A stretch of DNA of 64,000 nt from Microcystis wesenbergii NRERC-220 (GTDB taxonomy: Bacteria; Cyanobacteriota; Cyanobacteriia; Cyanobacteriales; Microcystaceae), in assembly GCF_032027425.1 (NCBI RefSeq), contig NZ_JAVSJA010000001.1, forward strand, positions 1,612,001 to 1,676,000. Reading direction: 5' to 3'. Below the pieces are notes generated by a model. It saw nothing but the letters and a program-made list of their open reading frames with translations, searched no databases and was not told where the DNA came from. Of the stretch, positions 1 to 64,000 are shown piece after piece (the first letter of the stretch is position 1; each line of letters starts with the position of its first letter). Position numbers and translations under genes: made by a program.

Positions 1-568
1 CTAATTCCCCAATTGAGGTATAAATACTCTTGACTTTTCCCTGCTTTTGTTGTATGGCGTGGACTTCTACCCCCTGGCGAATTTCTACCCCTAAATTTTC
101 GGCTGCTTGTTGCAGCGCGGTCACTAGCTGCCGATTGTCCACTTGTCCATCGTCGGGATACCACCAACCACCGACCACATCTTTCCCTAGTCCGGGTTGG
201 TAGAGGTGAACTGCATTGCTGTCTAACCAAATTTTATTAACTTCCTTGGTAGTAACGGGCTGATCTAGCTCGTAAACGGGAGCAAGAATACCACAGGGAT
301 AGTAACCGCTGTTTATCCCCGTTAAATCCTCGATTTTGCGGCTCCATTCTGGATATAACCATCGTGATCGCAGACAAAGATCGAGAAAGGGACCCGGGGG
401 AATCCCTTCTGCGTGGGGGGCTAACATTCCCGCGGCCGCACGACTAGCGGCCTGAGCTATATCTCGAACTAGGAGGGTAACTTTTGCCCCGCGCAATTGC
501 AAATCGACGGCGATCGCTAATCCGATGATACCACCGCCCACGATCAAAATTTCGCTAGTTGAGTTCAT
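1..568 (-). CDS. thiO: ThiO-type glycine oxidase / FAD-dependent amino-acid oxidase (3' part outside window)
   Basis: The reading frame starts at an ATG at 566-568 and stays open to the window edge, giving 189 codons. Residues 7-20 form a Rossmann dinucleotide-binding motif (VGGGIIGLAIA), followed by an R-A-A-A-G-M-L-A-P stretch typical of the DAO/ThiO family, where the enzyme binds FAD and oxidises glycine to the iminoacetate used in thiazole (thiamine) synthesis. In cyanobacteria ThiO is often fused to ThiG; the C-terminal part is not visible, so the fusion cannot be tested here. It is transcribed away from the DUF2301 gene at 813. The family call is firm; the exact substrate is inferred from the cyanobacterial context. 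Confidence 0.75.
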   Translation of the reverse strand, partial: MNSTSEILIVGGGIIGLAIAVDLQLRGAKVTLLVRDIAQAASRAAAGMLAPHAEGIPPGPFLDLCLRSRWLYPEWSRKIEDLTGINSGYYPCGILAPVYELDQPVTTKEVNKIWLDSNAVHLYQPGLGKDVVGGWWYPDDGQVDNRQLVTALQQAAENLGVEIRQGVEVHAIQQKQGKVKSIYTSIGEL

Positions 569-812
569 AAAGTCTCTGGCACCAAAGAGAATTACTGAAA
601 TGACAAGGAATCAGAAGTTAAAACAAGAAAGACGTAGTAAAATAACATATATATTTTTTTTATCCCAATTAATCATAATTTTTAGCTTGATTGACTACTA
701 AACTCGCAATTAGTCAGCCGAGAGAGGGGAGAAGTGAGGATACTGGCATAATTTAAGCTTAAGATGATTTGTAGTCAATCTTTTCTAAGCTTCCCTTTTT
801 CTTTAGAGCATA

Positions 813-1439
813 ATGACTTCCCCTGCTGTCGATCGAGTTTATCAAGGTCAATTCGGAGAGTTTACGATTACGGATAGCGATCGCCTAGGCGTGCGTCTCT
901 ACCGTCTGGGGTTAAATTTAGCGGCTTTTAGTTTCGCTGTCGCTACAATTATAGTTCTCAGCCGACCGCAATTATTGCCCCTGACCAACCTTTTATACAT
1001 TGGTTTTTGTCTGGGGTTAGGCATCAGTTTATTGACTATCCATATTTATTTAATTCCCCTTCATCGTCTCCTGCAAGTTTTTTGGCTAATCGGGGCGATT
1101 ACTTCCCTAATTTTAAGCTTTTATTATCAGCTTTCTCCCCTAGAATTTGTCTATAACCATCCGGTGAGTTTATTGGGTGTGGGCTTTATTTTTGCTAGTC
1201 TCACGGGGATTTATTTCAAAGAAGCCTTTTGTTTTAATCGTCTAGAAACCAAGTTTTTAACCCCTCTAGTTCCCGCCCTTTTACTCGGTCATCTTTTGGG
1301 GATATTGCCCTTAAATTGGGAAAAGGGGCTATTAATTCTCTGGGCGACTTTATTCGTTATCTTTGCCCTGGGAAAGTTAAGCCAACCTCTCCCCAACGAT
1401 ATCGGTGATAAATCCGTCTTTGAACATCTTAATCATTGA
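813..1439 (+). CDS. DUF2301 integral membrane protein
   Basis: This 208-residue protein begins with a short soluble N-terminus (about 35 residues, including a TITDSDRLGVRLYRLG segment). It then has a run of hydrophobic helices at roughly 33-52, 58-78, 85-105, 117-133, 147-163 and 168-186. The pattern, length and the motif near FKEAFCFNRLE match the DUF2301 family of cyanobacterial and plastid-lineage inner-membrane proteins as I recall it. No biochemical role is known to me. It starts with ATG and is not closely linked to an operon partner: thiO diverges upstream and the convergent nrt operon lies downstream across a repeat-filled gap. Confidence 0.7.
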   Translation: MTSPAVDRVYQGQFGEFTITDSDRLGVRLYRLGLNLAAFSFAVATIIVLSRPQLLPLTNLLYIGFCLGLGISLLTIHIYLIPLHRLLQVFWLIGAITSLILSFYYQLSPLEFVYNHPVSLLGVGFIFASLTGIYFKEAFCFNRLETKFLTPLVPALLLGHLLGILPLNWEKGLLILWATLFVIFALGKLSQPLPNDIGDKSVFEHLNH

Positions 1440-1785
1440 CGAACTCTCCAGAGATTAATCGGAAAATATTCGGAAAATTAAGTCGGCTGCCCGCTTATCT
1501 AAATGCCTCTCTTGTCTTTTGTGGGATCAGTTTTCACCTTTTTGTTTTTTGTCTCTTTCTGGTTTATCCTTGGTCAGTAATCAATAAGCAGTAATCAGTG
1601 AAAAGACAGTAGGAAACTTCTATTTAAGACTGTCATACTAAATCCGGTTATTAAAGACTGATTATTCATTCTCCCTTTTGCCTATTGCCTTCTGCCTATT
1701 GCCTGTCCTGATATGTAGCCTATACTCAGCGGATTTAGTATCACTTAAAACTCAAATCTGATAACTGATAACTGATAACTGTTAC
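1440..1785. other. Repeat-filled intergenic region between DUF2301 gene and nrtD
   Basis: This 346-base stretch has no coding potential that I can support. It separates two convergent genes. It holds a small inverted-repeat element (1635-1741, listed separately), degenerate copies of the ATCAGTT/AGTAATC heptamer around 1576-1600, and a short run of CTGATAA heptamers at 1757-1783 just before the nrtD stop codon. No convincing hairpin with a T-run was found for either gene. Confidence 0.6.
1635..1741. repeat. Small inverted-repeat element (MITE-like), 107 bp
   Basis: The element begins ATACTAAATCCG (1635-1646) and ends CGGATTTAGTAT (1730-1741), a perfect 12-bp terminal inverted repeat. The interior contains degenerate CCTATTGCC heptamers and no open frame. 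Perfect terminal repeats around about 100 bp of non-coding DNA fit a MITE. I could not identify a clear target-site duplication. Confidence 0.7.
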
Positions 1786-2784
1786 TTATCTGGAGTCCTC
1801 GATGGTAGCCGGATTAGCAGTATTGGGAGTCTTGCTGGTGAACATTTGTATTAGACTAAAACCGACAAAAGCGAGTAAGGCTATCCCACCGATAGCAGTA
1901 ACAATTTTACCCACGAGATTTTCTGTGGGGGGTTGTTCGGGGGCATCCTCGTTGGGATCCTCCGAATGGGCAAAACGATTGTAGAGGAAATCGAGGGCTT
2001 CATTGCGAAGTTCGTAGTAACGGGGATCCTCGGTAATTTGGGAACGAACCCGGGGACGGGCAAAAGGCATCTTTAACACCTCACCGATTTTGGCGCTTGG
2101 GCCGTTGGTCATCATCACCAAGCGATCGCACAAGAACAAAGCCTCATCGATATCGTGGGTAATCATCAACACGGTTAACTGGTGTTCTTGCCAGATTTTC
2201 AGCAATTCTTCCTGTAATTCCTCTTTAGTGATCGCATCTAGGGCCCCAAAGGGTTCATCGAGGATGAGGACTTGGGGACGAATGGCCAGGGCGCGGGCGA
2301 TCGCTACCCGTTGTTTCATACCTCCCGATAATTGAGGGGGTTTTTTCTGGGCTGCTTCTGTCAATCCCACTAAGGATAGATTTTCTTCCACGATCTTCAC
2401 CTTCTCAGCCTGAGATTTTTCGGGATAAACCGAATTAACCCCGATATAAACGTTCTCAAAGGCAGTTTTCCAGGGCAAAAGCGAATAATTTTGGAATACC
2501 ATCATCCGGTCTGGCCCTGGTTCCTTAACCTCTTTATCCTGTAGCAGCACTTGCCCACGACTAGGAGAAGAAAACCCCGCTACCATATTTAAAAGGGTCG
2601 ATTTACCGCAGCCGGAGTGACCGATAATGCAGACAAATTCCCCCTCATTAACTTGCAGCTCCACACCGTCTAAAACGGTGTAAACCCCTTCGGGAGAGGG
2701 GTATTCTTTGGCAACATTACTAACTAATAAAAAAGGCTGGGTGGTGGTGCTGGAATTCACGGTCTTATCGGTAAAAGTTTGCAT
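1786..2784 (-). CDS. nrtD: Nitrate/nitrite ABC transporter ATP-binding subunit NrtD
   Basis: This ATPase subunit powers high-affinity nitrate/nitrite import across the cytoplasmic membrane. The 332 residues contain Walker A (GHSGCGKST, 55-63), signature LSGGMKQR (152-159), Walker B ILDEP (about 174-178) and the switch histidine H210. It closely resembles the first half of NrtC, its dimer partner. Residues about 270-332 are an extension beyond the usual ABC domain: an acidic, proline-rich linker and then a hydrophobic stretch at about 296-315 that looks like a membrane anchor. It is the last gene of nrtABCD. A repeat element (2838-3036) separates it from nrtC, so its translation signals lie in the 50 bases just upstream. 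Confidence 0.95.
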   Translation of the reverse strand: MQTFTDKTVNSSTTTQPFLLVSNVAKEYPSPEGVYTVLDGVELQVNEGEFVCIIGHSGCGKSTLLNMVAGFSSPSRGQVLLQDKEVKEPGPDRMMVFQNYSLLPWKTAFENVYIGVNSVYPEKSQAEKVKIVEENLSLVGLTEAAQKKPPQLSGGMKQRVAIARALAIRPQVLILDEPFGALDAITKEELQEELLKIWQEHQLTVLMITHDIDEALFLCDRLVMMTNGPSAKIGEVLKMPFARPRVRSQITEDPRYYELRNEALDFLYNRFAHSEDPNEDAPEQPPTENLVGKIVTAIGGIALLAFVGFSLIQMFTSKTPNTANPATIEDSR

Positions 2785-2837
2785 ATTCGTCCTAGATTTA
2801 TTTTAAGGTGGGCTTTGCCCACCACAACCATTAATTC

Positions 2838-3036
2838 GGGTCTGCTGAAAAAGTTTTTCGTGGGGACAGGGTGTGGGGTTTAGGGTTTTAGCGATTTTCA
2901 TCTGGTCAATTACCTAATTTTCAGGGAAAAAGTCCCTGAATTTTCCCCCCGATCACTCCCATATCTGGTACTTTTTGATTGCCAAAAAGTCTAAAAGTTT
3001 TACCCAACAAGGTTTTTAGATTTATTCAGCCAACCT
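2838..3036. repeat. Interspersed repeat B, full copy (about 199 bp), in the nrtC-nrtD gap
   Basis: This segment matches, in inverted orientation, the segment at 59300-59508 along its whole length. Shared blocks include AAAGTTTTTCGTGGGG, TCAGGGAAAAAGTCCCT and GTCTAAAAGTTTTACCCAAC. The ends are imperfect inverted repeats (AGGGTTTGC-G type and AGGGTTGGC-G type). There is no open frame, so it is MITE-like. The right end touches the nrtC stop codon, so the element inserted within a transcribed operon immediately after nrtC. A truncated third copy lies at 40789-40832. Confidence 0.75.
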
Positions 3037-5042
3037 TAATTAGCGACGGGATCATCGAGGAGAACTTCTGAGACGCGATAATCGCGACGGATCGAGAAAC
3101 GTTCCAGATAGCCGATCGGATCGTCGGGACTGAAAATAAGATGATCAAAGAGGGCAAAACTGTGGCGATCGGGTTCCAAATCGGGAAGGCCCAGGGACCG
3201 GCAAGCTTCACCAAACAGATCGGGACGACGGACGCGTTCAATCACTTCCACCCAGTTGCGGGGGAAAGGTGCGTAACCCCAACGGGCAAGCTGAGTTAGG
3301 GTCCATAGGGCCTCACTCCGGCCCGGACAGTTAGCTTGATCGACGTAAAACTGATTAAATCGGAATAGGGGTTCGGGGGCAGTTCCTAAACCGCGATCGT
3401 AACCATCGAGGAAACCGGGGCGAATAATTGCGCTATCCACGCCCACATACTGGGGCTGACTGAGAATATTGACGATTTCTTCTCGATTACGCCGATCATC
3501 GCAGTATTCACAGGCTTTAATTAAAGCTTTCACCATGGCGATATGGGTTTCGGGATGTTTCGCCGCCCAAGTTTCCTTGACTCCGAGGACTTTTTCCTGG
3601 TGTCCGGGCCAAATATCAAGATCGGTGGCGATAACGTAGCCTAATTTTTCCTGAACGGCGTAGGAGTTCCAGGGTTCCCCCACACAATAACCGTCGATAT
3701 TACCCGCTTTTAGTAGGGAAACCATCTGAGGCGGCGGAATTACGGCTAAATTGACATCACTATCGGGATCGATGCCGCCACTAGCTAACCAGTAGCGTAA
3801 CAGTAGATTGTGCATGGAGGCGGGGTGAACCATGCCGAAAGTGGCGATTTTATCGGGACTTTGCAGGAGGGCATCCTTCAAGTCCTCCAGTTTTTCTACC
3901 CCCAATTCCCTGTATTTATTGCTGAGGGTGATGGCGTTACCGTTGCGACTGAGTACCAAAGCGCTAATCACGGGGACAGAGGGCTTATTGCCGGCCCCAA
4001 TGGTCATGCTCAGGGGCATTCCCGCCACCATCTGGGCTGCATCGAGACGACCGGTAGCCACTCCTTGGGCGAGCGCTTTCCAGTTGGGTTCCCGTTGCAG
4101 GATAACATCCTCTAATCCTTCCTCGGCGAAGAAGCCTTTCTCTTTGGCAATAATAATCGGGGCGCAATCGGTGAGGGGGATAAAACCGATGGTGGGATTG
4201 GTTTTCAGTCGGGTAGCTTGGCCGATCACCGTCACCGGTCCGGTGGGTTGACCGACTTTCTTCGATCGCTTCTGTTGGTTGAGGAAATAAACGATCTCGT
4301 TACGGAGGGCGTAGTAACTAGGGTGATTAACTACTTCTAAACGATGCCGGGGCCGGGGAATGGGAACATCGAGAATCTGACCGATATGGGCCTCTGGACC
4401 AGTGGTTAACATCACCACTCGATCGGATAGTAATAGGGCCTCATCCACATCATGCGTGACCATGATACAGGTAACGTGGCTTTCTTCGACGATTTCCATC
4501 AAACGTTCCTGTAAATTGCCTCTGGTTAACGCATCCAGCGCCCCAAAGGGTTCATCGAGTAGCAGGACTTTTGGCCGTAGGGCTAGGGCGCGGGCGATCG
4601 CTACCCGTTGTTTCATGCCTCCCGATAATTCTCCCGGTCGTTTGTTGGCGGCATGGCGCAGGTGTACCATATCGATACTATGTTCGATGACACTTTTGCG
4701 TTCAGCAGCCGGCAGATGACGCAGGACACGGTTAACTCCTAGGGCGATATTTTCCCGGACGGTTAACCAAGGCAGCAGAGAATAATTCTGGAAGACCACC
4801 ATGCGATCGGGGCCGGGGCCTTTAATTTCTCTTCCCTCTAAAATCACCCCTCCCACCGTGGGGCGATCGAGTCCGGCGACCATATTTAAGAGGGTAGATT
4901 TCCCGCAACCGGAGTGACCGATTAAAGAGATAAATTCCCCTTGAGTAACGCTGAGATCGATATTTTTTAGGGCAATATATTGACGGCCATCGGGGAGAGG
5001 GAAAACCTTATCAATGTGATCGACTTCAATAAATGCAGACAT
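3036..5042 (-). CDS. nrtC: Nitrate ABC transporter subunit NrtC: ATPase fused to NrtA-like regulatory domain
   Basis: This 668-residue protein has two parts. Residues 1 to about 260 are an ABC ATPase with Walker A GHSGCGKST (42-50), signature LSGGMKQR and Walker B LLLDEP. Residues about 278-668 resemble the NrtA nitrate-binding protein (IGFIPLTDCAPIIIAKEKGFF and later CVGEPWN motifs). In Synechococcus the C-terminal domain is known to regulate transport in response to ammonium and the N-terminal domain drives transport; the same is inferred here. It pairs with NrtD as the ATPase heterodimer. The length is that expected for cyanobacterial NrtC. It is third in the operon, 255 bases after nrtB. 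Confidence 0.96.
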   Translation of the reverse strand: MSAFIEVDHIDKVFPLPDGRQYIALKNIDLSVTQGEFISLIGHSGCGKSTLLNMVAGLDRPTVGGVILEGREIKGPGPDRMVVFQNYSLLPWLTVRENIALGVNRVLRHLPAAERKSVIEHSIDMVHLRHAANKRPGELSGGMKQRVAIARALALRPKVLLLDEPFGALDALTRGNLQERLMEIVEESHVTCIMVTHDVDEALLLSDRVVMLTTGPEAHIGQILDVPIPRPRHRLEVVNHPSYYALRNEIVYFLNQQKRSKKVGQPTGPVTVIGQATRLKTNPTIGFIPLTDCAPIIIAKEKGFFAEEGLEDVILQREPNWKALAQGVATGRLDAAQMVAGMPLSMTIGAGNKPSVPVISALVLSRNGNAITLSNKYRELGVEKLEDLKDALLQSPDKIATFGMVHPASMHNLLLRYWLASGGIDPDSDVNLAVIPPPQMVSLLKAGNIDGYCVGEPWNSYAVQEKLGYVIATDLDIWPGHQEKVLGVKETWAAKHPETHIAMVKALIKACEYCDDRRNREEIVNILSQPQYVGVDSAIIRPGFLDGYDRGLGTAPEPLFRFNQFYVDQANCPGRSEALWTLTQLARWGYAPFPRNWVEVIERVRRPDLFGEACRSLGLPDLEPDRHSFALFDHLIFSPDDPIGYLERFSIRRDYRVSEVLLDDPVAN

Positions 5043-5297
5043 TTTCAGTTATCAGTTATTAGTTATTAGTTATCAGTTATCAGCTTCTGAAGGCAAGAGG
5101 CAACAGGCAAGAGGCAAAAGAAAGAATCTGGCAATTCTCCTATCTAACAAGAAGGTTAGAAACTAGGTAGATCAAAGCTTTTAGCTTAACAAATTAGGTT
5201 TTAGATTCGGCCCTTGTTATCGGGGGTGAGGTGGGTTGGGTGGCTAATAATTTAGTTTTGAACCTCACCCACTTTTATTTACTTGTAACAATTAAAC
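5043..5297. other. nrtB-nrtC intercistronic region with heptamer repeats and an inverted repeat
   Basis: The gap contains TTATCAG/TTATTAG heptamers (5046-5081), a run of GGCAAGA-type heptamers (5091-5120), and a long-loop inverted repeat GGTGAGGT...ACCTCACC between about 5226 and 5270. The inverted repeat could act as a transcription attenuator or RNA-stability element between nrtB and nrtC. It lacks a clear T-run on the minus strand, so I do not call it a terminator. Confidence 0.5.
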
Positions 5298-6125
5298 TTA
5301 TTTATTTTCTTCGGGTACAACTAATTTAGCGATGTAGGCCATGAGGCGATCGAGTAAGAAACCAACAATACCCACATAAATCAGGGCGAGGATAATTTCA
5401 CTGATCATGGAACTATTCCAAGCATCCCAGATAAAGAAGCCAATTCCCACGCCACCGATCAGCATTTCCGCCGCTACAATCGCCAACCAAGATAAACCGA
5501 TACCGATTCTTAATCCCGTGAAAACGTAGGGAACAGTGGCGGGAAAAAGAATATTAAAAAAGTATTCAATTTTTGATAATTTTAGCACTCTAGAGACGTT
5601 TTTATAGTCTTGGGGAACCTGCTGTACTCCCACGGCTGTGTTAATAATAATTGGCCAAATTGCTGTAATAAAAATTACAAATATGGCACTAGGTTCGTTA
5701 TTACGAAAAGCGGCGAGGGAGATGGGTAGCCAAGCTAGGGGGGGAACGGTACGCAGGATTTGGAAAATCGGATCGATCGCATCATAAATTAGAGCGTTGC
5801 TACCGATTAAAATACCCGCAGCGATACCGACAATAGCGGCAAGGGTAAAACCGACGGCCACCCGTTGTAAACTGGCGAAAATTTGCCAGAATAACCCCAC
5901 ATCCGTGCCACCATTATTGAAGAAGGGATTAATAATTAATTCCCAGGTATCGCTAACCACTTTGGTGGGACTAGGAAGGGGAGCATCGGGGCTAAAACAG
6001 AGAATTTGCCAGATGGCAAGGAAAATTAATAAAGCAATCGCCGAAGTTGCTAGTTTGGGTAATTTTTTTTGCAGGTCTTTTACCCATTTTGGACTTTGAG
6101 AACGACGAGAAATAGAAACAGCCAT
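5298..6125 (-). CDS. nrtB: Nitrate/nitrite ABC transporter permease NrtB
   Basis: This 275-residue inner-membrane subunit forms the nitrate channel. It has about six hydrophobic segments and the binding-protein-dependent permease loop around residues 165-205, which contacts the ATPases. The first segment is at about 28-45. The start at 6125 gives the usual basic N-terminus (MAVSISRRSQ). A TAACTGA heptamer array begins one base upstream of this ATG, so no Shine-Dalgarno sequence is visible. Initiation must therefore rely on coupling, a leaderless-like mode or weak unstructured recognition. It is second in nrtABCD. Confidence 0.95.
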   Translation of the reverse strand: MAVSISRRSQSPKWVKDLQKKLPKLATSAIALLIFLAIWQILCFSPDAPLPSPTKVVSDTWELIINPFFNNGGTDVGLFWQIFASLQRVAVGFTLAAIVGIAAGILIGSNALIYDAIDPIFQILRTVPPLAWLPISLAAFRNNEPSAIFVIFITAIWPIIINTAVGVQQVPQDYKNVSRVLKLSKIEYFFNILFPATVPYVFTGLRIGIGLSWLAIVAAEMLIGGVGIGFFIWDAWNSSMISEIILALIYVGIVGFLLDRLMAYIAKLVVPEENK

Positions 6126-6126
6126 A

Positions 6127-6197
6127 ATCAGTTATCAGTTATCAGTTATCAGTTATCAGTTATCAGTTATCAGTTATCAGTTATCAGTTATCAGTTA
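6127..6197. repeat. ATCAGTT heptamer tandem array, about ten units
   Basis: About ten consecutive copies of a 7-base unit (ATCAGTT on the plus strand) fill the nrtA-nrtB gap, almost perfect from 6127 and decaying after 6197. This is the short tandemly repeated repetitive (STRR) type known from cyanobacteria. The array ends one base from the nrtB ATG. The same unit recurs at 5046-5081, 16345-16409 and, degenerate, at 1757-1783, 34320-34362 and 62333-62422. Confidence 0.95.
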
Positions 6198-6262
6198 TTA
6201 ATTAACAGTTATCAGAAAATCATCTTTAACTGTTGACTGGTTACTGATTACTGCTCACTGAT

Positions 6263-7585
6263 TTAAACCTTTTTAATCTTGAGAGATTTCAGGTAAGCGG
6301 TGGGATTTTCGGGGTCAAATTTCACGCCATCAAAGAAAGTTTCCACGCCGCGGGAAGGGGTAGCGGGAATTTGATCAGCCGGAACATTGAGGGCTGTGGC
6401 GGCTTCTCTCCAGATATCTTCCCGGTTAACCTTATCAACTAAAGCTTTGATGTCCGTATCGGCGGGAATATAGCCCCAACGGATGTCTTCAGTCACAAAC
6501 CAAGTATCATGACTCTTGTAGGGATAGGAAGCGTTATCAGCCCAGAATTTCATGGCTACGGGGCTATTTTCGATTTTGCGACCATCACCGAAATCGATAT
6601 TACCCTGCATTCTGCCCAAGATATCGGCGGGGTCAATTTTCAGCCATTCCCGTCCTGAAATAATCTCGCACATTTCCTTAACATTAGCGGGATCATTGCA
6701 CCATTGCTGCGCTTCTAGAACAGCCATAGTTAAAGCTTTTGCCGCTTTGGGATTTTTATCCACCCAATCGGCGCGTAAAGCGAAGGCTTTTTCGGGGTGA
6801 TCCTTCCACAATTCCCCAGTAATCAGGGCTGAATAACCGAGTTTTTTGTTAACTAATTGGGCGTTCCAAGGTTCCCCCACACAGAAAGCTTGCATCGTGC
6901 CGACTTTCATGTTAGCCACCATTTGTGGTGGAGGAACAACAATTAGGGATAGATCTTTATTCGGATCGATACCACTGGCGGCTAACCAGTAACGCATCCA
7001 GAGATCGTGATTACCACCGGGGAAAGTGACGGCGGCTTTAACTTCTTTGCCCGCAGATTTAGCTTTAGCGAAGGATTCTTTCAGTACACCGCTATCGAGG
7101 GCAACTTTTAGATCCATGTATTCATTAGAAATGGAAATCGCTTGACCGTTGGTATTCAAACGCGCCAGAATATACATTGGTACGGGCTGTTTGGTGATTT
7201 TGCCCAAGGTCATTAGGTAGGGTATGGGGGATAAAATATGCGCCCCATCGATACCGTTGCCCGCCGAACCTAATTCGAGGTTATCCCGGGTTGCCGCCCA
7301 GGAGGCTTGTTTCATCACTTGCACATCGGGCATCCCGTGTTTAGCGAATAAACCTTTTTCTTTGGCGATAATTAAGGGGGCAGCGTCGGTGAGGGCAATA
7401 AAACCTAGTTTAGCGGTGGTGACTTCGGGAGTTTCTCCACTGGCAACGGGGGAAGCTGCAGGACTGCCGGCCGGGGAGGGACTGGTCGCGGTATTATTGG
7501 GAGTGGCGCAACCGTGGAGAATTGCTGTTCCTACGGCAGTTGCCCCGGCAGTGAAGATAAATCTACGTCTGGAAAGTTTACTCAT
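6263..7585 (-). CDS. nrtA: Nitrate/nitrite-binding lipoprotein NrtA
   Basis: This 440-residue substrate-binding protein captures nitrate or nitrite in the periplasm for NrtBCD. The N-terminus has a twin-arginine-like SRRRF followed by a hydrophobic stretch and a lipobox ending in C26 (ILHGC), then a Ser/Pro/Ala linker to about residue 60. This fits a Tat-exported, lipid-anchored protein. The mature domain has the family motifs LGFIALTDAAPLIIAKEKG, GGNHDLWMRYWLAASGIDP and AFCVGEPWN. The length is typical. It is the first gene of the operon, about 310 bases downstream of the inferred transcription start at the NtcA-type promoter. Confidence 0.96.
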   Translation of the reverse strand: MSKLSRRRFIFTAGATAVGTAILHGCATPNNTATSPSPAGSPAASPVASGETPEVTTAKLGFIALTDAAPLIIAKEKGLFAKHGMPDVQVMKQASWAATRDNLELGSAGNGIDGAHILSPIPYLMTLGKITKQPVPMYILARLNTNGQAISISNEYMDLKVALDSGVLKESFAKAKSAGKEVKAAVTFPGGNHDLWMRYWLAASGIDPNKDLSLIVVPPPQMVANMKVGTMQAFCVGEPWNAQLVNKKLGYSALITGELWKDHPEKAFALRADWVDKNPKAAKALTMAVLEAQQWCNDPANVKEMCEIISGREWLKIDPADILGRMQGNIDFGDGRKIENSPVAMKFWADNASYPYKSHDTWFVTEDIRWGYIPADTDIKALVDKVNREDIWREAATALNVPADQIPATPSRGVETFFDGVKFDPENPTAYLKSLKIKKV

Positions 7586-7904
7586 GGACTAAAAAATCGT
7601 GATTAGAAACTAAACAAAGGTGATGAAACGGTGAAAAATTCTCATTATTTACCCTAACTGACTGCGGTGATAACCGAGAAAATTTCTTGCAAGTAACTGT
7701 TGATTCAGTAAGGGTGCTTTAATTATTTGTATCTCTCGATCGCTTTTGCTTCTCCATCTAGGGAGATTTAGCAATAGTTTTTGTCTAAGAGATTTTTTCC
7801 GGAAGCATAACAGTTTTGAGGATTCGATGTATAGAGTCGGTTTTTAGTCATCTGGGCTAGAAAGATCAGTTTATTTCAGGGTTATCACCGAAGCAATTAA
7901 CTTA

Positions 7905-7945
7905 AATTTACAGTCTTCAACGGGAAAATTCGTATAGATTGTTAC
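7905..7945 (-). promoter_or_regulatory. NtcA-activated promoter of nrtABCD
   Basis: On the minus strand there is a perfect NtcA box, GTA-N8-TAC (7932-7945). It is followed after 21 bases by a -10 element TAAATT (7905-7910) matching TAN3T. NtcA-activated cyanobacterial promoters have this architecture, with 20-24 bases between box and -10. The predicted start is near 7898, leaving a leader of about 310 bases before nrtA. NtcA would switch the operon on when ammonium is scarce. The motif and spacing are seen; the activity is inferred. Confidence 0.75.
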
Positions 7946-8154
7946 AAAATATTGCCAGCCATGTAATAAAAGCATAAAAATTTGTCTGAAACGCATGGTA
8001 GGGCGATGGGGATTTTTAGCTATCTTGACTCAGTTATCGGATTTGAGTTTGCAGTTCAATGATTACTGGTTACTATTTACCGATTACTGAAAAATCCCCG
8101 CAAGTATTAGCGATGCTACCAGCTTGAGACAATCTCTGTTATGCTTTGGAACTT

Positions 8155-8270
8155 GCCAAGGACAAAAGAATATTATTATCGATCGATGCTTCCCTTTTAT
8201 TAGATGAAGTCGCCGAATTAGAAGGGGTAGTTTTAACTATTGAAGATAAGCTAAGACGAATTTAAACTGG
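8155..8270 (+). pseudogene. Possible gene relic of unknown family
   Basis: A frame reading KDKRILLSIDASLLLDEV then AELEGVVLTIEDK is open here without a plausible start codon or upstream continuation. It ends at a stop inside the left terminal repeat of a MITE-like element (8247-8376). The amino-acid composition looks protein-like, so it may be the remains of a gene cut by that element. I do not recognise the family. Confidence 0.3.
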
Positions 8271-8376
8271 GCATTATTAAGTTAGCTAAAAAGCAGATAA
8301 CCCTTACTGTTCCAGTGTTCCGGTGTTCTGGTGTTCCCTTATCGACCTAGACTAATTTAGATGCGCGGGCAGCTTA
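8247..8376. repeat. MITE-like element C, copy 1 (130 bp)
   Basis: The ends are TAAGCTAAGACGAATTTAAA (8247-8266) and, reversed, TAAGCTGCCCGCGCATCTAA (8357-8376). The same two ends bracket 58057-58210 in this window. The interior has CCAGTGTTCCGGTGTTC direct repeats and no open frame. Matching terminal repeats at two sites with unrelated interiors support a mobile non-autonomous element. Confidence 0.65.
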
Positions 8377-8441
8377 TTTTGATTAATGCAGAGGAAATTC
8401 GCTATATTGAATTTTAGCAGGATCAAACAGAGATAACTTAA

Positions 8442-8579
8442 ATGTCGGACAAACAAGAAAGACGATATGATAAATTTAAGCACGGCTATCAACCTAAAAT
8501 TGATAAACCACCCGGTAAACCGCCCCAGGGTGGTTCTAATGTTAAACCGCCACCAAATCAGGACAAGGAGAAAAAATAA
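8442..8579 (+). CDS. Small proline/lysine-rich protein (45 aa)
   Basis: This short frame starts with ATG (MSDKQERRYDKFKHGYQPKI) and continues with PP-rich segments (DKPPGKPPQGG, VKPPPNQ) to a lysine-rich end. It is hydrophilic, basic, without membrane segments or recognisable domain. Two things favour a real gene: its sharply biased, protein-like composition, and a GC hairpin with a T-run immediately after the stop codon (8586-8605). A purine-rich AGAGATAA precedes the ATG at a plausible distance. The function is unknown, and a chance frame cannot be excluded. Confidence 0.45.
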   Translation: MSDKQERRYDKFKHGYQPKIDKPPGKPPQGGSNVKPPPNQDKEKK

Positions 8580-8585
8580 AATCTT

Positions 8586-8605
8586 GGGGGGCTATTCCCC
8601 CTTTT
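8586..8605 (+). terminator. Rho-independent terminator
   Basis: A stem of five or six G:C pairs (GGGGG, loop CTATT, CCCCC) is followed by TTTT, seven bases after the stop codon of the 45-residue frame. It would end transcription ahead of the ABC exporter gene. Confidence 0.65.
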
Positions 8606-8650
8606 ACCTGTTCCCTGTTCTAACTGCTTACCGATAACTGATAACTGAAT

Positions 8651-10393
8651 ATGGCTTATTCTCGCATTAAAAAACTAGCAAATTATCTACGTCCCCATTT
8701 GCAAATAGTAACTGGGGGGGTAGTTGCTTTGCTTATTGTTAATCTTTTGGGTGTTTACATACCGCTTTTAATCCGGGATAGCATCGATGATTTGAGTAAA
8801 TCCTTTGATTTCCAAAAAATCATTTATTATCTGACTTTAATTGTCGCTTTAGCCTCGATTATGTGGTTTATCCGCATGATATCTAGAGTGTTATTATTCG
8901 GGATCGGTCGTCAGGTAGAGTTCGATCTTAAACAAAAAATCTTTCAGCATTTATTAACCCTTGAACCTGCCTATTTTTCTCGGCAAACTTCAGGAGATTT
9001 AATCAACCGTGCCACTAGCGATGTGGATAATGTGCGTCGTCTGGTGGGTTTTGCTTTACTCAGTTTAGCCAATACTTTTTTTGCCTATGGGTTAACTTTG
9101 CCCGTAATGTTAGCGATTCATATTCCCCTTTCAATCGCCGCTATTTCTGTCTATCCTTTGATGTTAATTGCTGTGCAGTTATTTAGTGGTCGTCTGCAGC
9201 GGCAACAGAAAAAAGTACAAGAAAAACTCTCGCATCTGAGCGATTTAATTCAAGAGGATATGAGTGGTATTACTCTGATTAAAATCTATGCCCAAGAAGG
9301 TAACGAGCGCCTAGCATTTAAACAAAGAAATCGCAAATTATTACAGGCTAATTTAGATTTAGTCCAGACTCGTAATTTTCTTTTTCCCCTGATTGAAGCT
9401 TTATCCTATGTGAGTTTATTGGCGTTGCTTGCCCTCGGTACTAGACAAATTATATCGGATAATATCACCATTGGGGACTTTATTGCTCTGTTAATTTTGG
9501 CGGAAAGATTAGTTTTTCCCACTGCTTTATTAGGTTTCACTATTACGGCCTACCAACAGGGAGAAGTGAGTATCGATCGCCTAGAAACTATCCTGTTAGC
9601 TGAGGCTAAAATTAAAGACAATGCCGATTGTATTCACCTAAAAAATATTCAAGGAAAAATTACCGCCAAAGCCTTGACTTTTTTCTATCCTGATGCTAAG
9701 GAACCAGCCTTAAAATCTCTTTCTTTTACCATTAATCCGGGAGAAACGGTAGCGGTCGTCGGTGCGATCGGATCAGGAAAATCTACCCTTGCTAACGCTA
9801 TTCCCCGTCTTTTGGATATTGCCGAGGGACAGTTATTTATTGATGATCAAGATGTCACTCGAATTGCCCTTGAATATCTACGAAAAGCGATCGCTTATGT
9901 TCCCCAAGAAAGTTTTTTATTTAGTACCACCATTGAAGATAATATCCGTTACGGCGATCCGCTGCTGAATTTTCCGGCAGTGGCATCGGCGGCCAAACAA
10001 GCGAGAATTGAGGAGGAAATCGAGAATTTCCCGCAAAAATACGGAACTTTAGTGGGAGAACGTGGGATTACTCTTTCCGGGGGTCAACGTCAACGGGCCT
10101 CTTTAGCGCGCGCTTTAGCCATCCAAGCGCCGATTTTAATCCTCGATGATGCCCTATCTAGCGTCGATAATCAAACAGCCACGGCTATTTTGGAAAATCT
10201 CAGACAAGAAAGCCAAAAAACCGTGATTTTTATCTCCCATCAATTATCGGCCGCTGCCACTGCCGATCGCATTTTTGTCATGGATCGCGGAGAAATTGTC
10301 CAGATGGGAACCCACGAGGAGTTAATCGCAATACCTGGGGTCTATCAAAATCTCTGGCAACAGCAGCAGTTAGAGTCTAAGGTTTTACATTAG
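8651..10393 (+). CDS. ABC exporter, fused permease-ATPase (MsbA/MdlB type)
   Basis: The 580-residue half-transporter has an N-terminal six-helix membrane domain (about 15-310) and a C-terminal ATPase with Walker A GAIGSGKST (about 370-378), Q-loop YVPQESFLF, signature LSGGQRQR, Walker B ILILDDA and switch histidine in ISHQLSA. It would work as a homodimer, exporting a lipid or other hydrophobic compound at ATP expense. The substrate cannot be deduced. The D-loop SSVD is canonical; the residue after Walker B is D rather than the usual catalytic E (LDDALSS), which is seen in some exporters with a degenerate site. It is monocistronic by position. Confidence 0.9.
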   Translation: MAYSRIKKLANYLRPHLQIVTGGVVALLIVNLLGVYIPLLIRDSIDDLSKSFDFQKIIYYLTLIVALASIMWFIRMISRVLLFGIGRQVEFDLKQKIFQHLLTLEPAYFSRQTSGDLINRATSDVDNVRRLVGFALLSLANTFFAYGLTLPVMLAIHIPLSIAAISVYPLMLIAVQLFSGRLQRQQKKVQEKLSHLSDLIQEDMSGITLIKIYAQEGNERLAFKQRNRKLLQANLDLVQTRNFLFPLIEALSYVSLLALLALGTRQIISDNITIGDFIALLILAERLVFPTALLGFTITAYQQGEVSIDRLETILLAEAKIKDNADCIHLKNIQGKITAKALTFFYPDAKEPALKSLSFTINPGETVAVVGAIGSGKSTLANAIPRLLDIAEGQLFIDDQDVTRIALEYLRKAIAYVPQESFLFSTTIEDNIRYGDPLLNFPAVASAAKQARIEEEIENFPQKYGTLVGERGITLSGGQRQRASLARALAIQAPILILDDALSSVDNQTATAILENLRQESQKTVIFISHQLSAAATADRIFVMDRGEIVQMGTHEELIAIPGVYQNLWQQQQLESKVLH

Positions 10394-10501
10394 CCGATAA
10401 AATGGCGAATCTGCTAGTTATTGCCAGTTAAGCTGGGAACTATCTCAATTACTCGTCAGGACTGTTTAAATGCAGTACAGCAGTTATCTTTTAGCGACAA
10501 T

Positions 10502-10680
10502 AGACCTCTTGTAAAAATCAAAAATTGTTGTTAGGGTTAGGAGTCAGTAGCCAGTAGTCAGTAGTCAGGAGAATTAAGAATGAATAATAATCAGTTAAAT
10601 GGTCTATTTACAGACTTTATGCCATTTAATCCTTATTTTTGCCGTTTTTGAACCCTGAAAAATTAATTATGCAAGAGGTT
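10502..10680. repeat. MITE-like element D (about 179 bp)
   Basis: The left end AGACCTCTTGTAAAAATC (10502-10519) and right end, reversed, AACCTCTTGCATAATTAA (10663-10680) share an ACCTCTTG core. About 50 bases of the left end recur inverted at 21889-21945. The interior has degenerate AGTCAGTAGCC heptamers and no open frame. The right end supplies the AAGAGG sequence just upstream of the metallophosphoesterase start at 10683. Confidence 0.6.
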
Positions 10681-10682
10681 TA

Positions 10683-12314
10683 ATGAACAAGAATCAACTT
10701 TTAACCGAACCTTTTTTACAATTACCCACCGAAACATCAATACAAGTGGTTTGGTTTACGGAATTTTTTGGCACTGGTCATCAGGTGCGCTACGGGGAAA
10801 AACTAGAGAAAATTGCCCTCGCTCGTACTAGCAAATTAACTAGAGTTAGAGAAGATGCCAAATCGAGAACCCTTGAAGCTTATCAATCTTTAAGCGAGCG
10901 AGAAATCTGGCGACATCAGGCCGAAATTACTGATTTAAATCCTGGGGAAAGGATTCCCTATCAAGTCACCAGTTTTCAGGAAAATACAGCGATTAGAAGT
11001 GATATTTATACCCTTACACCAAGACCAAAAAAAGGAACTAATCTCAAAATTCTGCTCACTTCCGATCATCAATTAATGCCCATGACTGCCGCTAATTTGC
11101 AAAAAGTTAGCGAAACTATTGGACAGGTGGATGCAGTTTTTTTAGCAGGAGATTTAGTTAATATACCCGATCGAGCTTCCGAATGGTTTGATGATAGTCG
11201 CGGTGGCGCATTCTTTCCCTGTTTACAAGGTCGTGCTAATTATACTCTGACAAAGAATGGTATTCAGACTATTTATAAGGGGGGAGAAATTATTCAAAAT
11301 GCGCCCTTATTTCCTGCTATTGGTAATCATGAAGTTATGGGCAGATTTTCTAATTCTACAGGTTTAAATGAACAGTTTGAAGATGCTATTCCTCAGTTGA
11401 TCGCTAAACAACTAGCAGAGGATACAGCAGCAATTAATGAAAACTGGTTAAAAAATCATGCTTTCAACACAGAAACCTACGAAGAAATTTTTTCTTTGCC
11501 TCAAAATAAATATTATTCTCTCACCTTTGGGGATATTCGTTTAGTGGTTTTATATGTTACTAATATCTGGAGAAATCCCAATTTAGAACCCAATGCAAGG
11601 GGAAGATATTACGAAAATCAAAGAGATTTAGATAGACCCGACCGCTGGGGTTATGGCCAGCATATTTTTGAGCCAATTGCTCAGGGTAGTCCTCAATATC
11701 AATGGTTAGAAAAAGAGTTAAATAGTCGAGAATTTCAAGAGGCTAAATATAAAGTAGTTATGTTTCATCATCCTCCCCATAGCCTAGGGGTCAATATCGT
11801 TCCACCCTACACCGATCCCGTGCCGACAATTGAACGGGATGCCACGGGAAAAGTTAGATCAGTCCGTTATGATTATCCCCAAGAAAATGATTATATTATT
11901 CGTGATCTAATTCCTTTATTAGAATCAGCCAAGGTTAATTTGGTTTTTTATGGGCATTCTCATTTATGGAATCGTTTTCTTAGTCCTAACGGTATGAATT
12001 TTCTCGAATCTTCTAACGTTGGTAATAGTTATGGTGCTTATTTAGGTGATAAAAAACGTCCTGTACCTCTCGATAGAAATTATGCGGCGATCAGTAATCC
12101 CAATGGATTAGAAGCAATTATCCCGAATATTGCTCCTCTAGTGGATTGGGTTAATCAACCTTTACCCTATATTGCCAGTAATGATCTGACGGTTTTTAGC
12201 ATTTTAGATACAGAAAAAGGAACCGTGAGCAGTTATCGTTTTGATACTCGTTATCCTGACTCCGAGGTAATTAAATTTGATGAATTTGACCTTTTTAGCG
12301 GAGGTGAAGTATAA
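10683..12314 (+). CDS. Calcineurin-like metallophosphoesterase (purple-acid-phosphatase-like)
   Basis: The protein has 543 residues. An N-terminal region (about 1-110) looks like a fibronectin-III/purple acid phosphatase N-domain. A metallophosphoesterase core follows with the ordered metal-binding motifs SDHQ (about 128), GDLVN (about 157), GNHE (about 217), FHHPPH (about 360) and YGHSHLW (about 422), which bind a di-metal centre for phosphoester hydrolysis. No signal peptide is evident, so location is uncertain. The substrate is unknown. The ATG is preceded by AAGAGG supplied by the end of an upstream MITE-like element. The next gene follows 47 bases later. Confidence 0.85.
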   Translation: MNKNQLLTEPFLQLPTETSIQVVWFTEFFGTGHQVRYGEKLEKIALARTSKLTRVREDAKSRTLEAYQSLSEREIWRHQAEITDLNPGERIPYQVTSFQENTAIRSDIYTLTPRPKKGTNLKILLTSDHQLMPMTAANLQKVSETIGQVDAVFLAGDLVNIPDRASEWFDDSRGGAFFPCLQGRANYTLTKNGIQTIYKGGEIIQNAPLFPAIGNHEVMGRFSNSTGLNEQFEDAIPQLIAKQLAEDTAAINENWLKNHAFNTETYEEIFSLPQNKYYSLTFGDIRLVVLYVTNIWRNPNLEPNARGRYYENQRDLDRPDRWGYGQHIFEPIAQGSPQYQWLEKELNSREFQEAKYKVVMFHHPPHSLGVNIVPPYTDPVPTIERDATGKVRSVRYDYPQENDYIIRDLIPLLESAKVNLVFYGHSHLWNRFLSPNGMNFLESSNVGNSYGAYLGDKKRPVPLDRNYAAISNPNGLEAIIPNIAPLVDWVNQPLPYIASNDLTVFSILDTEKGTVSSYRFDTRYPDSEVIKFDEFDLFSGGEV

Positions 12315-12361
12315 TAAAATTAAAGAAGACCAGTTAAATAGATTCTCTTGGGGTTAATTGT

Positions 12362-12724
12362 ATGACTACTGTTACTAGCAATGATATTCAAGAATTGAAA
12401 GACTTGCTCTCGGCAATGCGAGAAGAAACCCGCAAGCAAATTGATACGCTAAAGGAAGATAATCGCAAACAACTAGAAAACCTGAGAGAAGAAAATAACA
12501 AGCAATTTATTAACCTACACAAAGAAATCACGGAAGTCAAAATTATCACGGCTAAAATTGAAGGAACAATTCAATCCCAAGCAGTATTAACCCAAAAAAT
12601 TCCTGATTTAATCGAGAAAGTTGGGGAATTAAAAAACTGGAAACAAATAGCTATTGTCGCTATCACTGCTTTTACCAGTGCCACAATTACTTGGTTTATT
12701 CGAGGAGGAAATTTGAAACCTTAA
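12362..12724 (+). CDS. Coiled-coil protein with C-terminal membrane anchor
   Basis: This 120-residue protein is almost entirely helical: residues about 8-90 have heptad-like spacing of L/I with many E/K/R ([20 protein letters not shown]), a coiled coil. A hydrophobic segment at about 96-113 near the end suggests a tail anchor. Similar small tail-anchored coiled-coil proteins are common in Microcystis, but I know no function. Its stop codon overlaps by three bases the stop of an HxlR relic on the other strand. It follows the metallophosphoesterase closely and may be co-transcribed. Confidence 0.65.
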
Positions 12725-12897
12725 AGTCTGGCATTTTTCTCAATTCCTAATTGGTGCATTGGCAGAATAATCGGTTTCAGGGTTTCTCCGAAAGCGGTTA
12801 AAGAATATTCAACTTTAGGAGGAATTTCTGGATCAACTTCTCGGTGAATCAGTCCATCTAACTCTAATTCCCTCAGTTGTTGACTAGCTGCCACGGA
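12721..12897 (-). pseudogene. HxlR-family transcription regulator relic (C-terminal half)
   Basis: On the minus strand an open frame encodes [20 protein letters not shown], then [21 protein letters not shown] and a terminal helix. These are the winged-helix recognition helix, wing (HREV-P-P-VEYSLT) and C-terminal helix of the HxlR family. The N-terminal half with its conserved cysteine region and start codon is missing: the sequence beyond about 12897 does not continue the family. About 59 codons remain, so this is a decayed fragment. Confidence 0.75.
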
Positions 12898-13133
12898 TCA
12901 ATAATAATTTCTAGTCAGCTTGCTCCCATCCCCGATTCTTTCCTTAGCTTTTTGCCTGCCGTTGCTAGATCTATTTTGAGCAAGAGAAGCTGAGAACTTT
13001 TCTGGGCAGGCTTTTGAACTTAGCTTGTGTCCGTCAGGGCCAGTTTTCCTAGCCATTGCCTCATAACTGATATATTTCCTGAAAAACTGGGCAATCTAGG
13101 ATTGGACAGCATCTTGATAAGGGGGATAAGACC
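12898..13133. other. Intergenic region upstream of Hpt gene
   Basis: No supported gene. The run GGGGGATAAG at 13119-13128 is a plausible Shine-Dalgarno region for the TTG start of the Hpt gene at 13134. Confidence 0.4.
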
Positions 13134-14009
13134 TTGGACTCCGCTAACGCTCAGAAAATTCTCGGTATATTCATCGAAGAAGCAAAAGAACACCTGCAAA
13201 CTTTGGAGCAGGGGATTTTAGACTTAGGCAATCTCGTGAACGACACTGAACAGATTAACGAGATGTTTCGTGCCTCCCATTCCATCAAGGGGGGGGCGGC
13301 CATGTTAGGTTATAGCAGTATCCAAAAAACTGCTCACCGTCTTGAGGATGCTTTTAAAATACTGAAAGAAAATCCCCTACAAGTGGATCAAAAATTAGAA
13401 TCTTTGTTCCTCAAGGGTTATGATCTGCTTAAGATATTGATCAATAAGCTGCGGAGTCCCTTAGGCTTGCAAGCCGAGGAAGCTAACGCTATCGTTAAAA
13501 AAGGTGAACCGACTTTTGCCGAATTACAGGCCCATCTTAAGTATCTTGTCGGCCAAGGAAAATCTACCCCAGCTATGGCGGCAGCCTCTTCTATCTCCAT
13601 CCGCGTCAGAGATATCCTCAAACAGATGTTACAACTGTTCAAACAGGAAGAAACCAGTGCTTCCCGTCAGCAATTACAAAAATTAACTTTATCTCTTCAA
13701 TTGGCTTCAGAACAGCAAAAATGGCAATATTTAGTTAAAAATGCCCAATCAGCCCTGGCTAACCCCAAACATTCCTATCGTACTCTCGCCCCGGTTATTA
13801 TTAAAGAATTAAAACAAGCTAATGATTTATTAGAATGGGGTCGCGGGGAAGAAATCACCGTCAGTCAAGAATTGCAGTTATTAGCCACCGCGAAATTACC
13901 ACAAATCCTGATTACCCTGGAACCGGAATTAGTAGCTAGTACCCTGCTGCAAATGTTCAATCGCCAACAGGTCTCGCAGCTGGTACAGTTATTACAAAAG
14001 AAAGGTTGA
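13134..14009 (+). CDS. Hpt-domain phosphotransfer protein
   Basis: This 291-residue protein has an N-terminal histidine phosphotransfer domain (about 1-110) like the P1 domain of CheA, with the phospho-accepting histidine in ASHSIKGGAAMLG (H49). The remainder is helical with Q/L-rich segments and contains no kinase, CheW or receiver domain. It would relay phosphate between a hybrid histidine kinase and a response regulator, but no partner is adjacent. I chose the TTG start because it gives the complete first helix (DSANAQKILGIFIEEAKEHL) and a GGGGGA ribosome site lies upstream; no in-frame ATG fits. It is monocistronic by position. Confidence 0.8.
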   Translation: MDSANAQKILGIFIEEAKEHLQTLEQGILDLGNLVNDTEQINEMFRASHSIKGGAAMLGYSSIQKTAHRLEDAFKILKENPLQVDQKLESLFLKGYDLLKILINKLRSPLGLQAEEANAIVKKGEPTFAELQAHLKYLVGQGKSTPAMAAASSISIRVRDILKQMLQLFKQEETSASRQQLQKLTLSLQLASEQQKWQYLVKNAQSALANPKHSYRTLAPVIIKELKQANDLLEWGRGEEITVSQELQLLATAKLPQILITLEPELVASTLLQMFNRQQVSQLVQLLQKKG

Positions 14010-14281
14010 TGTCGGCGCTAGCGTAATTAATTGTTCACCAACCGAGGTGGCAATAATCCTAGAGGGTGAAGTGGGGATAGAGCCAAACCGAAAAAAGCTA
14101 AGATATGGCAAGATAAAAACTTAATGCTAACGGCTGACCAGTATCAGACCTGAGGCAGTGTCTCTTTAGTCACTGGTCAAGCTGGGATTTACTGAGAGTA
14201 AGCGATCTGCTAGAGTTTTAACGTTCGTTAAATTTCTCGGGCAGAGAAAACAAACAAAACCATAATGGTGTTACTGGGTGT

Positions 14282-16345
14282 GTGGAAGTGCTTAAAAATC
14301 TCAATTTTTCGAGGCGATATTCCTCGCTGGCCTTGCTGCTGGCTATTTTCGGATTATTTCACGGGACGGTAATGGCCGAAGAAGAACCCCCAGAGACGGT
14401 TTTTCCCCGGGTCGAGCAGCTAGTACAGTCGCCTCCCGCGACGGGAGAAACTACTCCACCCGTGCTACCGCCGCCGGAAACCCCAACCCCTCCAGAAACT
14501 CCCACAACACCCCCACCAGCGCAGGCCGAGGAGTCGCGGGTCTTGGTGGCTGAAGTGGTAGTACAGGGGGCTGATCGAGAATTAGAAAATCTAGTTTATA
14601 ATACCATTCGTACCCGACCCGGACGCAGCACGACTCGATCGCAACTACAAGAAGATATTAACGCCGTTTTTGCCACGGGCTTTTTTGCCGATGTGCGGGC
14701 AGTTCCTCAAGATACGCCCCTAGGGGTGCGAGTCACCTTCGAGGTGCAACCTAACCCCGTTTTTCAGGGTGTACAGATTCAAATCGCCCCAGAAACCGTG
14801 GACAAATCGATTTTACCTGCCGCGGTGGTCGAGGAAATTTTCGCCAGTCAATACGGCAAAACCCTGAATTTGCGGGAATTACAGGCGGGGGTCAAAAAAA
14901 TCAATGACTGGTACAGCAAAAACGGCTATGATCTGGCCCAGGTGATCGGTGCGCCGCAAGTCACTCCCGATGGTAGGGTGATTCTGGTCATTTCCGAAGG
15001 TTTAATCGAAAAAATTCAAGTACGCTACTTTAACGTCGAACAGGAACCGGTCAAGGGTAAAACCAGAGAATTTATCATTACTAGGGAAATGCGCCTAAAA
15101 GCGGGGGATATTTTTAACCGCAATACAGCCCAACAGGATTTACAGCGTGTTTTCGGTCTCGGTTTATTCGAGGATGTGCGTCTGTCTTTTTCCCCTGGCA
15201 GCGACCCAAGGGAGGTGGTCGTTAACGTCGATGTGGTGGAAGGTAATACCGGTTCCCTGGCCGCTGGGGGTGGTATTAGCTCGAATGCGGGCTTATTCGG
15301 GACTGTTAGCTATCAACAGCGCAATTTTGGCGGTAATAACCAAACTTTAGGGGCAGAAGTCCAGTTAGGGGAACGGGAATTGTTATTTGATCTGAGTTTT
15401 TCCGATCCTTGGATTGCCAAGGATAATTTCCGCACTTCCTACACGGTCAACGTTTTCCGGCGACAGTCGATTTCTCTGGTTTATGATGGGGAAAATTCCT
15501 CAATTCGGACTCTTAACGATAATGATAGTCCCCGTATCGTCCGGACGGGTGGCGGTATTACTTTTGTCCGTCCTTTGGCCCCTGATGTGTTTACGAAACC
15601 AAAATGGGTGGTTTCCCTAGGCTTTAACTATCAACAGGTACAGGTGCAAAATGCCAATGGTGACATCTCCCCTCTGTCTGCACCTCTCAATGGTTTTGGC
15701 AGTCAACAACTGGCTTTTAGTTCCTCTGGGATCGATGATCTACTTTCCCTAAATATTGGCGCTATTCAAGATTTTCGCGACAATCCCCTGCAACCCACCA
15801 GTGGTTCTTTCCTGCGTCTAGGTTTAGAACAAACTATTCCGGTCGGTTCTGGCAGTATTTTCGGCACTCGTGTTCGGGGTAGTTACAGTTACTTTATCCC
15901 CGTTCGGTTGATTAATTCCTTTAATCTCTTTGAAACCGATATTTTTAAAGGTCAGCAATCCCTCGCTTTTAATGTGCAAGCAGGGACAGTATTAGGCGAT
16001 TTACCCCCCTACGATGCTTTTATCGTTGGGGGTAGTAACTCTGTACGGGGTTACGCCGAGGGAGAAGTGGGTAGCGGTCGCAGTTATTTCCAAGCGACGG
16101 CCGAATATCGTTTTCCCATTGTCGCCATTATCGGGGGGGCTTTATTTGTCGATTTCGGCACTACTGTTGGTTCCCAAGGGGATGTCCCTGGTCAACCAGG
16201 GATTGTCCGGGATTTACCCGGTACCGGTCTCGGTTACGGTTTGGGTGTTCGGGTACAATCTCCCGTCGGCCAAATTCGGGTTGACTTCGGTTTTAATGTC
16301 GATGGTGGTTCTCGTCTCCATTTCGGGATCGGGGAACGATTCTAA
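14282..16345 (+). CDS. bamA: Outer-membrane assembly protein BamA/Omp85 (Toc75 ancestor type)
   Basis: BamA inserts beta-barrel proteins into the outer membrane. The 687 residues comprise a signal sequence (about 8-32), a Pro/Thr/Glu-rich linker (about 33-85) typical of cyanobacterial Omp85, three POTRA domains (about 86-330) and a C-terminal 16-strand barrel (about 345-687). The barrel has the lid-loop motif VRGYAEGE and ends in a terminal Phe (FGIGERF). The start at 14282 is GTG; a second GTG lies two codons later and cannot be excluded. It is followed by lpxC after a 120-base gap filled with heptamer repeats, linking outer-membrane protein and lipid A synthesis, an arrangement common in Gram-negatives. 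Confidence 0.93.
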   Translation: MEVLKNLNFSRRYSSLALLLAIFGLFHGTVMAEEEPPETVFPRVEQLVQSPPATGETTPPVLPPPETPTPPETPTTPPPAQAEESRVLVAEVVVQGADRELENLVYNTIRTRPGRSTTRSQLQEDINAVFATGFFADVRAVPQDTPLGVRVTFEVQPNPVFQGVQIQIAPETVDKSILPAAVVEEIFASQYGKTLNLRELQAGVKKINDWYSKNGYDLAQVIGAPQVTPDGRVILVISEGLIEKIQVRYFNVEQEPVKGKTREFIITREMRLKAGDIFNRNTAQQDLQRVFGLGLFEDVRLSFSPGSDPREVVVNVDVVEGNTGSLAAGGGISSNAGLFGTVSYQQRNFGGNNQTLGAEVQLGERELLFDLSFSDPWIAKDNFRTSYTVNVFRRQSISLVYDGENSSIRTLNDNDSPRIVRTGGGITFVRPLAPDVFTKPKWVVSLGFNYQQVQVQNANGDISPLSAPLNGFGSQQLAFSSSGIDDLLSLNIGAIQDFRDNPLQPTSGSFLRLGLEQTIPVGSGSIFGTRVRGSYSYFIPVRLINSFNLFETDIFKGQQSLAFNVQAGTVLGDLPPYDAFIVGGSNSVRGYAEGEVGSGRSYFQATAEYRFPIVAIIGGALFVDFGTTVGSQGDVPGQPGIVRDLPGTGLGYGLGVRVQSPVGQIRVDFGFNVDGGSRLHFGIGERF

Positions 16346-16409
16346 TCAGTTATCAGTTATCAGTTATCAGTTATCAGTTATCAGTTATCAGTTATCAGTT
16401 ATCAGTTAT
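16345..16409. repeat. ATCAGTT heptamer tandem array, about nine units
   Basis: About nine copies of ATCAGTT begin at the last base of the bamA stop codon and run to 16409, filling most of the bamA-lpxC gap. It is the same STRR family as 6127-6197. Confidence 0.95.
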
Positions 16410-16465
16410 CGATAAATTTAGTTCTTTTTGCTGTTCACTGATAAAAGCTTTATTACTTAATAATT

Positions 16466-17278
16466 ATGGTTTCTACTATCCCTAAACAATTTGAATTATC
16501 GGGAATTGGCCTGCATTCGGGGGAAATAACACGGGTGCGCGTCTGTGGGGCCAATCCCGGAGAAGGACGTTATTTTGTCCGCAGAGATTTAACCAATCAA
16601 CCGATTATTCCCGCTCTAGTTTCTTCGGTTTACCAAACGACTTTATCAACGGAATTGGGACAAGGAGAAGCCAAGGTTAGAACCGTTGAGCATTTATTAG
16701 CAGCCTTAACCGCTTTGGGGGTAGAGGATGCTCGCATTGAGGTGGATGGTGCGGAAATTCCCCTCCTCGATGGTTCGGCCAAAATCTGGGTAGAAGCGAT
16801 CGAAAATGCCGGTTTAGATAACTCTTTTTCTCGATCGGATTTAACTATTTCTCAACCGATTTGGTTGTACGAAGGAGATGCTTTTGTGGCGGCGATTCCT
16901 TCCCCTGAATTACGTTTTACCTACGGGATCGATTTTACCTATAAACCGATCGGTAATCAATGGTATAGTTGGAGTCCTGATCAAGAAAGTTTTAGTCAAG
17001 CGATCGCAGCTGCCCGTACTTTCGGTTTTGCCGATCAAATTGAATATCTGCAAAAGGCTGGTTTAATTAAAGGAGGCAGTTTAGAAAATGCTTTAGTCTG
17101 CGATCAAAATCAATGGTTAAATCCTCCTTTACGCTTTGATAATGAGCCAGCAAGACATAAATTATTGGACTTAATTGGTGATTTGAGTTTACTGGGAACT
17201 ATTCCCACCGCTCATTACATGGCTTTTAAAGCTAGTCATAAACTCCACGTTCAATTAGCTCAAGCAATTCAGGGTTAA
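16466..17278 (+). CDS. lpxC: UDP-3-O-acyl-N-acetylglucosamine deacetylase LpxC
   Basis: LpxC performs the committed step of lipid A synthesis, a zinc-dependent deacetylation in the cytosol. All catalytic features are visible in the 270 residues: TVEHLLAAL with zinc ligand H76, [10 protein letters not shown] with H231 and D235, and H258 as the general acid/base; KGGSLENAL marks the acyl-chain region. The length is slightly below the roughly 300 of enterobacterial enzymes, as is usual in cyanobacteria. It lies downstream of bamA. The usual downstream partners fabZ and lpxA are not present; instead a convergent gene overlaps its stop codon. Confidence 0.95.
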
Positions 17279-18150
17279 TTATTTCTTGGATCAAGGGGAC
17301 GAACAACAAAAATACCGATGGCTTTGTCCACTTTAGTGATATATTTTTCTAGGTCTTTAGCAATGGTAACTTGACCAGCAGGAGAGGCATGAATTAAGCC
17401 AATTTTGCCATCGGAAAAGCGATAAACTAGACCGGTATGGGTGGTATCTAAACCAGGGATATTAGTCACGACACCGATAATATCGCCAGCTTGCAGTTGT
17501 GGATAAATATCTTTAATCTTAGCGGTGGGAATATAGGTTAAGGATAAACTTTCTAATTGCCGTTCTACCTGTTGAATACAATCGTAATTACTTTGAGTTT
17601 TTAACTGGGGGTATAGAGGGCGGTTTTTGCTGATAAAGTTGAGCTTTTTGTTAAGAGTAATTCCACCTAATTTTTGAGTAATATTTTCTAGATTGCCTCG
17701 TTTTTGGTTGTCATTAATCCAATCGGAAAAGTAATGCAGACGACTACAATAACCGTCGAGAATACCGTGGCGATAACGCTGATTTAAAACCTGCTGACTA
17801 AAAGCAGAATATTGATAATTTTTTAAAGCAAAATTGTGACTCAAAGCGAGAACTGTTTCCACAAAAAGGACACAATCAAACTCTTTTAAAGAGATAAATA
17901 ATTTTTCTGTTGCCGAGCGTTCGAGTAATCCTGCTTGATATTTTGCTCCTAAAAATTGAGTGGCGATATTCTGGATTATATCAGCCATGGGTAAGCGATC
18001 GAGTTGTGTATTTTGGGCGTACTGCACCAGTTTTTGATAATTAGGATCGCTGACTTCTTGAGCAAGAATAGTTTCCGATCGAGCTATACTCAAGGGAATT
18101 AAAACAGGATTAATTAATAAATAGGGTAAAGTTATCCAATTAAAAAACAT
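17275..18150 (-). CDS. DUF1460 amidase-like cell-wall protein
   Basis: This 291-residue protein has a hydrophobic signal-like N-terminus (about 1-28, cleavage near SETILA-QE) and so is probably periplasmic. The core contains [13 protein letters not shown] with a candidate nucleophile C93, and a later THTGLVY and IHASPAGQV region that would supply the histidine. This is the DUF1460 (N-acetylmuramoyl-L-alanine amidase-like, NlpC/P60 fold) pattern. A role in peptidoglycan turnover is inferred. Its stop codon overlaps the lpxC stop by four bases in convergent orientation. Confidence 0.8.
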
Positions 18151-18305
18151 TGTCGATCGATTACTGAAAATAATAAGGGTTTATCACCGACTAATACACA
18201 TTAACTATCGGAGTTATCAACTGTTAAAATCTGCCAATGTTAGTTATTATTGCTTCATGTATTTTACTATTTATTCTACATAAAATTATTGTCGATATCC
18301 TCAAG

Positions 18306-19802
18306 TTATTGAGGACGTTTAACCCCACCACGACGTTTAACTTGAAACCCATATAGATAAATTTCAGGTATATTAATTCGACCATCGAGGAGACTTTCCA
18401 CCACACCCAATTGTATTAGATATTGCATAATTTCTTCAGGTTCCTTAACAGGAGGTTGTTTTTCAGGACTCCAGTGAGTTGAGCGCACAGCCTCTAAAAA
18501 AGTTTCTTTTAATATAGGAGCTTCTAACCCTTTTAACTTAGTTTTTAGAGATTCTAACCAAGGATATTCTTCCTGTGCTAATTCTTTAATTCTATCCTCT
18601 GAAGTATCCATTAAAGCACTCTGGAGATCAGAGGGTTGTAGAAGGTATAGCTCGGTCAGTTGTTCAAAACTTTCAAAATGTTCTAATCTTTTGGCTGCCG
18701 CTTTGTCGAATAATTTTAGAAAAGAGCGAGGAGCAATTCTACCCCCAGCATCCTGAAGATGATTAGGTATCCATCGGTAGGTAATGCCTTTTTTAGGACT
18801 AGCTCCCATATATTTACCGATCATTATTTCGATTAATTCTTGAAATAATTGTTCATCACTTCTAACATTCCATCCTAGTTGGGTTGAGCTTTCATAAATT
18901 AAATTAGGGATAATCTGTAAATAGTCTCTCATTTCTTGAGCCGAATTAGCTAACCGTTTAATCCAGAGTTGATAGAGCCAAGAAGGTCGCCATTCTAGCC
19001 GATGGGATTGTAATTTAGAAGCATCAGGAAATCCCAAAAATTCCTCTCTAAATAGGTCGGTACGAAGAAATATTTTTGGTCGAATTCTCTCCCAACGACG
19101 AGAGCGATCGAGCCAAAAAGCTAATAATTCTCTAATCGGATTAGCTAGAGCATTATAAGTAGTCAATAACCGATCTAATTCATCATAAGTAATAAATAGC
19201 CAGTGGTCAGAAGTAATTAATCGTTCGTCTAATTTGTCAAGAACATAATTTAGATGTTCAAAATTATCTTTAACTAAAATTCTCCATTCTGATAAAAGCG
19301 ATAACCTATTTTGAAGAATAGTAGTAATATTTGAATCTAATTCTTGACCTATAATGCTGGCAATATCAGATTCTTTTTCCTGTAAAATGACACCTAAAAT
19401 CAATCCTAACCAGAAACTACGCCATTCAAGATTAGTAGCGTTTTGCATTTCTTCTTCTATAATTTCTGGTATCGGAAATCGTTTTTCAGTTTTGAGAGTG
19501 CGACCAAATCCTGCCATCCATCTGGTCTGATTTAAAGGAGCAAGACCTCGAATATTTAAACTATTAACTAAAGCTTCTCGTCCAGAGGGAATGGCTAGTA
19601 AACGAAATAATTCTGTTTTACCCACACCCCGACCACCTTGAATTAATAAAATGCTTGGCTCCAAAGCTTTTCTATAATCAACCACGGGTAAGAAATTTTT
19701 GAGAAATACGTCTTCATCATCACTTTCCTGTTCAGCAGTTGCTTTTCCAGGAGCAACTGCTCCCATTAATTCCAGTAACTTTTTTTTATCGAATTCAGCC
19801 AT
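18306..19802 (-). CDS. P-loop ATPase, third gene of HEPN/KGGVGRTT cassette
   Basis: The 498-residue protein has a Walker A GGRGVGKT (56-63) and an acidic Walker B-like segment WLFITYDELD (201-210). A further region around 225-260 (DRSRRWERIRPKIFLRTDLF) resembles the sensor part of STAND/AAA-like NTPases. The C-terminal 200 residues are helical, without membrane segments, and may sense or bind a partner. I do not recognise a named family. It starts five bases after the stop of the ParA-like ATPase gene, so the two are certainly co-transcribed and probably act together. Composition is similar to neighbours. The cassette resembles biological-conflict modules that pair NTPases with a HEPN effector, but the function is inferred. 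Confidence 0.75.
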   Translation of the reverse strand: MAEFDKKKLLELMGAVAPGKATAEQESDDEDVFLKNFLPVVDYRKALEPSILLIQGGRGVGKTELFRLLAIPSGREALVNSLNIRGLAPLNQTRWMAGFGRTLKTEKRFPIPEIIEEEMQNATNLEWRSFWLGLILGVILQEKESDIASIIGQELDSNITTILQNRLSLLSEWRILVKDNFEHLNYVLDKLDERLITSDHWLFITYDELDRLLTTYNALANPIRELLAFWLDRSRRWERIRPKIFLRTDLFREEFLGFPDASKLQSHRLEWRPSWLYQLWIKRLANSAQEMRDYLQIIPNLIYESSTQLGWNVRSDEQLFQELIEIMIGKYMGASPKKGITYRWIPNHLQDAGGRIAPRSFLKLFDKAAAKRLEHFESFEQLTELYLLQPSDLQSALMDTSEDRIKELAQEEYPWLESLKTKLKGLEAPILKETFLEAVRSTHWSPEKQPPVKEPEEIMQYLIQLGVVESLLDGRINIPEIYLYGFQVKRRGGVKRPQ

Positions 19803-19807
19803 AATTT

Positions 19808-21184
19808 TTACCGATTGTTTATAATCACATCACGTCCAAATAATTGACAAAGCTTTTCAGCAATAGTTTGATAAGGAGAATCGGTCATAACTTTTACGAG
19901 ATTTGCTAATCTCTCTTTTTCTTCTGGAGTATCGTGCCGTGAGTCACGAGTAAAGAGGGCAATATCTCCCCGCAGACTATTATCGTAGGGGACAACTATC
20001 GGGAAAAATGGTGCATCAGTATCATTAGAGTTAGGGACATCTTCAGATTCAGTATAATAGTTTTCTTGGAAAATTGTATAGGCTCTTTGTCGAAAATTTC
20101 GTAACTCTCTTTCTCGGCCAACTGTTCCTAAAGATGGAGCGAGAGCATGAACTAAAATTAATGGTAAAGGATCCTCAGGGTTAGATAGGGCTAAATGTTG
20201 GATAACTTGGGTTAATCCTGCCCAACTTTGTCGAGATTCCGTACCAAAAATAACCACTGCATGGGAAAAATAAGTAATAGCTAAACCACCAATATCATGA
20301 AAACCTGCTCTTGCATCCATGAGAATAAAATCCAGTGGTCTGCTTAACCTTTCTATTTCTTCTAGCATTTGTTTTAAAATGCCTTGTAGTTGACCATTGA
20401 CAAGATTTTGAAAGTCTAAACGAGCCAATTTTTCTAAATAATCTTGATCCACATTTCCTGCTGGTAGCAATTTTAAGATTTCACCTTCATCTCCTAACAA
20501 ATTTGAGTCATTAATATCTTTTAAACTCAGTTTCCATTTGTCTTTTTGAACTTTCTTTTCTAGCAAATAGTCCATGACACCAGAATTATCGGCAAAATCC
20601 TCAGAAAAAATTGTGGCCAGACCGGGAGCTTCTAAATCAAGATCAACTATAGCGACTCGATGACCATTCCGCGCTAAAGTTAAGGCAGTAGCGGCAATAG
20701 TAGTGGTGCGACCAACTCCTCCTTTGAAGGAAAAAAAGGAGACAATAGCTGGTTTATATCCTTTTTCAACTTTTTCAAAATCCCAAGGCAGTTGCTGCCC
20801 AATTTTATTCTCTGTCCATGCTTGTTTAGCCAGATGACGTTCTAGAATATACCATTTCAAGCTTGGCGATTCATCGAACCAAGGTGCCTTAACTTTTTCC
20901 TTCATGATAAGATCAATCAGGGCTTTATAAGCATCTCCTTCTCCTTTTTGCCACCAAATATCATGGCCATAGTAATCCTCAAGTTTTTCAGACAGGAGTG
21001 TAGATAGATGATTTTCTTCGTTTGATTCTATCTTGTTTGTCCCTGTTAACCCTAGAAATAAGCGAATTTTTCCCTCAACATCACGAATAATAATCACGGA
21101 TTCTAGTTTGGCTACAAGAGAACCAAGACTGGAATCCTGAAAGCAGTCCCTTACCCTAGCAAAAGTTTCACTAAAACTAATCAT
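19808..21184 (-). CDS. ParA/MinD-like ATPase with KGGVGRTT motif
   Basis: The 458 residues have an uncharacterised N-terminal domain (1-140, with an alpha/beta segment IIIRDVEGKIRLFLGL). This is fused to a deviant-Walker-A SIMIBI ATPase: FKGGVGRTT (153-161, with the signature lysine K154), switch I region VDLDLEAPGLA (180-190), and Walker B-like FILMDARAG (286-294). ParA/MinD proteins dimerise on ATP and position partners; in this subfamily, with R in place of K before TT, the role is unknown to me. Seven bases separate it from the upstream HEPN-like gene and five from the downstream P-loop gene: one operon. The N-terminal domain deserves a profile search. Confidence 0.8.
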   Translation of the reverse strand: MISFSETFARVRDCFQDSSLGSLVAKLESVIIIRDVEGKIRLFLGLTGTNKIESNEENHLSTLLSEKLEDYYGHDIWWQKGEGDAYKALIDLIMKEKVKAPWFDESPSLKWYILERHLAKQAWTENKIGQQLPWDFEKVEKGYKPAIVSFFSFKGGVGRTTTIAATALTLARNGHRVAIVDLDLEAPGLATIFSEDFADNSGVMDYLLEKKVQKDKWKLSLKDINDSNLLGDEGEILKLLPAGNVDQDYLEKLARLDFQNLVNGQLQGILKQMLEEIERLSRPLDFILMDARAGFHDIGGLAITYFSHAVVIFGTESRQSWAGLTQVIQHLALSNPEDPLPLILVHALAPSLGTVGRERELRNFRQRAYTIFQENYYTESEDVPNSNDTDAPFFPIVVPYDNSLRGDIALFTRDSRHDTPEEKERLANLVKVMTDSPYQTIAEKLCQLFGRDVIINNR

Positions 21185-21191
21185 CAGAATC

Positions 21192-21623
21192 TTAAATATC
21201 CTTACTAGAAATATAACCGTTTAGCACTAATCTGAGAATAATATCTCGATAAATTTCTTCAGCATATTCAACGGCCGAGTTAGCCTGATCTTCAGTCCAA
21301 TATCCAGATTGATAATATCTTCTTTCTGGGTGATTTTGCCCTAGAACAGTTCCCCGGATGCGAGAAACTGGTAACTGTTGCTCTAAAATAGGATAGAGAA
21401 TTCCTAATCTTTCCCTCGCTTTACCTTCTAATTCCTCGAGATCATGTCCGAATTTTTTAGCGGCTTTTTGATCATTTTTAAAATACTGTTCTACTAAAAA
21501 CTTAAAAGCGCATTCTACTACATAACCAGCTAGGTAAATGGCATTGTCCCAACGTTTTTTAGACAGCAAAATTTTGGCATCTTGCAAATGTCGTCCCGCT
21601 GCACTAGCAAATAACTCGGTCAT
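21192..21623 (-). CDS. HEPN-domain-like protein, first gene of the cassette
   Basis: This 143-residue all-helical protein has the hallmarks of a HEPN domain: an N-terminal helix AAGRHLQDAKILLSKKRWD, a second helix AIYLAGYVVECAFKFLVE, then FGHDLEEL, and a last helical pair after RRYYQSGYW. HEPN proteins include RNases of toxin-antitoxin and defence systems and also non-catalytic scaffolds. The canonical R-X4-6-H catalytic motif of HEPN RNases is not obvious, so catalytic activity is uncertain. It is the promoter-proximal gene; the 711-base gap upstream is shared with divergent chlH. Confidence 0.7.
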   Translation of the reverse strand: MTELFASAAGRHLQDAKILLSKKRWDNAIYLAGYVVECAFKFLVEQYFKNDQKAAKKFGHDLEELEGKARERLGILYPILEQQLPVSRIRGTVLGQNHPERRYYQSGYWTEDQANSAVEYAEEIYRDIILRLVLNGYISSKDI

Positions 21624-22334
21624 AGATGTATCGAATCAAATAAAAACTTTTTAGCCATAAACAAATTCTACCACCATAACGAAACTCTAAGAACTTTACT
21701 TCATTTTTGATTTTTTAACCTAAACTTGCCAAATTTTCTGAAACTATTGCCTGATTTCCTCACTATAATTAAGCTGTTGACTATCTAAATTACTCCTTAA
21801 GACTGCACCAGAGTGCCAGAGTTGCCAGTTCGAGCATTTGTACTAAAATTTCCCCTACTCAGTTTAAATCCAGTACAGCTTACCGGCTACTGAATCCTAA
21901 CCCTAACAACAATTTTTGATTTTTACCAGAGGTCTAGGACAAGGACAAAAAGCTCATCTTGATTGAGTTATAGCACTTGCAGATGTCTATGAGATGATCT
22001 CGAATCCTAACCCTGATCATGTTTGAACAGGGACATCTCGTCTGAGGTGCTGATTAATAACACTTTTGTAATTAAAAGTCAATAGATTAAATATTAATTT
22101 TTGTAAAGAAAAGCCTGAGTAGTTACTCAAAAAGCTCTTTACCATCTGTTACAAAATATGGCAAGATATTTATCGAATTGTGTCAAAACCCAGAGTAAAT
22201 ACTCACTTGGGTGACATTTTCTGATACAAAACAGAAACATATATATCCAAATACCTTAAACAAAGGGCGATCGTCATCAGATGACGAAAATCACTTCATA
22301 CCAGACTCAGCAATCATAAGGAGAACCATCATAT
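21624..22334. other. Divergent promoter region between HEPN cassette and chlH
   Basis: No supported gene in these 711 bases. It must contain the promoters of the leftward HEPN cassette and of rightward chlH. The segment 21889-21945 is an inverted copy of one end of MITE-like element D. An AAGGAG ribosome site at 22318-22323 precedes the chlH ATG. The rest is AT-rich without a motif I can name. Confidence 0.5.
21889..21945. repeat. Solo end of MITE-like element D
   Basis: Reversed, this matches about 50 bases of the left end at 10502-10560 (ACCTCT-GTAAAAATCAAAA followed by TTGTTGTTAGGGTTAGGA), with few differences. The partner end is not evident, so it is a remnant or a differently bounded copy. 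Confidence 0.6.
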
Positions 22335-25300
22335 ATGTTCACTCACGTCAAGTCCACCATTCGTCACATAGTTCCCGACGGGTTGAATGGTCGATCGCTG
22401 GTCAAGGTGGTCTATGTCGTGCTAGAACCTCAGTACCAAAGTGCGCTGAGTAGTGCGGTCAGGGAAATCAACGCTAACAACCCGAAACTAGCGATCGAAA
22501 TTAGTGGTTATTTAATCGAAGAACTGCGCGATGGGGAAAATTATCGCAATTTTCAAGAGGATGTAGCCAAAGCTAATATTTTCATTGCTTCTCTCATCTT
22601 TATCGAAGATTTAGCCGATAAAGTCGTGGCCGCTGTCAGTCCCCATCGGGATAAATTAGACGCAGCGATAATCTTTCCCTCCATGCCCCAGGTAATGCGC
22701 TTAAATAAATTAGGCAGCTTTTCCATGGCCCAATTGGGACAGTCTAAGAGTGTCATCGCTAACTTTATGAAAAAGCGCAGGTCAAACTCTGGCGCTGGTT
22801 TCCAAGATGCGATGTTAAAGTTATTGCGAACTTTACCGCAAGTCCTGAAATACCTCCCCATGGAAAAAGCTCAGGACGCACGCAACTTTATGTTAAGTTT
22901 CCAGTATTGGCTGGGAGGTTCGGCAGAAAATTTAGAGAATTTTCTGTTAATGTTGGCCGATAAGTACGTCTTTGATAATAAGGATGACAGTGTAGTTTAC
23001 AAAGAACCGGTAGTTTATCCAGATATGGGTATCTGGCATCCTTTATCCCTGAAAATGTTCGAGGATGTCAAGGAATACTTCGCTTGGTACAATAACCGCA
23101 GTGATATTGCTGATGACCTGAAAGAACCCTTAGCTCCCTGTGTTGGCTTAATTTTACAGAGAACTCACCTCGTTACTGGTGATGACGCTCATTATGTCGC
23201 TCTCGTGCAGGAATTCGAGTCTATGGGTGCGCGAGTTCTTCCTGTTTTTGCTGGGGGATTAGATTTTTCTAAACCGGTAGAAGAATACTTCTGGGATAAA
23301 AGCTTAAAAGGAGTGGAACTTGCCCTGAGCCAAGCCGAAGGGGCGGTTGCTATCGTTGATACGGTAATTTCCCTGACAGGATTTGCTTTAGTGGGGGGTC
23401 CAGCGCGACAAGATCATCCGAAAGCGATAGAATCTTTAAAACGTCTCAATCGTCCCTATATGTGCGCGTTACCGCTAGTTTTCCAAACCACTCAGGAATG
23501 GGAAGAAAGCGATTTGGGGTTACACCCGATTCAAGTGGCGCTACAGATTGCCATTCCCGAATTAGACGGTGCGATCGAACCTATTATATTATCGGGCCGG
23601 GATGGGGCCACGGGTAAAGCGATCGCTTTACAGGATCGGGTGGAAGCGATCGCTCAACGGGCGCTAAAATGGGCCAATTTAAGAAAGAAACCGAAACTCA
23701 ATAAAAAAGTCGCCATCACCGTCTTTAGTTTCCCCCCCGATAAGGGGAATGTGGGAACTGCAGCCTATCTAGATGTGTTCGGTTCTATCTACGAGGTGAT
23801 GAAAGCGTTACAAAATAATGGTTATGACTTGCAGGACTTACCCGCATCTCCCCGGGAACTGATGGAAGCGGTAATCCATGATGCTCAAGCACAATACCAT
23901 AGTCCGGAGCTAAATATCGCCTATCGGATGTCCGTACCGGAATACGAACGTTTAACCCCCTATTCCGTCCGTTTAGAGGAAAATTGGGGACCACCACCTG
24001 GACACCTCAACAGTGATGGACAGAATCTGTTAATCTACGGCAAAGAATTCGGTAACGTCTTTATCGGGGTTCAACCCACCTTCGGTTATGAAGGGGATCC
24101 CATGCGTCTGCTCTTTTCTCGTTCTGCTAGTCCTCACCACGGTTTTGCAGCCTACTATACCTATCTCAATCAAGTCTGGAAAGCAGATGCGGTTCTCCAT
24201 TTTGGCACCCACGGATCCCTAGAATTTATGCCGGGGAAACAGATGGGAATGTCTGGGGAATGCTACCCCGATAACCTCATCGGGATGATTCCCAATCTCT
24301 ACTATTATGCCGCTAATAACCCCAGCGAAGCGACGATCGCTAAACGTCGCAGTTATGCGGAAACTATTTCCTATCTCACTCCCCCCGCAGAAAATGCCGG
24401 ACTCTACAAAGGGTTAAAAGAACTAAGCGAGTTGATCGGTTCCTACCAAACTCTGAAGGATAGTGGACGTGGGGTGCAAATTGTCAATACTATTGTCGAT
24501 AAATGTTTATTGGTCAATCTCGACAAAGATATAAGTTTACCTGATGGTGACACTGCCCATCTCAGTCAAGAGGAACGGGATAATATCGTCGGTTCGGTCT
24601 ATCGCAAACTGATGGAAATTGAATCGCGCTTGCTTCCCTGCGGACTTCATGTTATTGGGAAACCCCCCTCGGCGGAAGAGGCGGTGGCAACTTTGGTCAA
24701 TATTGCCAGTTTAGACCGGGAAGAGGACGATTTACTTTCCTTACCCCGGATTATTGCCAACAGCATCGGCCGGGATCTAGAGGAAGTTTATCGCAATAGC
24801 GATCGAGGGGTGTTAGAGGATGTGGAATTACTGCAAAACATCACCCTAGCGACTCGTGCTGCTGTTGCTGCTTTAGTCAAGTCCCAAACTGACCCAGAAG
24901 GTCGGGTATCGATGCTTTCTAAGCTGAATTTCTTGAATATAGGCAAAAGATCGCCTTGGATCGAAACTTTACGGTCGATGGGTTATCCACAAGTTGATCC
25001 GGTGGCATTAAAACCCCTGTTTGAATACCTAGAATTCTGTTTAGAACAGGTCTGTGCCGATAATGAATTGGGGGCGCTATTAAAAGCATTGGAAGGGGAA
25101 TACGTTCTTCCCGGTCCTGGTGGCGACCCCATCCGCAACCCCGGAGTTTTACCGACGGGTAAAAATATCCACGCTTTAGATCCCCAGTCTATCCCGACCC
25201 TAGCGGCGGTAAAATCGGCTAAAATCGTGGTGGATCGTCTGTTAGAGCGGCAAAAACTGGATAATGGCGGTAAATATCCTGAAACCATCGCTTGTGTTCT

Positions 25301-26345
25301 CTGGGGAACTGATAATATCAAAACTTATGGGGAATCCCTAGCACAAATTCTCTGGATGGTGGGGGTTCGTCCTGTTCCCGATGCTTTGGGACGGGTGAAT
25401 AAATTGGAATTGATTCCCCTAGAGGAATTAGGAAGACCGCGCATTGATGTGGTGGTCAATTGTTCTGGTGTTTTCCGGGATTTATTTATCAATCAGATGA
25501 ATTTGCTTGACCAAGGGGTAAAAATGGCCGCGGAAGCAAATGAACCGATGGAGATGAATTATGTCCGTAAACACGCTATTGAACAAGCAAAAGAAATGGG
25601 TTTAACGGTTCGACAGGCAGCCACCCGCATCTTTTCTAATGCTTCTGGTTCTTATTCTTCTAACATCAATCTCGCGGTGGAAAATAGCAGTTGGGAAGAT
25701 GAAAAAGAGTTACAGAATATGTATCTCAACCGCAAGGGTTTTGCTTTCGACTCGGATAATCCTGGGATGATGGCCGATAATCGTCGGTTGTTTGAAGCAT
25801 CTTTAAAAACTGCGGAGGCAACTTTCCAAAACTTGGATTCTAGCGAGATTAGTTTAACCGATGTTTCCCACTATTTCGACTCGGACCCGACGAAAGTTGT
25901 CGCTAGTTTACGCGATGATGGCAAAAAACCGGCGGCCTATATTGCCGATACTACCACCGCTAACGCTCAGGTGCGTACTTTATCGGAAACCGTGCGCTTG
26001 GATACCCGCACCAAGTTACTCAATCCCAAATGGTACGAGGGAATGTTAAGTCACGGTTACGAAGGAGTCCGAGAATTATCGAAGCGTTTGGTTAATACGA
26101 TGGGTTGGTCTGCAACTGCTGACGCGGTGGATAATTGGGTGTATGAAGATGTCAACACCACTTTTATTCAAGATGAGGAAATGTGTCAGCGTCTGATGAA
26201 TCTCAATCCTAATTCTTTCCGCAAGATGGTGGGAACCCTGTTAGAAGTTAATGGTCGCGGTTACTGGGAAACTTCTCAAGAGAATTTAGACCGCTTACAG
26301 GAACTTTATCAAGAAGTGGAGGACCGTATCGAAGGAATCGAGTAG
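22335..26345 (+). CDS. chlH: Magnesium-chelatase large subunit ChlH
   Basis: ChlH binds protoporphyrin IX and inserts Mg2+ with ChlI and ChlD, the first committed step of chlorophyll synthesis. The 1,336-residue length, the N-terminal [18 protein letters not shown], and the internal blocks [16 protein letters not shown] and [10 protein letters not shown] are diagnostic of the CobN/Mg-chelatase family and of the cyanobacterial ChlH type. I start it at 22335, where AAGGAG lies about 11 bases upstream and the N-terminus matches the family. A hairpin after the stop (26360-26398) probably ends the transcript. ChlI and ChlD are not in this window. Confidence 0.97.
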
Positions 26346-26359
26346 AATAGATAGATAAG

Positions 26360-26398
26360 ACTTGAGAGACTGGCTAATCACCGGTCTCTTGAGTTTTG
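26360..26398 (+). terminator. Probable terminator after chlH
   Basis: ACTTGAGAGAC (26360-26370) pairs with GTCTCTTGAGT (26384-26394), allowing two G:U pairs, and TTTT follows. It lies 15 bases after the chlH stop codon and just before the next gene's ATG at 26406. Confidence 0.55.
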
Positions 26399-26405
26399 AA
26401 CAAAG

Positions 26406-26933
26406 ATGAAAAATAACTTTTGGGGGTTAATTTGGTCTAGTTTTTTAGGAATTCAGTCATTGGTGCTGGGATTCCTGGGTTTTGTCGCTAGTTTACTTGC
26501 GTGGGCATTTGCTGGGCAGACACCTATTCCTCTAGTGGTTCTTTTTGTTATAATCACGATAGCTATATTAGTTATAGCAACTCTAATTACAGCGTTACAA
26601 ACGGCACTAGAAGAATATCAAAGAGTCAAGCAAAATATTATTCCGAAAATCCTACGAGTTCAAAAGGACGCAAATAATAATATTCAATGCTTACTCGAAG
26701 CCTCCAATTTATTTGCCGCTCAACTAATGATATCGTTTTACTATACGGACGAAGATGGGTTTGAAGTATTAATCGGTGAGGGGGTTGTTAAAAATGTACA
26801 AAGCGATCAAAAAATACAGACAGTTCTCGACCAGCCAGAAGCGGGCTATCAAAATGTTTTAGACGGATTAGCTAATAACGACGATACAATTATTCAAAGA
26901 ATCAAAGTCAAACCGAGTATTTATAAAAAATAA
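26406..26933 (+). CDS. Two-helix membrane protein of unknown function
   Basis: The 175 residues start with two strongly hydrophobic segments (about 8-37 and 41-66), then an amphipathic coil TALEEYQRVKQNIIP and a soluble C-terminal domain (about 75-175) that is predominantly beta-strand-like (QLMISFYYTDEDGFEVLIGEG). I do not recognise a family. The next gene begins 20 bases later with the same polarity, and the C-terminal domain faces the same soluble-partner theme, so the two are probably an operon and may interact. Confidence 0.65.
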   Translation: MKNNFWGLIWSSFLGIQSLVLGFLGFVASLLAWAFAGQTPIPLVVLFVIITIAILVIATLITALQTALEEYQRVKQNIIPKILRVQKDANNNIQCLLEASNLFAAQLMISFYYTDEDGFEVLIGEGVVKNVQSDQKIQTVLDQPEAGYQNVLDGLANNDDTIIQRIKVKPSIYKK

Positions 26934-26953
26934 TTAAACCTGTAGAGGAAAAT

Positions 26954-27355
26954 ATGGAAAACGTCACAGAAACTCCCCTTTTATCCCCCAAAGGAACTTT
27001 TCCTGCCACTGTCGTTAAGGTTATTGACGACTATAAATTAGTAATGAATAGAGGTGAACAGAACGGAATTCGAGAAGGTCAAAGAATGATGGTTTATCGT
27101 ATCGATGACGAAGAAATATTAGATCCCCATACTGGCGAATCTTTAGGGTTTCTCGAATTAGTAAGAGGTACGGGAAGAATTATTTTCGTTCAAGATAAAA
27201 TATCTATAATTGAAACCGATCAGAAAAAAACTTATAGAAAAAGAATAGAAAATTCTTCTTTGGGATTGAGGAGTTATAAATCTGAAGTGGTAGAATCCGA
27301 TGAATTAAAACCTTTTGATAATGCTCAAGTTGGCGATTTAGTCAAACCTATTTAG
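26954..27355 (+). CDS. Small soluble beta-rich protein (FlgT C-terminal-like)
   Basis: The 133 residues contain one compact beta-rich domain: ATVVKVIDDYKLVMNRGEQ, then GIREGQRMMVYRI, then GESLGFLELVRGTGRI. The pattern 'V-I-D...V-N-G-...-G-V-..G-...V-Y' recalls the FlgT C-terminal domain found in many non-flagellar proteins, often near membrane proteins. No catalytic residues are apparent. It follows the two-helix membrane gene at 20 bases, has GTAGAGGA as ribosome site, and ends just before a hicB relic and the first nested transposon. Confidence 0.6.
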   Translation: MENVTETPLLSPKGTFPATVVKVIDDYKLVMNRGEQNGIREGQRMMVYRIDDEEILDPHTGESLGFLELVRGTGRIIFVQDKISIIETDQKKTYRKRIENSSLGLRSYKSEVVESDELKPFDNAQVGDLVKPI

Positions 27356-27362
27356 ACCTATC

Positions 27363-27536
27363 GATGGAACACCAATATTAGAATACTTTTTATCTCTTAA
27401 ATATCCGATTTCAATTTATCCCGAAGAAGAGAGCGGATACACCGCGTTAATTCCAGATTTAGATGGTTGTATTACTCAGGGGGAAACTTTAGAGGAAGTG
27501 ATGATTAATATTGAAGAAGCTAGAAAGTTTATTTTA
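27363..27536 (+). pseudogene. hicB-like antitoxin relic interrupted by nested transposon copy A
   Basis: The frame reads LKYPISIYPEEESGYTALIP then DLDGCITQGETLEEVMINIEEARK, the signature N-terminal half of a HicB antitoxin (partial RNase H fold). No start codon precedes it in frame and the transposon begins at 27537 after a TA. On the far side of the transposon the plus strand at 30532-30570 encodes SGKKAIPLPSQR and a stop, the usual HicB ending, although a few codons between the halves seem lost. This supports insertion into hicB. Confidence 0.75.
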
Positions 27537-28150
27537 TGGCATAGAACGAGTTAGTTAGGACAGATGCCTGAAGGCTTTACTCACAGCATCCACAAGGTTT
27601 TCACTATCATTGATAATCTGACTATGGCATAGAACGAGTTAGTTAGGACAGATGCCTGAAGGCTTTACTCACAGCATCCACAAGGTTTTCACTATCATTG
27701 ATAATCTGACTAACATAGTTTTTCAATCTAGCCCAGAACTTTTCAATTTTGTTGAGGTCTGGAGAATAGGCGGGTAAAAATAGCACTTCACATCCCGCTT
27801 TAGCTAACAATTTTTTGATTCTCTCTTTGGGATGAAAACTGGCGTTATCAATGATGATAATTTGACCGGGTAGTAGTTCGGGTAATATGGCATAGAACGA
27901 GTTAGTTAGGACAGATACCTGAAGGCTTTACTCACAGCATCCACAAGGTTTTCACTATCATTGATAATCTGACTAACATAGTTTTTCAATCTAGCCCAGA
28001 ACTTTTCAATTTTGTTGAGGTCTGGAGAATAGGCGGGTAAAAATAGCACTTCACATCCCGCTTTAGCTAACAATTTTTTGATTCTCTCTTTGGGATGAAA
28101 ACTGGCGTTATTAATGATGATAATTTGACCGGGTAGTAGTTCGGGTAATA
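27537..28150. repeat. Stack of truncated IS630 ends (three partial units before the main copy)
   Basis: The terminal sequence TGGCATAGAACGAG recurs at 27537, 27625, 27888 and 28151. The first three units are cut after 88, 263 and 263 bases. Each cut lies exactly at a TA of the parent element (CTGACTA at 27619-27624, GGTAATA at 27881-27887 and 28144-28150). Unit 3 differs from unit 2 by single substitutions. This looks like repeated insertion of the element into itself at TA sites. Confidence 0.85.
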
Positions 28151-28168
28151 TGGCATAGAACGAGTTAG

Positions 28169-28716
28169 TTAGGACAGATGCCTGAAGGCTTTACTCACAG
28201 CATCCACAAGGTTTTCACTATCATTGATAATCTGACTAACATAGTTTTTCAATCTAGCCCAGAACTTTTCAATTTTGTTGAGGTCTGGAGAATAGGCGGG
28301 TAAAAATAGCACTTCACATCCCGCTTTAGCTAACAATTTTTTGATTCTCTCTTTGGGATGAAAACTGGCGTTATCAATGATGATAATTTGACCGGGTAGT
28401 AGTTCGGGTAATAGCAATTGTTCTATCCACTCACACACCAACTCTGTATTACAGTACCCCTCAAACACCATTGGCGCGAATCGTGGAACCACGCCACCAA
28501 CCGCTGATCACACTAACTCGTTCGCTACAGTGACCTAACTTTAAAGCCTCAAATCTTTCTGATTTGTGACAATATCCATAAGGATAATCGATGGTGTTAT
28601 CTATTCCAGCTTCATCAATATAGACAAATCTTTCCGGGGCATAACCTCTGATTTTTTGGAGAAACTCTTTTCGGGCTTCTTCATCTCTTTCTCTGTAGCC
28701 ATAAGTTTTTTTTTAC
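28169..28716 (-). pseudogene. IS630 transposase, C-terminal DDE half (copy A)
   Basis: The minus-strand frame contains IIIIDNASFHPKERIKKLLA and LPAYSPDLNKIEKFWARLKN, the second D and the E of the IS630 DDE catalytic triad. Upstream on the same strand, YAPERFVYIDEAGID supplies the first D. A one-base frameshift near 28490 separates these parts, and the N-terminal half lies beyond the ISL3 insertion. The gene cannot make a full transposase. Confidence 0.85.
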
Positions 28717-30138
28717 GGCTCTTCGGTAATTGTTATGCAAATAATTAACTTCAAATAAAATTCGATGATAGTGCCTACGCTCAAAAATAGCTGAAATTTA
28801 TACAGGGAGAGATTTTAGACACAAACAGGTTAATACCAAAAGATAGACAATCGAGTTAAGATTTGATATAATAGCCAAAAACCAGAGTATTTTACTTATG
28901 ATACTTGACAAATTTTTGAACCTAGAAGGAACCTCTATTCAAGGCTATCGACACCTAGAAAATGTCGGTATAGTTTGACCAGTCGAATCGAAAAAGAAAA
29001 AAGCAATCTGTCCTCGTTGTGGGTTAGAGAGCGATAAACTACACCAAAATCATCGATATTTAGTCAAAGATTTACCAATCTCAGGACAACCAGTGTACCT
29101 ACAAGTTAATCGTCGTCAATTTAAGTGCGATAATTGTCGAAAACCCTTGAGCGAAGAGTTAGATTTTGTCGCCAGTAAACGAACCTATACGAAAAGACTA
29201 GCCGAAAATATACTCGAACAATTAAAATCAGGAGATATTTTAAATGTTAGTCGAATAAATGACGTAACGGAAGAAGAGATTCAAAGAAGGCTAGAGGACA
29301 TTGCTGAAGAAATTACCGAGCCAGACCTATCGGAATTAAAAAGACTAGGAATTGATGAAATCGCTCTAGTCAAAGGACAAAAAAATTACTGTGCGGTTTT
29401 AGTAAATTTAGATACGGGAAAACTAATAGCTATTCTAGAGAAGCGAACACAAGAGGAGTTGAGAAAAACGCTTACAGGCTGGGGAAAAGAGGTGTTAGAG
29501 CCAATTGAAGAAGTGAGCATAGACCTTTGGTTGCCCTATAAAAATTTGGTGAAAGAATTGATGTCATCGGTTGAATTAGTCGCCGATAGATTCCATGTAA
29601 TGAAACAAATTAATCAAGAGTTAGACGAACAGAGAAGAGCAGAAAAAAGAGCCGTAGAAGCGCAGAAAAATAAAAAACAGAAAGCGGAAAAAGAAGCGAA
29701 GCTAGAAGTTTTAAAGCGAAGTAAATATAGCCTATTAAAAAATGAAGAAGATTGAACGGAACCCCAAAAAATTAAACGAGAAGCTATCAAAGAAAATTGG
29801 CCAAATTTGAAAAAGATGCCGGAATTAAAGGAAGAATTCAGAAAGATTTATGAAACCTCAGAGAATCCGACAGAAGGACTGCTATCTATCTCGGAATGGT
29901 TGGCAAAATCCTCCATTGTTTTTACCAAGAGTTGTCAAACAATCCGAAACTGGTTTGGAGAAATCATTAGTTATTTCGAGCGAAGAACAACGAATGGATT
30001 AGTCGAGGGAATCAACAATAAACTTAAACTAATAAAACGGCGAGGCTATGGCTTTAGAAACTTTCGGAATTTTTGGGTTAGAAGTATGTTATCTTGGCAT
30101 CTTGTCTGTTGATTTAGCATAAAGAGTAACGAAGAGCC
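28717..30138 (+). mobile_element. ISL3-family insertion sequence (copy A), 1,422 bp
   Basis: The ends are GGCTCTTCGGTAATTGTTAT at 28717 and, reversed, GGCTCTTCGTTACTCTTTAT ending at 30138, an imperfect inverted repeat of about 28 bp typical of ISL3. It is inserted in the A/T homopolymer of the IS630 transposase gene; six T residues appear duplicated across the junctions. Its transposase gene is broken (next entry). Confidence 0.85.
28898..30112 (+). pseudogene. ISL3 transposase, broken by two in-frame stops (copy A)
   Basis: Translation from ATG 28898 gives an ISL3 transposase: zinc finger ICPRCGLES and FKCDNCRK, then the DDE domain with IDEIALVKGQKNY, VSIDLWLPY and VADRFHV, and the C-terminal SYFERRTTNGLVEGINNKLK. 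A TGA at 28976-28978 interrupts codon 27 and a second TGA at 29752-29754 interrupts the middle; copy B has only the first. The element is therefore probably inactive on its own. Confidence 0.9.
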
Positions 30139-30471
30139 TTTTTTTCTAGTAAATCCAATTCTTTTGAGCGCTTGACCAATTCTCATCCTACTGACTGGGT
30201 TAGCCCATTTTTGCGCCATTTTTTCTTGGGTCAAATGCCCATATTGTTCGGCCAACTTTTGAAAGGCTTCTAAATCGTCAATTTTGGGCTTCGGCCCTCG
30301 ACGATAGTTAGTTTTAGCGGCCACCGTCCCAGTTTGTTTCTTCCGTTTCAGCCATAGGTCTAATGTATTACGACTAATATTGAGGGTGCGACAGACATGG
30401 CTTTTTTTCTCCCCTCGCTCTACGGCACTCACTGCTTTCTGTCTTAAATCATCACTATAGGGTGCTGCCAT
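30139..30471 (-). pseudogene. IS630 transposase, N-terminal HTH half (copy A)
   Basis: The frame starts MAAPYSDDLRQKAVSAVERG and carries a helix-turn-helix (SHVCRTLNISRNTLDLWLKR) and a second HTH (GHLTQEKMAQKWANPVSRMR) ending IGFTRKK, where the ISL3 element interrupts the poly-A frameshift site. The same N-terminal half appears at 45347 without the insertion. Confidence 0.85.
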
Positions 30472-30531
30472 GAAAGCTTCTCCTCATTTCTTTTTCTCTA
30501 TTATGTCCTAACTATCCCGCTCTTTGCTATA

Positions 30532-30900
30532 GTGGTAAAAAAGCAATTCCTTTGCCTTCTCAAAGATAAATTTTCTCACTAAGTAACTAAGCAAAATTAA
30601 TTACACATCTAAGCCACTACTCCGTCAGACTTCTGATGTGAGGAAACAGTGAACTGAAAACTCAAATCCGATCCCTAATAGCTGTATCCCGTCTCCCGTC
30701 TCCTGTCTCCTGTCTCGGAGTCTCCTGTCTCGACTAGGAAATTAATTTTGCACGACTACTTATCGACTCACAGCGATCGCATTCTGCCGGAATTGAGGGA
30801 TAACTTTCTCCGGTCCGCAAGCCGGAGGAGACAAAACTGGTTTATGCTAGAAAAAGTTGCTCTTAACGTAACTTTACAAAGTCATCGATCGCCCACATTT
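30532..30900. other. Gap with hicB tail and MITE-like element E, upstream of the PTPS gene
   Basis: 30532-30570 encodes the probable hicB tail (SGKKAIPLPSQR, stop). 30581-30761 is MITE-like element E, listed separately. 30690-30735 contains CCGTCTC/CCTGTCT heptamers. The remaining bases to 30900 are the probable leader of the gene that starts at 30901; an earlier TTG at 30748 in the same frame lies inside the repeat and is rejected as a start. Confidence 0.5.
30581..30761. repeat. MITE-like element E, copy 1 (181 bp)
   Basis: The left end AAGTAACTAAGCAAAATTAA (30581) and the reversed right end AAGTAGTCGTGCAAAATTAA (ending 30761) form an imperfect inverted repeat. The same pair bounds 57182-57284, and one end occurs at 45790-45815. 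No open frame is present. Confidence 0.65.
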
Positions 30901-31767
30901 ATGGATTGCATCATCAATCGTCGAGCGCGGTTTTCAGCCAGCCATCGCTATTATCTGCCAGAATGGGACGAAGCCGAAAATCAAAGACGTTTTGGTCTTG
31001 GTAGCCGTTTTCCCGGTCATGGTCACAATTACGAATTATATGTCTCCCTATACAAAGAACTCAATCCTTATGGCATGGTGGAGAATCTCTCCACCGTTAA
31101 ACAGGTAATTAAACGAGAGATAACCAGTCAATTAGACTACTCCTATCTCAATCAAGTCTGGCCGGAATTTCAGCAAACCCTACCCACCACAGAAAATATC
31201 GCCAGAGTTATCTGGCAAAGATTAGCACCCTATTTACCATTAGTCAAAATTCAACTATTTGAACACCCCGAATTGTGGGCAGAATATCAAGGAAAAGATA
31301 TGGAAGCAACTTTAACTATCAAAACCCATTTTAGTGCCGCTCATCGTTTGGCTTTACCGCAATTAACCCTGGAACAAAACTCGGAAATCTACGGCAAATG
31401 CGCCAGGGTAAACGGTCATGGTCATAATTATCACCTAGAAGTATCCGTGGCGGGAGAAATCGATCCCCGCACCGGTATGATTGTAGATCTAGGGGATTTA
31501 CAAAAAGCGATCGATGAATTGGTAGTAGAACCCTTCGATCATACTTTTTTAAATAAGGATATTCCCTACTTTGCCGAAGTGGTTCCCACCGCGGAAAATA
31601 TTGCCCTACATATCGCTCAACTATTAGAGGAACCGATCCGCCAATTAGGAGCCGAATTGGATAAAGTTAAACTGATTGAAAGTCCCAATAATTCTGCCGA
31701 AATCCACTGTCGTGGTTCGGTTCAAGCTCCCCGACAACTTCTAGAAAAAACCCTGACAGCTGTTTAA
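30901..31767 (+). CDS. Two-domain 6-pyruvoyl-tetrahydropterin synthase / QueD-like protein
   Basis: From ATG 30901 the protein has about 288 residues and two tandem PTPS domains. Domain 1: RRARFSASHRYYLPEW with zinc histidines in FPGHGHNY. Domain 2: THFSAAHRLALPQ, GKCARVNGHGHNYHLEVS, FDHTFLN and PTAENIALH. PTPS/QueD enzymes convert dihydroneopterin triphosphate to 6-pyruvoyltetrahydropterin or carboxytetrahydropterin (queuosine and pterin pathways). The catalytic cysteine is present in domain 2 (GKCARVN) but replaced by glycine in domain 1 (FGLGSRF), so only the second half seems catalytically complete. I chose 30901 because the family begins MDCIINRRA; a longer frame from 30748 covers repeat DNA. 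Confidence 0.8.
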   Translation: MDCIINRRARFSASHRYYLPEWDEAENQRRFGLGSRFPGHGHNYELYVSLYKELNPYGMVENLSTVKQVIKREITSQLDYSYLNQVWPEFQQTLPTTENIARVIWQRLAPYLPLVKIQLFEHPELWAEYQGKDMEATLTIKTHFSAAHRLALPQLTLEQNSEIYGKCARVNGHGHNYHLEVSVAGEIDPRTGMIVDLGDLQKAIDELVVEPFDHTFLNKDIPYFAEVVPTAENIALHIAQLLEEPIRQLGAELDKVKLIESPNNSAEIHCRGSVQAPRQLLEKTLTAV

Positions 31768-31789
31768 TTGCCTGTTGGTTAAGGTGATT

Positions 31790-31810
31790 AGGGTGAGCCA
31801 TGCTCACCCT
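31790..31810. terminator. Hairpin between convergent genes
   Basis: AGGGTGAGC-CAT-GCTCACCCT is a perfect 9-bp stem with a three-base loop, placed 22 bases after the PTPS stop and 18 before the SDR stop. Flanking T/A runs are modest on both sides, so it may work as a bidirectional terminator. Confidence 0.5.
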
Positions 31811-31828
31811 GATGGATTTAATTAAACC

Positions 31829-32644
31829 CTAGTTAAACACTTCTCGCCATCCTCGCTTTCCTTTGCTTTGGCGTAAGGGAGAGGCTAAATCGACAATTTT
31901 CTCGAGCAGTTTCGGGGCCAATTTTTGACACCAAAGAGCTAGATGACTTTGCCAACCGACGACAATTTCCGTTTTGTCCCTATTTAACCCGGTAATTAGG
32001 GTTTGGGCGACTTCTTCGGCGCTCATCGGTTTTAACCATCGAAATAACTGCAATTCTCGCACCATATCCGTATCGGTTAAAGAGGGTAAGAGGGTGACAA
32101 CTTTGATGTTGTGTTCCCGTAATTCCGACCTGAGAGCTTGACTAAAACCCAAAATGGCAAATTTGGTGGCCGAGTAGGTAGCAAAGCTAGGAGCGGCAAT
32201 TTTACCCATCATGCTGGAAACATTGACAATCGTTCCCTGTCCCCGAATTGCCATCCGGCGGGCAATTAAGCGAGTAACCGTGTACAGGGCCATCAGATTT
32301 AAAGATATTTCTGCTTGCACTTGCGAAAATTGCGAGCGTAGAAAGGGGGTTTGATGGGCAATACCGGCACAGTTAACGAGGATATCGATGCCGCGGCATT
32401 CTTGCCAAACGCGGATAATTGAAGGACTAACAAGGTCATTTTCGGTTAAATCTAGGGCTAAAGGTGTGGCAATGACCCCTAGGGACTCAATTTCTTTGGC
32501 TAGTTTTTCTAATCGCTCTTGATCTCTGGCAACAATCACAATTCTGCTTAAACCTTGTCGGGCTAATTCTAAGGCGATCGCTCGTCCAATGCCCCGGGAT
32601 GCCCCCGTGACTAGGGCTGTTTTTCCCTGTAATTTCATGATCAA
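31829..32644 (-). CDS. Short-chain dehydrogenase/reductase (SDR)
   Basis: The 271 residues form a classical SDR: cofactor motif TGASRGIG (about 14-21), NAG-type motif VNCAGIA, catalytic serine in VNVSSMMG and the YSATK active-site pair. It reduces or oxidises an unknown alcohol or ketone using NAD(P)H. A basic, hydrophobic C-terminal part (about 225-271) may associate with membranes, as in several lipid-modifying SDRs. It is monocistronic, ending against the PTPS gene. Confidence 0.88.
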   Translation of the reverse strand: MIMKLQGKTALVTGASRGIGRAIALELARQGLSRIVIVARDQERLEKLAKEIESLGVIATPLALDLTENDLVSPSIIRVWQECRGIDILVNCAGIAHQTPFLRSQFSQVQAEISLNLMALYTVTRLIARRMAIRGQGTIVNVSSMMGKIAAPSFATYSATKFAILGFSQALRSELREHNIKVVTLLPSLTDTDMVRELQLFRWLKPMSAEEVAQTLITGLNRDKTEIVVGWQSHLALWCQKLAPKLLEKIVDLASPLRQSKGKRGWREVFN

Positions 32645-33020
32645 ACTCCTGTTTTAAGCAACAGTACAGAAATTTATTGGTTTTGCTTCTGAAATCTTTG
32701 ATTTGTGCATCTATGCCCTACATAAGTAGTGAAGCAATCGGGGGATAGATGGATAGGTTAGGGTGCATGGGATTTTTCCTCCTTCAAAGCGCACTCTTGA
32801 ACCTACGGTAACAGTTGTCTTTACAAACAGCAATCTTTTTTAACACTTTTCCCGAAAATCACTCGATCGGATGAACGCTCAGGGTGATCCTCGATCCTAT
32901 GGAAGGGGAGTGGGGAGAGGGGAGAGGTAGGGTTGATTCATGAATCAACCCTACTATGAATCAACCCTAGGGCAGAGGGGCAGCAGAAAAAAAAATTGTG
33001 GTGCCACCCTATCGTTCATC
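32645..33020. other. Intergenic region with a 24-bp perfect palindrome
   Basis: No supported gene. At 32929-32952 there is a perfect palindrome with arms AGGGTTGATTCA and TGAATCAACCCT, followed by a near copy of the right arm at 32956-32970. The palindrome sits between two leftward genes and could be an RNA hairpin or a repeat-element relic; a similar GGGTTGA-based palindrome occurs at 42361-42386. The 32900-32930 part is G/A-rich GGGGAGA repeats. Confidence 0.6.
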
Positions 33021-34196
33021 TCAATTTAGGTGTTCAATGTCGGTAATAATCGGTAAAATTACCGTGATCTTTGTGCCTTTTCCTTCCTCACTTTCCAAGT
33101 GAATTTGTCCTTTGTGCGCTTCCACACAGCGTCCGACAATGGCTAATCCTAATCCCGTTCCTTGAATATTATCGACATTGCTACCGCGATAAAAAGGTTT
33201 AAATAAATGTTCTTGATCTTTGCTGGGAATACCAATTCCTCGATCGACAATTTTAAAGACTACCTGCTCGGATTCGACAATAATCTTAAATTCTACGGGG
33301 TTTCCTTGGGGTGAATATTTGAGAGCATTTCCTAGTAAATTTGTCAAGATATGTTTAATTAAATTTATATCCCAAAGTCCTCTTTCTAAGCTGCCCTCAA
33401 TTTGGAAAATAATTGCTAATTGCGGCTCCGGCTTAACAGTAAAAGATTCTACCAATTTCTGACAATAATCCAGCAAATCCACCAGATCAAATTGACAGTA
33501 TAATCTCCCAGAATCGGCCCGGCCAATTAATAACACTTCTGTGAGCAATTGATCCATGTCTTTAATGGCCGATCGAATCATGCGAAAATAGCTAACTTGC
33601 TGATCTTTTGTCAACCGATCGCGACTTTCTTCTAATAATCCAGCCGAGAGTAAAATTTTATTTAAAGGATTGCGAAAATCGTGGGATAACATGGAAACAA
33701 ATTCAGTTTTTAACTGATTTAATTCCTGAGCTTTTTCCAGTTGATTAGTGCGTTCAATCACGCTCATTTTTAAAGCTTCGTTCGATTCTCGTAAAGCTTC
33801 CTCCATCTGTTTTCGTTCGATCGCATAACATAGCGATCGAGTTAAAATTTCTAAACTTACTTCTCTTTTAATTAAATAATCCTGCGCTCCCTGACGCAGT
33901 GCTGCCAAAGCTAAATTATCATCATTAGTATTAGTTAAAACCACGATCGGCAATTTCGGAGCCGTAATCAAAAGGGGAGCTAAGGATTCCAAACCCTGAC
34001 TATCTGGTAAAGTTAGATCTAATAAAATTACATCAAAATTTGTTTGTTGTAACAGGGAAATAGCCTCGGATAATCTTGAGACATTAACCAGATGAAATTC
34101 TTTTTTTTCATTACCCTTAAGAATTTCCTTTAATAATCGAGCTTCGGCTAAATTATCCTCGATTAAAAGAACTTTTATATCCTGCGAGAGTCCCAT
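33021..34196 (-). CDS. Hybrid response regulator-histidine kinase (REC-HisKA-HATPase)
   Basis: The 391 residues contain a receiver domain (1-125, phospho-acceptor D60 in DVILLDLTLPD, K in YLIKRE), a linker coiled coil, a dimerisation domain with the H-box MLSHDFRNPLN, and an HATPase domain with N-box LLGNALKYSP, G1 DRGIGIP and G2 GTGLGLAI. It would autophosphorylate the histidine and be modulated by phosphorylation of its own receiver. It is the third gene of the leftward phytochrome cluster, after rcp1, across a 170-base gap with G-rich repeats, so it may be a downstream component of the same light pathway. Confidence 0.9.
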   Translation of the reverse strand: MGLSQDIKVLLIEDNLAEARLLKEILKGNEKKEFHLVNVSRLSEAISLLQQTNFDVILLDLTLPDSQGLESLAPLLITAPKLPIVVLTNTNDDNLALAALRQGAQDYLIKREVSLEILTRSLCYAIERKQMEEALRESNEALKMSVIERTNQLEKAQELNQLKTEFVSMLSHDFRNPLNKILLSAGLLEESRDRLTKDQQVSYFRMIRSAIKDMDQLLTEVLLIGRADSGRLYCQFDLVDLLDYCQKLVESFTVKPEPQLAIIFQIEGSLERGLWDINLIKHILTNLLGNALKYSPQGNPVEFKIIVESEQVVFKIVDRGIGIPSKDQEHLFKPFYRGSNVDNIQGTGLGLAIVGRCVEAHKGQIHLESEEGKGTKITVILPIITDIEHLN

Positions 34197-34231
34197 TTTT
34201 TAATCAAGAGTTAAAGAGATTTCGGAGGTTA

Positions 34232-34276
34232 GGAAGTGGGGTGTGGGGTGTAGGGTGTAGGGTGTAGGGTGTGGGG
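34232..34276. repeat. GGGTGTA/GGGTGTG heptamer array
   Basis: About six copies of a 7-base GGGTGT(A/G) unit lie in the gap between rcp1 and the hybrid kinase. They are followed by CCTGCCT heptamers and by CTGATAA heptamers (34320-34362). The same G-rich unit (CCCCACA on the other strand) is found at 40250-40311 and 50739-51013. Confidence 0.85.
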
Positions 34277-34366
34277 AGAATAAAGCTGCCTCCTGCCTCC
34301 TGCCTCCTGACGACCGACTCCTGATAACTGATAACTGATCACTGATAACTGATCACTGATAATGAT

Positions 34367-34813
34367 TCACTCCCCGGGTAAAGTAGCGGTTTCTAACCAA
34401 AAAGCCTCGATATTTTTGACAATTTTGAACAAATCGTTGAGATTGCGTGACTTGGTTATATAACAATTAACGTGCAGTTCATAGCTATAAAAAATATCCT
34501 CCTCGTTGCGAGAAGTGGTTAAAACCACCACAGGAATTCTTTTTAAACTGGGATCGTTTTTTATTTCCGCTAATACCTCCCGTCCGTCTTTTCTTGGTAA
34601 ATTCAGATCGAGAAGAATCAGATTAGGACGGGGAGAATCGAGATACTCCCCTTCTCGACGCAGATAATCCATGGCGTTGACACCATCCCTAACGATAACT
34701 AATTCGTGCGGGACGGTGCTAGTTTTTAATGCCTCTTGGATGAGGCGAATATCAGCTTTGCTGTCCTCCACTAATAAGATAATTTTGTGTGGCACGTCCT
34801 CGCCAGCGCTCAC
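34367..34813 (-). CDS. rcp1: Phytochrome response regulator Rcp1
   Basis: This 148-residue single-domain receiver closely follows cyanobacterial Rcp1: ILLVEDSKAD, phospho-acceptor D69 in LILLDLNLPRKDG, VLTTSRNEED and the C-terminal ELHVNCYITKSRNL with the conserved lysine, ending FWLETATLPGE. It would accept phosphate from the Cph1-type kinase encoded immediately upstream. Its ATG lies 62 bases inside the end of the phytochrome gene, in another frame, which implies tight translational coupling. A later GTG start is possible but would shorten the first strand. Confidence 0.92.
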   Translation of the reverse strand: MSAGEDVPHKIILLVEDSKADIRLIQEALKTSTVPHELVIVRDGVNAMDYLRREGEYLDSPRPNLILLDLNLPRKDGREVLAEIKNDPSLKRIPVVVLTTSRNEEDIFYSYELHVNCYITKSRNLNDLFKIVKNIEAFWLETATLPGE

Positions 34814-37058
34814 GCTCGTTACCTCCTAGGGGAATTGTAAAATAGAAAACCGCTCCTTTACCTAATTGGGATTCTACCCAAATTCGTCCGCGATGACACT
34901 CGATAATTTTCTTGCAAATCGCCAAACCCATACCTGTGCCGGGGTACTCGTCGCGGGTGTGCAGTCGTTGGAAAATCACGAAAATGCGTTCGGAAAATCG
35001 GGGATCGATACCAATTCCATTATCGGTGACAGAGAACAGCCATTCCTCCTCTTGACGTTGGGCAGCAATATGAATAGTGGGAGTTGCTTTTCCCCGGAAT
35101 TTAATGGCATTACCGATGAGATTTTGGAACAATTGCATTAACTGGGTTTTATCTGCCATAACAATTGGCAAAGGATCAACGGTGATTATAGCTTGACTTT
35201 CTTGAATTCTCCCTTTCAGGTTAGCGAGAGCTTTTTCCAGTGCCAGATTAGCATCGATGGTATTAAACTCTACCGCCTGCATATCCACTTTTGAGTAAGC
35301 CAGCACATCATCTATTAATGTTTGCATCAAGCTGACACCTTCGACGGCAAAAGTAATAAATTCTTTAGCATCTTCGTCCAGTTCTTCGGTGTAGCGCATT
35401 TCTAGCAACTGCACATAGTTGGCGACTTGATTGAGGGGTTCCTGTAAATCGTGGGAAGCGACGTAGGCGAATTTTTTTAATTCGGCGTTTGATAGTTCCA
35501 AATCCCGCGCTAAACGTGCCAATTCATCGGCTTGTTTTAAGATGATATTGACGATCGCTTTTCGTAATTCTAGTGCGGCGTTAATTTCTACTGCTTTCCA
35601 GGGTAAAGATTTGAGACGAACAGTTTCTTTCCAGAGGGAGAAAGATTTACGCGGACAGAGACGAATATCACCATCTATGGCAGTCGTTTCGATCGCTTTA
35701 CCCGGATCACCACCCCAGTTCACGGTTTGAATTACTTCTGGACGAAACCAGAGGAGATAATTACGTTTAGAAATGGGAATTGCTAGTAAACCACTGGCAA
35801 TGTCTTTAAACTTACCCCCATCGGCATAAATTTGCGGTAAGGAATTAGTATAGTAAACATCTTCATGGACGTTTTTTTCTAGCCAAGTAATCAGATAATT
35901 TAGTTCTTCTTCGCTCGGTGTTACTCCAATTAAGGTATAATTGCCGCCTAAACAAATAGCGGCTCCTGTGGCTTTAGTTAGATCGAGCAGATTAGGTTTA
36001 TGGGCAATTAATCCATCGATAAAGTTATTAGCTTCCGCCATATAATCGATTAATTGCGATTGCACAAAGGTTAATTTCACTCGATAGTCATAATCCTCGG
36101 TTTCTTCCCGTGCCGATATTTCCGAGAAAATTACTCTTCCTAAGAACTCACAAGCTTTACGGAGTTCGTAGGGTACATATTTAGGGGTGCGGTGATGACA
36201 GGCAATAATACCCCAGAGACGTTTATTTTCAATCAGAGAAATGGTTAGAGATGCTCCCACTCCCATGTTATGCAGATATTCTAAATGACAGGGAGAAGCA
36301 CTTCTAAGACTGGACAGGGTTAAATTTAAGGGTTGTTGGGTTTCGGGGTGAAGACTAGGCACTAAATCGACGGGTTCAGAGGTAGCATCGGGAATCTGTC
36401 GAATCCAATTAGCACTTAATAAATTTCGTGCCGGGAGAGGGATATCGGAAGCGGGATAACGTAAACCGAGATAGGGTTCTAGTTGCTCTATTTTGTCTTC
36501 TGCTATCACATCACCGTTATCTTCTTCGTCGAATTTGTATAACATAACTCGATCGAATCCTGTCATTTTTCTTACTTCTTTAACGATGATATTACAGAAA
36601 TCTTTCAGGCTACGGGTGGCTTCAAGTTTATCGATCGAAGTTTTGGCTAGGTGATAGAATCTCAGGAAAGGAATGTTTTCATAGGAAATAGCTGGTTCTA
36701 ACTCTAAAATCAGCATTTGTTCGGCGTTACGGTGGAAAATAGCATCAAAGACGGCAAAATCATCCCCTTTAACCCGCGCCCAAATTTTGGAGGGATTGAT
36801 AGCATCAAAATCGTTATTTTCTATGGCTGATTTCAGAGGATCGATCTGAAAGGGATCGAAGATTTCCTCTAGGGTTTTACCGATAATTTCCCCCGGAGAA
36901 ATACCCAATAAACTGCGGCTATTACTGCTAGTTTGGCTGACTTTTAGCTCCGGTTCGCTGAGAACTAAAAGCACCCCGTGCGGTTGAATTCGGTTATAGA
37001 GATGGATCGGTTCCCGTTCGATCGAAGTTGGGTTAATTGTCTCGGTTAGAACTTCCAT
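34752..37058 (-). CDS. cph1: Cyanobacterial phytochrome Cph1-like histidine kinase
   Basis: This red/far-red photoreceptor kinase has 768 residues. Domain order: PAS-like (about 20-120), GAF chromophore-binding (about 140-315), PHY (about 330-510, with the tongue motif PRKSF), HisKA with H-box VASHDLQEPLNQV, and HATPase (NAIKF, DNGIGID, GTGMGLAIC). The GAF domain carries the DIP motif (205-207) and the bilin-binding cysteine C257 in SPCHLEYLHNMGV, as in Cph1, so a phycocyanobilin chromophore is expected. It is the first gene of a leftward cluster with rcp1 and a hybrid kinase. Confidence 0.94.
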   Translation of the reverse strand: MEVLTETINPTSIEREPIHLYNRIQPHGVLLVLSEPELKVSQTSSNSRSLLGISPGEIIGKTLEEIFDPFQIDPLKSAIENNDFDAINPSKIWARVKGDDFAVFDAIFHRNAEQMLILELEPAISYENIPFLRFYHLAKTSIDKLEATRSLKDFCNIIVKEVRKMTGFDRVMLYKFDEEDNGDVIAEDKIEQLEPYLGLRYPASDIPLPARNLLSANWIRQIPDATSEPVDLVPSLHPETQQPLNLTLSSLRSASPCHLEYLHNMGVGASLTISLIENKRLWGIIACHHRTPKYVPYELRKACEFLGRVIFSEISAREETEDYDYRVKLTFVQSQLIDYMAEANNFIDGLIAHKPNLLDLTKATGAAICLGGNYTLIGVTPSEEELNYLITWLEKNVHEDVYYTNSLPQIYADGGKFKDIASGLLAIPISKRNYLLWFRPEVIQTVNWGGDPGKAIETTAIDGDIRLCPRKSFSLWKETVRLKSLPWKAVEINAALELRKAIVNIILKQADELARLARDLELSNAELKKFAYVASHDLQEPLNQVANYVQLLEMRYTEELDEDAKEFITFAVEGVSLMQTLIDDVLAYSKVDMQAVEFNTIDANLALEKALANLKGRIQESQAIITVDPLPIVMADKTQLMQLFQNLIGNAIKFRGKATPTIHIAAQRQEEEWLFSVTDNGIGIDPRFSERIFVIFQRLHTRDEYPGTGMGLAICKKIIECHRGRIWVESQLGKGAVFYFTIPLGGNERERWRGRATQNYLISGGQQS

Positions 37059-37446
37059 GTGTATTGCCCCCAGAGGATTTTTGCCAAGTGGAAAACTCTT
37101 TGTTTATTAAAACTATTTCTTCTCACTTTCAGGAGGCGATCGAGAATAAATTTACTTCTCTTAATCCCAGGCCATCAAAAGTAATAAAACTTTAATTAAT
37201 CAGTTATCTATTGATCGAGCAGTTCTGTTCATTTCCCTTTATTATAATCGGTTTTTCTCTGAGAATCTAGGGTAATTTGTTAAGAATTAAGAGTTCATGT
37301 TACAAGGTACAGATAATTCTTAATAAAAATATATAGTAGTTAAGGGGTTTCAGACCCAAAAATTTCCAGGAACGCACGCTAGAAAAGTAGGCGATATCCC
37401 ACTGTGGTTGTACAATTGATAAGAAAGAACAAATTCAAGAGATAAA
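37059..37446. other. Promoter region of the phytochrome cluster / gap to toxin gene
   Basis: No supported gene in 388 bases. It must hold the promoter of the leftward phytochrome cluster. I see an AT-rich stretch and no recognisable operator; no terminator was identified for the adjacent toxin gene. Confidence 0.4.
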
Positions 37447-37728
37447 TTAGTAAACTTGATCGTGTTTGCCAATATCAACTATAACAATTAAAGTTTCTCC
37501 TGAATCAGTATCTTGACGAAAAGTAAAAATAATACGGCAATCATAACTAACAGAACATGACCAATAACCTTCTAATCTACCTGTCAGCTTATGAGATTTT
37601 AAAGAAGGGGTGAAGGGATTATCTTCTAACAAATGTAGAACCTCTGATACCTTGCTTTGTAGTTGAGGATTTTTGCTGATTAAGCGTTGAAAAGCTCTTT
37701 TAAAGCTTTTGTTAGCAACTAATTTCAT
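37447..37728 (-). CDS. RelE/YafQ-family toxin
   Basis: This 93-residue basic protein has the RelE-fold pattern: helix NKSFKRAFQRLISKNPQLQ, then LKSHKLTGRLEGYWSCSVSYDCRIIF with basic and aromatic residues near the catalytic strand, and VIVDIGKHDQVY at the C-terminus with the typical H-D-x-V-Y ending. These toxins cleave mRNA on the ribosome. The upstream 73-residue gene overlaps by four bases (ATGA), as expected for an antitoxin-toxin operon. Confidence 0.85.
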   Translation of the reverse strand: MKLVANKSFKRAFQRLISKNPQLQSKVSEVLHLLEDNPFTPSLKSHKLTGRLEGYWSCSVSYDCRIIFTFRQDTDSGETLIVIVDIGKHDQVY

Positions 37729-37946
37729 TCTTCATCCTCTAACAAATAAGCCATTATCTCTTCAGCGCTGCCTTTTTTTGCTGTTCCCATCGCTAAAGAT
37801 TTTAAGGTTTCTTCGCCATTTTTAGCCATCTCCTCCCGGCGTTTCTCAATGCGTCTTTTACGAATTAGCTCAAACAAATAATCTTGGTCTTCAATGGATA
37901 GACTCTCCACCGATTCGATAATATCTTGAAAAAATGCGATACTCAT
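37725..37946 (-). CDS. Antitoxin of RelE-type pair
   Basis: This 73-residue acidic protein is helical (VESLSIEDQDYLFELIRKRR) with an acidic tail (EEIMAYLLEDEE). It precedes and overlaps the toxin gene and would bind and neutralise it; it may also repress its own promoter, though no DNA-binding domain is obvious. A GGAGGAAAC ribosome site lies upstream of its ATG. Confidence 0.8.
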   Translation of the reverse strand: MSIAFFQDIIESVESLSIEDQDYLFELIRKRRIEKRREEMAKNGEETLKSLAMGTAKKGSAEEIMAYLLEDEE

Positions 37947-38098
37947 TACAGTTTCCTCCTGTTAGTTAACTTTTTTTTCCTGATATGTTATCACAATATA
38001 TTCAAGTAGGGTGCGTCAGACAATCCCTTGTTTTCAGGGAAAAAATCAAGAGCTAAATATTACCGTAACGCACCACAAAGAAAAGTGTTTGACTACTT

Positions 38099-40150
38099 TT
38101 ATAAGCCGCTATGACGGAGGAGAGGCTCGGTACTAGGTTCGCGACCGCGGAAAGCTTTAAAAACATTCATAGGATGAGAACTTCCCCCCATAGCTAAAAC
38201 AGTATCACGAAAACGACGACCGATCGCTTTCACTGCTTCTTCGTTATCTAATCCCACTTCCTCGAAAGCGGCAAAAGCATCGGCGCTGAGAACTTCTGCC
38301 CATTTATAACTATAGTAACCCGCCGCATAACCGCCGGCGAAAATATGCCCAAAAGAACACAAGAAAGCATCTTCTGGTAGGGGAGGAATTATCGTCGTCG
38401 TTGCCGCTAAACGCTGTCTGACTTGTTTAGGAGTTTCGCCGCCATTGGGTTGATAACGATGGTGTAATTCCAAATCTACTAAAGACAAATGTAGCTGACG
38501 CAGCATGGCCGAACCGCTCATATAATTCTTAGCTAGAAGCAGTTTTTGATAGTAATGTTCGGGGAGAGTTTCACCGGTTTGGTAGTGTTTGGCCATACTC
38601 ATTAAAGTAGGGCGATCATAACACCAATTTTCCATAAATTGACTGGGCAATTCCACCGCGTCCCACTCAACGTTATTAATACCCGCCGCGCCAGAATAAT
38701 CCACAGTGGTTAACATATGCTGTAAACCGTGGCCAAATTCGTGAAATAGGGTAGTTACCTCCTCAAAGGTCATTAAACTGGGGTTTCCGTCCACTGGAGG
38801 CGTTTGATTGCAGATTAAATAAGCCACGGGTAAACGCACCTCGGTGCCGGTTTTGGCGCGACCGATACAGACATCCATCCAAGCACCGCCGCGTTTTTCG
38901 GCGGGACGACTGTAGGCATCGAGGTAGAAATAGGCGATTTTTTCGCCCTTTTCGTCGTTAATCTGGAAATAACGCACATCGGGATGCCAGATAGGTGCTT
39001 TACCGTCGGCGGCGATAATTTCTACCCCAAAAATCCGTTTAGCGAGGCTAAATATGCCTTCTAAAACCCGTGGTAGGGGGAAATAGGGGCGTAATTCCTC
39101 GGCACTAAAGTTAAACTTGGCCTGACGCTGTTTTTCTGACCAATAGGCTATATCCCAATGCTTGAGATCGTCGGTTCCCGCAAAAGTTTTTAAGGCCTCT
39201 AAATCCTGTTTTGCCGCTTCATAGCTGACTTGGCGCAAATTGTCAAGCAATTTCTCGATTTCATCCACAGAATTGGCCATTTTCCTGGCAAGACTGACCT
39301 CGGCGTAGGTACTATAACCTAGTAGATGGGCCTGTTCCTGACGCAGTTGCAAAATGCGATCGATTAAGGGATTATTATCCAATTCTCCCAGATCGGCCCG
39401 ACTAACGTAGGCTTTATAGAGTTTTTCGCGCAATTCCCGATTATCGCTGTACTTCATAAAGGGGAAATAACTGGGAAAATCGAGGGTAATCACCCAGGGG
39501 CCGGTTTCGGGGGTGGCGTTAGTTTCTCCTTGGGTGCGGGCGGTTTGGGCGGCTAAACTGAGGAGACTAGGGGGTAAACCGGCGATATCTTCTGGGGTTG
39601 TTAGTTTCAGTTGAAAAGCTTTGGTGGCATCGAGGATGTTATTAGAAAATTTCGTGGTGATTTCCGCTAATTCCAGTTGAATCGCGTTAAATCTGTCTTT
39701 TTTCTCCCCTGCTAATCCCACCCCGGCCAATTGAGCATCCCGCAGGGAAGCTTCGACAATGCGCTGTTGTGCCTCGTCTAATTGCCCCCAGCTTTCTCCT
39801 TGGCGCAGGGACGAGAATGCCTCATAAATGGGTTTACTTTGGCTTAAACGGCTAATAAACTCGACTACCTGCGGTTGTACGGTTTCGTAAGCTTGACGCA
39901 ATTCTGGGCTATTTTTTACCCCCATCAGATGACCGATAATCCCCCAACTCCAGCTTAAACGTTCTTCGATCCGGGTGAGGGGTTCGACTAATTTTTCCCA
40001 AGTGGGGGCAATCTGCGCTTCTAGATCGGTTAATTCTCCGGCCAGTTCCTGCAAAAGTTGCGTCATCCCAGGGACAATCAGGCCGGGTTGGATTTGGTCA
40101 AAAGCCGGTAATCCTTGACCGGCAAGCAGCGGGTTACTGGTGTTCGTCAT
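38099..40150 (-). CDS. prlC: M3-family oligopeptidase A
   Basis: This 683-residue cytoplasmic zinc metallopeptidase degrades short peptides. The zinc-binding motif HEFGHGLQH is at about residue 467, followed by the downstream glutamate-bearing helix. The C-terminal FAGGYAAGYYSYKWAEVLSADAF block is a hallmark of oligopeptidase A / thimet-type enzymes. The length is typical. It is transcribed alone, with a 150-base gap containing a short repeat to the antitoxin. Confidence 0.93.
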   Translation of the reverse strand: MTNTSNPLLAGQGLPAFDQIQPGLIVPGMTQLLQELAGELTDLEAQIAPTWEKLVEPLTRIEERLSWSWGIIGHLMGVKNSPELRQAYETVQPQVVEFISRLSQSKPIYEAFSSLRQGESWGQLDEAQQRIVEASLRDAQLAGVGLAGEKKDRFNAIQLELAEITTKFSNNILDATKAFQLKLTTPEDIAGLPPSLLSLAAQTARTQGETNATPETGPWVITLDFPSYFPFMKYSDNRELREKLYKAYVSRADLGELDNNPLIDRILQLRQEQAHLLGYSTYAEVSLARKMANSVDEIEKLLDNLRQVSYEAAKQDLEALKTFAGTDDLKHWDIAYWSEKQRQAKFNFSAEELRPYFPLPRVLEGIFSLAKRIFGVEIIAADGKAPIWHPDVRYFQINDEKGEKIAYFYLDAYSRPAEKRGGAWMDVCIGRAKTGTEVRLPVAYLICNQTPPVDGNPSLMTFEEVTTLFHEFGHGLQHMLTTVDYSGAAGINNVEWDAVELPSQFMENWCYDRPTLMSMAKHYQTGETLPEHYYQKLLLAKNYMSGSAMLRQLHLSLVDLELHHRYQPNGGETPKQVRQRLAATTTIIPPLPEDAFLCSFGHIFAGGYAAGYYSYKWAEVLSADAFAAFEEVGLDNEEAVKAIGRRFRDTVLAMGGSSHPMNVFKAFRGREPSTEPLLRHSGL

Positions 40151-40818
40151 AATTTTTGGTCTGGAAGGGTGAGTAATCTGTATCTTTTACTACCCTAACC
40201 CAAATCCCCGACCATCTATCCGGGCGATCGAACGCCGGAGCTTTTTCAGTGGGGTGTGGGGTGTGGGGTGTGGGGTGTGGGGTGTAGGGTGTGGGGTGTA
40301 GGGTGTAGGGAAAGAAACCTCTTTCATCTGTGGGGGTGAAAATTTTTTCATTGGGACTGCCTCTGTTGATCAAAGATAAGCAAAAATTATTTATTGACTG
40401 CAAAAACTTGAGAATATTTAAATTAACATTCCGCAATATTTACAAATTCTTAAGAATTAATTGAGAAAGATTTTTATTTAACAACGATGTTACAAGGGTT
40501 ACAGCGATTTGATAGAATTTCACAATGGGTTATTCTGTGCTTTTTTGGGCAGCAATGGTTGAAACCCTTGCCACACCTAGAAGGTGATCCTAATTAAGAC
40601 GGTCAAATCAGTCAATTTCACCCATAACGATGATCTTTTTTTTGTGTAGTTTTATTGCAAAAAAAAAGTTTTTTTGACAAAAAGCACAAAGTATGATAAG
40701 CCCCAACGTATTTCTGGCTGCGAGTAATTATTGTAGAGGGGGAGAGGGGAGAGGGGAGAGGGGAGAATAAATAAAAATAATCTCCCTACCCCACACCCTG
40801 TCCCTAGGAAAAACTTCT
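40151..40818. other. Repeat-rich intergenic region between prlC and the CobW gene
   Basis: No supported gene in 668 bases. It holds a GGGTGTG heptamer array at 40250-40311, an AT-rich middle section, a GGGGAGA array at 40739-40765, a GAGAATAAATAAAAATAATCTC hairpin-like repeat around 40764-40785 shared with 50686 and 62261, and a truncated copy of repeat B at 40789-40832. A predicted frame over 40134-40436 is repeat DNA and is rejected. Confidence 0.6.
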
Positions 40819-40832
40819 TCAGCAAACGCTAG
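40789..40832. repeat. Truncated copy of interspersed repeat B
   Basis: Reversed, CTAGCGTTTGCTGAAGAAGT then TTTTCCTAGGGACAGGGTGTGGGG matches one end of repeat B at 2838 and 59300-59508. It overlaps the stop codon of the CobW gene, so its last three codons (S-V-C) and TGA come from the repeat. Confidence 0.7.
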
Positions 40833-41853
40833 TTAAGGCCTGCTCGATTCTCTGACTATCAAGGGATCGGCCGATAAAGACCAAGCGAGTTTGCCGCATT
40901 TCCGTGGATTGCCAGGGTCGATCGAAGAAAGAATCAAAGCGATCGCCGACTCCCTGTAACACCATACGCATCGGTTTATTGGCCACGTTAACAAATCCCT
41001 TGACCCGATAGATTTCTTCTCGGGCCACCAATTCTTTGAGCCGTTGGGTCAAAATTTGGGCATCTACGGGAGAATCGAGGCAAAACTGCACAGAATTGAT
41101 ATCCTCATCGTGATCGTGTTCTTCCTCGTGATCATGATGACTAGGACGACTAGCTAAATCATCCTCGACGGCGGCATTAAATCCCAATAGCACATCGGGG
41201 CTAATTTGTCCATCAGCACAAGTAACTATTTTTACCGTCGATCGCAGTTGTGTTTTCAGCCAATTAATAATTTTTTCTAATTCGATTTCGCTGATGAGAT
41301 CGGTTTTAGTTAAGAGTACCAGGTCAGCGCAGGCTAACTGATCCTCAAATAACTCCTCAATGGGCGTTTCGTGTTCTAAATTGGGGTCTGCTTGCCTTTG
41401 TGCCGTTAAAGCGTCCAAATCCGCCACCAGACGACCCCTAGCGATAGCAAAACCATCCACCACCGTGATTACTCCGTCCACCGTCGCACCGTTGCGGATT
41501 TCCGGCCAGCGAAAAGCTTGAACCAGAGGTTTAGGTAAAGCTAACCCCGAAGTTTCGATCAGCATACAATCCAACTGTTGCCGTCGCTCTAGCAATTTCT
41601 GCATGGTGGGGAGAAATTCTTCCTGTACTGTACAGCACAGACAACCGTTGGTCAGTTCCACAATATTATCGTTGGGGTTGTCATCGCAGGTCTGACAACT
41701 TTTCAACAAATCACCATCAATTCCCACTTCTCCGAATTCATTGACCATAACGGCCACCCGTCGGCCTTGATTATTTTGCAGTAGATGACGGATGAGGGTA
41801 GTTTTTCCCGCACCCAGAAAACCCGTGATCACAGTAACTGGAATTTTGTGCAT
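40819..41853 (-). CDS. CobW/COG0523-family GTPase (metal chaperone type)
   Basis: The 344 residues start with Walker A GFLGAGKT (11-18), followed by the metal-binding C-x-C-C motif GCLCC (C70, C72, C73), NKxD-like TKTD, a histidine/acidic cluster (about 238-252, HHDHEEEHDHDED) and a C-terminal CobW_C domain. Such GTPases deliver zinc or cobalt. The histidine-rich loop suggests a zinc role. No clear Zur box was found upstream, so regulation is unknown. Its final codons lie in a repeat-B remnant. Confidence 0.9.
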   Translation of the reverse strand: MHKIPVTVITGFLGAGKTTLIRHLLQNNQGRRVAVMVNEFGEVGIDGDLLKSCQTCDDNPNDNIVELTNGCLCCTVQEEFLPTMQKLLERRQQLDCMLIETSGLALPKPLVQAFRWPEIRNGATVDGVITVVDGFAIARGRLVADLDALTAQRQADPNLEHETPIEELFEDQLACADLVLLTKTDLISEIELEKIINWLKTQLRSTVKIVTCADGQISPDVLLGFNAAVEDDLASRPSHHDHEEEHDHDEDINSVQFCLDSPVDAQILTQRLKELVAREEIYRVKGFVNVANKPMRMVLQGVGDRFDSFFDRPWQSTEMRQTRLVFIGRSLDSQRIEQALTSVC

Positions 41854-42055
41854 AGATAGAGCGATCGATCATGTTTCTAGATCAATCTATCAGACTCTCG
41901 GTCTAGGGTTGAGGGTTTCAGCGCTAATTCTTTAGGATTGCCCCACCAATTGCCGGACTGTCACAAACTAGCTGAAATTTTCCTAGTTAGTCGTTATTCT
42001 GTTAGAAGTTTCAGCCGGCTAAATAATCGCTGAAAAACTTTTGTGGGAGTGGATC

Positions 42056-42244
42056 ATGTTACAACGTCTTTTTTTAGCCTTTACCCTCGCTTTTCCTCTT
42101 TATTTAAGCATTGCTATTCAACAAACTTCTCCTCTAGCTGATAGAGTAAATCGCCCTTCTTCTCGCGGAATCAATAAAATTGAGCAGACGGTAAAAACTA
42201 TCCAAAAGCAATTAAAACAAGAGCATTCGGTTCAATTAGATTAA
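42056..42244 (+). CDS. Small exported protein of unknown function
   Basis: From ATG 42056 this encodes 62 residues: a signal peptide (MLQRLFLAFTLAFPLYLSIA) and a short polar helical tail (INKIEQTVKTIQKQLKQE). GGGAG lies about seven bases upstream. A GTG at 42041 would add five residues but is less likely. It is probably a small periplasmic or membrane-associated peptide, or the start of a decayed gene; no family is recognised. Confidence 0.45.
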   Translation: MLQRLFLAFTLAFPLYLSIAIQQTSPLADRVNRPSSRGINKIEQTVKTIQKQLKQEHSVQLD

Positions 42245-42429
42245 TAAATTTGGTGAAAAAGAGGATATCTAAAACGGGTGCATCTCATTTTTGTAAATCT
42301 ACTAATTTGGGATTTTTAAGGGGAAACTTTCTCCTAAAATTGGGCGTTACTTTCGGTTTTATCACTCAACCCTAGGGTTGAGTGATATAACCCTGAGCTA
42401 CGTCGAAGGGTCGAGACGTTGACATAATT
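42245..42429. other. Gap with 26-bp perfect palindrome and one end of a long inverted-repeat pair
   Basis: ACGGGTGCATCTCATTTTTG at 42274 has an inverted partner ending at 44998. A perfect 26-bp palindrome lies at 42361-42386 (arms ATCACTCAACCCT and AGGGTTGAGTGAT). No gene is supported. Confidence 0.55.
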
Positions 42430-42639
42430 TTGTAACCATGACCAACTTACCCCTGTTACTCTAGTAATTCCTCGTCAAGAAATTCGTTTGAGCAAGAGTT
42501 GATCGATTAATTGTTTGGTATCGGGAGAGATAGTTTTATTAGTGGGATTGAGCACAAACGGTTGACCACATTCTTGACATTGACGTTTGGGTTTCCCATT
42601 ATGAATAGAACCATTCTTGATATAGCGGGTTTCAGTTGA
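42430..42639 (-). pseudogene. IS1-family transposase relic (InsA-like zinc-finger part)
   Basis: On the minus strand the frame reads STETRYIKNGSIHNGKPKRQ, then CQECGQPFVLNPTNKTISPD and TKQLIDQLLLKRIS followed by a stop: the C-x-C...C-x-x-C zinc finger and first HTH helix of IS1-type InsA. The first cysteines (CTC) lie beyond the IS630 insertion, at 43685-43697 on the minus strand. Joining the two flanks (GCACTTGC + TCAACTGAAACC) restores the zinc-finger frame, which shows that the IS630 inserted into this gene. Confidence 0.75.
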
Positions 42640-42659
42640 ATGAGGTACAGCATGGATGA

Positions 42660-43244
42660 CTAGGTAGGCTCTTTAAAAGGGGTATCGCAATAGCAACAAT
42701 GGGTAAACCAGTGATGGATGTCTCGCAATGTAATCTGACTAAAGGCTTGAACGAGCGCTTTTTCTAGATCAGCATAGGTACGAGGTGACATAGAACGAAT
42801 CAGTATTTTCACTTTCGACCAACAGTTTTCAATGGGAGAAAAATCGGGAGAATAGGGAGGTAAAAACTCCAGTCTAGCACCGACTTCTTGAAGAATTGGT
42901 TCGAGGGTTTCTTTTTGATGAATCGAAGCATTATCCATTAATACACAAGCTCCTTTCCACAAGTTTGGAACTAATAATGTAGCAATAAATGCTTCAAATA
43001 TTAAACCATTTGCGGCTCCAAATACATTGATAAAAGCCAGCAAGCCTTTGAGCGCTATCGCTCCAATTATCGTGACGTTTTTTCCTCGGTTTAACGGAAC
43101 TGAATCATACACTCTCTGACCTTTTTCAGCCCTGCCATAAAGTCTTGTCATCCCTAGATTAGAGCCAGACTCGTCAACGAAAACCAAATCTTCCGCTCTA
43201 ACATCTCGGATTTTCTCCCAATATTCTTCTCTTAATTTTTGCAC
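42660..43244 (-). CDS. IS630 transposase, DDE half (second frame)
   Basis: The 194-residue frame contains the DDE catalytic domain: LVFVDESGSNLG (first D), CVLMDNASIHQKE (second D), LPPYSPDFSPIENCWSKVK (E). It overlaps the HTH frame (43232-43627). Both are joined by a run of eleven A residues on the minus strand near 43270-43280, a classic slippery site for programmed frameshifting in IS630 elements. It could therefore still be expressed as a fusion. Confidence 0.85.
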   Translation of the reverse strand: MQKLREEYWEKIRDVRAEDLVFVDESGSNLGMTRLYGRAEKGQRVYDSVPLNRGKNVTIIGAIALKGLLAFINVFGAANGLIFEAFIATLLVPNLWKGACVLMDNASIHQKETLEPILQEVGARLEFLPPYSPDFSPIENCWSKVKILIRSMSPRTYADLEKALVQAFSQITLRDIHHWFTHCCYCDTPFKEPT

Positions 43245-43627
43245 TCTTTCCGTGTCTCTTTCCCTAGGGTGTAAGCTTTTTTTTTTTGAGTTAAATTTAG
43301 CCGTTTTAAAATTCTACTGATTGTTGAGTTACTCACCACCGTCTGTGTTTTTTCCTCAATTTGTTTTCTTAACTCGTCTAAGGTGGCATCTTTCTTTTCT
43401 TGGACTAAATCGCCCAGCAAGATAATTTCGTCGCTCTTAAGCTTGAGTTTTTGTCCTCCACCATGCGGTCGGGGATTTAGATTTCCTGTTTCACGCCACT
43501 GCTTGATTAGTTTCTGGATAAAGCTTAAAGCTACTCTAAATCTTTTGGCTAACTCACGTTGTGAGAGGTTATTCTCCTCGTAGGTCTCGATGATCTTTTG
43601 TCGCAAGTCTAAAGAATAGGGCTTCAT
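43232..43627 (-). CDS. IS630 transposase, HTH half (first frame)
   Basis: The 131-residue frame starts MKPYSLDLRQKIIETYEENN and carries two helix-turn-helix units (SQRELAKRFRVALSFIQKLI and TLDELRKQIEEK...NSTISRILKRLN). After LTQKKKA it leaves the transposase frame, at the poly-A slippery run, and the productive continuation is the overlapping DDE frame. It recognises the IS ends. Confidence 0.85.
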   Translation of the reverse strand: MKPYSLDLRQKIIETYEENNLSQRELAKRFRVALSFIQKLIKQWRETGNLNPRPHGGGQKLKLKSDEIILLGDLVQEKKDATLDELRKQIEEKTQTVVSNSTISRILKRLNLTQKKKAYTLGKETRKECKN

Positions 43628-43684
43628 CGGGTCGTGGCTCCTGCCTAGGTCTATAATTTATTGTCCTCTTCTATTGTACCTCAT

Positions 43685-44090
43685 GCAAGTGCATACCGCT
43701 ATAGTATGGTGAGAACCACAACGCCGGACAAGTAAATAGAGGCGAAGGGGGGATTTTGTTCTGTGCTAGGCTGATATTTAAGTAAGCTGGACACGATCCA
43801 CAAAAAGATATTTATCAGAAAAGTCATGATCAAGCTAGAGGTTTAAGGACTGATTTGAGCCAATTATTTTTATTAATAAATATTTGACACACTTCATACC
43901 GGATAAGCAAGAGGGCTACACCACTACTACCAAATTATTACCATATTTTTTAACTTTTTTCTTACCTCATTGAGCATTTATGCTTATGGCAGAGGTGAGA
44001 TGCTCCCCCATCTTTCTTTAGGAAAAAGTTAATCATTTTTTCATCTTTTTTAATCTTTTCCCCTGCTACGCTTTAGGTATCCTTACAAAG
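43685..44090. other. Promoter region of the PEP-CTERM gene
   Basis: No gene is supported. The first bases are the start of the IS1 relic. A GAGGTGAGATGCTCCCCC at 43994-44011 resembles the GGGTGCATCTC end motif of the flanking inverted repeats. The rest is AT-rich; the promoter of the gene at 44091 must lie here, but I recognise no motif. Confidence 0.4.
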
Positions 44091-44855
44091 ATGAACTTGT
44101 TAATCATGACTCAACAATTAGCAAAACTAACTAATCTTGGGGGTTTAGCTAAGCAGGGCTTATTAAAACTCTCAATTGCTTCCTCTGTCTTTGCGGTGGG
44201 TGCTTTGATAGTCACCCCTGTACAAGCAGTAAATTTGATCACAAATGGCAGTTTTGAAAACGGTGTGCCCATCCCACCTGGTAACCTTACAACTACCCCA
44301 ATTGGTGGTTTTCTAAGTTTATTTAGTGGTGATAGCACATCAATTACAGGCTGGACGGTTGGCGGCAACTCAACTCCCGCAGTTGATTATATAAGTACAT
44401 TGTGGGACGCTGCTGATGGTGTTAGAAGTATTGATCTGAATGGAGCGGGTCCTGGTTCAATATCACAAGTTATCACCACAGTAATCGGTGAGACCTATCA
44501 AGTTACTTTTGATCTAGCTGGTAATTACACCGACCTCAGTGTTAATCCTAAGGTGCTGCGGGTTAGCACAGCTCCAGGAACTTTTGCTGATTTTGACTTT
44601 GACGCATCAGGAAAAAGCGCTAATAATATGGGATGGGTGCAAAAATCCTGGAGTTTTGTCGCTACCAGCACAAGCACAACAATTCAGTTTGCCGGTATAA
44701 ATTTAACTGGTGCAGGTCCTGCGTTGGATAATGTCTCGGTGATGCTTTCTTCTACTCCTCCTACTCCTACTTCTATTCCCGAACCTTCATCAATTCTAGG
44801 ATTATTGAGTTTAGGAGTATTAGGAATTGGTTCTGCTTTAAAACGTCAGTCTTAA
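44091..44855 (+). CDS. PEP-CTERM exported protein with choice-of-anchor C/DUF642-like domain
   Basis: This 254-residue protein has a signal peptide (about 28-45), a beta-sandwich domain beginning NLITNGSFENGVPIPPG and containing TGWTVGGNSTPAVDYIS, SIDLNGAGPGSISQ and GPALDNVSVML, and a C-terminal sorting signal PEPSSILGLLSLGVLGIGSA ending in basic KRQS. Such proteins are exported, anchored or processed by exosortase, and are linked to extracellular matrix in colony-forming cyanobacteria; the role here is inferred. The start may be 44091 or the Met at 44106. Two hairpins follow the stop codon. Confidence 0.85.
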   Translation: MNLLIMTQQLAKLTNLGGLAKQGLLKLSIASSVFAVGALIVTPVQAVNLITNGSFENGVPIPPGNLTTTPIGGFLSLFSGDSTSITGWTVGGNSTPAVDYISTLWDAADGVRSIDLNGAGPGSISQVITTVIGETYQVTFDLAGNYTDLSVNPKVLRVSTAPGTFADFDFDASGKSANNMGWVQKSWSFVATSTSTTIQFAGINLTGAGPALDNVSVMLSSTPPTPTSIPEPSSILGLLSLGVLGIGSALKRQS

Positions 44856-44869
44856 TCTCTTTTGATCTT

Positions 44870-44938
44870 TTTAACCCATCCAAAGTAGGTGGGTTAAATT
44901 AAATATATTGTAGGGGCGAATTGCCTTCGCCCTTTTTT
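44870..44938 (+). terminator. Two hairpins ending the PEP-CTERM transcript
   Basis: TTTAACCCA (44870-44878) pairs with TGGGTTAAA (44890-44898). A second stem GGGGCGAA (44913-44920) pairs with TTCGCCC (44926-44932) and is followed by six T residues. The second is a good intrinsic terminator. Confidence 0.75.
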
Positions 44939-44998
44939 GATAACTTCTGCTGCTCACCTATATGTGAGAGAAAGTCACAAATAGGAGATGCACCCGTC

Positions 44999-45100
44999 CG
45001 TCTATCTATTCAACCGACAAAAAACGGTGAAGCAAAAGCTGATCAAGTTAAACAATTTTTAAAAATACATGAGGAAGAAAATGAAGTCAAAAACCGATGA
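44999..45100 (+). pseudogene. hicA: hicA toxin relic (C-terminal end)
   Basis: The frame RLSIQPTKNGEAKADQVKQF then LKIHEEENEVKNR and stop matches the C-terminal strand and helix of HicA mRNA interferase. The N-terminal half, with the catalytic histidine, is replaced by the GGGTGCATCTC end (ending 44998). The stop overlaps the start of the hicB frame, as in intact hicAB operons. Confidence 0.7.
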
Positions 45101-45290
45101 TTTTAACGGTTTTAGCATTAATATCTTCCGAGATGAGGAGGGAGATTGGATAGCATACTTAGTAGAAATTCCTAGCGTTTCCGCTTTTTCTGATCGCCCC
45201 CAAACAGCACTCAATCAATTAATTTTAGCTTGGGAAGGCGTTAAAGAAAGTTATCGTAAATATGGTGAAGAAATTCCTCATTTAGCTATA
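45081..45290 (+). pseudogene. hicB: hicB-like antitoxin truncated by IS630
   Basis: From ATG 45081 the frame reads MKSKTDDFNGFSINIFRDEE, GDWIAYLVEIPSVSAF, then QTALNQLILAWEGVKESYRK, a HicB fold. It is cut after EEIPHLA by the end of an IS630 element (TA at 45287-45288), and the frame continues a few codons into the IS to 45317. A second ATG at 45069 is possible. With hicA lost upstream, this is a dead toxin-antitoxin module. Confidence 0.75.
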
Positions 45291-45790
45291 GCAAAGAGCG
45301 GGATAGTTAGGACATAATAGAGAAAAAGAAATGAGGAGAAGCTTTCATGGCAGCACCCTATAGTGATGATTTAAGACAGAAAGCAGTGAGTGCCGTAGAG
45401 CGAGGGGAGAAAAAAAGCCATGTCTGTCGCACCCTCAATATTAGTCGTAATACATTAGACATCTGGCTGAAACGGAAGAAACAAACTGGGACGGTGGCCG
45501 CTAAAACTAACTATCGTCGAGGGCCGAAGCCCCAAATTGACGATTTAGAAGCCTTTCAAAAGTTGGCCGAACAATATGGGCATTTGACCCAAGAAAAAAT
45601 GGCGCAAAAATGGGCTAACCCAGTCAGTAGGATGAGAATTGGTCAAGCGCTCAAAAGAATTGGATTTACTAGAAAAAAAAAACTTATGGCTACAGAGAAA
45701 GAGATGAAGAAGCCCGAAAAGAGTTTCTCCAAAAAATCAGAGGTTATGCCCCGGAAAGATTTGTCTATATTGATGAAGCTGGAATAGATA
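45289..45790 (+). mobile_element. Truncated IS630 element (left half only)
   Basis: The element begins TAGCAAAGAGCGGGATAG at a TA target, as the right ends of the nested copies do, and carries the transposase N-terminal half on the plus strand (45347-45787). It runs without ISL3 insertion to GGAATAGATA at 45790, where it stops exactly against an end of MITE-like element E. It shows what the uninterrupted transposase reads through the poly-A run: ten A residues, after which the frame shifts. Confidence 0.8.
45347..45787 (+). pseudogene. IS630 transposase, N-terminal part with 5' DDE segment (partial)
   Basis: The protein starts MAAPYSDDLRQKAVSAVERG and is almost identical to the N-terminal halves in both nested copies through IGFTRKK, then enters the wrong frame. 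The DDE part reads YAPERFVYIDEAGID in another frame, cut after the first catalytic D. It lacks the remaining catalytic domain. Confidence 0.8.
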
Positions 45791-45819
45791 AGTACCTAAG
45801 CAAAATTAATTACACATAT

Positions 45820-45876
45820 CTAAACACCTCTTGCAAGAGGCACTCTTGCCTCTTGCAAGAGGCAAGAGGTGTTTAG
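45820..45876. repeat. Long hairpin (15-bp perfect arms)
   Basis: CTAAACACCTCTTGC (45820-45834) and GCAAGAGGTGTTTAG (45862-45876) are perfect reverse complements. Between them are more CCTCTTGC/GCAAGAGG copies, so several alternative stems can form. It follows one end of MITE-like element E. Confidence 0.75.
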
Positions 45877-45912
45877 CCTGCATTATTCATGAACCAAAAA
45901 ACAAGGAACCCG

Positions 45913-45940
45913 AAAAACTGGATTTACATCCAGTTTTTTT
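45913..45940 (+). terminator. Terminator-like hairpin
   Basis: AAAAACTGGAT (45913-45923) pairs perfectly with ATCCAGTTTTT (45928-45938) and is followed by further T residues. No intact gene precedes it, so it may be a leftover of a lost transcript. Confidence 0.55.
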
Positions 45941-46659
45941 GGGGTTTAAATAAGTAAGTAAAAATCCTTAATCAACCGCACAAAATTAACAATTAAAGCC
46001 TGAAAAAGCGACTAAAACTGTCATTTATGGCATAGAACGAGTTAGTTAGGACAGATGCCTGAAGGCTTTACTCACAGCATCCACAAGGTTTTCACTATCA
46101 TTGATAATCTGACTATGGCATAGAACGAGTTAGTTAGGACAGATGCCTGAAGGCTTTACTCACAGCATCCACAAGGTTTTCACTATCATTGATAATCTGA
46201 CTAACATAGTTTTTCAATCTAGCCCAGAACTTTTCAATTTTGTTGAGGTCTGGAGAATAGGCGGGTAAAAATAGCACTTCACATCCCGCTTTAGCTAACA
46301 ATTTTTTGATTCTCTCTTTGGGATGAAAACTGGCGTTATCAATGATGATAATTTGACCGGGTAGTAGTTCGGGTAATATGGCATAGAACGAGTTAGTTAG
46401 GACAGATACCTGAAGGCTTTACTCACAGCATCCACAAGGTTTTCACTATCATTGATAATCTGACTAACATAGTTTTTCAATCTAGCCCAGAACTTTTCAA
46501 TTTTGTTGAGGTCTGGAGAATAGGCGGGTAAAAATAGCACTTCACATCCCGCTTTAGCTAACAATTTTTTGATTCTCTCTTTGGGATGAAAACTGGCGTT
46601 ATTAATGATGATAATTTGACCGGGTAGTAGTTCGGGTAATATGGCATAGAACGAGTTAG

Positions 46660-47207
46660 TTAGGACAGATGCCTGAAGGCTTTACTCACAGCATCCACAA
46701 GGTTTTCACTATCATTGATAATCTGACTAACATAGTTTTTCAATCTAGCCCAGAACTTTTCAATTTTGTTGAGGTCTGGAGAATAGGCGGGTAAAAATAG
46801 CACTTCACATCCCGCTTTAGCTAACAATTTTTTGATTCTCTCTTTGGGATGAAAACTGGCGTTATCAATGATGATAATTTGACCGGGTAGTAGTTCGGGT
46901 AATAGCAATTGTTCTATCCACTCACACACCAACTCTGTATTACAGTACCCCTCAAACACCATTGGCGCGAATCGTGGAACCACGCCACCAACCGCTGATC
47001 ACACTAACTCGTTCGCTACAGTGACCTAACTTTAAAGCCTCAAATCTTTCTGATTTGTGACAATATCCATAAGGATAATCGATGGTGTTATCTATTCCAG
47101 CTTCATCAATATAGACAAATCTTTCCGGGGCATAACCTCTGATTTTTTGGAGAAACTCTTTTCGGGCTTCTTCATCTCTTTCTCTGTAGCCATAAGTTTT
47201 TTTTTAC
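46660..47207 (-). pseudogene. IS630 transposase, C-terminal DDE half (copy B)
   Basis: Identical in translation to 28169-28716, including the frameshift near the start of the DDE half; it cannot make a full transposase. Confidence 0.85.
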
Positions 47208-48629
47208 GGCTCTTCGGTAATTGTTATGCAAATAATTAACTTCAAATAAAATTCGATGATAGTGCCTACGCTCAAAAATAGCTGAAATTTATACAGGGAG
47301 AGATTTTAGACACAAACAGGTTAATACCAAAAGATAGACAATCGAGTTAAGATTTGATATAATAGCCAAAAACCAGAGTATTTTACTTATGATACTTGAC
47401 AAATTTTTGAACCTAGAAGGAACCTCTATTCAAGGCTATCGACACCTAGAAAATGTCGGTATAGTTTGACCAGTCGAATCGAAAAAGAAAAAAGCAATCT
47501 GTCCTCGTTGTGGGTTAGAGAGCGATAAACTACACCAAAATCATCGATATTTAGTCAAAGATTTACCAATCTCAGGACAACCAGTGTACCTACAAGTTAA
47601 TCGTCGTCAATTTAAGTGCGATAATTGTCGAAAACCCTTGAGCGAAGAGTTAGATTTTGTCGCCAGTAAACGAACCTATACGAAAAGACTAGCCGAAAAT
47701 ATACTCGAACAATTAAAATCAGGAGATATTTTAAATGTTAGTCGAATAAATGACGTAACGGAAGAAGAGATTCAAAGAAGGCTAGAGGACATTGCTGAAG
47801 AAATTACCGAGCCAGACCTATCGGAATTAAAAAGACTAGGAATTGATGAAATCGCTCTAGTCAAAGGACAAAAAAATTACTGTGCGGTTTTAGTAAATTT
47901 AGATACGGGAAAACTAATAGCTATTCTAGAGAAGCGAACACAAGAGGAGTTGAGAAAAACGCTTACAGGCTGGGGAAAAGAGGTGTTAGAGCCAATTGAA
48001 GAAGTGAGCATAGACCTTTGGTTGCCCTATAAAAATTTGGTGAAAGAATTGATGTCATCGGTTGAATTAGTCGCCGATAGATTCCATGTAATGAAACAAA
48101 TTAATCAAGAGTTAGACGAACAGAGAAGAGCAGAAAAAAGAGCCGTAGAAGCGCAGAAAAATAAAAAACAGAAAGCGGAAAAAGAAGCGAAGCTAGAAGT
48201 TTTAAAGCGAAGTAAATATAGCCTGTTAAAAAATGAAGAAGATTTAACGGAACCCCAAAAAATCAAACTAGAAGCTATCAAAAAAACTTGGCTAAATTTG
48301 AAAGAGATGCACGAATTAAAGGAAGAATTCAGAAGGATTTACGAAACCTCAAAGAATCCGACAGAGGGAATGCTATCCATCTCGGAATGGTTGGCAAAAT
48401 CCTCCAGTGTTTTTACCAAGAGTTGTCAAACAATCCGAAACTGGTTTGGAGAAATCATTAGTTATTTCGAGCGAAGGACAACGAATGGATTAGTCGAGGG
48501 AATCAACAATAAACTTAAACTAATAAAACGAAGAGGCTATGGCTTTAGAAACTTTCGGAATTTTTGGGTTAGAAGTATGTTGTCTTGGCATCTTGTCTGT
48601 TGATTTAGCATAAAGAGTAACGAAGAGCC
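47208..48629 (+). mobile_element. ISL3-family insertion sequence (copy B), 1,422 bp
   Basis: It has the same inverted ends and insertion point in the poly-A frameshift run as copy A. This is the better-preserved ISL3 copy of the window. Confidence 0.85.
47389..48603 (+). pseudogene. ISL3 transposase with one in-frame stop (copy B)
   Basis: Translation from ATG 47389 is open except for a TGA at 47467-47469 (codon 27), shared with copy A. The rest, including the 339-residue frame from 47584, is complete (zinc finger, DDE domain, C-terminal helix). It could be active only if the TGA is read through or if a shorter start is used. Confidence 0.85.
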
Positions 48630-48962
48630 TTTTTTTCTAGTAAATCCAATTCTTTTGAGCGCTTGACCAATTCTCATCCTACTGACTGGGTTAGCCCATT
48701 TTTGCGCCATTTTTTCTTGGGTCAAATGCCCATATTGTTCGGCCAACTTTTGAAAGGCTTCTAAATCGTCAATTTTGGGCTTCGGCCCTCGACGATAGTT
48801 AGTTTTAGCGGCCACCGTCCCAGTTTGTTTCTTCCGTTTCAGCCATAGGTCTAATGTATTACGACTAATATTGAGGGTGCGACAGACATGGCTTTTTTTC
48901 TCCCCTCGCTCTACGGCACTCACTGCTTTCTGTCTTAAATCATCACTATAGGGTGCTGCCAT
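48630..48962 (-). pseudogene. IS630 transposase, N-terminal HTH half (copy B)
   Basis: Identical in translation to 30139-30471; it is cut by the ISL3 insertion after IGFTRKK. Confidence 0.85.
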
Positions 48963-49124
48963 GAAAGCTTCTCCTCATTTCTTTTTCTCTATTATGTCCT
49001 AACTATCCCGCTCTTTGCTATATGATAAAAAATTAGGCAAACTGTTGTGTATTTAAACTGGGTCTTGAAAAATTTAGTACAAATGCTCAGACTTTTTTTT
49101 CCCAACCCCCAACCCCAAATTCTG

Positions 49125-50501
49125 CTACTCAGATTCAGGTTTTTTAGCGTCTTTTTCTGGGGTATTAGGGGCGGGATTTGGGGCTATTGTCGCAATTTGG
49201 GCGGCCATTCTTGTCATTGCTTGACCTTGGGCGAATTCCTGCTGTAGTTGTTCGCTAGAAGAAACCAAACGACTTAAACCCTGAATTAAACGGATAATTT
49301 CCTGTCGCAGTTGCGGATTACCGGTAATTTCATCCACATCCGAGGTGATTTTCTGAAGATTGGCAAAAGCGGCACGAGAGGAGTCGAGGAGTTGCTGTAG
49401 GGTGACAACAGTGGCAGGATCGGAGAGATAAGCGGTAAAGTTGCCTAAATTTTCGCTTAATTTAACAGCATTTGCCGAAATAGTGTTTAAATTCTCGATA
49501 ATTTGGCTTTTCTGCACTTGCGTCAGGATGGGATCCAAAGCAGCGAGAGTAGTTTGTAGGCGATCGCTGGTAGTTTTGATACTATCGAGAGTGGCAATTA
49601 AACGATTTTGATTAGCTGCCAAAAAAACCCGCAGTTCTTCGGTGGTTTGTCCCACCAAAAGCAGCGTTTTTCGGGCCTCTACTAGAGTAGCGTCTAAATT
49701 TCTCAGGCCGCCACTTCCCTGTAAACTTCTCAGTAAAGTAGTCGCTTCCTGACTCAATCCCCCGACACCAGAAAGATCACTAGAAAGGCGATCGAGAGAA
49801 CCGGATACTTGGGGTAAGGATTCTAGAGATCTCATCCCCGAATTAAGTTTACCTAGAGTACCGCTGCGACGTACCTCACTTAAAGCGGTGGTTGCCTCAC
49901 CACTAAAGCGATCGAGTCCCCCCAAGGCATTGGCAGCGCGTTGGGTAAAAGAACGAAATCCGGCCACCATATCGGGATCACTAACTAGATTAGAAATTCT
50001 CAGTAAAGATCTGATCAAGGTATTGACATTTAGCGCCGATTGCCCTTGTAAACGGGAACCGTTACAGATAATCACCTCCCCATTGCAGTTAGGACTCAAA
50101 GGGGGTTCTTTAACACCACCGACGGGTAAAGCTTGCAGGGGAGTAATATCGATCGTGGTTTCACCCACTAAACCGGATTGAATGGCTTCGATGAGGGAAT
50201 TACTGGGAATTAGGCGATCTGCTGGCGAAATCTCCACTTCTACGGCGACTCCCTCCGGTTCTGGGGTAATTGCCGTCACTTGCCCGATTCTCACTCCCCG
50301 ATAACCGACGCGGGTTCCCACCATCATGCCACCCACATTAGGAAAAAGGAAGCTGGCTCGATAACTGCGCCCCCCGAAGCTAAAATTACTTAACCAGGCG
50401 ATAAACCAGATTAATATTCCCCCCGATGTCAGTAACATTAAACCGATACCACTTTGCCGCAGAGTTGGGGAAATCCCTCGTTGTGAACCGCCAGCTTCCA
50501 T
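49125..50501 (-). CDS. mlaD: MCE/MlaD-family phospholipid transport protein
   Basis: This 458-residue protein has an N-terminal membrane anchor (about 20-38), one MCE domain (about 45-130, VGTRVGYRGVRIGQVTAI) and a long helical, Q/L/S-rich C-terminal region (about 180-440) that would form the periplasmic tunnel. It is the substrate-binding subunit of the Mla-type ABC system, which moves lipids between the outer and inner membranes. It lies downstream of the mlaF gene at 51806; the permease (mlaE) is elsewhere. Confidence 0.88.
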   Translation of the reverse strand: MEAGGSQRGISPTLRQSGIGLMLLTSGGILIWFIAWLSNFSFGGRSYRASFLFPNVGGMMVGTRVGYRGVRIGQVTAITPEPEGVAVEVEISPADRLIPSNSLIEAIQSGLVGETTIDITPLQALPVGGVKEPPLSPNCNGEVIICNGSRLQGQSALNVNTLIRSLLRISNLVSDPDMVAGFRSFTQRAANALGGLDRFSGEATTALSEVRRSGTLGKLNSGMRSLESLPQVSGSLDRLSSDLSGVGGLSQEATTLLRSLQGSGGLRNLDATLVEARKTLLLVGQTTEELRVFLAANQNRLIATLDSIKTTSDRLQTTLAALDPILTQVQKSQIIENLNTISANAVKLSENLGNFTAYLSDPATVVTLQQLLDSSRAAFANLQKITSDVDEITGNPQLRQEIIRLIQGLSRLVSSSEQLQQEFAQGQAMTRMAAQIATIAPNPAPNTPEKDAKKPESE

Positions 50502-51026
50502 AAATAATTACTCCTCATCTCTAAAAAGTATCTTACAGGAGAAATCGTGGGATTTCAGTGATCAGCTTCTGAAGGCAAGAGTCAAGGAGTCAGTATTCAG
50601 GAGTCGGGAGTGAGGATTCAGTATTCAGGAGTCGGGATTCAGGAGTCAGGAGTCAGGATTCAGGATTCAGGATTCAGGATTCAGGAGATTATTTTTATTT
50701 ATTCTCCCCACTTCCCCCCGCAACGCGCACGCAGTGACCACCCCACACCCCACACCCCACACCCCACACCCCACACCCCACACCCCACACCCCACACCCC
50801 ACACCCCACACCCCACTTCCCCATCACCCCACACCCCACTTCCCCACACCCCACTTCCCCACACCCCACACCCCACACCCCACACCCCACACCCCACACC
50901 CCACACCCCACACCCCACTTCCCCATCACCCCACACCCCACTTCCCCATCACCCCACACCCCACACCCCATCACCCCATCACCCCATCACCCCACACCCC
51001 ACACCCCACTTCCCTCAATTGACTGA
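50502..51026. other. mlaF-mlaD intercistronic region filled with repeats
   Basis: About 525 bases separate mlaF from mlaD. It has a CCCCACA heptamer array (50739-51013), AGTCAGGATTC heptamers (50580-50690) and a GGAGATTATTTTTATTTATT block (50686) shared with 62261. Several long open frames over the array are repeat artefacts. If mlaFD is one transcript, it must pass through this array. Confidence 0.7.
50739..51013. repeat. C-rich heptamer tandem array (CCCCACA), about 275 bp
   Basis: Roughly 35 copies of CCCCACA/CACCCCA run through 50739-51013, interrupted by CCCCACTT and CCCCATCA variants. Each repeat block is homogenised within itself, suggesting recent slippage or unequal exchange. It is not a CRISPR: there are no spacers. 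Confidence 0.95.
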
Positions 51027-51806
51027 TCACTGAATTGGTCCGTCGATACTGCCGGTAAAAAATTGCTTGAGTACGGGGATTTCGGAGTGATAAGCCTCTT
51101 GAGTCGGTCCAACCCATTGAAATTGACCTTTATAGAGAAAAACGATGCGATCGGTGGTATTTTCGATGGTGCTGTGGACGTGGGTGACAATGAGATGGGC
51201 CCCACAGGCTTTTTTTACCTTGAGAAGTTCCATAATTACCGTCTGGATGCGGGTAGAAGCGACGGGATCCAGTCCGGCAGTGGGTTCATCGTAAAGGAGA
51301 ATATTCGATCGATCGGCGGCGATCGAGGGATCGCTGATAATTGCTCTGGCTAAACTGACCCGTTTTCGCATCCCTCCGGATATTTCAGAGGGATAGAGGT
51401 CGTAGGAACCGGACATACCCACTAAATCGAGTTTTTCTTCCACTAAATCGCGGATTTCGGCTCGTTTTAGCTTTGAGTTGCGATAGAGAGCAAAACCGAC
51501 ATTTTCCCCGACGGTGAGGGAGTCAAAAAGGGCCGATTGCTGGAAAACTAGACCAACACCGAGGGGATCTTCCCCCTGTTCTACGGTTCTCTGGCGTTTT
51601 GTGCCGTAGATGTACACTTCTCCCCGATCGGGGGCCAGTAATCCGGCGACTAAGCGTAAAATCGTCGATTTTCCCGTCCCGGACGGACCGATCACGCCGA
51701 TCGCTTCCCCTTCGTACACTTTCAGATCGACGTTATTTAAGATTACTTTCTTGCCGAAAGCTTTGGTTACTCCCCTTAATTCGACGATCGGTTCGCGCAT
51801 CACCAT
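51027..51806 (-). CDS. mlaF: MlaF-like ABC transporter ATPase
   Basis: The 259 residues carry Walker A GPSGTGKST (about 41-49), signature ISGGMRKRVSLARA, Walker B ILLYDEPTAGLDP and a switch histidine in IVTHVHS. The motif set (SGGMRKR, DEPTAGLDP) is that of the MlaF/Ttg2A family, which powers lipid transport with MlaD, MlaE and the outer-membrane partner. It is upstream of mlaD, separated by a repeat array. The start M-V-M-R-E is at 51806. Confidence 0.9.
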   Translation of the reverse strand: MVMREPIVELRGVTKAFGKKVILNNVDLKVYEGEAIGVIGPSGTGKSTILRLVAGLLAPDRGEVYIYGTKRQRTVEQGEDPLGVGLVFQQSALFDSLTVGENVGFALYRNSKLKRAEIRDLVEEKLDLVGMSGSYDLYPSEISGGMRKRVSLARAIISDPSIAADRSNILLYDEPTAGLDPVASTRIQTVIMELLKVKKACGAHLIVTHVHSTIENTTDRIVFLYKGQFQWVGPTQEAYHSEIPVLKQFFTGSIDGPIQ

Positions 51807-51833
51807 CTAGAATATCTTTACAAAAATCCCCTT

Positions 51834-52466
51834 TTATTGTAGGGCAACGACCCGATCTTTCTTTTTTTTCTTTTCTGGTTTTATGGTTCGCGATTCTATC
51901 TGCATTTCGGGAATCTCTCGCAATTCTTCGGCATCTAAACGATATTGTTCGCAGACAAGACTCAGACGAATACCAGAACAGCTAACGGGATTAACTGAAT
52001 GGGTGAGATCTCCTTGAAAGAGGATCAAGGTGTTAGCACAAGGACGAATCTGGGCCACGGAACGATTGCCTGTTGCTAGTACCAGTTCCCCCCCTTGAAT
52101 ATCTTTAGGAACCTGCACATAAAGGACGCTAACTAGGAGCGGGGGATCGATTGTTTTACAATAGGAGCGCAGGGAGCGATCGATATGGGGATCGACGCGT
52201 GAACCGGTTTGTAGGAGTAAGGGGTTAAGATAAAAAGCGTTGCAGTCAGCTTGTAAACTGCGATCAAGATAGGGTTTAAAATAGGGAAACATTCGTGCGA
52301 CTTCGCTGATTTGTGTGCGTCGAAAAGCGATAGAAAAGCCTTTGGTTTTAACGAAATCTCGATTTAAATTGTTAACTGTGAAGTGGGGACAAGCGAGAAT
52401 CTGTCCTTGTAGTTCGCTCAGATAACTGGGAGTAAAAGCGTCGGGATATTGGGAATAGTAAGGCAC
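51834..52466 (-). CDS. 2-oxoglutarate/Fe(II)-dependent dioxygenase
   Basis: The 210-residue protein has the double-stranded beta-helix iron site: H-x-D in VDPHIDRS, the distal H in GDLTHSVNPV and the oxoglutarate-binding R in GIRLSLVCEQY. Such enzymes hydroxylate proteins or small molecules; the substrate is unknown. The lysine-rich C-terminus (PEKKKKKDR) follows an EIPEMQIES segment. It lies downstream of mlaF on the opposite side and is separate from the TOPRIM/ATPase pair. Confidence 0.82.
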   Translation of the reverse strand: MPYYSQYPDAFTPSYLSELQGQILACPHFTVNNLNRDFVKTKGFSIAFRRTQISEVARMFPYFKPYLDRSLQADCNAFYLNPLLLQTGSRVDPHIDRSLRSYCKTIDPPLLVSVLYVQVPKDIQGGELVLATGNRSVAQIRPCANTLILFQGDLTHSVNPVSCSGIRLSLVCEQYRLDAEELREIPEMQIESRTIKPEKKKKKDRVVALQ

Positions 52467-52563
52467 GGATAGAATCGCAACGGGATGGCAATCTTTAGGA
52501 TAGCTTGTTTTTAGGGGAGATGGGGATAATTTCGATAGCAGCTATTCAATTATCTTTTTTTTC

Positions 52564-53340
52564 TCAAAGTCCGATAATTTGCTCAAGGAAATTTTTAATA
52601 AGCTTGATGCTCTCTAATTCTAGGGTTTGCTTATCTAGCCAGCGATTATCTTGTAGGGAAACTTGTAGGGCTTTACCCGGTCTTAATATACTACTAATAC
52701 TGGATATAATTGCTTTCTTTTCACCTGCTGGTTTATCAAAATATTTGAGGTCTTTTTTAGTTAACTGATTCCTGTCAATACTTTCTATGTAGGTTTGAGA
52801 AAGATTGAGTAAATTAGGATAATTTATCCTAGCACATTCGAGAAGAATATCTTCTAAAGTTCCTTGCTCACGATTGTTAGGAGCGATGAAAATACCACAG
52901 CGAGGCGAATGATTGTTAACTTGACCAATTTGAGAAGGTGGTAGCAAATTTGGTAAGTCAATATCCGATAACTTAGTAATTAGTTTATTGAACCTTTCTT
53001 GAGGTGTTTCCCTGTAATCAGCATCGGCAAAAATCCCCACACTAAAAAGCTGTGAAGGTTGAATAAACTTGAGACTTTCTTCGATGGTTTGCGCTATGCG
53101 TGTAATGCCGATAGAACTATGTAAAGCGATTGATAGTTGCTCATTTTGAACAAAAGATGGTACTGGTACTCGTTTGGTTAAATCACCGTCTAGTGGATAA
53201 GCTGTCGGGATAAGTGTTTCCCAAAATTTATCCAATGAAGATAAATGAATAACTCGCTTTAAGTCATAAAATTTAAGTAAACCAATTAAGAATTCGACAT
53301 CCTGCGGACCTTCGACAACAATATAGCAGTATCTCACCAT
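52564..53340 (-). CDS. DUF3226/TOPRIM-like protein, partner of the upstream ATPase
   Basis: I start it at ATG 53340 (MVRYCYIVVEGPQDVEFL), preceded by GAGGT and two bases after the ATPase stop codon. Motifs: YIVVEGPQDVEFL (E10) and VGIFADADYRET (D106, D108), the E and D-x-D of a TOPRIM metal site. It could cleave nucleic acid, as OLD nucleases and AriB do. A longer frame to 53370 lacks a good start and is rejected. I recall the family as DUF3226; the role is inferred from pairing with an ATPase. Confidence 0.75.
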   Translation of the reverse strand: MVRYCYIVVEGPQDVEFLIGLLKFYDLKRVIHLSSLDKFWETLIPTAYPLDGDLTKRVPVPSFVQNEQLSIALHSSIGITRIAQTIEESLKFIQPSQLFSVGIFADADYRETPQERFNKLITKLSDIDLPNLLPPSQIGQVNNHSPRCGIFIAPNNREQGTLEDILLECARINYPNLLNLSQTYIESIDRNQLTKKDLKYFDKPAGEKKAIISSISSILRPGKALQVSLQDNRWLDKQTLELESIKLIKNFLEQIIGL

Positions 53341-53342
53341 CT

Positions 53343-54461
53343 TTACCTCACATCTAACCCACGTTCCCAACGCAATCTATGCAATAAATCGCCCGAAAAT
53401 CTTTGAGGTTTTTCCCTTGGAGAATTTAATCGAAAAGCTACCATGTCTTCTATGGCCTTTTCTGACCGTAGCATGGCATCAACTGCTTCTAAACTATGGG
53501 TAGTTACAAAAAGTTGAATTCTTCTTTGATTACAGGTGTTAATTAACCAAGAAAATACACGACTTAAGGCAGAAATATGAATAGATGTCTCGATTTCATC
53601 AATTAGAAGTACCCCATCGGTAATTGTCAACAAACTAAGCACCATAACTAAGGTTCTTTTAAATCCGTCACCAAACACATAGAGAGGAGCAAAACCAAGC
53701 TGTTTATGTTCTATATAAAGAGTTGGTCTATTGTTGGGTGAAAGTATTTGTAGGTCGGTGATTTCCTCGTCAAATAACCGAATTAAATCTAGGATGTCAT
53801 CTTTGTTATTTTCTTCCTTTAGGATGATTTGTGAGAGTCTATCTAGAATTGGTTCCGAGGACAAATAAGCAGGAAATATGGTGGCATTTTTCACCAGTAT
53901 TTTTTGTCGTTTCCTTTGAATAAAACGCTCTTTTTCCCAAAACTGAAATACTTGTTCCTTATCTATCCCAAGCAGACTGCCTTGCTCTAAAATATGGGCG
54001 GTAACACTTAATTCTAACCCATTGATAACCAGATCGGTTTCCGAATCGGTGGAATCATCATTGAACTTTTCTGGGTTGCCTTTTTCGTTGCTCGCACCGT
54101 AAATATCGGTGAGATTAGCTGCTAGATTTTTAATCGGTGAATTTCCAGTACACTTGATCGAAATTTGTCCTTGATAGGATGCGTTACTAGCAAGATTATT
54201 CTGACGAAAGAAAACCCATTTAATTGCTTCCAAATCCGGTCGCATTAAAGATGTTCTGCCTAGATATAATCGACGTTGAGCCACTTCTAGCCACTGAAAG
54301 GGATCGAGGGGATTACAAACAATTGAAACAGCTTCGAGAATGCTAGTTTTGCCAGAATTATTATTACCGACAAAAATGTTCACCTGTCCTAGAGAAGACA
54401 GTTCTATTTGTTCAAAACCACGATAACCACTGATTTGTAAACTTTCAAAAAGCCGAGTCAT
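53343..54461 (-). CDS. AAA15/OLD-like ABC-type ATPase
   Basis: The 372-residue ATPase has Walker A GNNNSGKT (32-39), a signature-like region FGDGFKRT (263-270), Walker B GVLLIDEIE (283-291) and switch VTTHS (319-323), the SMC/RecF/OLD-type architecture. The first strand IQISGYRGFEQIELSS is typical of AAA15. It is immediately followed by the TOPRIM-like gene, giving a two-gene ATPase-nuclease module. It could be a phage-defence pair like PARIS (AriA/AriB) or a split OLD; there is no third gene. Confidence 0.8.
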   Translation of the reverse strand: MTRLFESLQISGYRGFEQIELSSLGQVNIFVGNNNSGKTSILEAVSIVCNPLDPFQWLEVAQRRLYLGRTSLMRPDLEAIKWVFFRQNNLASNASYQGQISIKCTGNSPIKNLAANLTDIYGASNEKGNPEKFNDDSTDSETDLVINGLELSVTAHILEQGSLLGIDKEQVFQFWEKERFIQRKRQKILVKNATIFPAYLSSEPILDRLSQIILKEENNKDDILDLIRLFDEEITDLQILSPNNRPTLYIEHKQLGFAPLYVFGDGFKRTLVMVLSLLTITDGVLLIDEIETSIHISALSRVFSWLINTCNQRRIQLFVTTHSLEAVDAMLRSEKAIEDMVAFRLNSPREKPQRFSGDLLHRLRWERGLDVR

Positions 54462-54665
54462 TTTTACTGGCTCCTACAATATTGCCGATAACAACTGAAA
54501 TAGCTAGGATCAAAGATAAAATTTGCAATTTTTACGATAAAACCCTTGTATTATAACTCATTTGTGGCTCTTTTTTTGACTAGCAATCATTTTCCTGCCA
54601 ACCCAGTCGCGGTGACAACCCACCGTTTACAATAGTTAAGAACCAACGGCAAGCAAGAATTAACG

Positions 54666-57101
54666 ATGCGGATTTCGATCAACTGGTTACGAGAATTAGT
54701 CAAAATTGTCCAATCTCCCCAAGAATTAGCCGAATTATTGACAATTGCGGGAATAGAAGTGGAAGAGATCGAGGATCGCCGAGAATGGGCAAAGGGTGTG
54801 GTTATTGGTAAAATTATCGATCGCCAACCCCATCCCAATGCGGATAAATTAAGTGTCTGTCAGGTGGATATCGGTCAGGAAAACCCTAGTACAATTGTCT
54901 GTGGTGCGCCCAATGCTAGGGCTGATATTCTAGTTCCCGTGGCTACTTTGGGAACCTATTTACCCAAAATCAATTTAACGATTAAACCGGCTAAATTGCG
55001 CGGGGTAAAATCGGAAGGGATGATCTGTTCCCTCGCAGAATTAGGATTAACTAAAGATTCTGAAGGAATCCACATTTTTAGTCAGGAAAATCTCCCTTTA
55101 GGTACAGATGTTCGTCCCCTTTTAGGACTCGATGAGGTGATTTTAGATATTTCTCCCACCGCTAACCGTGCCGATGCTTTGAGTATGATCGGAGTCGCGC
55201 GGGAAGTGGCGGCTTTGACAGGAGGAGAATTAAGCCTACCAAAAGTCAAATTACAGGAATTTTCCCCTAAAAAAGATTTAACGCTGGAAATATCAGAAAA
55301 TAAAGCCTGTCCTGCTTATATTGGTACGGTGATCGAGGGGGTAAAAATTGGCCCATCTCCGCTATGGTTGCAACAGCGTTTACAGGCTGCCGGATTGCGA
55401 TCGATCAATAATGTGGTCGATATTACTAATTATGTCCTCTTGGAGTGGGGACAACCCTTACACGCTTTCGATCGCGATCGTTTACAAAGTTTTGCCGGAG
55501 GTAAATCCGTTACTATTGGGGTCCGTTTTGCCGAGGAAGGGGAAAAAATTATTAGCCTTGATGGTCAGGAAAGAAGCTTAAAAGAGGTTAATTTATTAAT
55601 TACTGCCAATAATCAGCCTGTAGCTTTAGCGGGGGTGATGGGAGGTCAAGAGACGGAAGTTAACGAGGAAACCGTTAATCTTGTGCTAGAGTCGGCTTTA
55701 TTCGATCCGATCGCCATCCGTCGTTCCTCAAAAGCGCAGGGTTTACGCAGCGAATCTTCTGGACGCTATGAACGCGGTGTTAATCCCGCCGCTTTGGAAT
55801 ATGCTTGTCAAAGGGCGATCGATTTAATTCTAGAGTTAGCTGGGGGAACTGTCAGCAGTCAGGTTAAAGCTGATTATCGTGCCGATCAGTCCAGTCGTTC
55901 GATCGAATTGCGTTTAGAACGTTTACAGCAGCTACTGGGTCAAGTTACCCTAGATGATGGTGCGATCGGTGAAATTCTCGCCGAAGATGTGGAACGGATT
56001 TTAGGCAATTTAGGCTGTGAATTGCAGTTAACCTCGAAAAATCCTGTTCTGTGGACTGTGACAGTGCCAGACTACCGTTATCGGGATTTAGAACGGGAAA
56101 TTGACTTAATTGAAGAAGTGGCGCGACTGTACGGATATGATCGCTTTGTCGATACTTTGCCGGCAAAAACCGCAGCCGGAGGATTATCCTTTGAGGAAAC
56201 TATACAGCGTCGAGTGCGGGAAGCTTTTCGCGCAGTGGGTTTGACGGAATTAGTCCAGTATTCCCTAGTTAAACCGGAATTAGCGGAAGTTGTCCTCGCT
56301 AATCCCCTTTTTGTCGAGTATTCTGCTTTGCGGACTAATCTCCTAGACGGTTTAATCGAAGCGTTTGAGTATAATCAGTCTCAGGGTAACGGTTCCTTAA
56401 ATGGCTTCGAGATCGGGCGAGTTTTCCGCTTAGAATCGGATAATATCAACGAATACGATGCAATTGCTGGTATTTTCGGCGGTGATTTCTTCCCTGCCGG
56501 ACGTTGGCTGCGATCGGGTAAAGAGGTGGCCATGACTTGGTATGAAGCAAAAGGCATTTTAGAAGCAGTATTCGATCGCCTTTCGCTGACAGTAAGCTAC
56601 GAAAAATATGCCGAAGATGCGCGTTTTCATCCCGGACGAACAGCCTCTTTATGGATTGGTAAACAACGCCTAGGTATATTCGGTCAACTACACCCGCAAT
56701 TGCGTCAGCAAAAGGGATTAATTGAGGCAGTTTATGCCTTTGAAATCCAGTTCCCGATCCTGTTAGCAACTCTTAGCGATAGTGCCAAAATTACCCCGCG
56801 TTTACAGGTCTATTCTACCTATCCGGGGGCGGCGCGAGATATCGCCTTCTTTGTTTCCACAGATATACCCGTAGATAGATTGACAAAAACTATCAAAAAT
56901 GCTGGAGGTAATCTCTTAGAAAAAGTCGAATTATTTGATCGCTATCAGGGGCAGAATGTGCCAGAAAATCATTGTAGTTTGGCCTTTAGTTTAGTCTATC
57001 GTGCCAGCGATCGAACTTTAACCGATGAAGATGTGGAACCCTTAATGACAAAAGTGCGAGAAGCTTTAGTTAAACAGTTCCAAGTTTCTTTAAGAAGTTA
57101 A
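54666..57101 (+). CDS. pheT: Phenylalanyl-tRNA synthetase beta subunit
   Basis: PheT pairs with PheS to charge tRNA-Phe. The 811 residues have the N-terminal tRNA-binding domain (about 40-150), B3/4 editing domain with [19 protein letters not shown]5 domain, and the catalytic-like core, ending in the anticodon-binding FDX-ACB domain ([16 protein letters not shown], last 95 residues). The length is normal. pheS is not in this window. The start at 54666 gives [12 protein letters not shown], as in the family. Confidence 0.96.
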
Positions 57102-57181
57102 ATTCAGCGAGCAATTATCAGTTATCAGACATCGACCTTATATTATCTCAAGACTAAAAGTCGGCGTTGCTGAATCAAGAT

Positions 57182-57284
57182 AAGTAGTCATGCAAAATAA
57201 ATTTCCTAGTGAAGATAGGCAAGAGGCAAGAGGCAAGAGGCAAAAGCTTTGTCGAAATGTGTAATTAATTTTGCTCAGGTACTT
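57182..57284. repeat. MITE-like element E, copy 2 (103 bp)
   Basis: The ends AAGTAGTCATGCAAAATAAA (57182) and, reversed, AAGTACCTGAGCAAAATTAA (ending 57284) match those of copy 1. The interior is a CAAGAGG heptamer run. It lies between pheT and the pirin gene. Confidence 0.65.
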
Positions 57285-57366
57285 ATGAATAGTAATTGTG
57301 CATCGTATCGACAACAAACGCTTATTAGATAGACTGGGAATATAGAGATAAAAAAGAGGAAAACTG

Positions 57367-58059
57367 ATGATTACTATACGCAAAGCTGAGGAAAGAGGCC
57401 ACGCTAACTATGGTTGGTTGGATACCTATCATACTTTTTCTTTTGCCCAATATTATGATCCCCAACAGATTAATTTTAGGAGTCTCAGAGTTATTAACGA
57501 GGATAAAGTGATTGGGGGAAAAGGATTTCACACCCACGCACACCATGATATGGAGATTTTAACCTATGTTTTGCAGGGAGAACTAGAACACCAAGACAGT
57601 CTCGGCACGGGTTCCGTGATTCGACACGGTGAAATTCAACGGATGAGCGCGGGAACAGGGATAAAACACAGTGAATTTAATCATTCTGCCACTAATCCCC
57701 TCCATCTTCTGCAAATTTGGATTATTCCCGACCAAAAAAATCTAGAACCCGGTTATGAACAAAAAGCGATCGAATTTTCTCCCCATACCCTACAATTAAT
57801 CGCCTCTCCCACCGGTGCTGGCAACGCGGTTAAAGTCCATCAAGACGTTAATCTCTACGCGGGAATTTTGCCCCTAGGCCAGTCCCTCACCCATTCCTTA
57901 GCCACTGGTCGTTATGGCTGGTTACAGGTGGCTAGAGGGCAAATAAACCTAAATGGCGTGCATTTACGAGCGGGGGATGGAGCGGCAATTAGCGAGGAAA
58001 CTTCTTTGGCTATTCAATCTCTAGAAGACTCGGAAATTTTGCTTTTTGACCTAGGGTAA
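57367..58059 (+). CDS. Pirin-family protein (YhaK-like)
   Basis: The 230-residue bicupin starts MITIRKAEERGHANYGWLDT and has the pirin blocks FSFAQYYDPQQINFRSLRV and FHTHAHHDMEILTYVLQG with the metal-binding histidines H-x-H-x-x-M, then RMSAGTGIKHSEFNH. Such proteins act as quercetinase-like or redox-sensitive metal-binding proteins; the substrate is unknown. Its stop codon is provided by the end of MITE-like element C (58057). Confidence 0.88.
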   Translation: MITIRKAEERGHANYGWLDTYHTFSFAQYYDPQQINFRSLRVINEDKVIGGKGFHTHAHHDMEILTYVLQGELEHQDSLGTGSVIRHGEIQRMSAGTGIKHSEFNHSATNPLHLLQIWIIPDQKNLEPGYEQKAIEFSPHTLQLIASPTGAGNAVKVHQDVNLYAGILPLGQSLTHSLATGRYGWLQVARGQINLNGVHLRAGDGAAISEETSLAIQSLEDSEILLFDLG

Positions 58060-58210
58060 GCTAAGACGCATCTTAACCGCCTATCCTTAGATTAGCCCAC
58101 CCCCCTTGCCCCCCCGACCCCCCCGATGTCGGGGGGCAGGGGGGGCTTGCCTCTTGCAAGAGTGCCTTTTGCCTCGTCTCAACAAGCAATTTAAATGCGC
58201 GGGCAGCTTA
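58057..58210. repeat. MITE-like element C, copy 2 (154 bp)
   Basis: TAAGCTAAGACGCATCTTAA at 58057 and, reversed, TAAGCTGCCCGCGCATTTAA ending at 58210 match copy 1 (8247-8376). The interior holds a GC-rich inverted repeat (58100-58146: a C run, GATGTC, a G run), which would form a strong hairpin and could terminate the pirin transcript. The first three bases are the pirin stop codon. Confidence 0.7.
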
Positions 58211-58271
58211 GTGGGTTTGAGTGTTAGGAACCCTAGGGGCTAAGTTTTGCCGCCAATTCCCCGTCCGACTT

Positions 58272-58514
58272 TTAGCCATCAATACTGTCCACCACGCTCA
58301 GAAAATCGTTGTGGATTAGCTCGGCGATAAAATTCTCCGGATCGGTGATCGGAACAGTAACGCCTTGACTGGCCACCATCTGTGCGGCCATCCGAGTCAT
58401 GAAGTCCTGTCTTGTTTCGGTCATTCTACCCTGACATTGTTGCAATTTTTCCACCAACTCCAGTGGGGAATCGGCCACCAGTTTATCTCCCTCGCGGGTG
58501 ACATAAATTGTCAT
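58272..58514 (-). CDS. Small acidic protein of unknown function
   Basis: The 80-residue protein (MTIYVTREGDKLVADSPLEL, then VEKLQQCQGRMTETRQDFMT) has a beta-hairpin-like start and a helical rest ending HNDFLSVVDSIDG; it has no membrane segment. AGGAGG eight bases upstream of the ATG is a very strong ribosome site, so translation is likely. It is divergent from the small gene at 58914. I do not recognise the family. Confidence 0.65.
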   Translation of the reverse strand: MTIYVTREGDKLVADSPLELVEKLQQCQGRMTETRQDFMTRMAAQMVASQGVTVPITDPENFIAELIHNDFLSVVDSIDG

Positions 58515-58913
58515 CTTTCCTGCCTCCTAAATGATCGGGAACGAGAATTCGGCACGACTAAACCACTTCTTTTCTCGCTATCATTATTGCCAGTTAGTTA
58601 GTCCCATCCTCGTCGGTCTTTCCCTATTTCCATTATTTGTTCTGGCTTGTCGCCGGGTAATTATTATTATCGCCAAAATAAAAGGATAAATTTGTCAATC
58701 TTTGTAACGAAAAATCCAGAGAACCTGTTCTCACGGTATCGCCCCGAACCTTTGCGGAGAAATTTGTTACAATGAATACAAGGGGACTCCCCGCACCATA
58801 TCCCATCCCTAGATAGTAAGAAATTGGCGGGGTGGGGAGCGGAAGCCAATAGTCCCGATAGGGGGGGCATTTGTCAGAGTTTCCCGCTTCCTTTAGTTTT
58901 AGGGGGAAAAGCC
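58515..58913. other. Divergent promoter region of two small unknown genes
   Basis: No supported gene in 399 bases. It holds the start of the 58272 gene's leader and the GGGGGA ribosome site upstream of 58914. Frames called here on either strand are shadows. Confidence 0.4.
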
Positions 58914-59252
58914 ATGAAATCTGCCACATTATTATCGCCCGATCGACCGCTGCCAGAACTTCTCCGGTCAGCTATCCGAGAACGTTTTCCGGGGAAAGCG
59001 ATCGATGATCTCAGCATCCGCTACTATGAAAGCGTCGAGGATGTGGGGTGGGAGTATTTTAACGAGAGGGTGTTGCCGGCCTGTAGCGATGAGCCTGTTG
59101 TCCGCTATCTCGGCCCATTTATATCCTACGTCCGTCTAGGAGAAGCCCTGGTTTTGGATCGGCAAGATGGCCTTGTGGTTTACGAAACCGATCGAGATGT
59201 TCCCTGCACGGAAACCGGACCTTTCTGGTTGGTGACTCCTAAATCGCTCTGA
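58914..59252 (+). CDS. Conserved-looking small protein of unknown function
   Basis: From ATG 58914 (GGGGGA six bases upstream) the 112 residues read MKSATLLSPDRPLPELLRSA then IRERFPGKAIDDLSIRYYES and a compact alpha/beta part ending TETGPFWLVTPKSL. There are two cysteines (DVPCTET, PACSD). A start at 58824 is open but has no ribosome site. Not recognised; divergent from the 80-residue gene, so possibly a co-regulated pair. Confidence 0.6.
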   Translation: MKSATLLSPDRPLPELLRSAIRERFPGKAIDDLSIRYYESVEDVGWEYFNERVLPACSDEPVVRYLGPFISYVRLGEALVLDRQDGLVVYETDRDVPCTETGPFWLVTPKSL

Positions 59253-59558
59253 AAAAGCCAACCCAAGTTCAGCAACTGAATTGGGAACAGTTAATAGTTA
59301 GGGTTGGCTGAATAAGTCTAAAAACCTTGTTGGGTAAAACTTTTAGACTTTTGGGAGGTCAAAAAGTACCGGATATGGGAGTGATCGGGGGGAGAATTAA
59401 GGGACTTTTTCCCTGAAAATTGGGTAATTGACCCCCTCAAAATCGGTAAAACCCTACACCCCACACCCCACACCCTGCCCCCACGAAAAACTTTTTGCCG
59501 CAAACCCTAGTTGAGACTCGACGGGTGGAGTCGGCAAGCGACAAAACCCGTCGCATTT
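59253..59558. other. Gap holding repeat B copy 2
   Basis: The gap between the small gene and the crtB stop codon is mostly interspersed repeat B (59300-59508). Frames at 59318-59503 and 59495-59728 are shadows. Confidence 0.6.
59300..59508. repeat. Interspersed repeat B, inverted copy (about 209 bp)
   Basis: It is the reverse complement of 2838-3036, with a few substitutions and an extra CCACACC heptamer inside. The ends are AGGGTTGGCTGAATAA and, reversed, AGGGTTTGCGGCAAAAAG. It lies between a small gene and crtB. Confidence 0.75.
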
Positions 59559-60491
59559 TTATAACGCCTGCGATCGCAACCAAGCCACGGGTAAATAGAG
59601 CATTTTCTTGGGTAAAGGCACGAAGGCACGACGGGCAAAGACATCGTAATTATTTGCTTCAATTACGTCTAAAATGCCTTGATAAAGCAGTAAAGCCGCC
59701 CAAACCGGCCAACGGGAATCGGGATTAAGGGCGCGAATCCCCCTTTCGGCGGAATCGTAGTAATAACGGGCGCGCTCAATTTGGAAGCGCATTAACGCCT
59801 GCCAACGGTCATCATTAACCCCTTTGAGTAAATCGTCTTCGCTGTAGTTAAAACGCTCTAAATCCTCTAAAGGTAGATAAATCCGCCCACGATGGACATC
59901 TTCCCCCACATCCCGCAAAATATTGGTTAATTGATTGGCAATACCCAGATCGATCGCTTCTTCTTGAGGGATATAGACGCTTTGATTGCGTCGCCAAGGA
60001 GCCGAGCGATCGCCATCTTCCAATCCTAACACCGCGCTGGACATTAACCCCACCGTCCCCGCTACCCGATAGCAGTACAGTTTTAGTTCATCAAAGGTTT
60101 GATAACGACTGCGATAGAGATCCATCTGTTGCCCGGCGATCATATCCCGAAAGGGTTGGATATCCATGGGGAACTTTTCTAGAGTATCCACGAGAGCGAC
60201 ATCGGCATCCTCAAGGGCAACCCCAGAAAAGACGGTTTCTAGCTGTTTTTCCCATAAATCGAGGGTTTCAGAGGTAGTTAACCGGGCTTGGGGGCCATCG
60301 ACCAGTTCATCGGTACGACGACACCAGACATAAATTGCCCAGATCGCTTGACGTTTTGGTTTCGGCATCAGGAGAGTACCGAGATAAAACGTTTTGGAAT
60401 ACTTCTCTGTAATCCGGCGACAGAGTTCGTAGGACTCCGCAAGGGAGACGAGGGGTTTGGTGGGGTGGGTCGGTTTTGGCAATTGGAGCAT
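59559..60491 (-). CDS. crtB: Phytoene synthase
   Basis: The 310-residue enzyme condenses two geranylgeranyl diphosphates to phytoene, the entry to carotenoids. Both aspartate-rich Mg-binding motifs are seen: DELVD in CRRTDELVDGPQ and DVGED in NILRDVGEDVHRGRIYLP. The length is typical. It is transcribed leftward just after crtP (105-base gap), the usual cyanobacterial crtP-crtB order. Confidence 0.95.
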   Translation of the reverse strand: MLQLPKPTHPTKPLVSLAESYELCRRITEKYSKTFYLGTLLMPKPKRQAIWAIYVWCRRTDELVDGPQARLTTSETLDLWEKQLETVFSGVALEDADVALVDTLEKFPMDIQPFRDMIAGQQMDLYRSRYQTFDELKLYCYRVAGTVGLMSSAVLGLEDGDRSAPWRRNQSVYIPQEEAIDLGIANQLTNILRDVGEDVHRGRIYLPLEDLERFNYSEDDLLKGVNDDRWQALMRFQIERARYYYDSAERGIRALNPDSRWPVWAALLLYQGILDVIEANNYDVFARRAFVPLPKKMLYLPVAWLRSQAL

Positions 60492-60596
60492 TCTGCTGGG
60501 GCGGAATGATTGACTTAGATTAACGGCGAACTGTGGCTAATGATATAGCATTGTCTCACTCAAGGCCATTTTCGTCATTAGTCCCTAGCCAGAGAA

Positions 60597-62493
<1,897 letters not shown>

Positions 62494-64000
62494 ATGACTT
62501 TTCCCACTACGTCACCCCAAGTCTCGGAAATAGAGAATAATCGTGCTTGGCATAATTTAACTGGCGAACAAACCCTAGAAATACTGAGAACCAATGGGGA
62601 AACCGGCTTAATCGAGGCTGAAATTGTTAAAAGAAAGGATATTTTCGGGTTAAATGAACTAAAAGAAACGGGGGGACGTAGCCCGTTAATGATTCTCTGG
62701 GAACAGTTTACTAACATTATGTTAGTGATGCTGATTGCCGTGGCGGTGGTTTCGGCGGTTTTGGACCTGAAAAAAGGGGAATTTCCCAAAGATGCGATCG
62801 CTATTTTTACGATTGTTATTTTAAACGGTATTTTAGGATATTTACAGGAAAGTCGGGCAGAAAAGGCATTAGCCGCCCTTAAGCAGTTATCCTCGCCGAA
62901 AGTCCGGGTTATCCGTAATGGTAGCACCTTTGAAGTGGCGGCCAAGGAACTCGTACCCGGGGATATCATGTTACTGGAAGCGGGGGTACAAATTGCCGCC
63001 GATGGCAGATTATTAGAAGCACAAAACCTGCAAATCCGCGAAGCTGCCCTCACGGGGGAAGCGGAATCGGTGAATAAACAAGCACAGAAGGTTTTACCTG
63101 AAGATGCCTCTTTAGGCGATCGCATTAACCTCGTCTATCAGGGTACAGAAGTAGTACAGGGGCGCGGGAAAGTGGCGATTACCAAGACGGGAATGGATAC
63201 GGAAATCGGTAAAATCGCCGCCATGTTGCAAGGAGTAGAAAGTGAACCAACTCCCCTACAGCAGCGAATGTCGCAGTTAGGTAACGTTTTAGTGAGTAGT
63301 TCCCTAGCTTTAGTGGCTCTAGTCGTGCTTGGGGGCGTAATTCGCTTTGGTTGGCAGTTTTTTGAATCATTCCTCGAAACTTCCCTCAGTATGGCTGTGG
63401 CCGTTGTTCCCGAAGGTTTACCGGCAGTGGTAACGGTGACCTTGGCAATTGGAACCCAAAGAATGGTGAGAAGACAAGCTTTAATCCGTAAATTGCCAGC
63501 AGTGGAAACCTTAGGCTCGGTAACGACGATTTGCTCCGATAAAACCGGAACTTTAACTCAAAATAAAATGGTGGTGCAGAAAGTCAATACTTGCCACCAT
63601 GTCATTACTGTCGCGGGGGAAGGTTACGCGCCCATCGGTGAGTTTAGTGGTGCTAGTGAAAGTGATCCCGAACTACAGGCAATTTTAACGGCTTGTGTGC
63701 TGTGTAATGATGCACTTTTGCAGAATAAAGAGCAAGAATGGTCAATTTTAGGCGATCCCACCGAAGGAGCTTTACTGACGTTAGCGGGTAAAGGAGGACT
63801 ATATCGGGAAGCATTGGAACCAAAAAGCCCTCGTTTAGGCGAATTTCCCTTTTCTTCCGAACGAAAGAGAATGTCAGTAATCTGTGAGAATGCCCAGTTA
63901 GGTTTGGGGGATTCTGCCTATTTAATGTTTACCAAAGGCTCACCGGAATTAATTCTCGAACGTTGTTCTCTGATCCAAGTTGGGGCGGAAAGTCAACCCT
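62494..64000 (+). CDS. P-type cation ATPase, PacL-like Ca2+ transporter (3' part outside window)
   Basis: The frame starts at ATG 62494 and stays open to the window edge (502 codons). Features: N-terminal cation-ATPase domain; two early membrane helices with [14 protein letters not shown]; actuator motif LTGEAES; M4 motif VVPEGLPAV; phosphorylation motif DKTGTLT (about residue 350). The domain order and PEGLP are those of IIA P-type ATPases (calcium or sodium/potassium-like, PacL), which expel Ca2+ or Na+ from the cytosol. The nucleotide-binding domain is partly present; the C-terminal membrane region is missing, so substrate cannot be fixed. GCGATCGC HIP1-like sites flank the start. Confidence 0.9.

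Follow-up and report, generated by a model that had tools for sequence, protein, structure and literature searches.

The window analysed here, a stretch of 64,000 nucleotides from Microcystis wesenbergii NRERC-220, carries three closely packed genes on its minus strand. Gene A (21192..21623, minus strand) encodes a HEPN protein of 143 amino acids, gene B (19808..21184, minus strand) a MinD/ParA-like KGGVGR ATPase of 458 amino acids with an additional N-terminal domain, and gene C (18306..19802, minus strand) a P-loop ATPase of the Sll1717 family with 498 amino acids. Only 7 bases separate A from B and 5 bases separate B from C, the packing that an earlier, sequence-only reading of this DNA had described. 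It is not a product of chance, because all 30 database loci in which B is matched over most of its length show A-B-C in the same order. A promoter and terminator scan found no more than in shuffled sequence. In the list of open reading frames, A is followed downstream by B and preceded upstream by a 1336-amino-acid gene on the opposite strand; thus no minimal nucleotidyltransferase gene, the mark of an MNT-HEPN toxin-antitoxin module, adjoins A.

Gene A passes the Pfam gathering score for the HEPN family PF05168 with 32 bits against 22, its sole HEPN match in Pfam, which bears out its first description as HEPN-like. A motif search of the protein found no canonical R-X4-6-H, again as first read. 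Residues E37 (21513-21515), K41 (21501-21503) and R102 (21318-21320) are invariant in 58 of 58 aligned HEPNs and H60 (21444-21446; all four on the minus strand) in 45 of 45; C38 and Y103 are nearly invariant in the HEPN alignments, and a histidine lies between E-x3-K and RY in 13/13 additional HEPNs. E37, K41, H60 and R102 likely correspond to the alternative site that has been proposed for HEPNs of the AbiV type and is described for AbiV and AF0298 in section 6 of PMC3710099. Like A, the proteins of that section lack the histidine of the usual motif while keeping a basic residue, and they have a second conserved histidine nearer the N terminus together with Ex3[KR]. The match of gene A to the AbiV profile itself is weak, with 13.4 bits (E 0.074) where the cut-off is 27. 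The sequence-only reading had left two options, a different catalytic site or a scaffold; the invariance of E-x3-K, H60 and R102 in the aligned sets makes a different site likely, although a protein without the canonical motif could also be inactive.

Gene B is built of two parts. The NCBIfam model AAA_KGGVGR (NF047398) matches it from residue 145 onwards (8.7e-55), leaving about 140 residues in front, just as a ParA/MinD-type ATPase with KGGVGRTT and an extra N-terminal domain had been predicted. This N-terminal domain (residues 1-143; 20756..21184, minus strand), which includes a conserved RDVEGKIRLFL stretch, matches that of nine plasmid B proteins from Pseudomonadota and Streptomyces (hhalign probability 96.9, E 1.4e-10); the same method detected no relation between the N-terminal domains of split B and of the fused B-C form described below. 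In the P-loop (residues 154-159; 20708..20725, minus strand) the signature lysine is kept and the Walker A lysine is replaced by arginine. KGGxGR[TS] is found in 62/62 B proteins, none of which has the canonical KGGxGK[TS] of ParA partition ATPases. A PDB search with B returned mainly ATPases of the ParA/MinD/ArsA class, over the P-loop region.

Gene C, first described as a second P-loop ATPase, is matched by the NCBIfam model ATPase_Sll1717 (NF047389) at 4.1e-28 and retains both nucleotide-binding motifs. In Walker A (GGRGVGKT, residues 56-63; 19614..19637, minus strand), K62 is conserved in 53/53 and position 63 is T or S in 53/53 aligned proteins of a set of 54; in Walker B (DELD, residues 207-210; 19173..19184, minus strand), D207 is conserved in 53/53 and D210 in 52/53 aligned of the same number. 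PDB searches with the profiles of A and C, and likewise with the single sequences, brought up no useful relative; the matches were weak, designed TPR-like repeats and myosins among them. Elsewhere C is part of larger proteins: all three long C proteins scanned are fused to a metallophosphoesterase and a NACHT domain, and at one further locus (L083) C continues into TPR-like repeats.

The three genes form a conserved unit. The 30 loci with A before and C after B include four in which at least one of the three genes has a short or split frame (L073, L074, L079, L088) and one that runs off its contig (L089). Among 18 Pseudomonadota loci, A adjoins B in front in 17. The distances among A, B and C correlate with r of 0.89-0.93, a value reached in 0 of 2000 permutations. 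The sequence-only reading had named separate occurrence of the genes as grounds for doubt; in the 30 loci, full-length B was always found together with A and C, and it is the KGGVGR ATPase domain alone that also occurs in other proteins. B and C are often a single fused protein with a HEPN gene in front. Of 386 cyanobacterial genomes, 29 carry such a fusion, which in one case contains a stop. At a sister locus in the window's own genome, PD-T4-2 A and B occupy the position that the C half holds in a relative. PD-T4-2 is a tested anti-phage pair.

The models of PADLOC-DB 2.0.0 (2023) match all three proteins, in the same order, as PDC-M28A, PDC-M28B and PDC-M28C (4.9e-13, 5.9e-64 and 6.2e-76), the first covering residues 1-54 of A only. 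By these matches the trio belongs to PDC-M28, a candidate defence system that is catalogued with models only and no description; the assignment is made on model E-values and the order A-B-C. The trio had been put forward as undescribed, and in a strict sense it is not, because PADLOC-DB 2.0.0 already models its proteins. PDCs are called unvalidated in the text of PMC12988326, which cites a preprint by Payne and others (2024) for them. In the open PMC literature, no paper was found under the names PDC-M28, KGGVGR or sll1717, and under these names neither the HEPN site, the B-C fusion, the NACHT fusions nor the PD-T4-2 exchange was found. The preprint of Payne and others may already report that PDC-M28 is embedded in BREX.

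This embedding is seen on three plasmids, from Streptomyces, Thiodictyon and Sphaerotilus (3 of 12 plasmid regions inspected), where the trio lies inside a BREX type 2 operon as a guest and not as a part of the BREX core. The Thiodictyon trio matches the PDC-M28A/B/C models at 3.4e-40, 2.8e-143 and 3.3e-165. The Microcystis trio was not seen inside such an operon, and no BREX-like neighbours appeared among the blastp matches listed for 18 Pseudomonadota loci. For the cyanobacterial loci, 200 deduplicated neighbour ORFs (of 237, within 6 kb of 29/30 trio loci, L064 left out) gave 258 and 72 PADLOC families at 1e-10 and 150 control ORFs from 18 random 12-kb stretches gave 138 (one stretch, L119, is all N and contributed nothing), counts of families and not proteins that large families inflate, with no clear excess of defence families around the trio. 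The neighbour set itself includes one fused PDC-M28-like pair (L070). The suggested enrichment near defence genes therefore does not appear among cyanobacterial neighbours, while the BREX-2 plasmids of other bacteria do place the trio among such genes. The broader suggestion of a conflict system gains support from these operons, from the C-NACHT fusions and from PD-T4-2 at the sister locus. The trio itself had no match in phage records or viral contigs, nor did Enterobacter trio DNA have one in E. coli genomes.

The trio is most likely an ATP-switched abortive-infection module with a putative HEPN RNase, a reading to which we give an even chance of being correct. Gene A would be the RNase, with E37, K41, H60 and R102 as its alternative active site. 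Their frequent fusion suggests that B, with its arginine-substituted P-loop, and C form one NTP-driven switch, which in the resting cell would keep A idle. An invader would be sensed through C or through the N-terminal domain of B; NTP binding or hydrolysis would then rearrange the complex and free A to cut RNA, and growth would be halted before the phage matures. In the window strain, too, the module would act in defence.

Two other accounts of A are about equally improbable. In the first, the trio is a toxin-antitoxin module with A as RNase toxin and either B or B plus C as antitoxin, and defence is a by-product. The text of PMC3710099 predicts this role for the MAE_18760-type pair of a HEPN and a ParA/Soj gene, in which, as here, a small HEPN gene stands beside a SIMIBI ATPase gene; that HEPN, however, is probably of another family and keeps Rx4-6H, unlike the PF05168-like A, and the trio has a second ATPase. 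Four genomes keep open frames for both A and B at the Microcystis sister locus but have no C there, so an A-B pair can persist alone. If A were a strict toxin and B its only antitoxin, a broken B should nevertheless not be tolerated beside an intact A, and intact A accompanies B in two frames in Calothrix NIES-4105 (L088), B interrupted at contig ends in G014 and C in two frames in Hormoscilla (L073), any of which may be an assembly fault. In the second account, the HEPN protein A is non-catalytic and binds RNA or nucleotides, A-B is the sensor, and C or a fused partner is the effector. PMC3710099 allows a non-catalytic role for sacsin-type HEPNs without the motif, which A also lacks, and A and B stay while the third position varies. 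Against it, the four residues are invariant across phyla, beyond what a scaffold should need, and a Pfam scan of the window's C at E up to 1 showed neither a nuclease nor another effector domain. A housekeeping operon for partition or the envelope, which the ParA/MinD class of B and the neighbours first named as chlH and envelope genes might suggest, is very improbable and already disfavoured by the absence of the trio from 8/12 Microcystis genomes, two of which were compared and retain the flanks on either side, its location on a 4.68-Mb contig, the replaced P-loop lysine in 62/62 B proteins and its presence inside BREX-2 operons.

The analysis turns an uncharacterised catalogue entry, PDC-M28, into a testable system with named candidate catalytic residues and a natural setting within BREX-2, and the fused B-C form may simplify its biochemistry. 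If the alternative site works, it would have a direct bearing on the question of RNase activity in HEPNs that lack R-X4-6-H. More tentatively, and with rather less confidence, the HEPN and KGGVGR ATPase may be a reusable two-protein immune core with an exchangeable third slot (C, C-phosphoesterase-NACHT, C-TPR-like or an entire other system such as PD-T4-2), a general ATP-driven trigger that would take its input from different sensors and fire an alternative-site HEPN. The bloom-forming cyanobacterium offers natural alleles with and without the trio at one site. Of 12 Microcystis genomes, four carry it and empty sites are seen: in both G007 and G009, 267-268 non-matching bases lie between window sequence that reaches 18269 and window sequence that resumes at 21891, giving approximate limits of 18270..21890 for the trio-bearing segment. 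The trio has a pN/pS of 0.82-0.88 against 0.085-0.133 in its neighbours, a raised amino-acid change that could reflect relaxed constraint.

The three genes are transcribed from the minus strand in the order A, B, C, with gaps of 7 bases between A and B and 5 bases between B and C. Gene A (21192-21623) encodes a HEPN protein scoring above the gathering score of Pfam PF05168, gene B (19808-21184) a KGGVGR-motif ATPase (NCBIfam), and gene C (18306-19802) an Sll1717-family P-loop ATPase (NCBIfam). The sequence-only reading had taken this trio for an undescribed one; PADLOC-DB 2.0.0 already catalogues such trios as PDC-M28A/B/C, and its models match B (5.9e-64), C (6.2e-76) and, over residues 1-54 only, A (4.9e-13). 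In the part of PMC12988326 that concerns them, PDCs are candidate systems detected through 'guilt by embedding' and are termed unvalidated or unpublished. Name searches of open PMC papers listed none with the assignment of the HEPN site, the fused B-C form, the NACHT fusions, the exchange involving PD-T4-2 or the population pattern in Microcystis presented here.

A, B and C form a single evolutionary unit. A survey of one genome per species matched at least 37 loci; in at least 30 of them the encoded B is present over most of its length. Among the matches listed, these 30 comprise 26 from cyanobacteria, 3 from Myxococcota and 1 from Planctomycetota, and the expectation that the trio travels together was borne out: blastp placed A and C on either side of B, with the gene order unchanged, in 29 of the 30 listed, and the HEPN of the thirtieth, L091, was spotted by eye afterwards. 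C is split over two frames in both L073 and L074, as is B in L088; L074 and L079 have a short A, and L089 reaches a contig edge. In the remaining 7 loci among the matches listed, the ATPase domain alone was matched and blastp found neither A nor C; five of six such proteins scanned have TPR repeats. These seven loci are L093-L099, where the KGGVGR ATPase domain opens other proteins, members of a wider KGGVGR family. Twelve plasmid regions, reached via tblastn, were inspected; a small gene precedes B in all 12, each matching a profile built from 45 HEPNs at 2.9e-6 or better, and C follows B, or is fused with it (L141), in 11, the twelfth having no C after B and sitting at the end of its record. 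Among 398 genomes of Pseudomonadota, the phylum of G419 (a Thiosymbion, the genome of L098), 17 matched and gave 18 loci. Every one of these has C next to B or fused with it (in L175, C is split over two frames), and 17 of them have A. Pairwise distances across 22 cyanobacterial loci correlate at 0.93 for A-B, 0.89 for A-C and 0.93 for B-C, values reached in 0 of 2000 permutations, and shared host ancestry contributes to these correlations too.

B and C can form a single chain. In proteins of about 900 aa, B is matched by the first half and C by the second, and a gene of 130-158 aa precedes the fused protein in 16 of 17 listed loci (a 77-aa piece in L053); three of these HEPNs, scanned against PDC-M28A, gave 1.5e-9, 3.9e-8 and 1e-4. 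The fused protein is matched in 32 of 386 cyanobacterial genomes (E 1e-60 or better) and full-length split B in 9 (E 1e-40 or better; one broken); in L070 both forms lie 2.2 kb from each other. The C half is kept in 29 of the 32, cut short by a stop in one of them (G213), and the 3 fused-type genomes missing it are all Microcystis. This fusion is the strongest hint from sequence that B and C may act as one machine.

Both ATPases keep their motifs: KGGxGR[TS] is retained in 62 of 62 B proteins, and among 54 C proteins the nucleotide-binding residues K62 and D207 are found in 53 of 53 aligned and R247 in 52 of 53. The N-terminal domain of B is common to split B proteins across phyla and is not detectable in fused ones, a distribution that would suit a sensor role. 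The window HEPN agrees with the alternative HEPN site of the AbiV/AF0298 type on every point described in section 6 of PMC3710099. A first alignment of 45 HEPNs (28 adjoining split B, 17 adjoining fused-type B) was made without the truncated L053, L074 and L079, without L014-L016, L057 and L059, and before L091 was added; D15, E37, C38, K41, H60 and R102 are invariant in it and Y103 is found in 44. With 13 HEPNs added, from 11 split-B plasmid loci, the fused Nostoc plasmid locus and L091, E37, K41 and R102 are kept in all 58, C38 and Y103 in 57, and D15 in 56. The H column falls below 85% in this enlarged alignment, yet an H lies between E-x3-K and RY in all 13 added HEPNs. The site pattern is satisfied by 16 of 17 Pseudomonadota A frames, L176 stopping short of RY. 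A may cleave RNA. We infer a switch in which B and C would be driven by NTP, an invader would be sensed by C or by the B N-terminal domain, and A would be the RNase effector; this full mechanism seems to us equally likely to hold or to fail.

A role of the trio in defence is, by itself, quite probable. The trio is embedded in BREX-2 in 3 of the 12 plasmid regions, whose records all annotate pglW, pglX, pglZ and brxD. In Streptomyces sp. NBC_01334 it lies between pglW and pglX, and the operon continues through a 3.9-kb gene to pglZ, brxD and a helicase gene; in Thiodictyon pTs417 its neighbours are pglX, which is annotated as two pieces, and the gene preceding pglZ, and in Sphaerotilus pSna507 they are pglX and a DUF6079 gene, with pglZ beyond. 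BREX-2 embedding may be the route by which the PDC catalogue found PDC-M28. Five other regions of the 12 have an integrase gene immediately upstream. On a Nostoc plasmid, hsdR adjoins the fused copy. The anticipated enrichment of defence genes did not emerge in cyanobacteria, where a family tally around trios gave no clear excess over random stretches, and no BREX relatives stood out among the matches listed for Pseudomonadota neighbour genes. In the three long Pseudomonadota C proteins scanned (L165, L166, L167; 1328-1790 aa), C is extended by a calcineurin-like phosphoesterase and NACHT (4e-11 to 6e-12); a fourth C, in L170, has a similar length. In Okeania sp. SIO3B5, C (L083 11374-13356) continues into TPR-like repeats, in a stretch with some undetermined bases. 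On Enterobacter conjugative plasmids (L130, L134), the trio adjoins a tyrosine recombinase gene, and a TIR-domain gene lies near the L130 trio.

Several Microcystis genomes, including the window's own, hold a fused-type HEPN/B sister locus, which is intact and fused in G007, another Microcystis. The copy in the window's own genome matches G007 to the end of B and again beyond a differing stretch, where 1.9 kb stands in place of the 1.5 kb holding the C half in G007. This 1.9 kb encodes matches to PD-T4-2_A (2.1e-158) and PD-T4-2_B (6.2e-95), which occupy the exact place of the G007 C half (L041 7468-9408; C1, about 2.21 Mb), downstream of open HEPN and B frames. In G001, G004 and G009 the gene next after B is the same as in the own-genome sister locus. 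For PD-T4-2, the relevant part of PMC9519451 describes a deletion in the native strain tested against phage T4.

Between the window and the carriers L063, L064 and L036, pN/pS of the whole trio is 0.82, 0.88 and 0.82, against 0.133, 0.085 and 0.094 for 9, 7 and 5 pooled neighbour genes (Fisher tests 5e-12, 4e-24 and 8e-15, on rounded counts with non-independent sites and pairs). Against L036, C alone gives 0.30, and the single neighbour maximum is 0.42. The trio shows less synonymous change per site (0.026, 0.037 and 0.027) than the neighbours do (0.092, 0.116 and 0.091). This pattern fits recent strain-to-strain exchange together with selection for protein change. Relaxed constraint could also lie behind the raised pN/pS; none of the trio genes is broken in the window or these carriers. 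In a more distant pair, L069/L071, pN/pS is 0.14 for A, 0.26 for B and 0.24 for C. Sister-locus values are high and scattered, 0.41-3.72 for A and 0.26-1.16 for B (ten pairs each), so raised pN/pS is not special to complete trios.

The trio occupies this site in 4 of 12 Microcystis genomes searched (G000, G418, G008, G006), and the other 8 have no trio match except a remnant. G007 and G009 keep both flanks, with 267-268 unmatched bases between them against 3.6 kb in the window. G005 carries no trio, but 94 bases of gene B (L040 9740-9832) remain there next to the same neighbour gene, a trace of loss. In the interval from the trio to the adjacent gene there are two short repeats (21770-21882 and 21881-21936); both recur many times across the Microcystis genomes searched and are perhaps a small mobile repeat.
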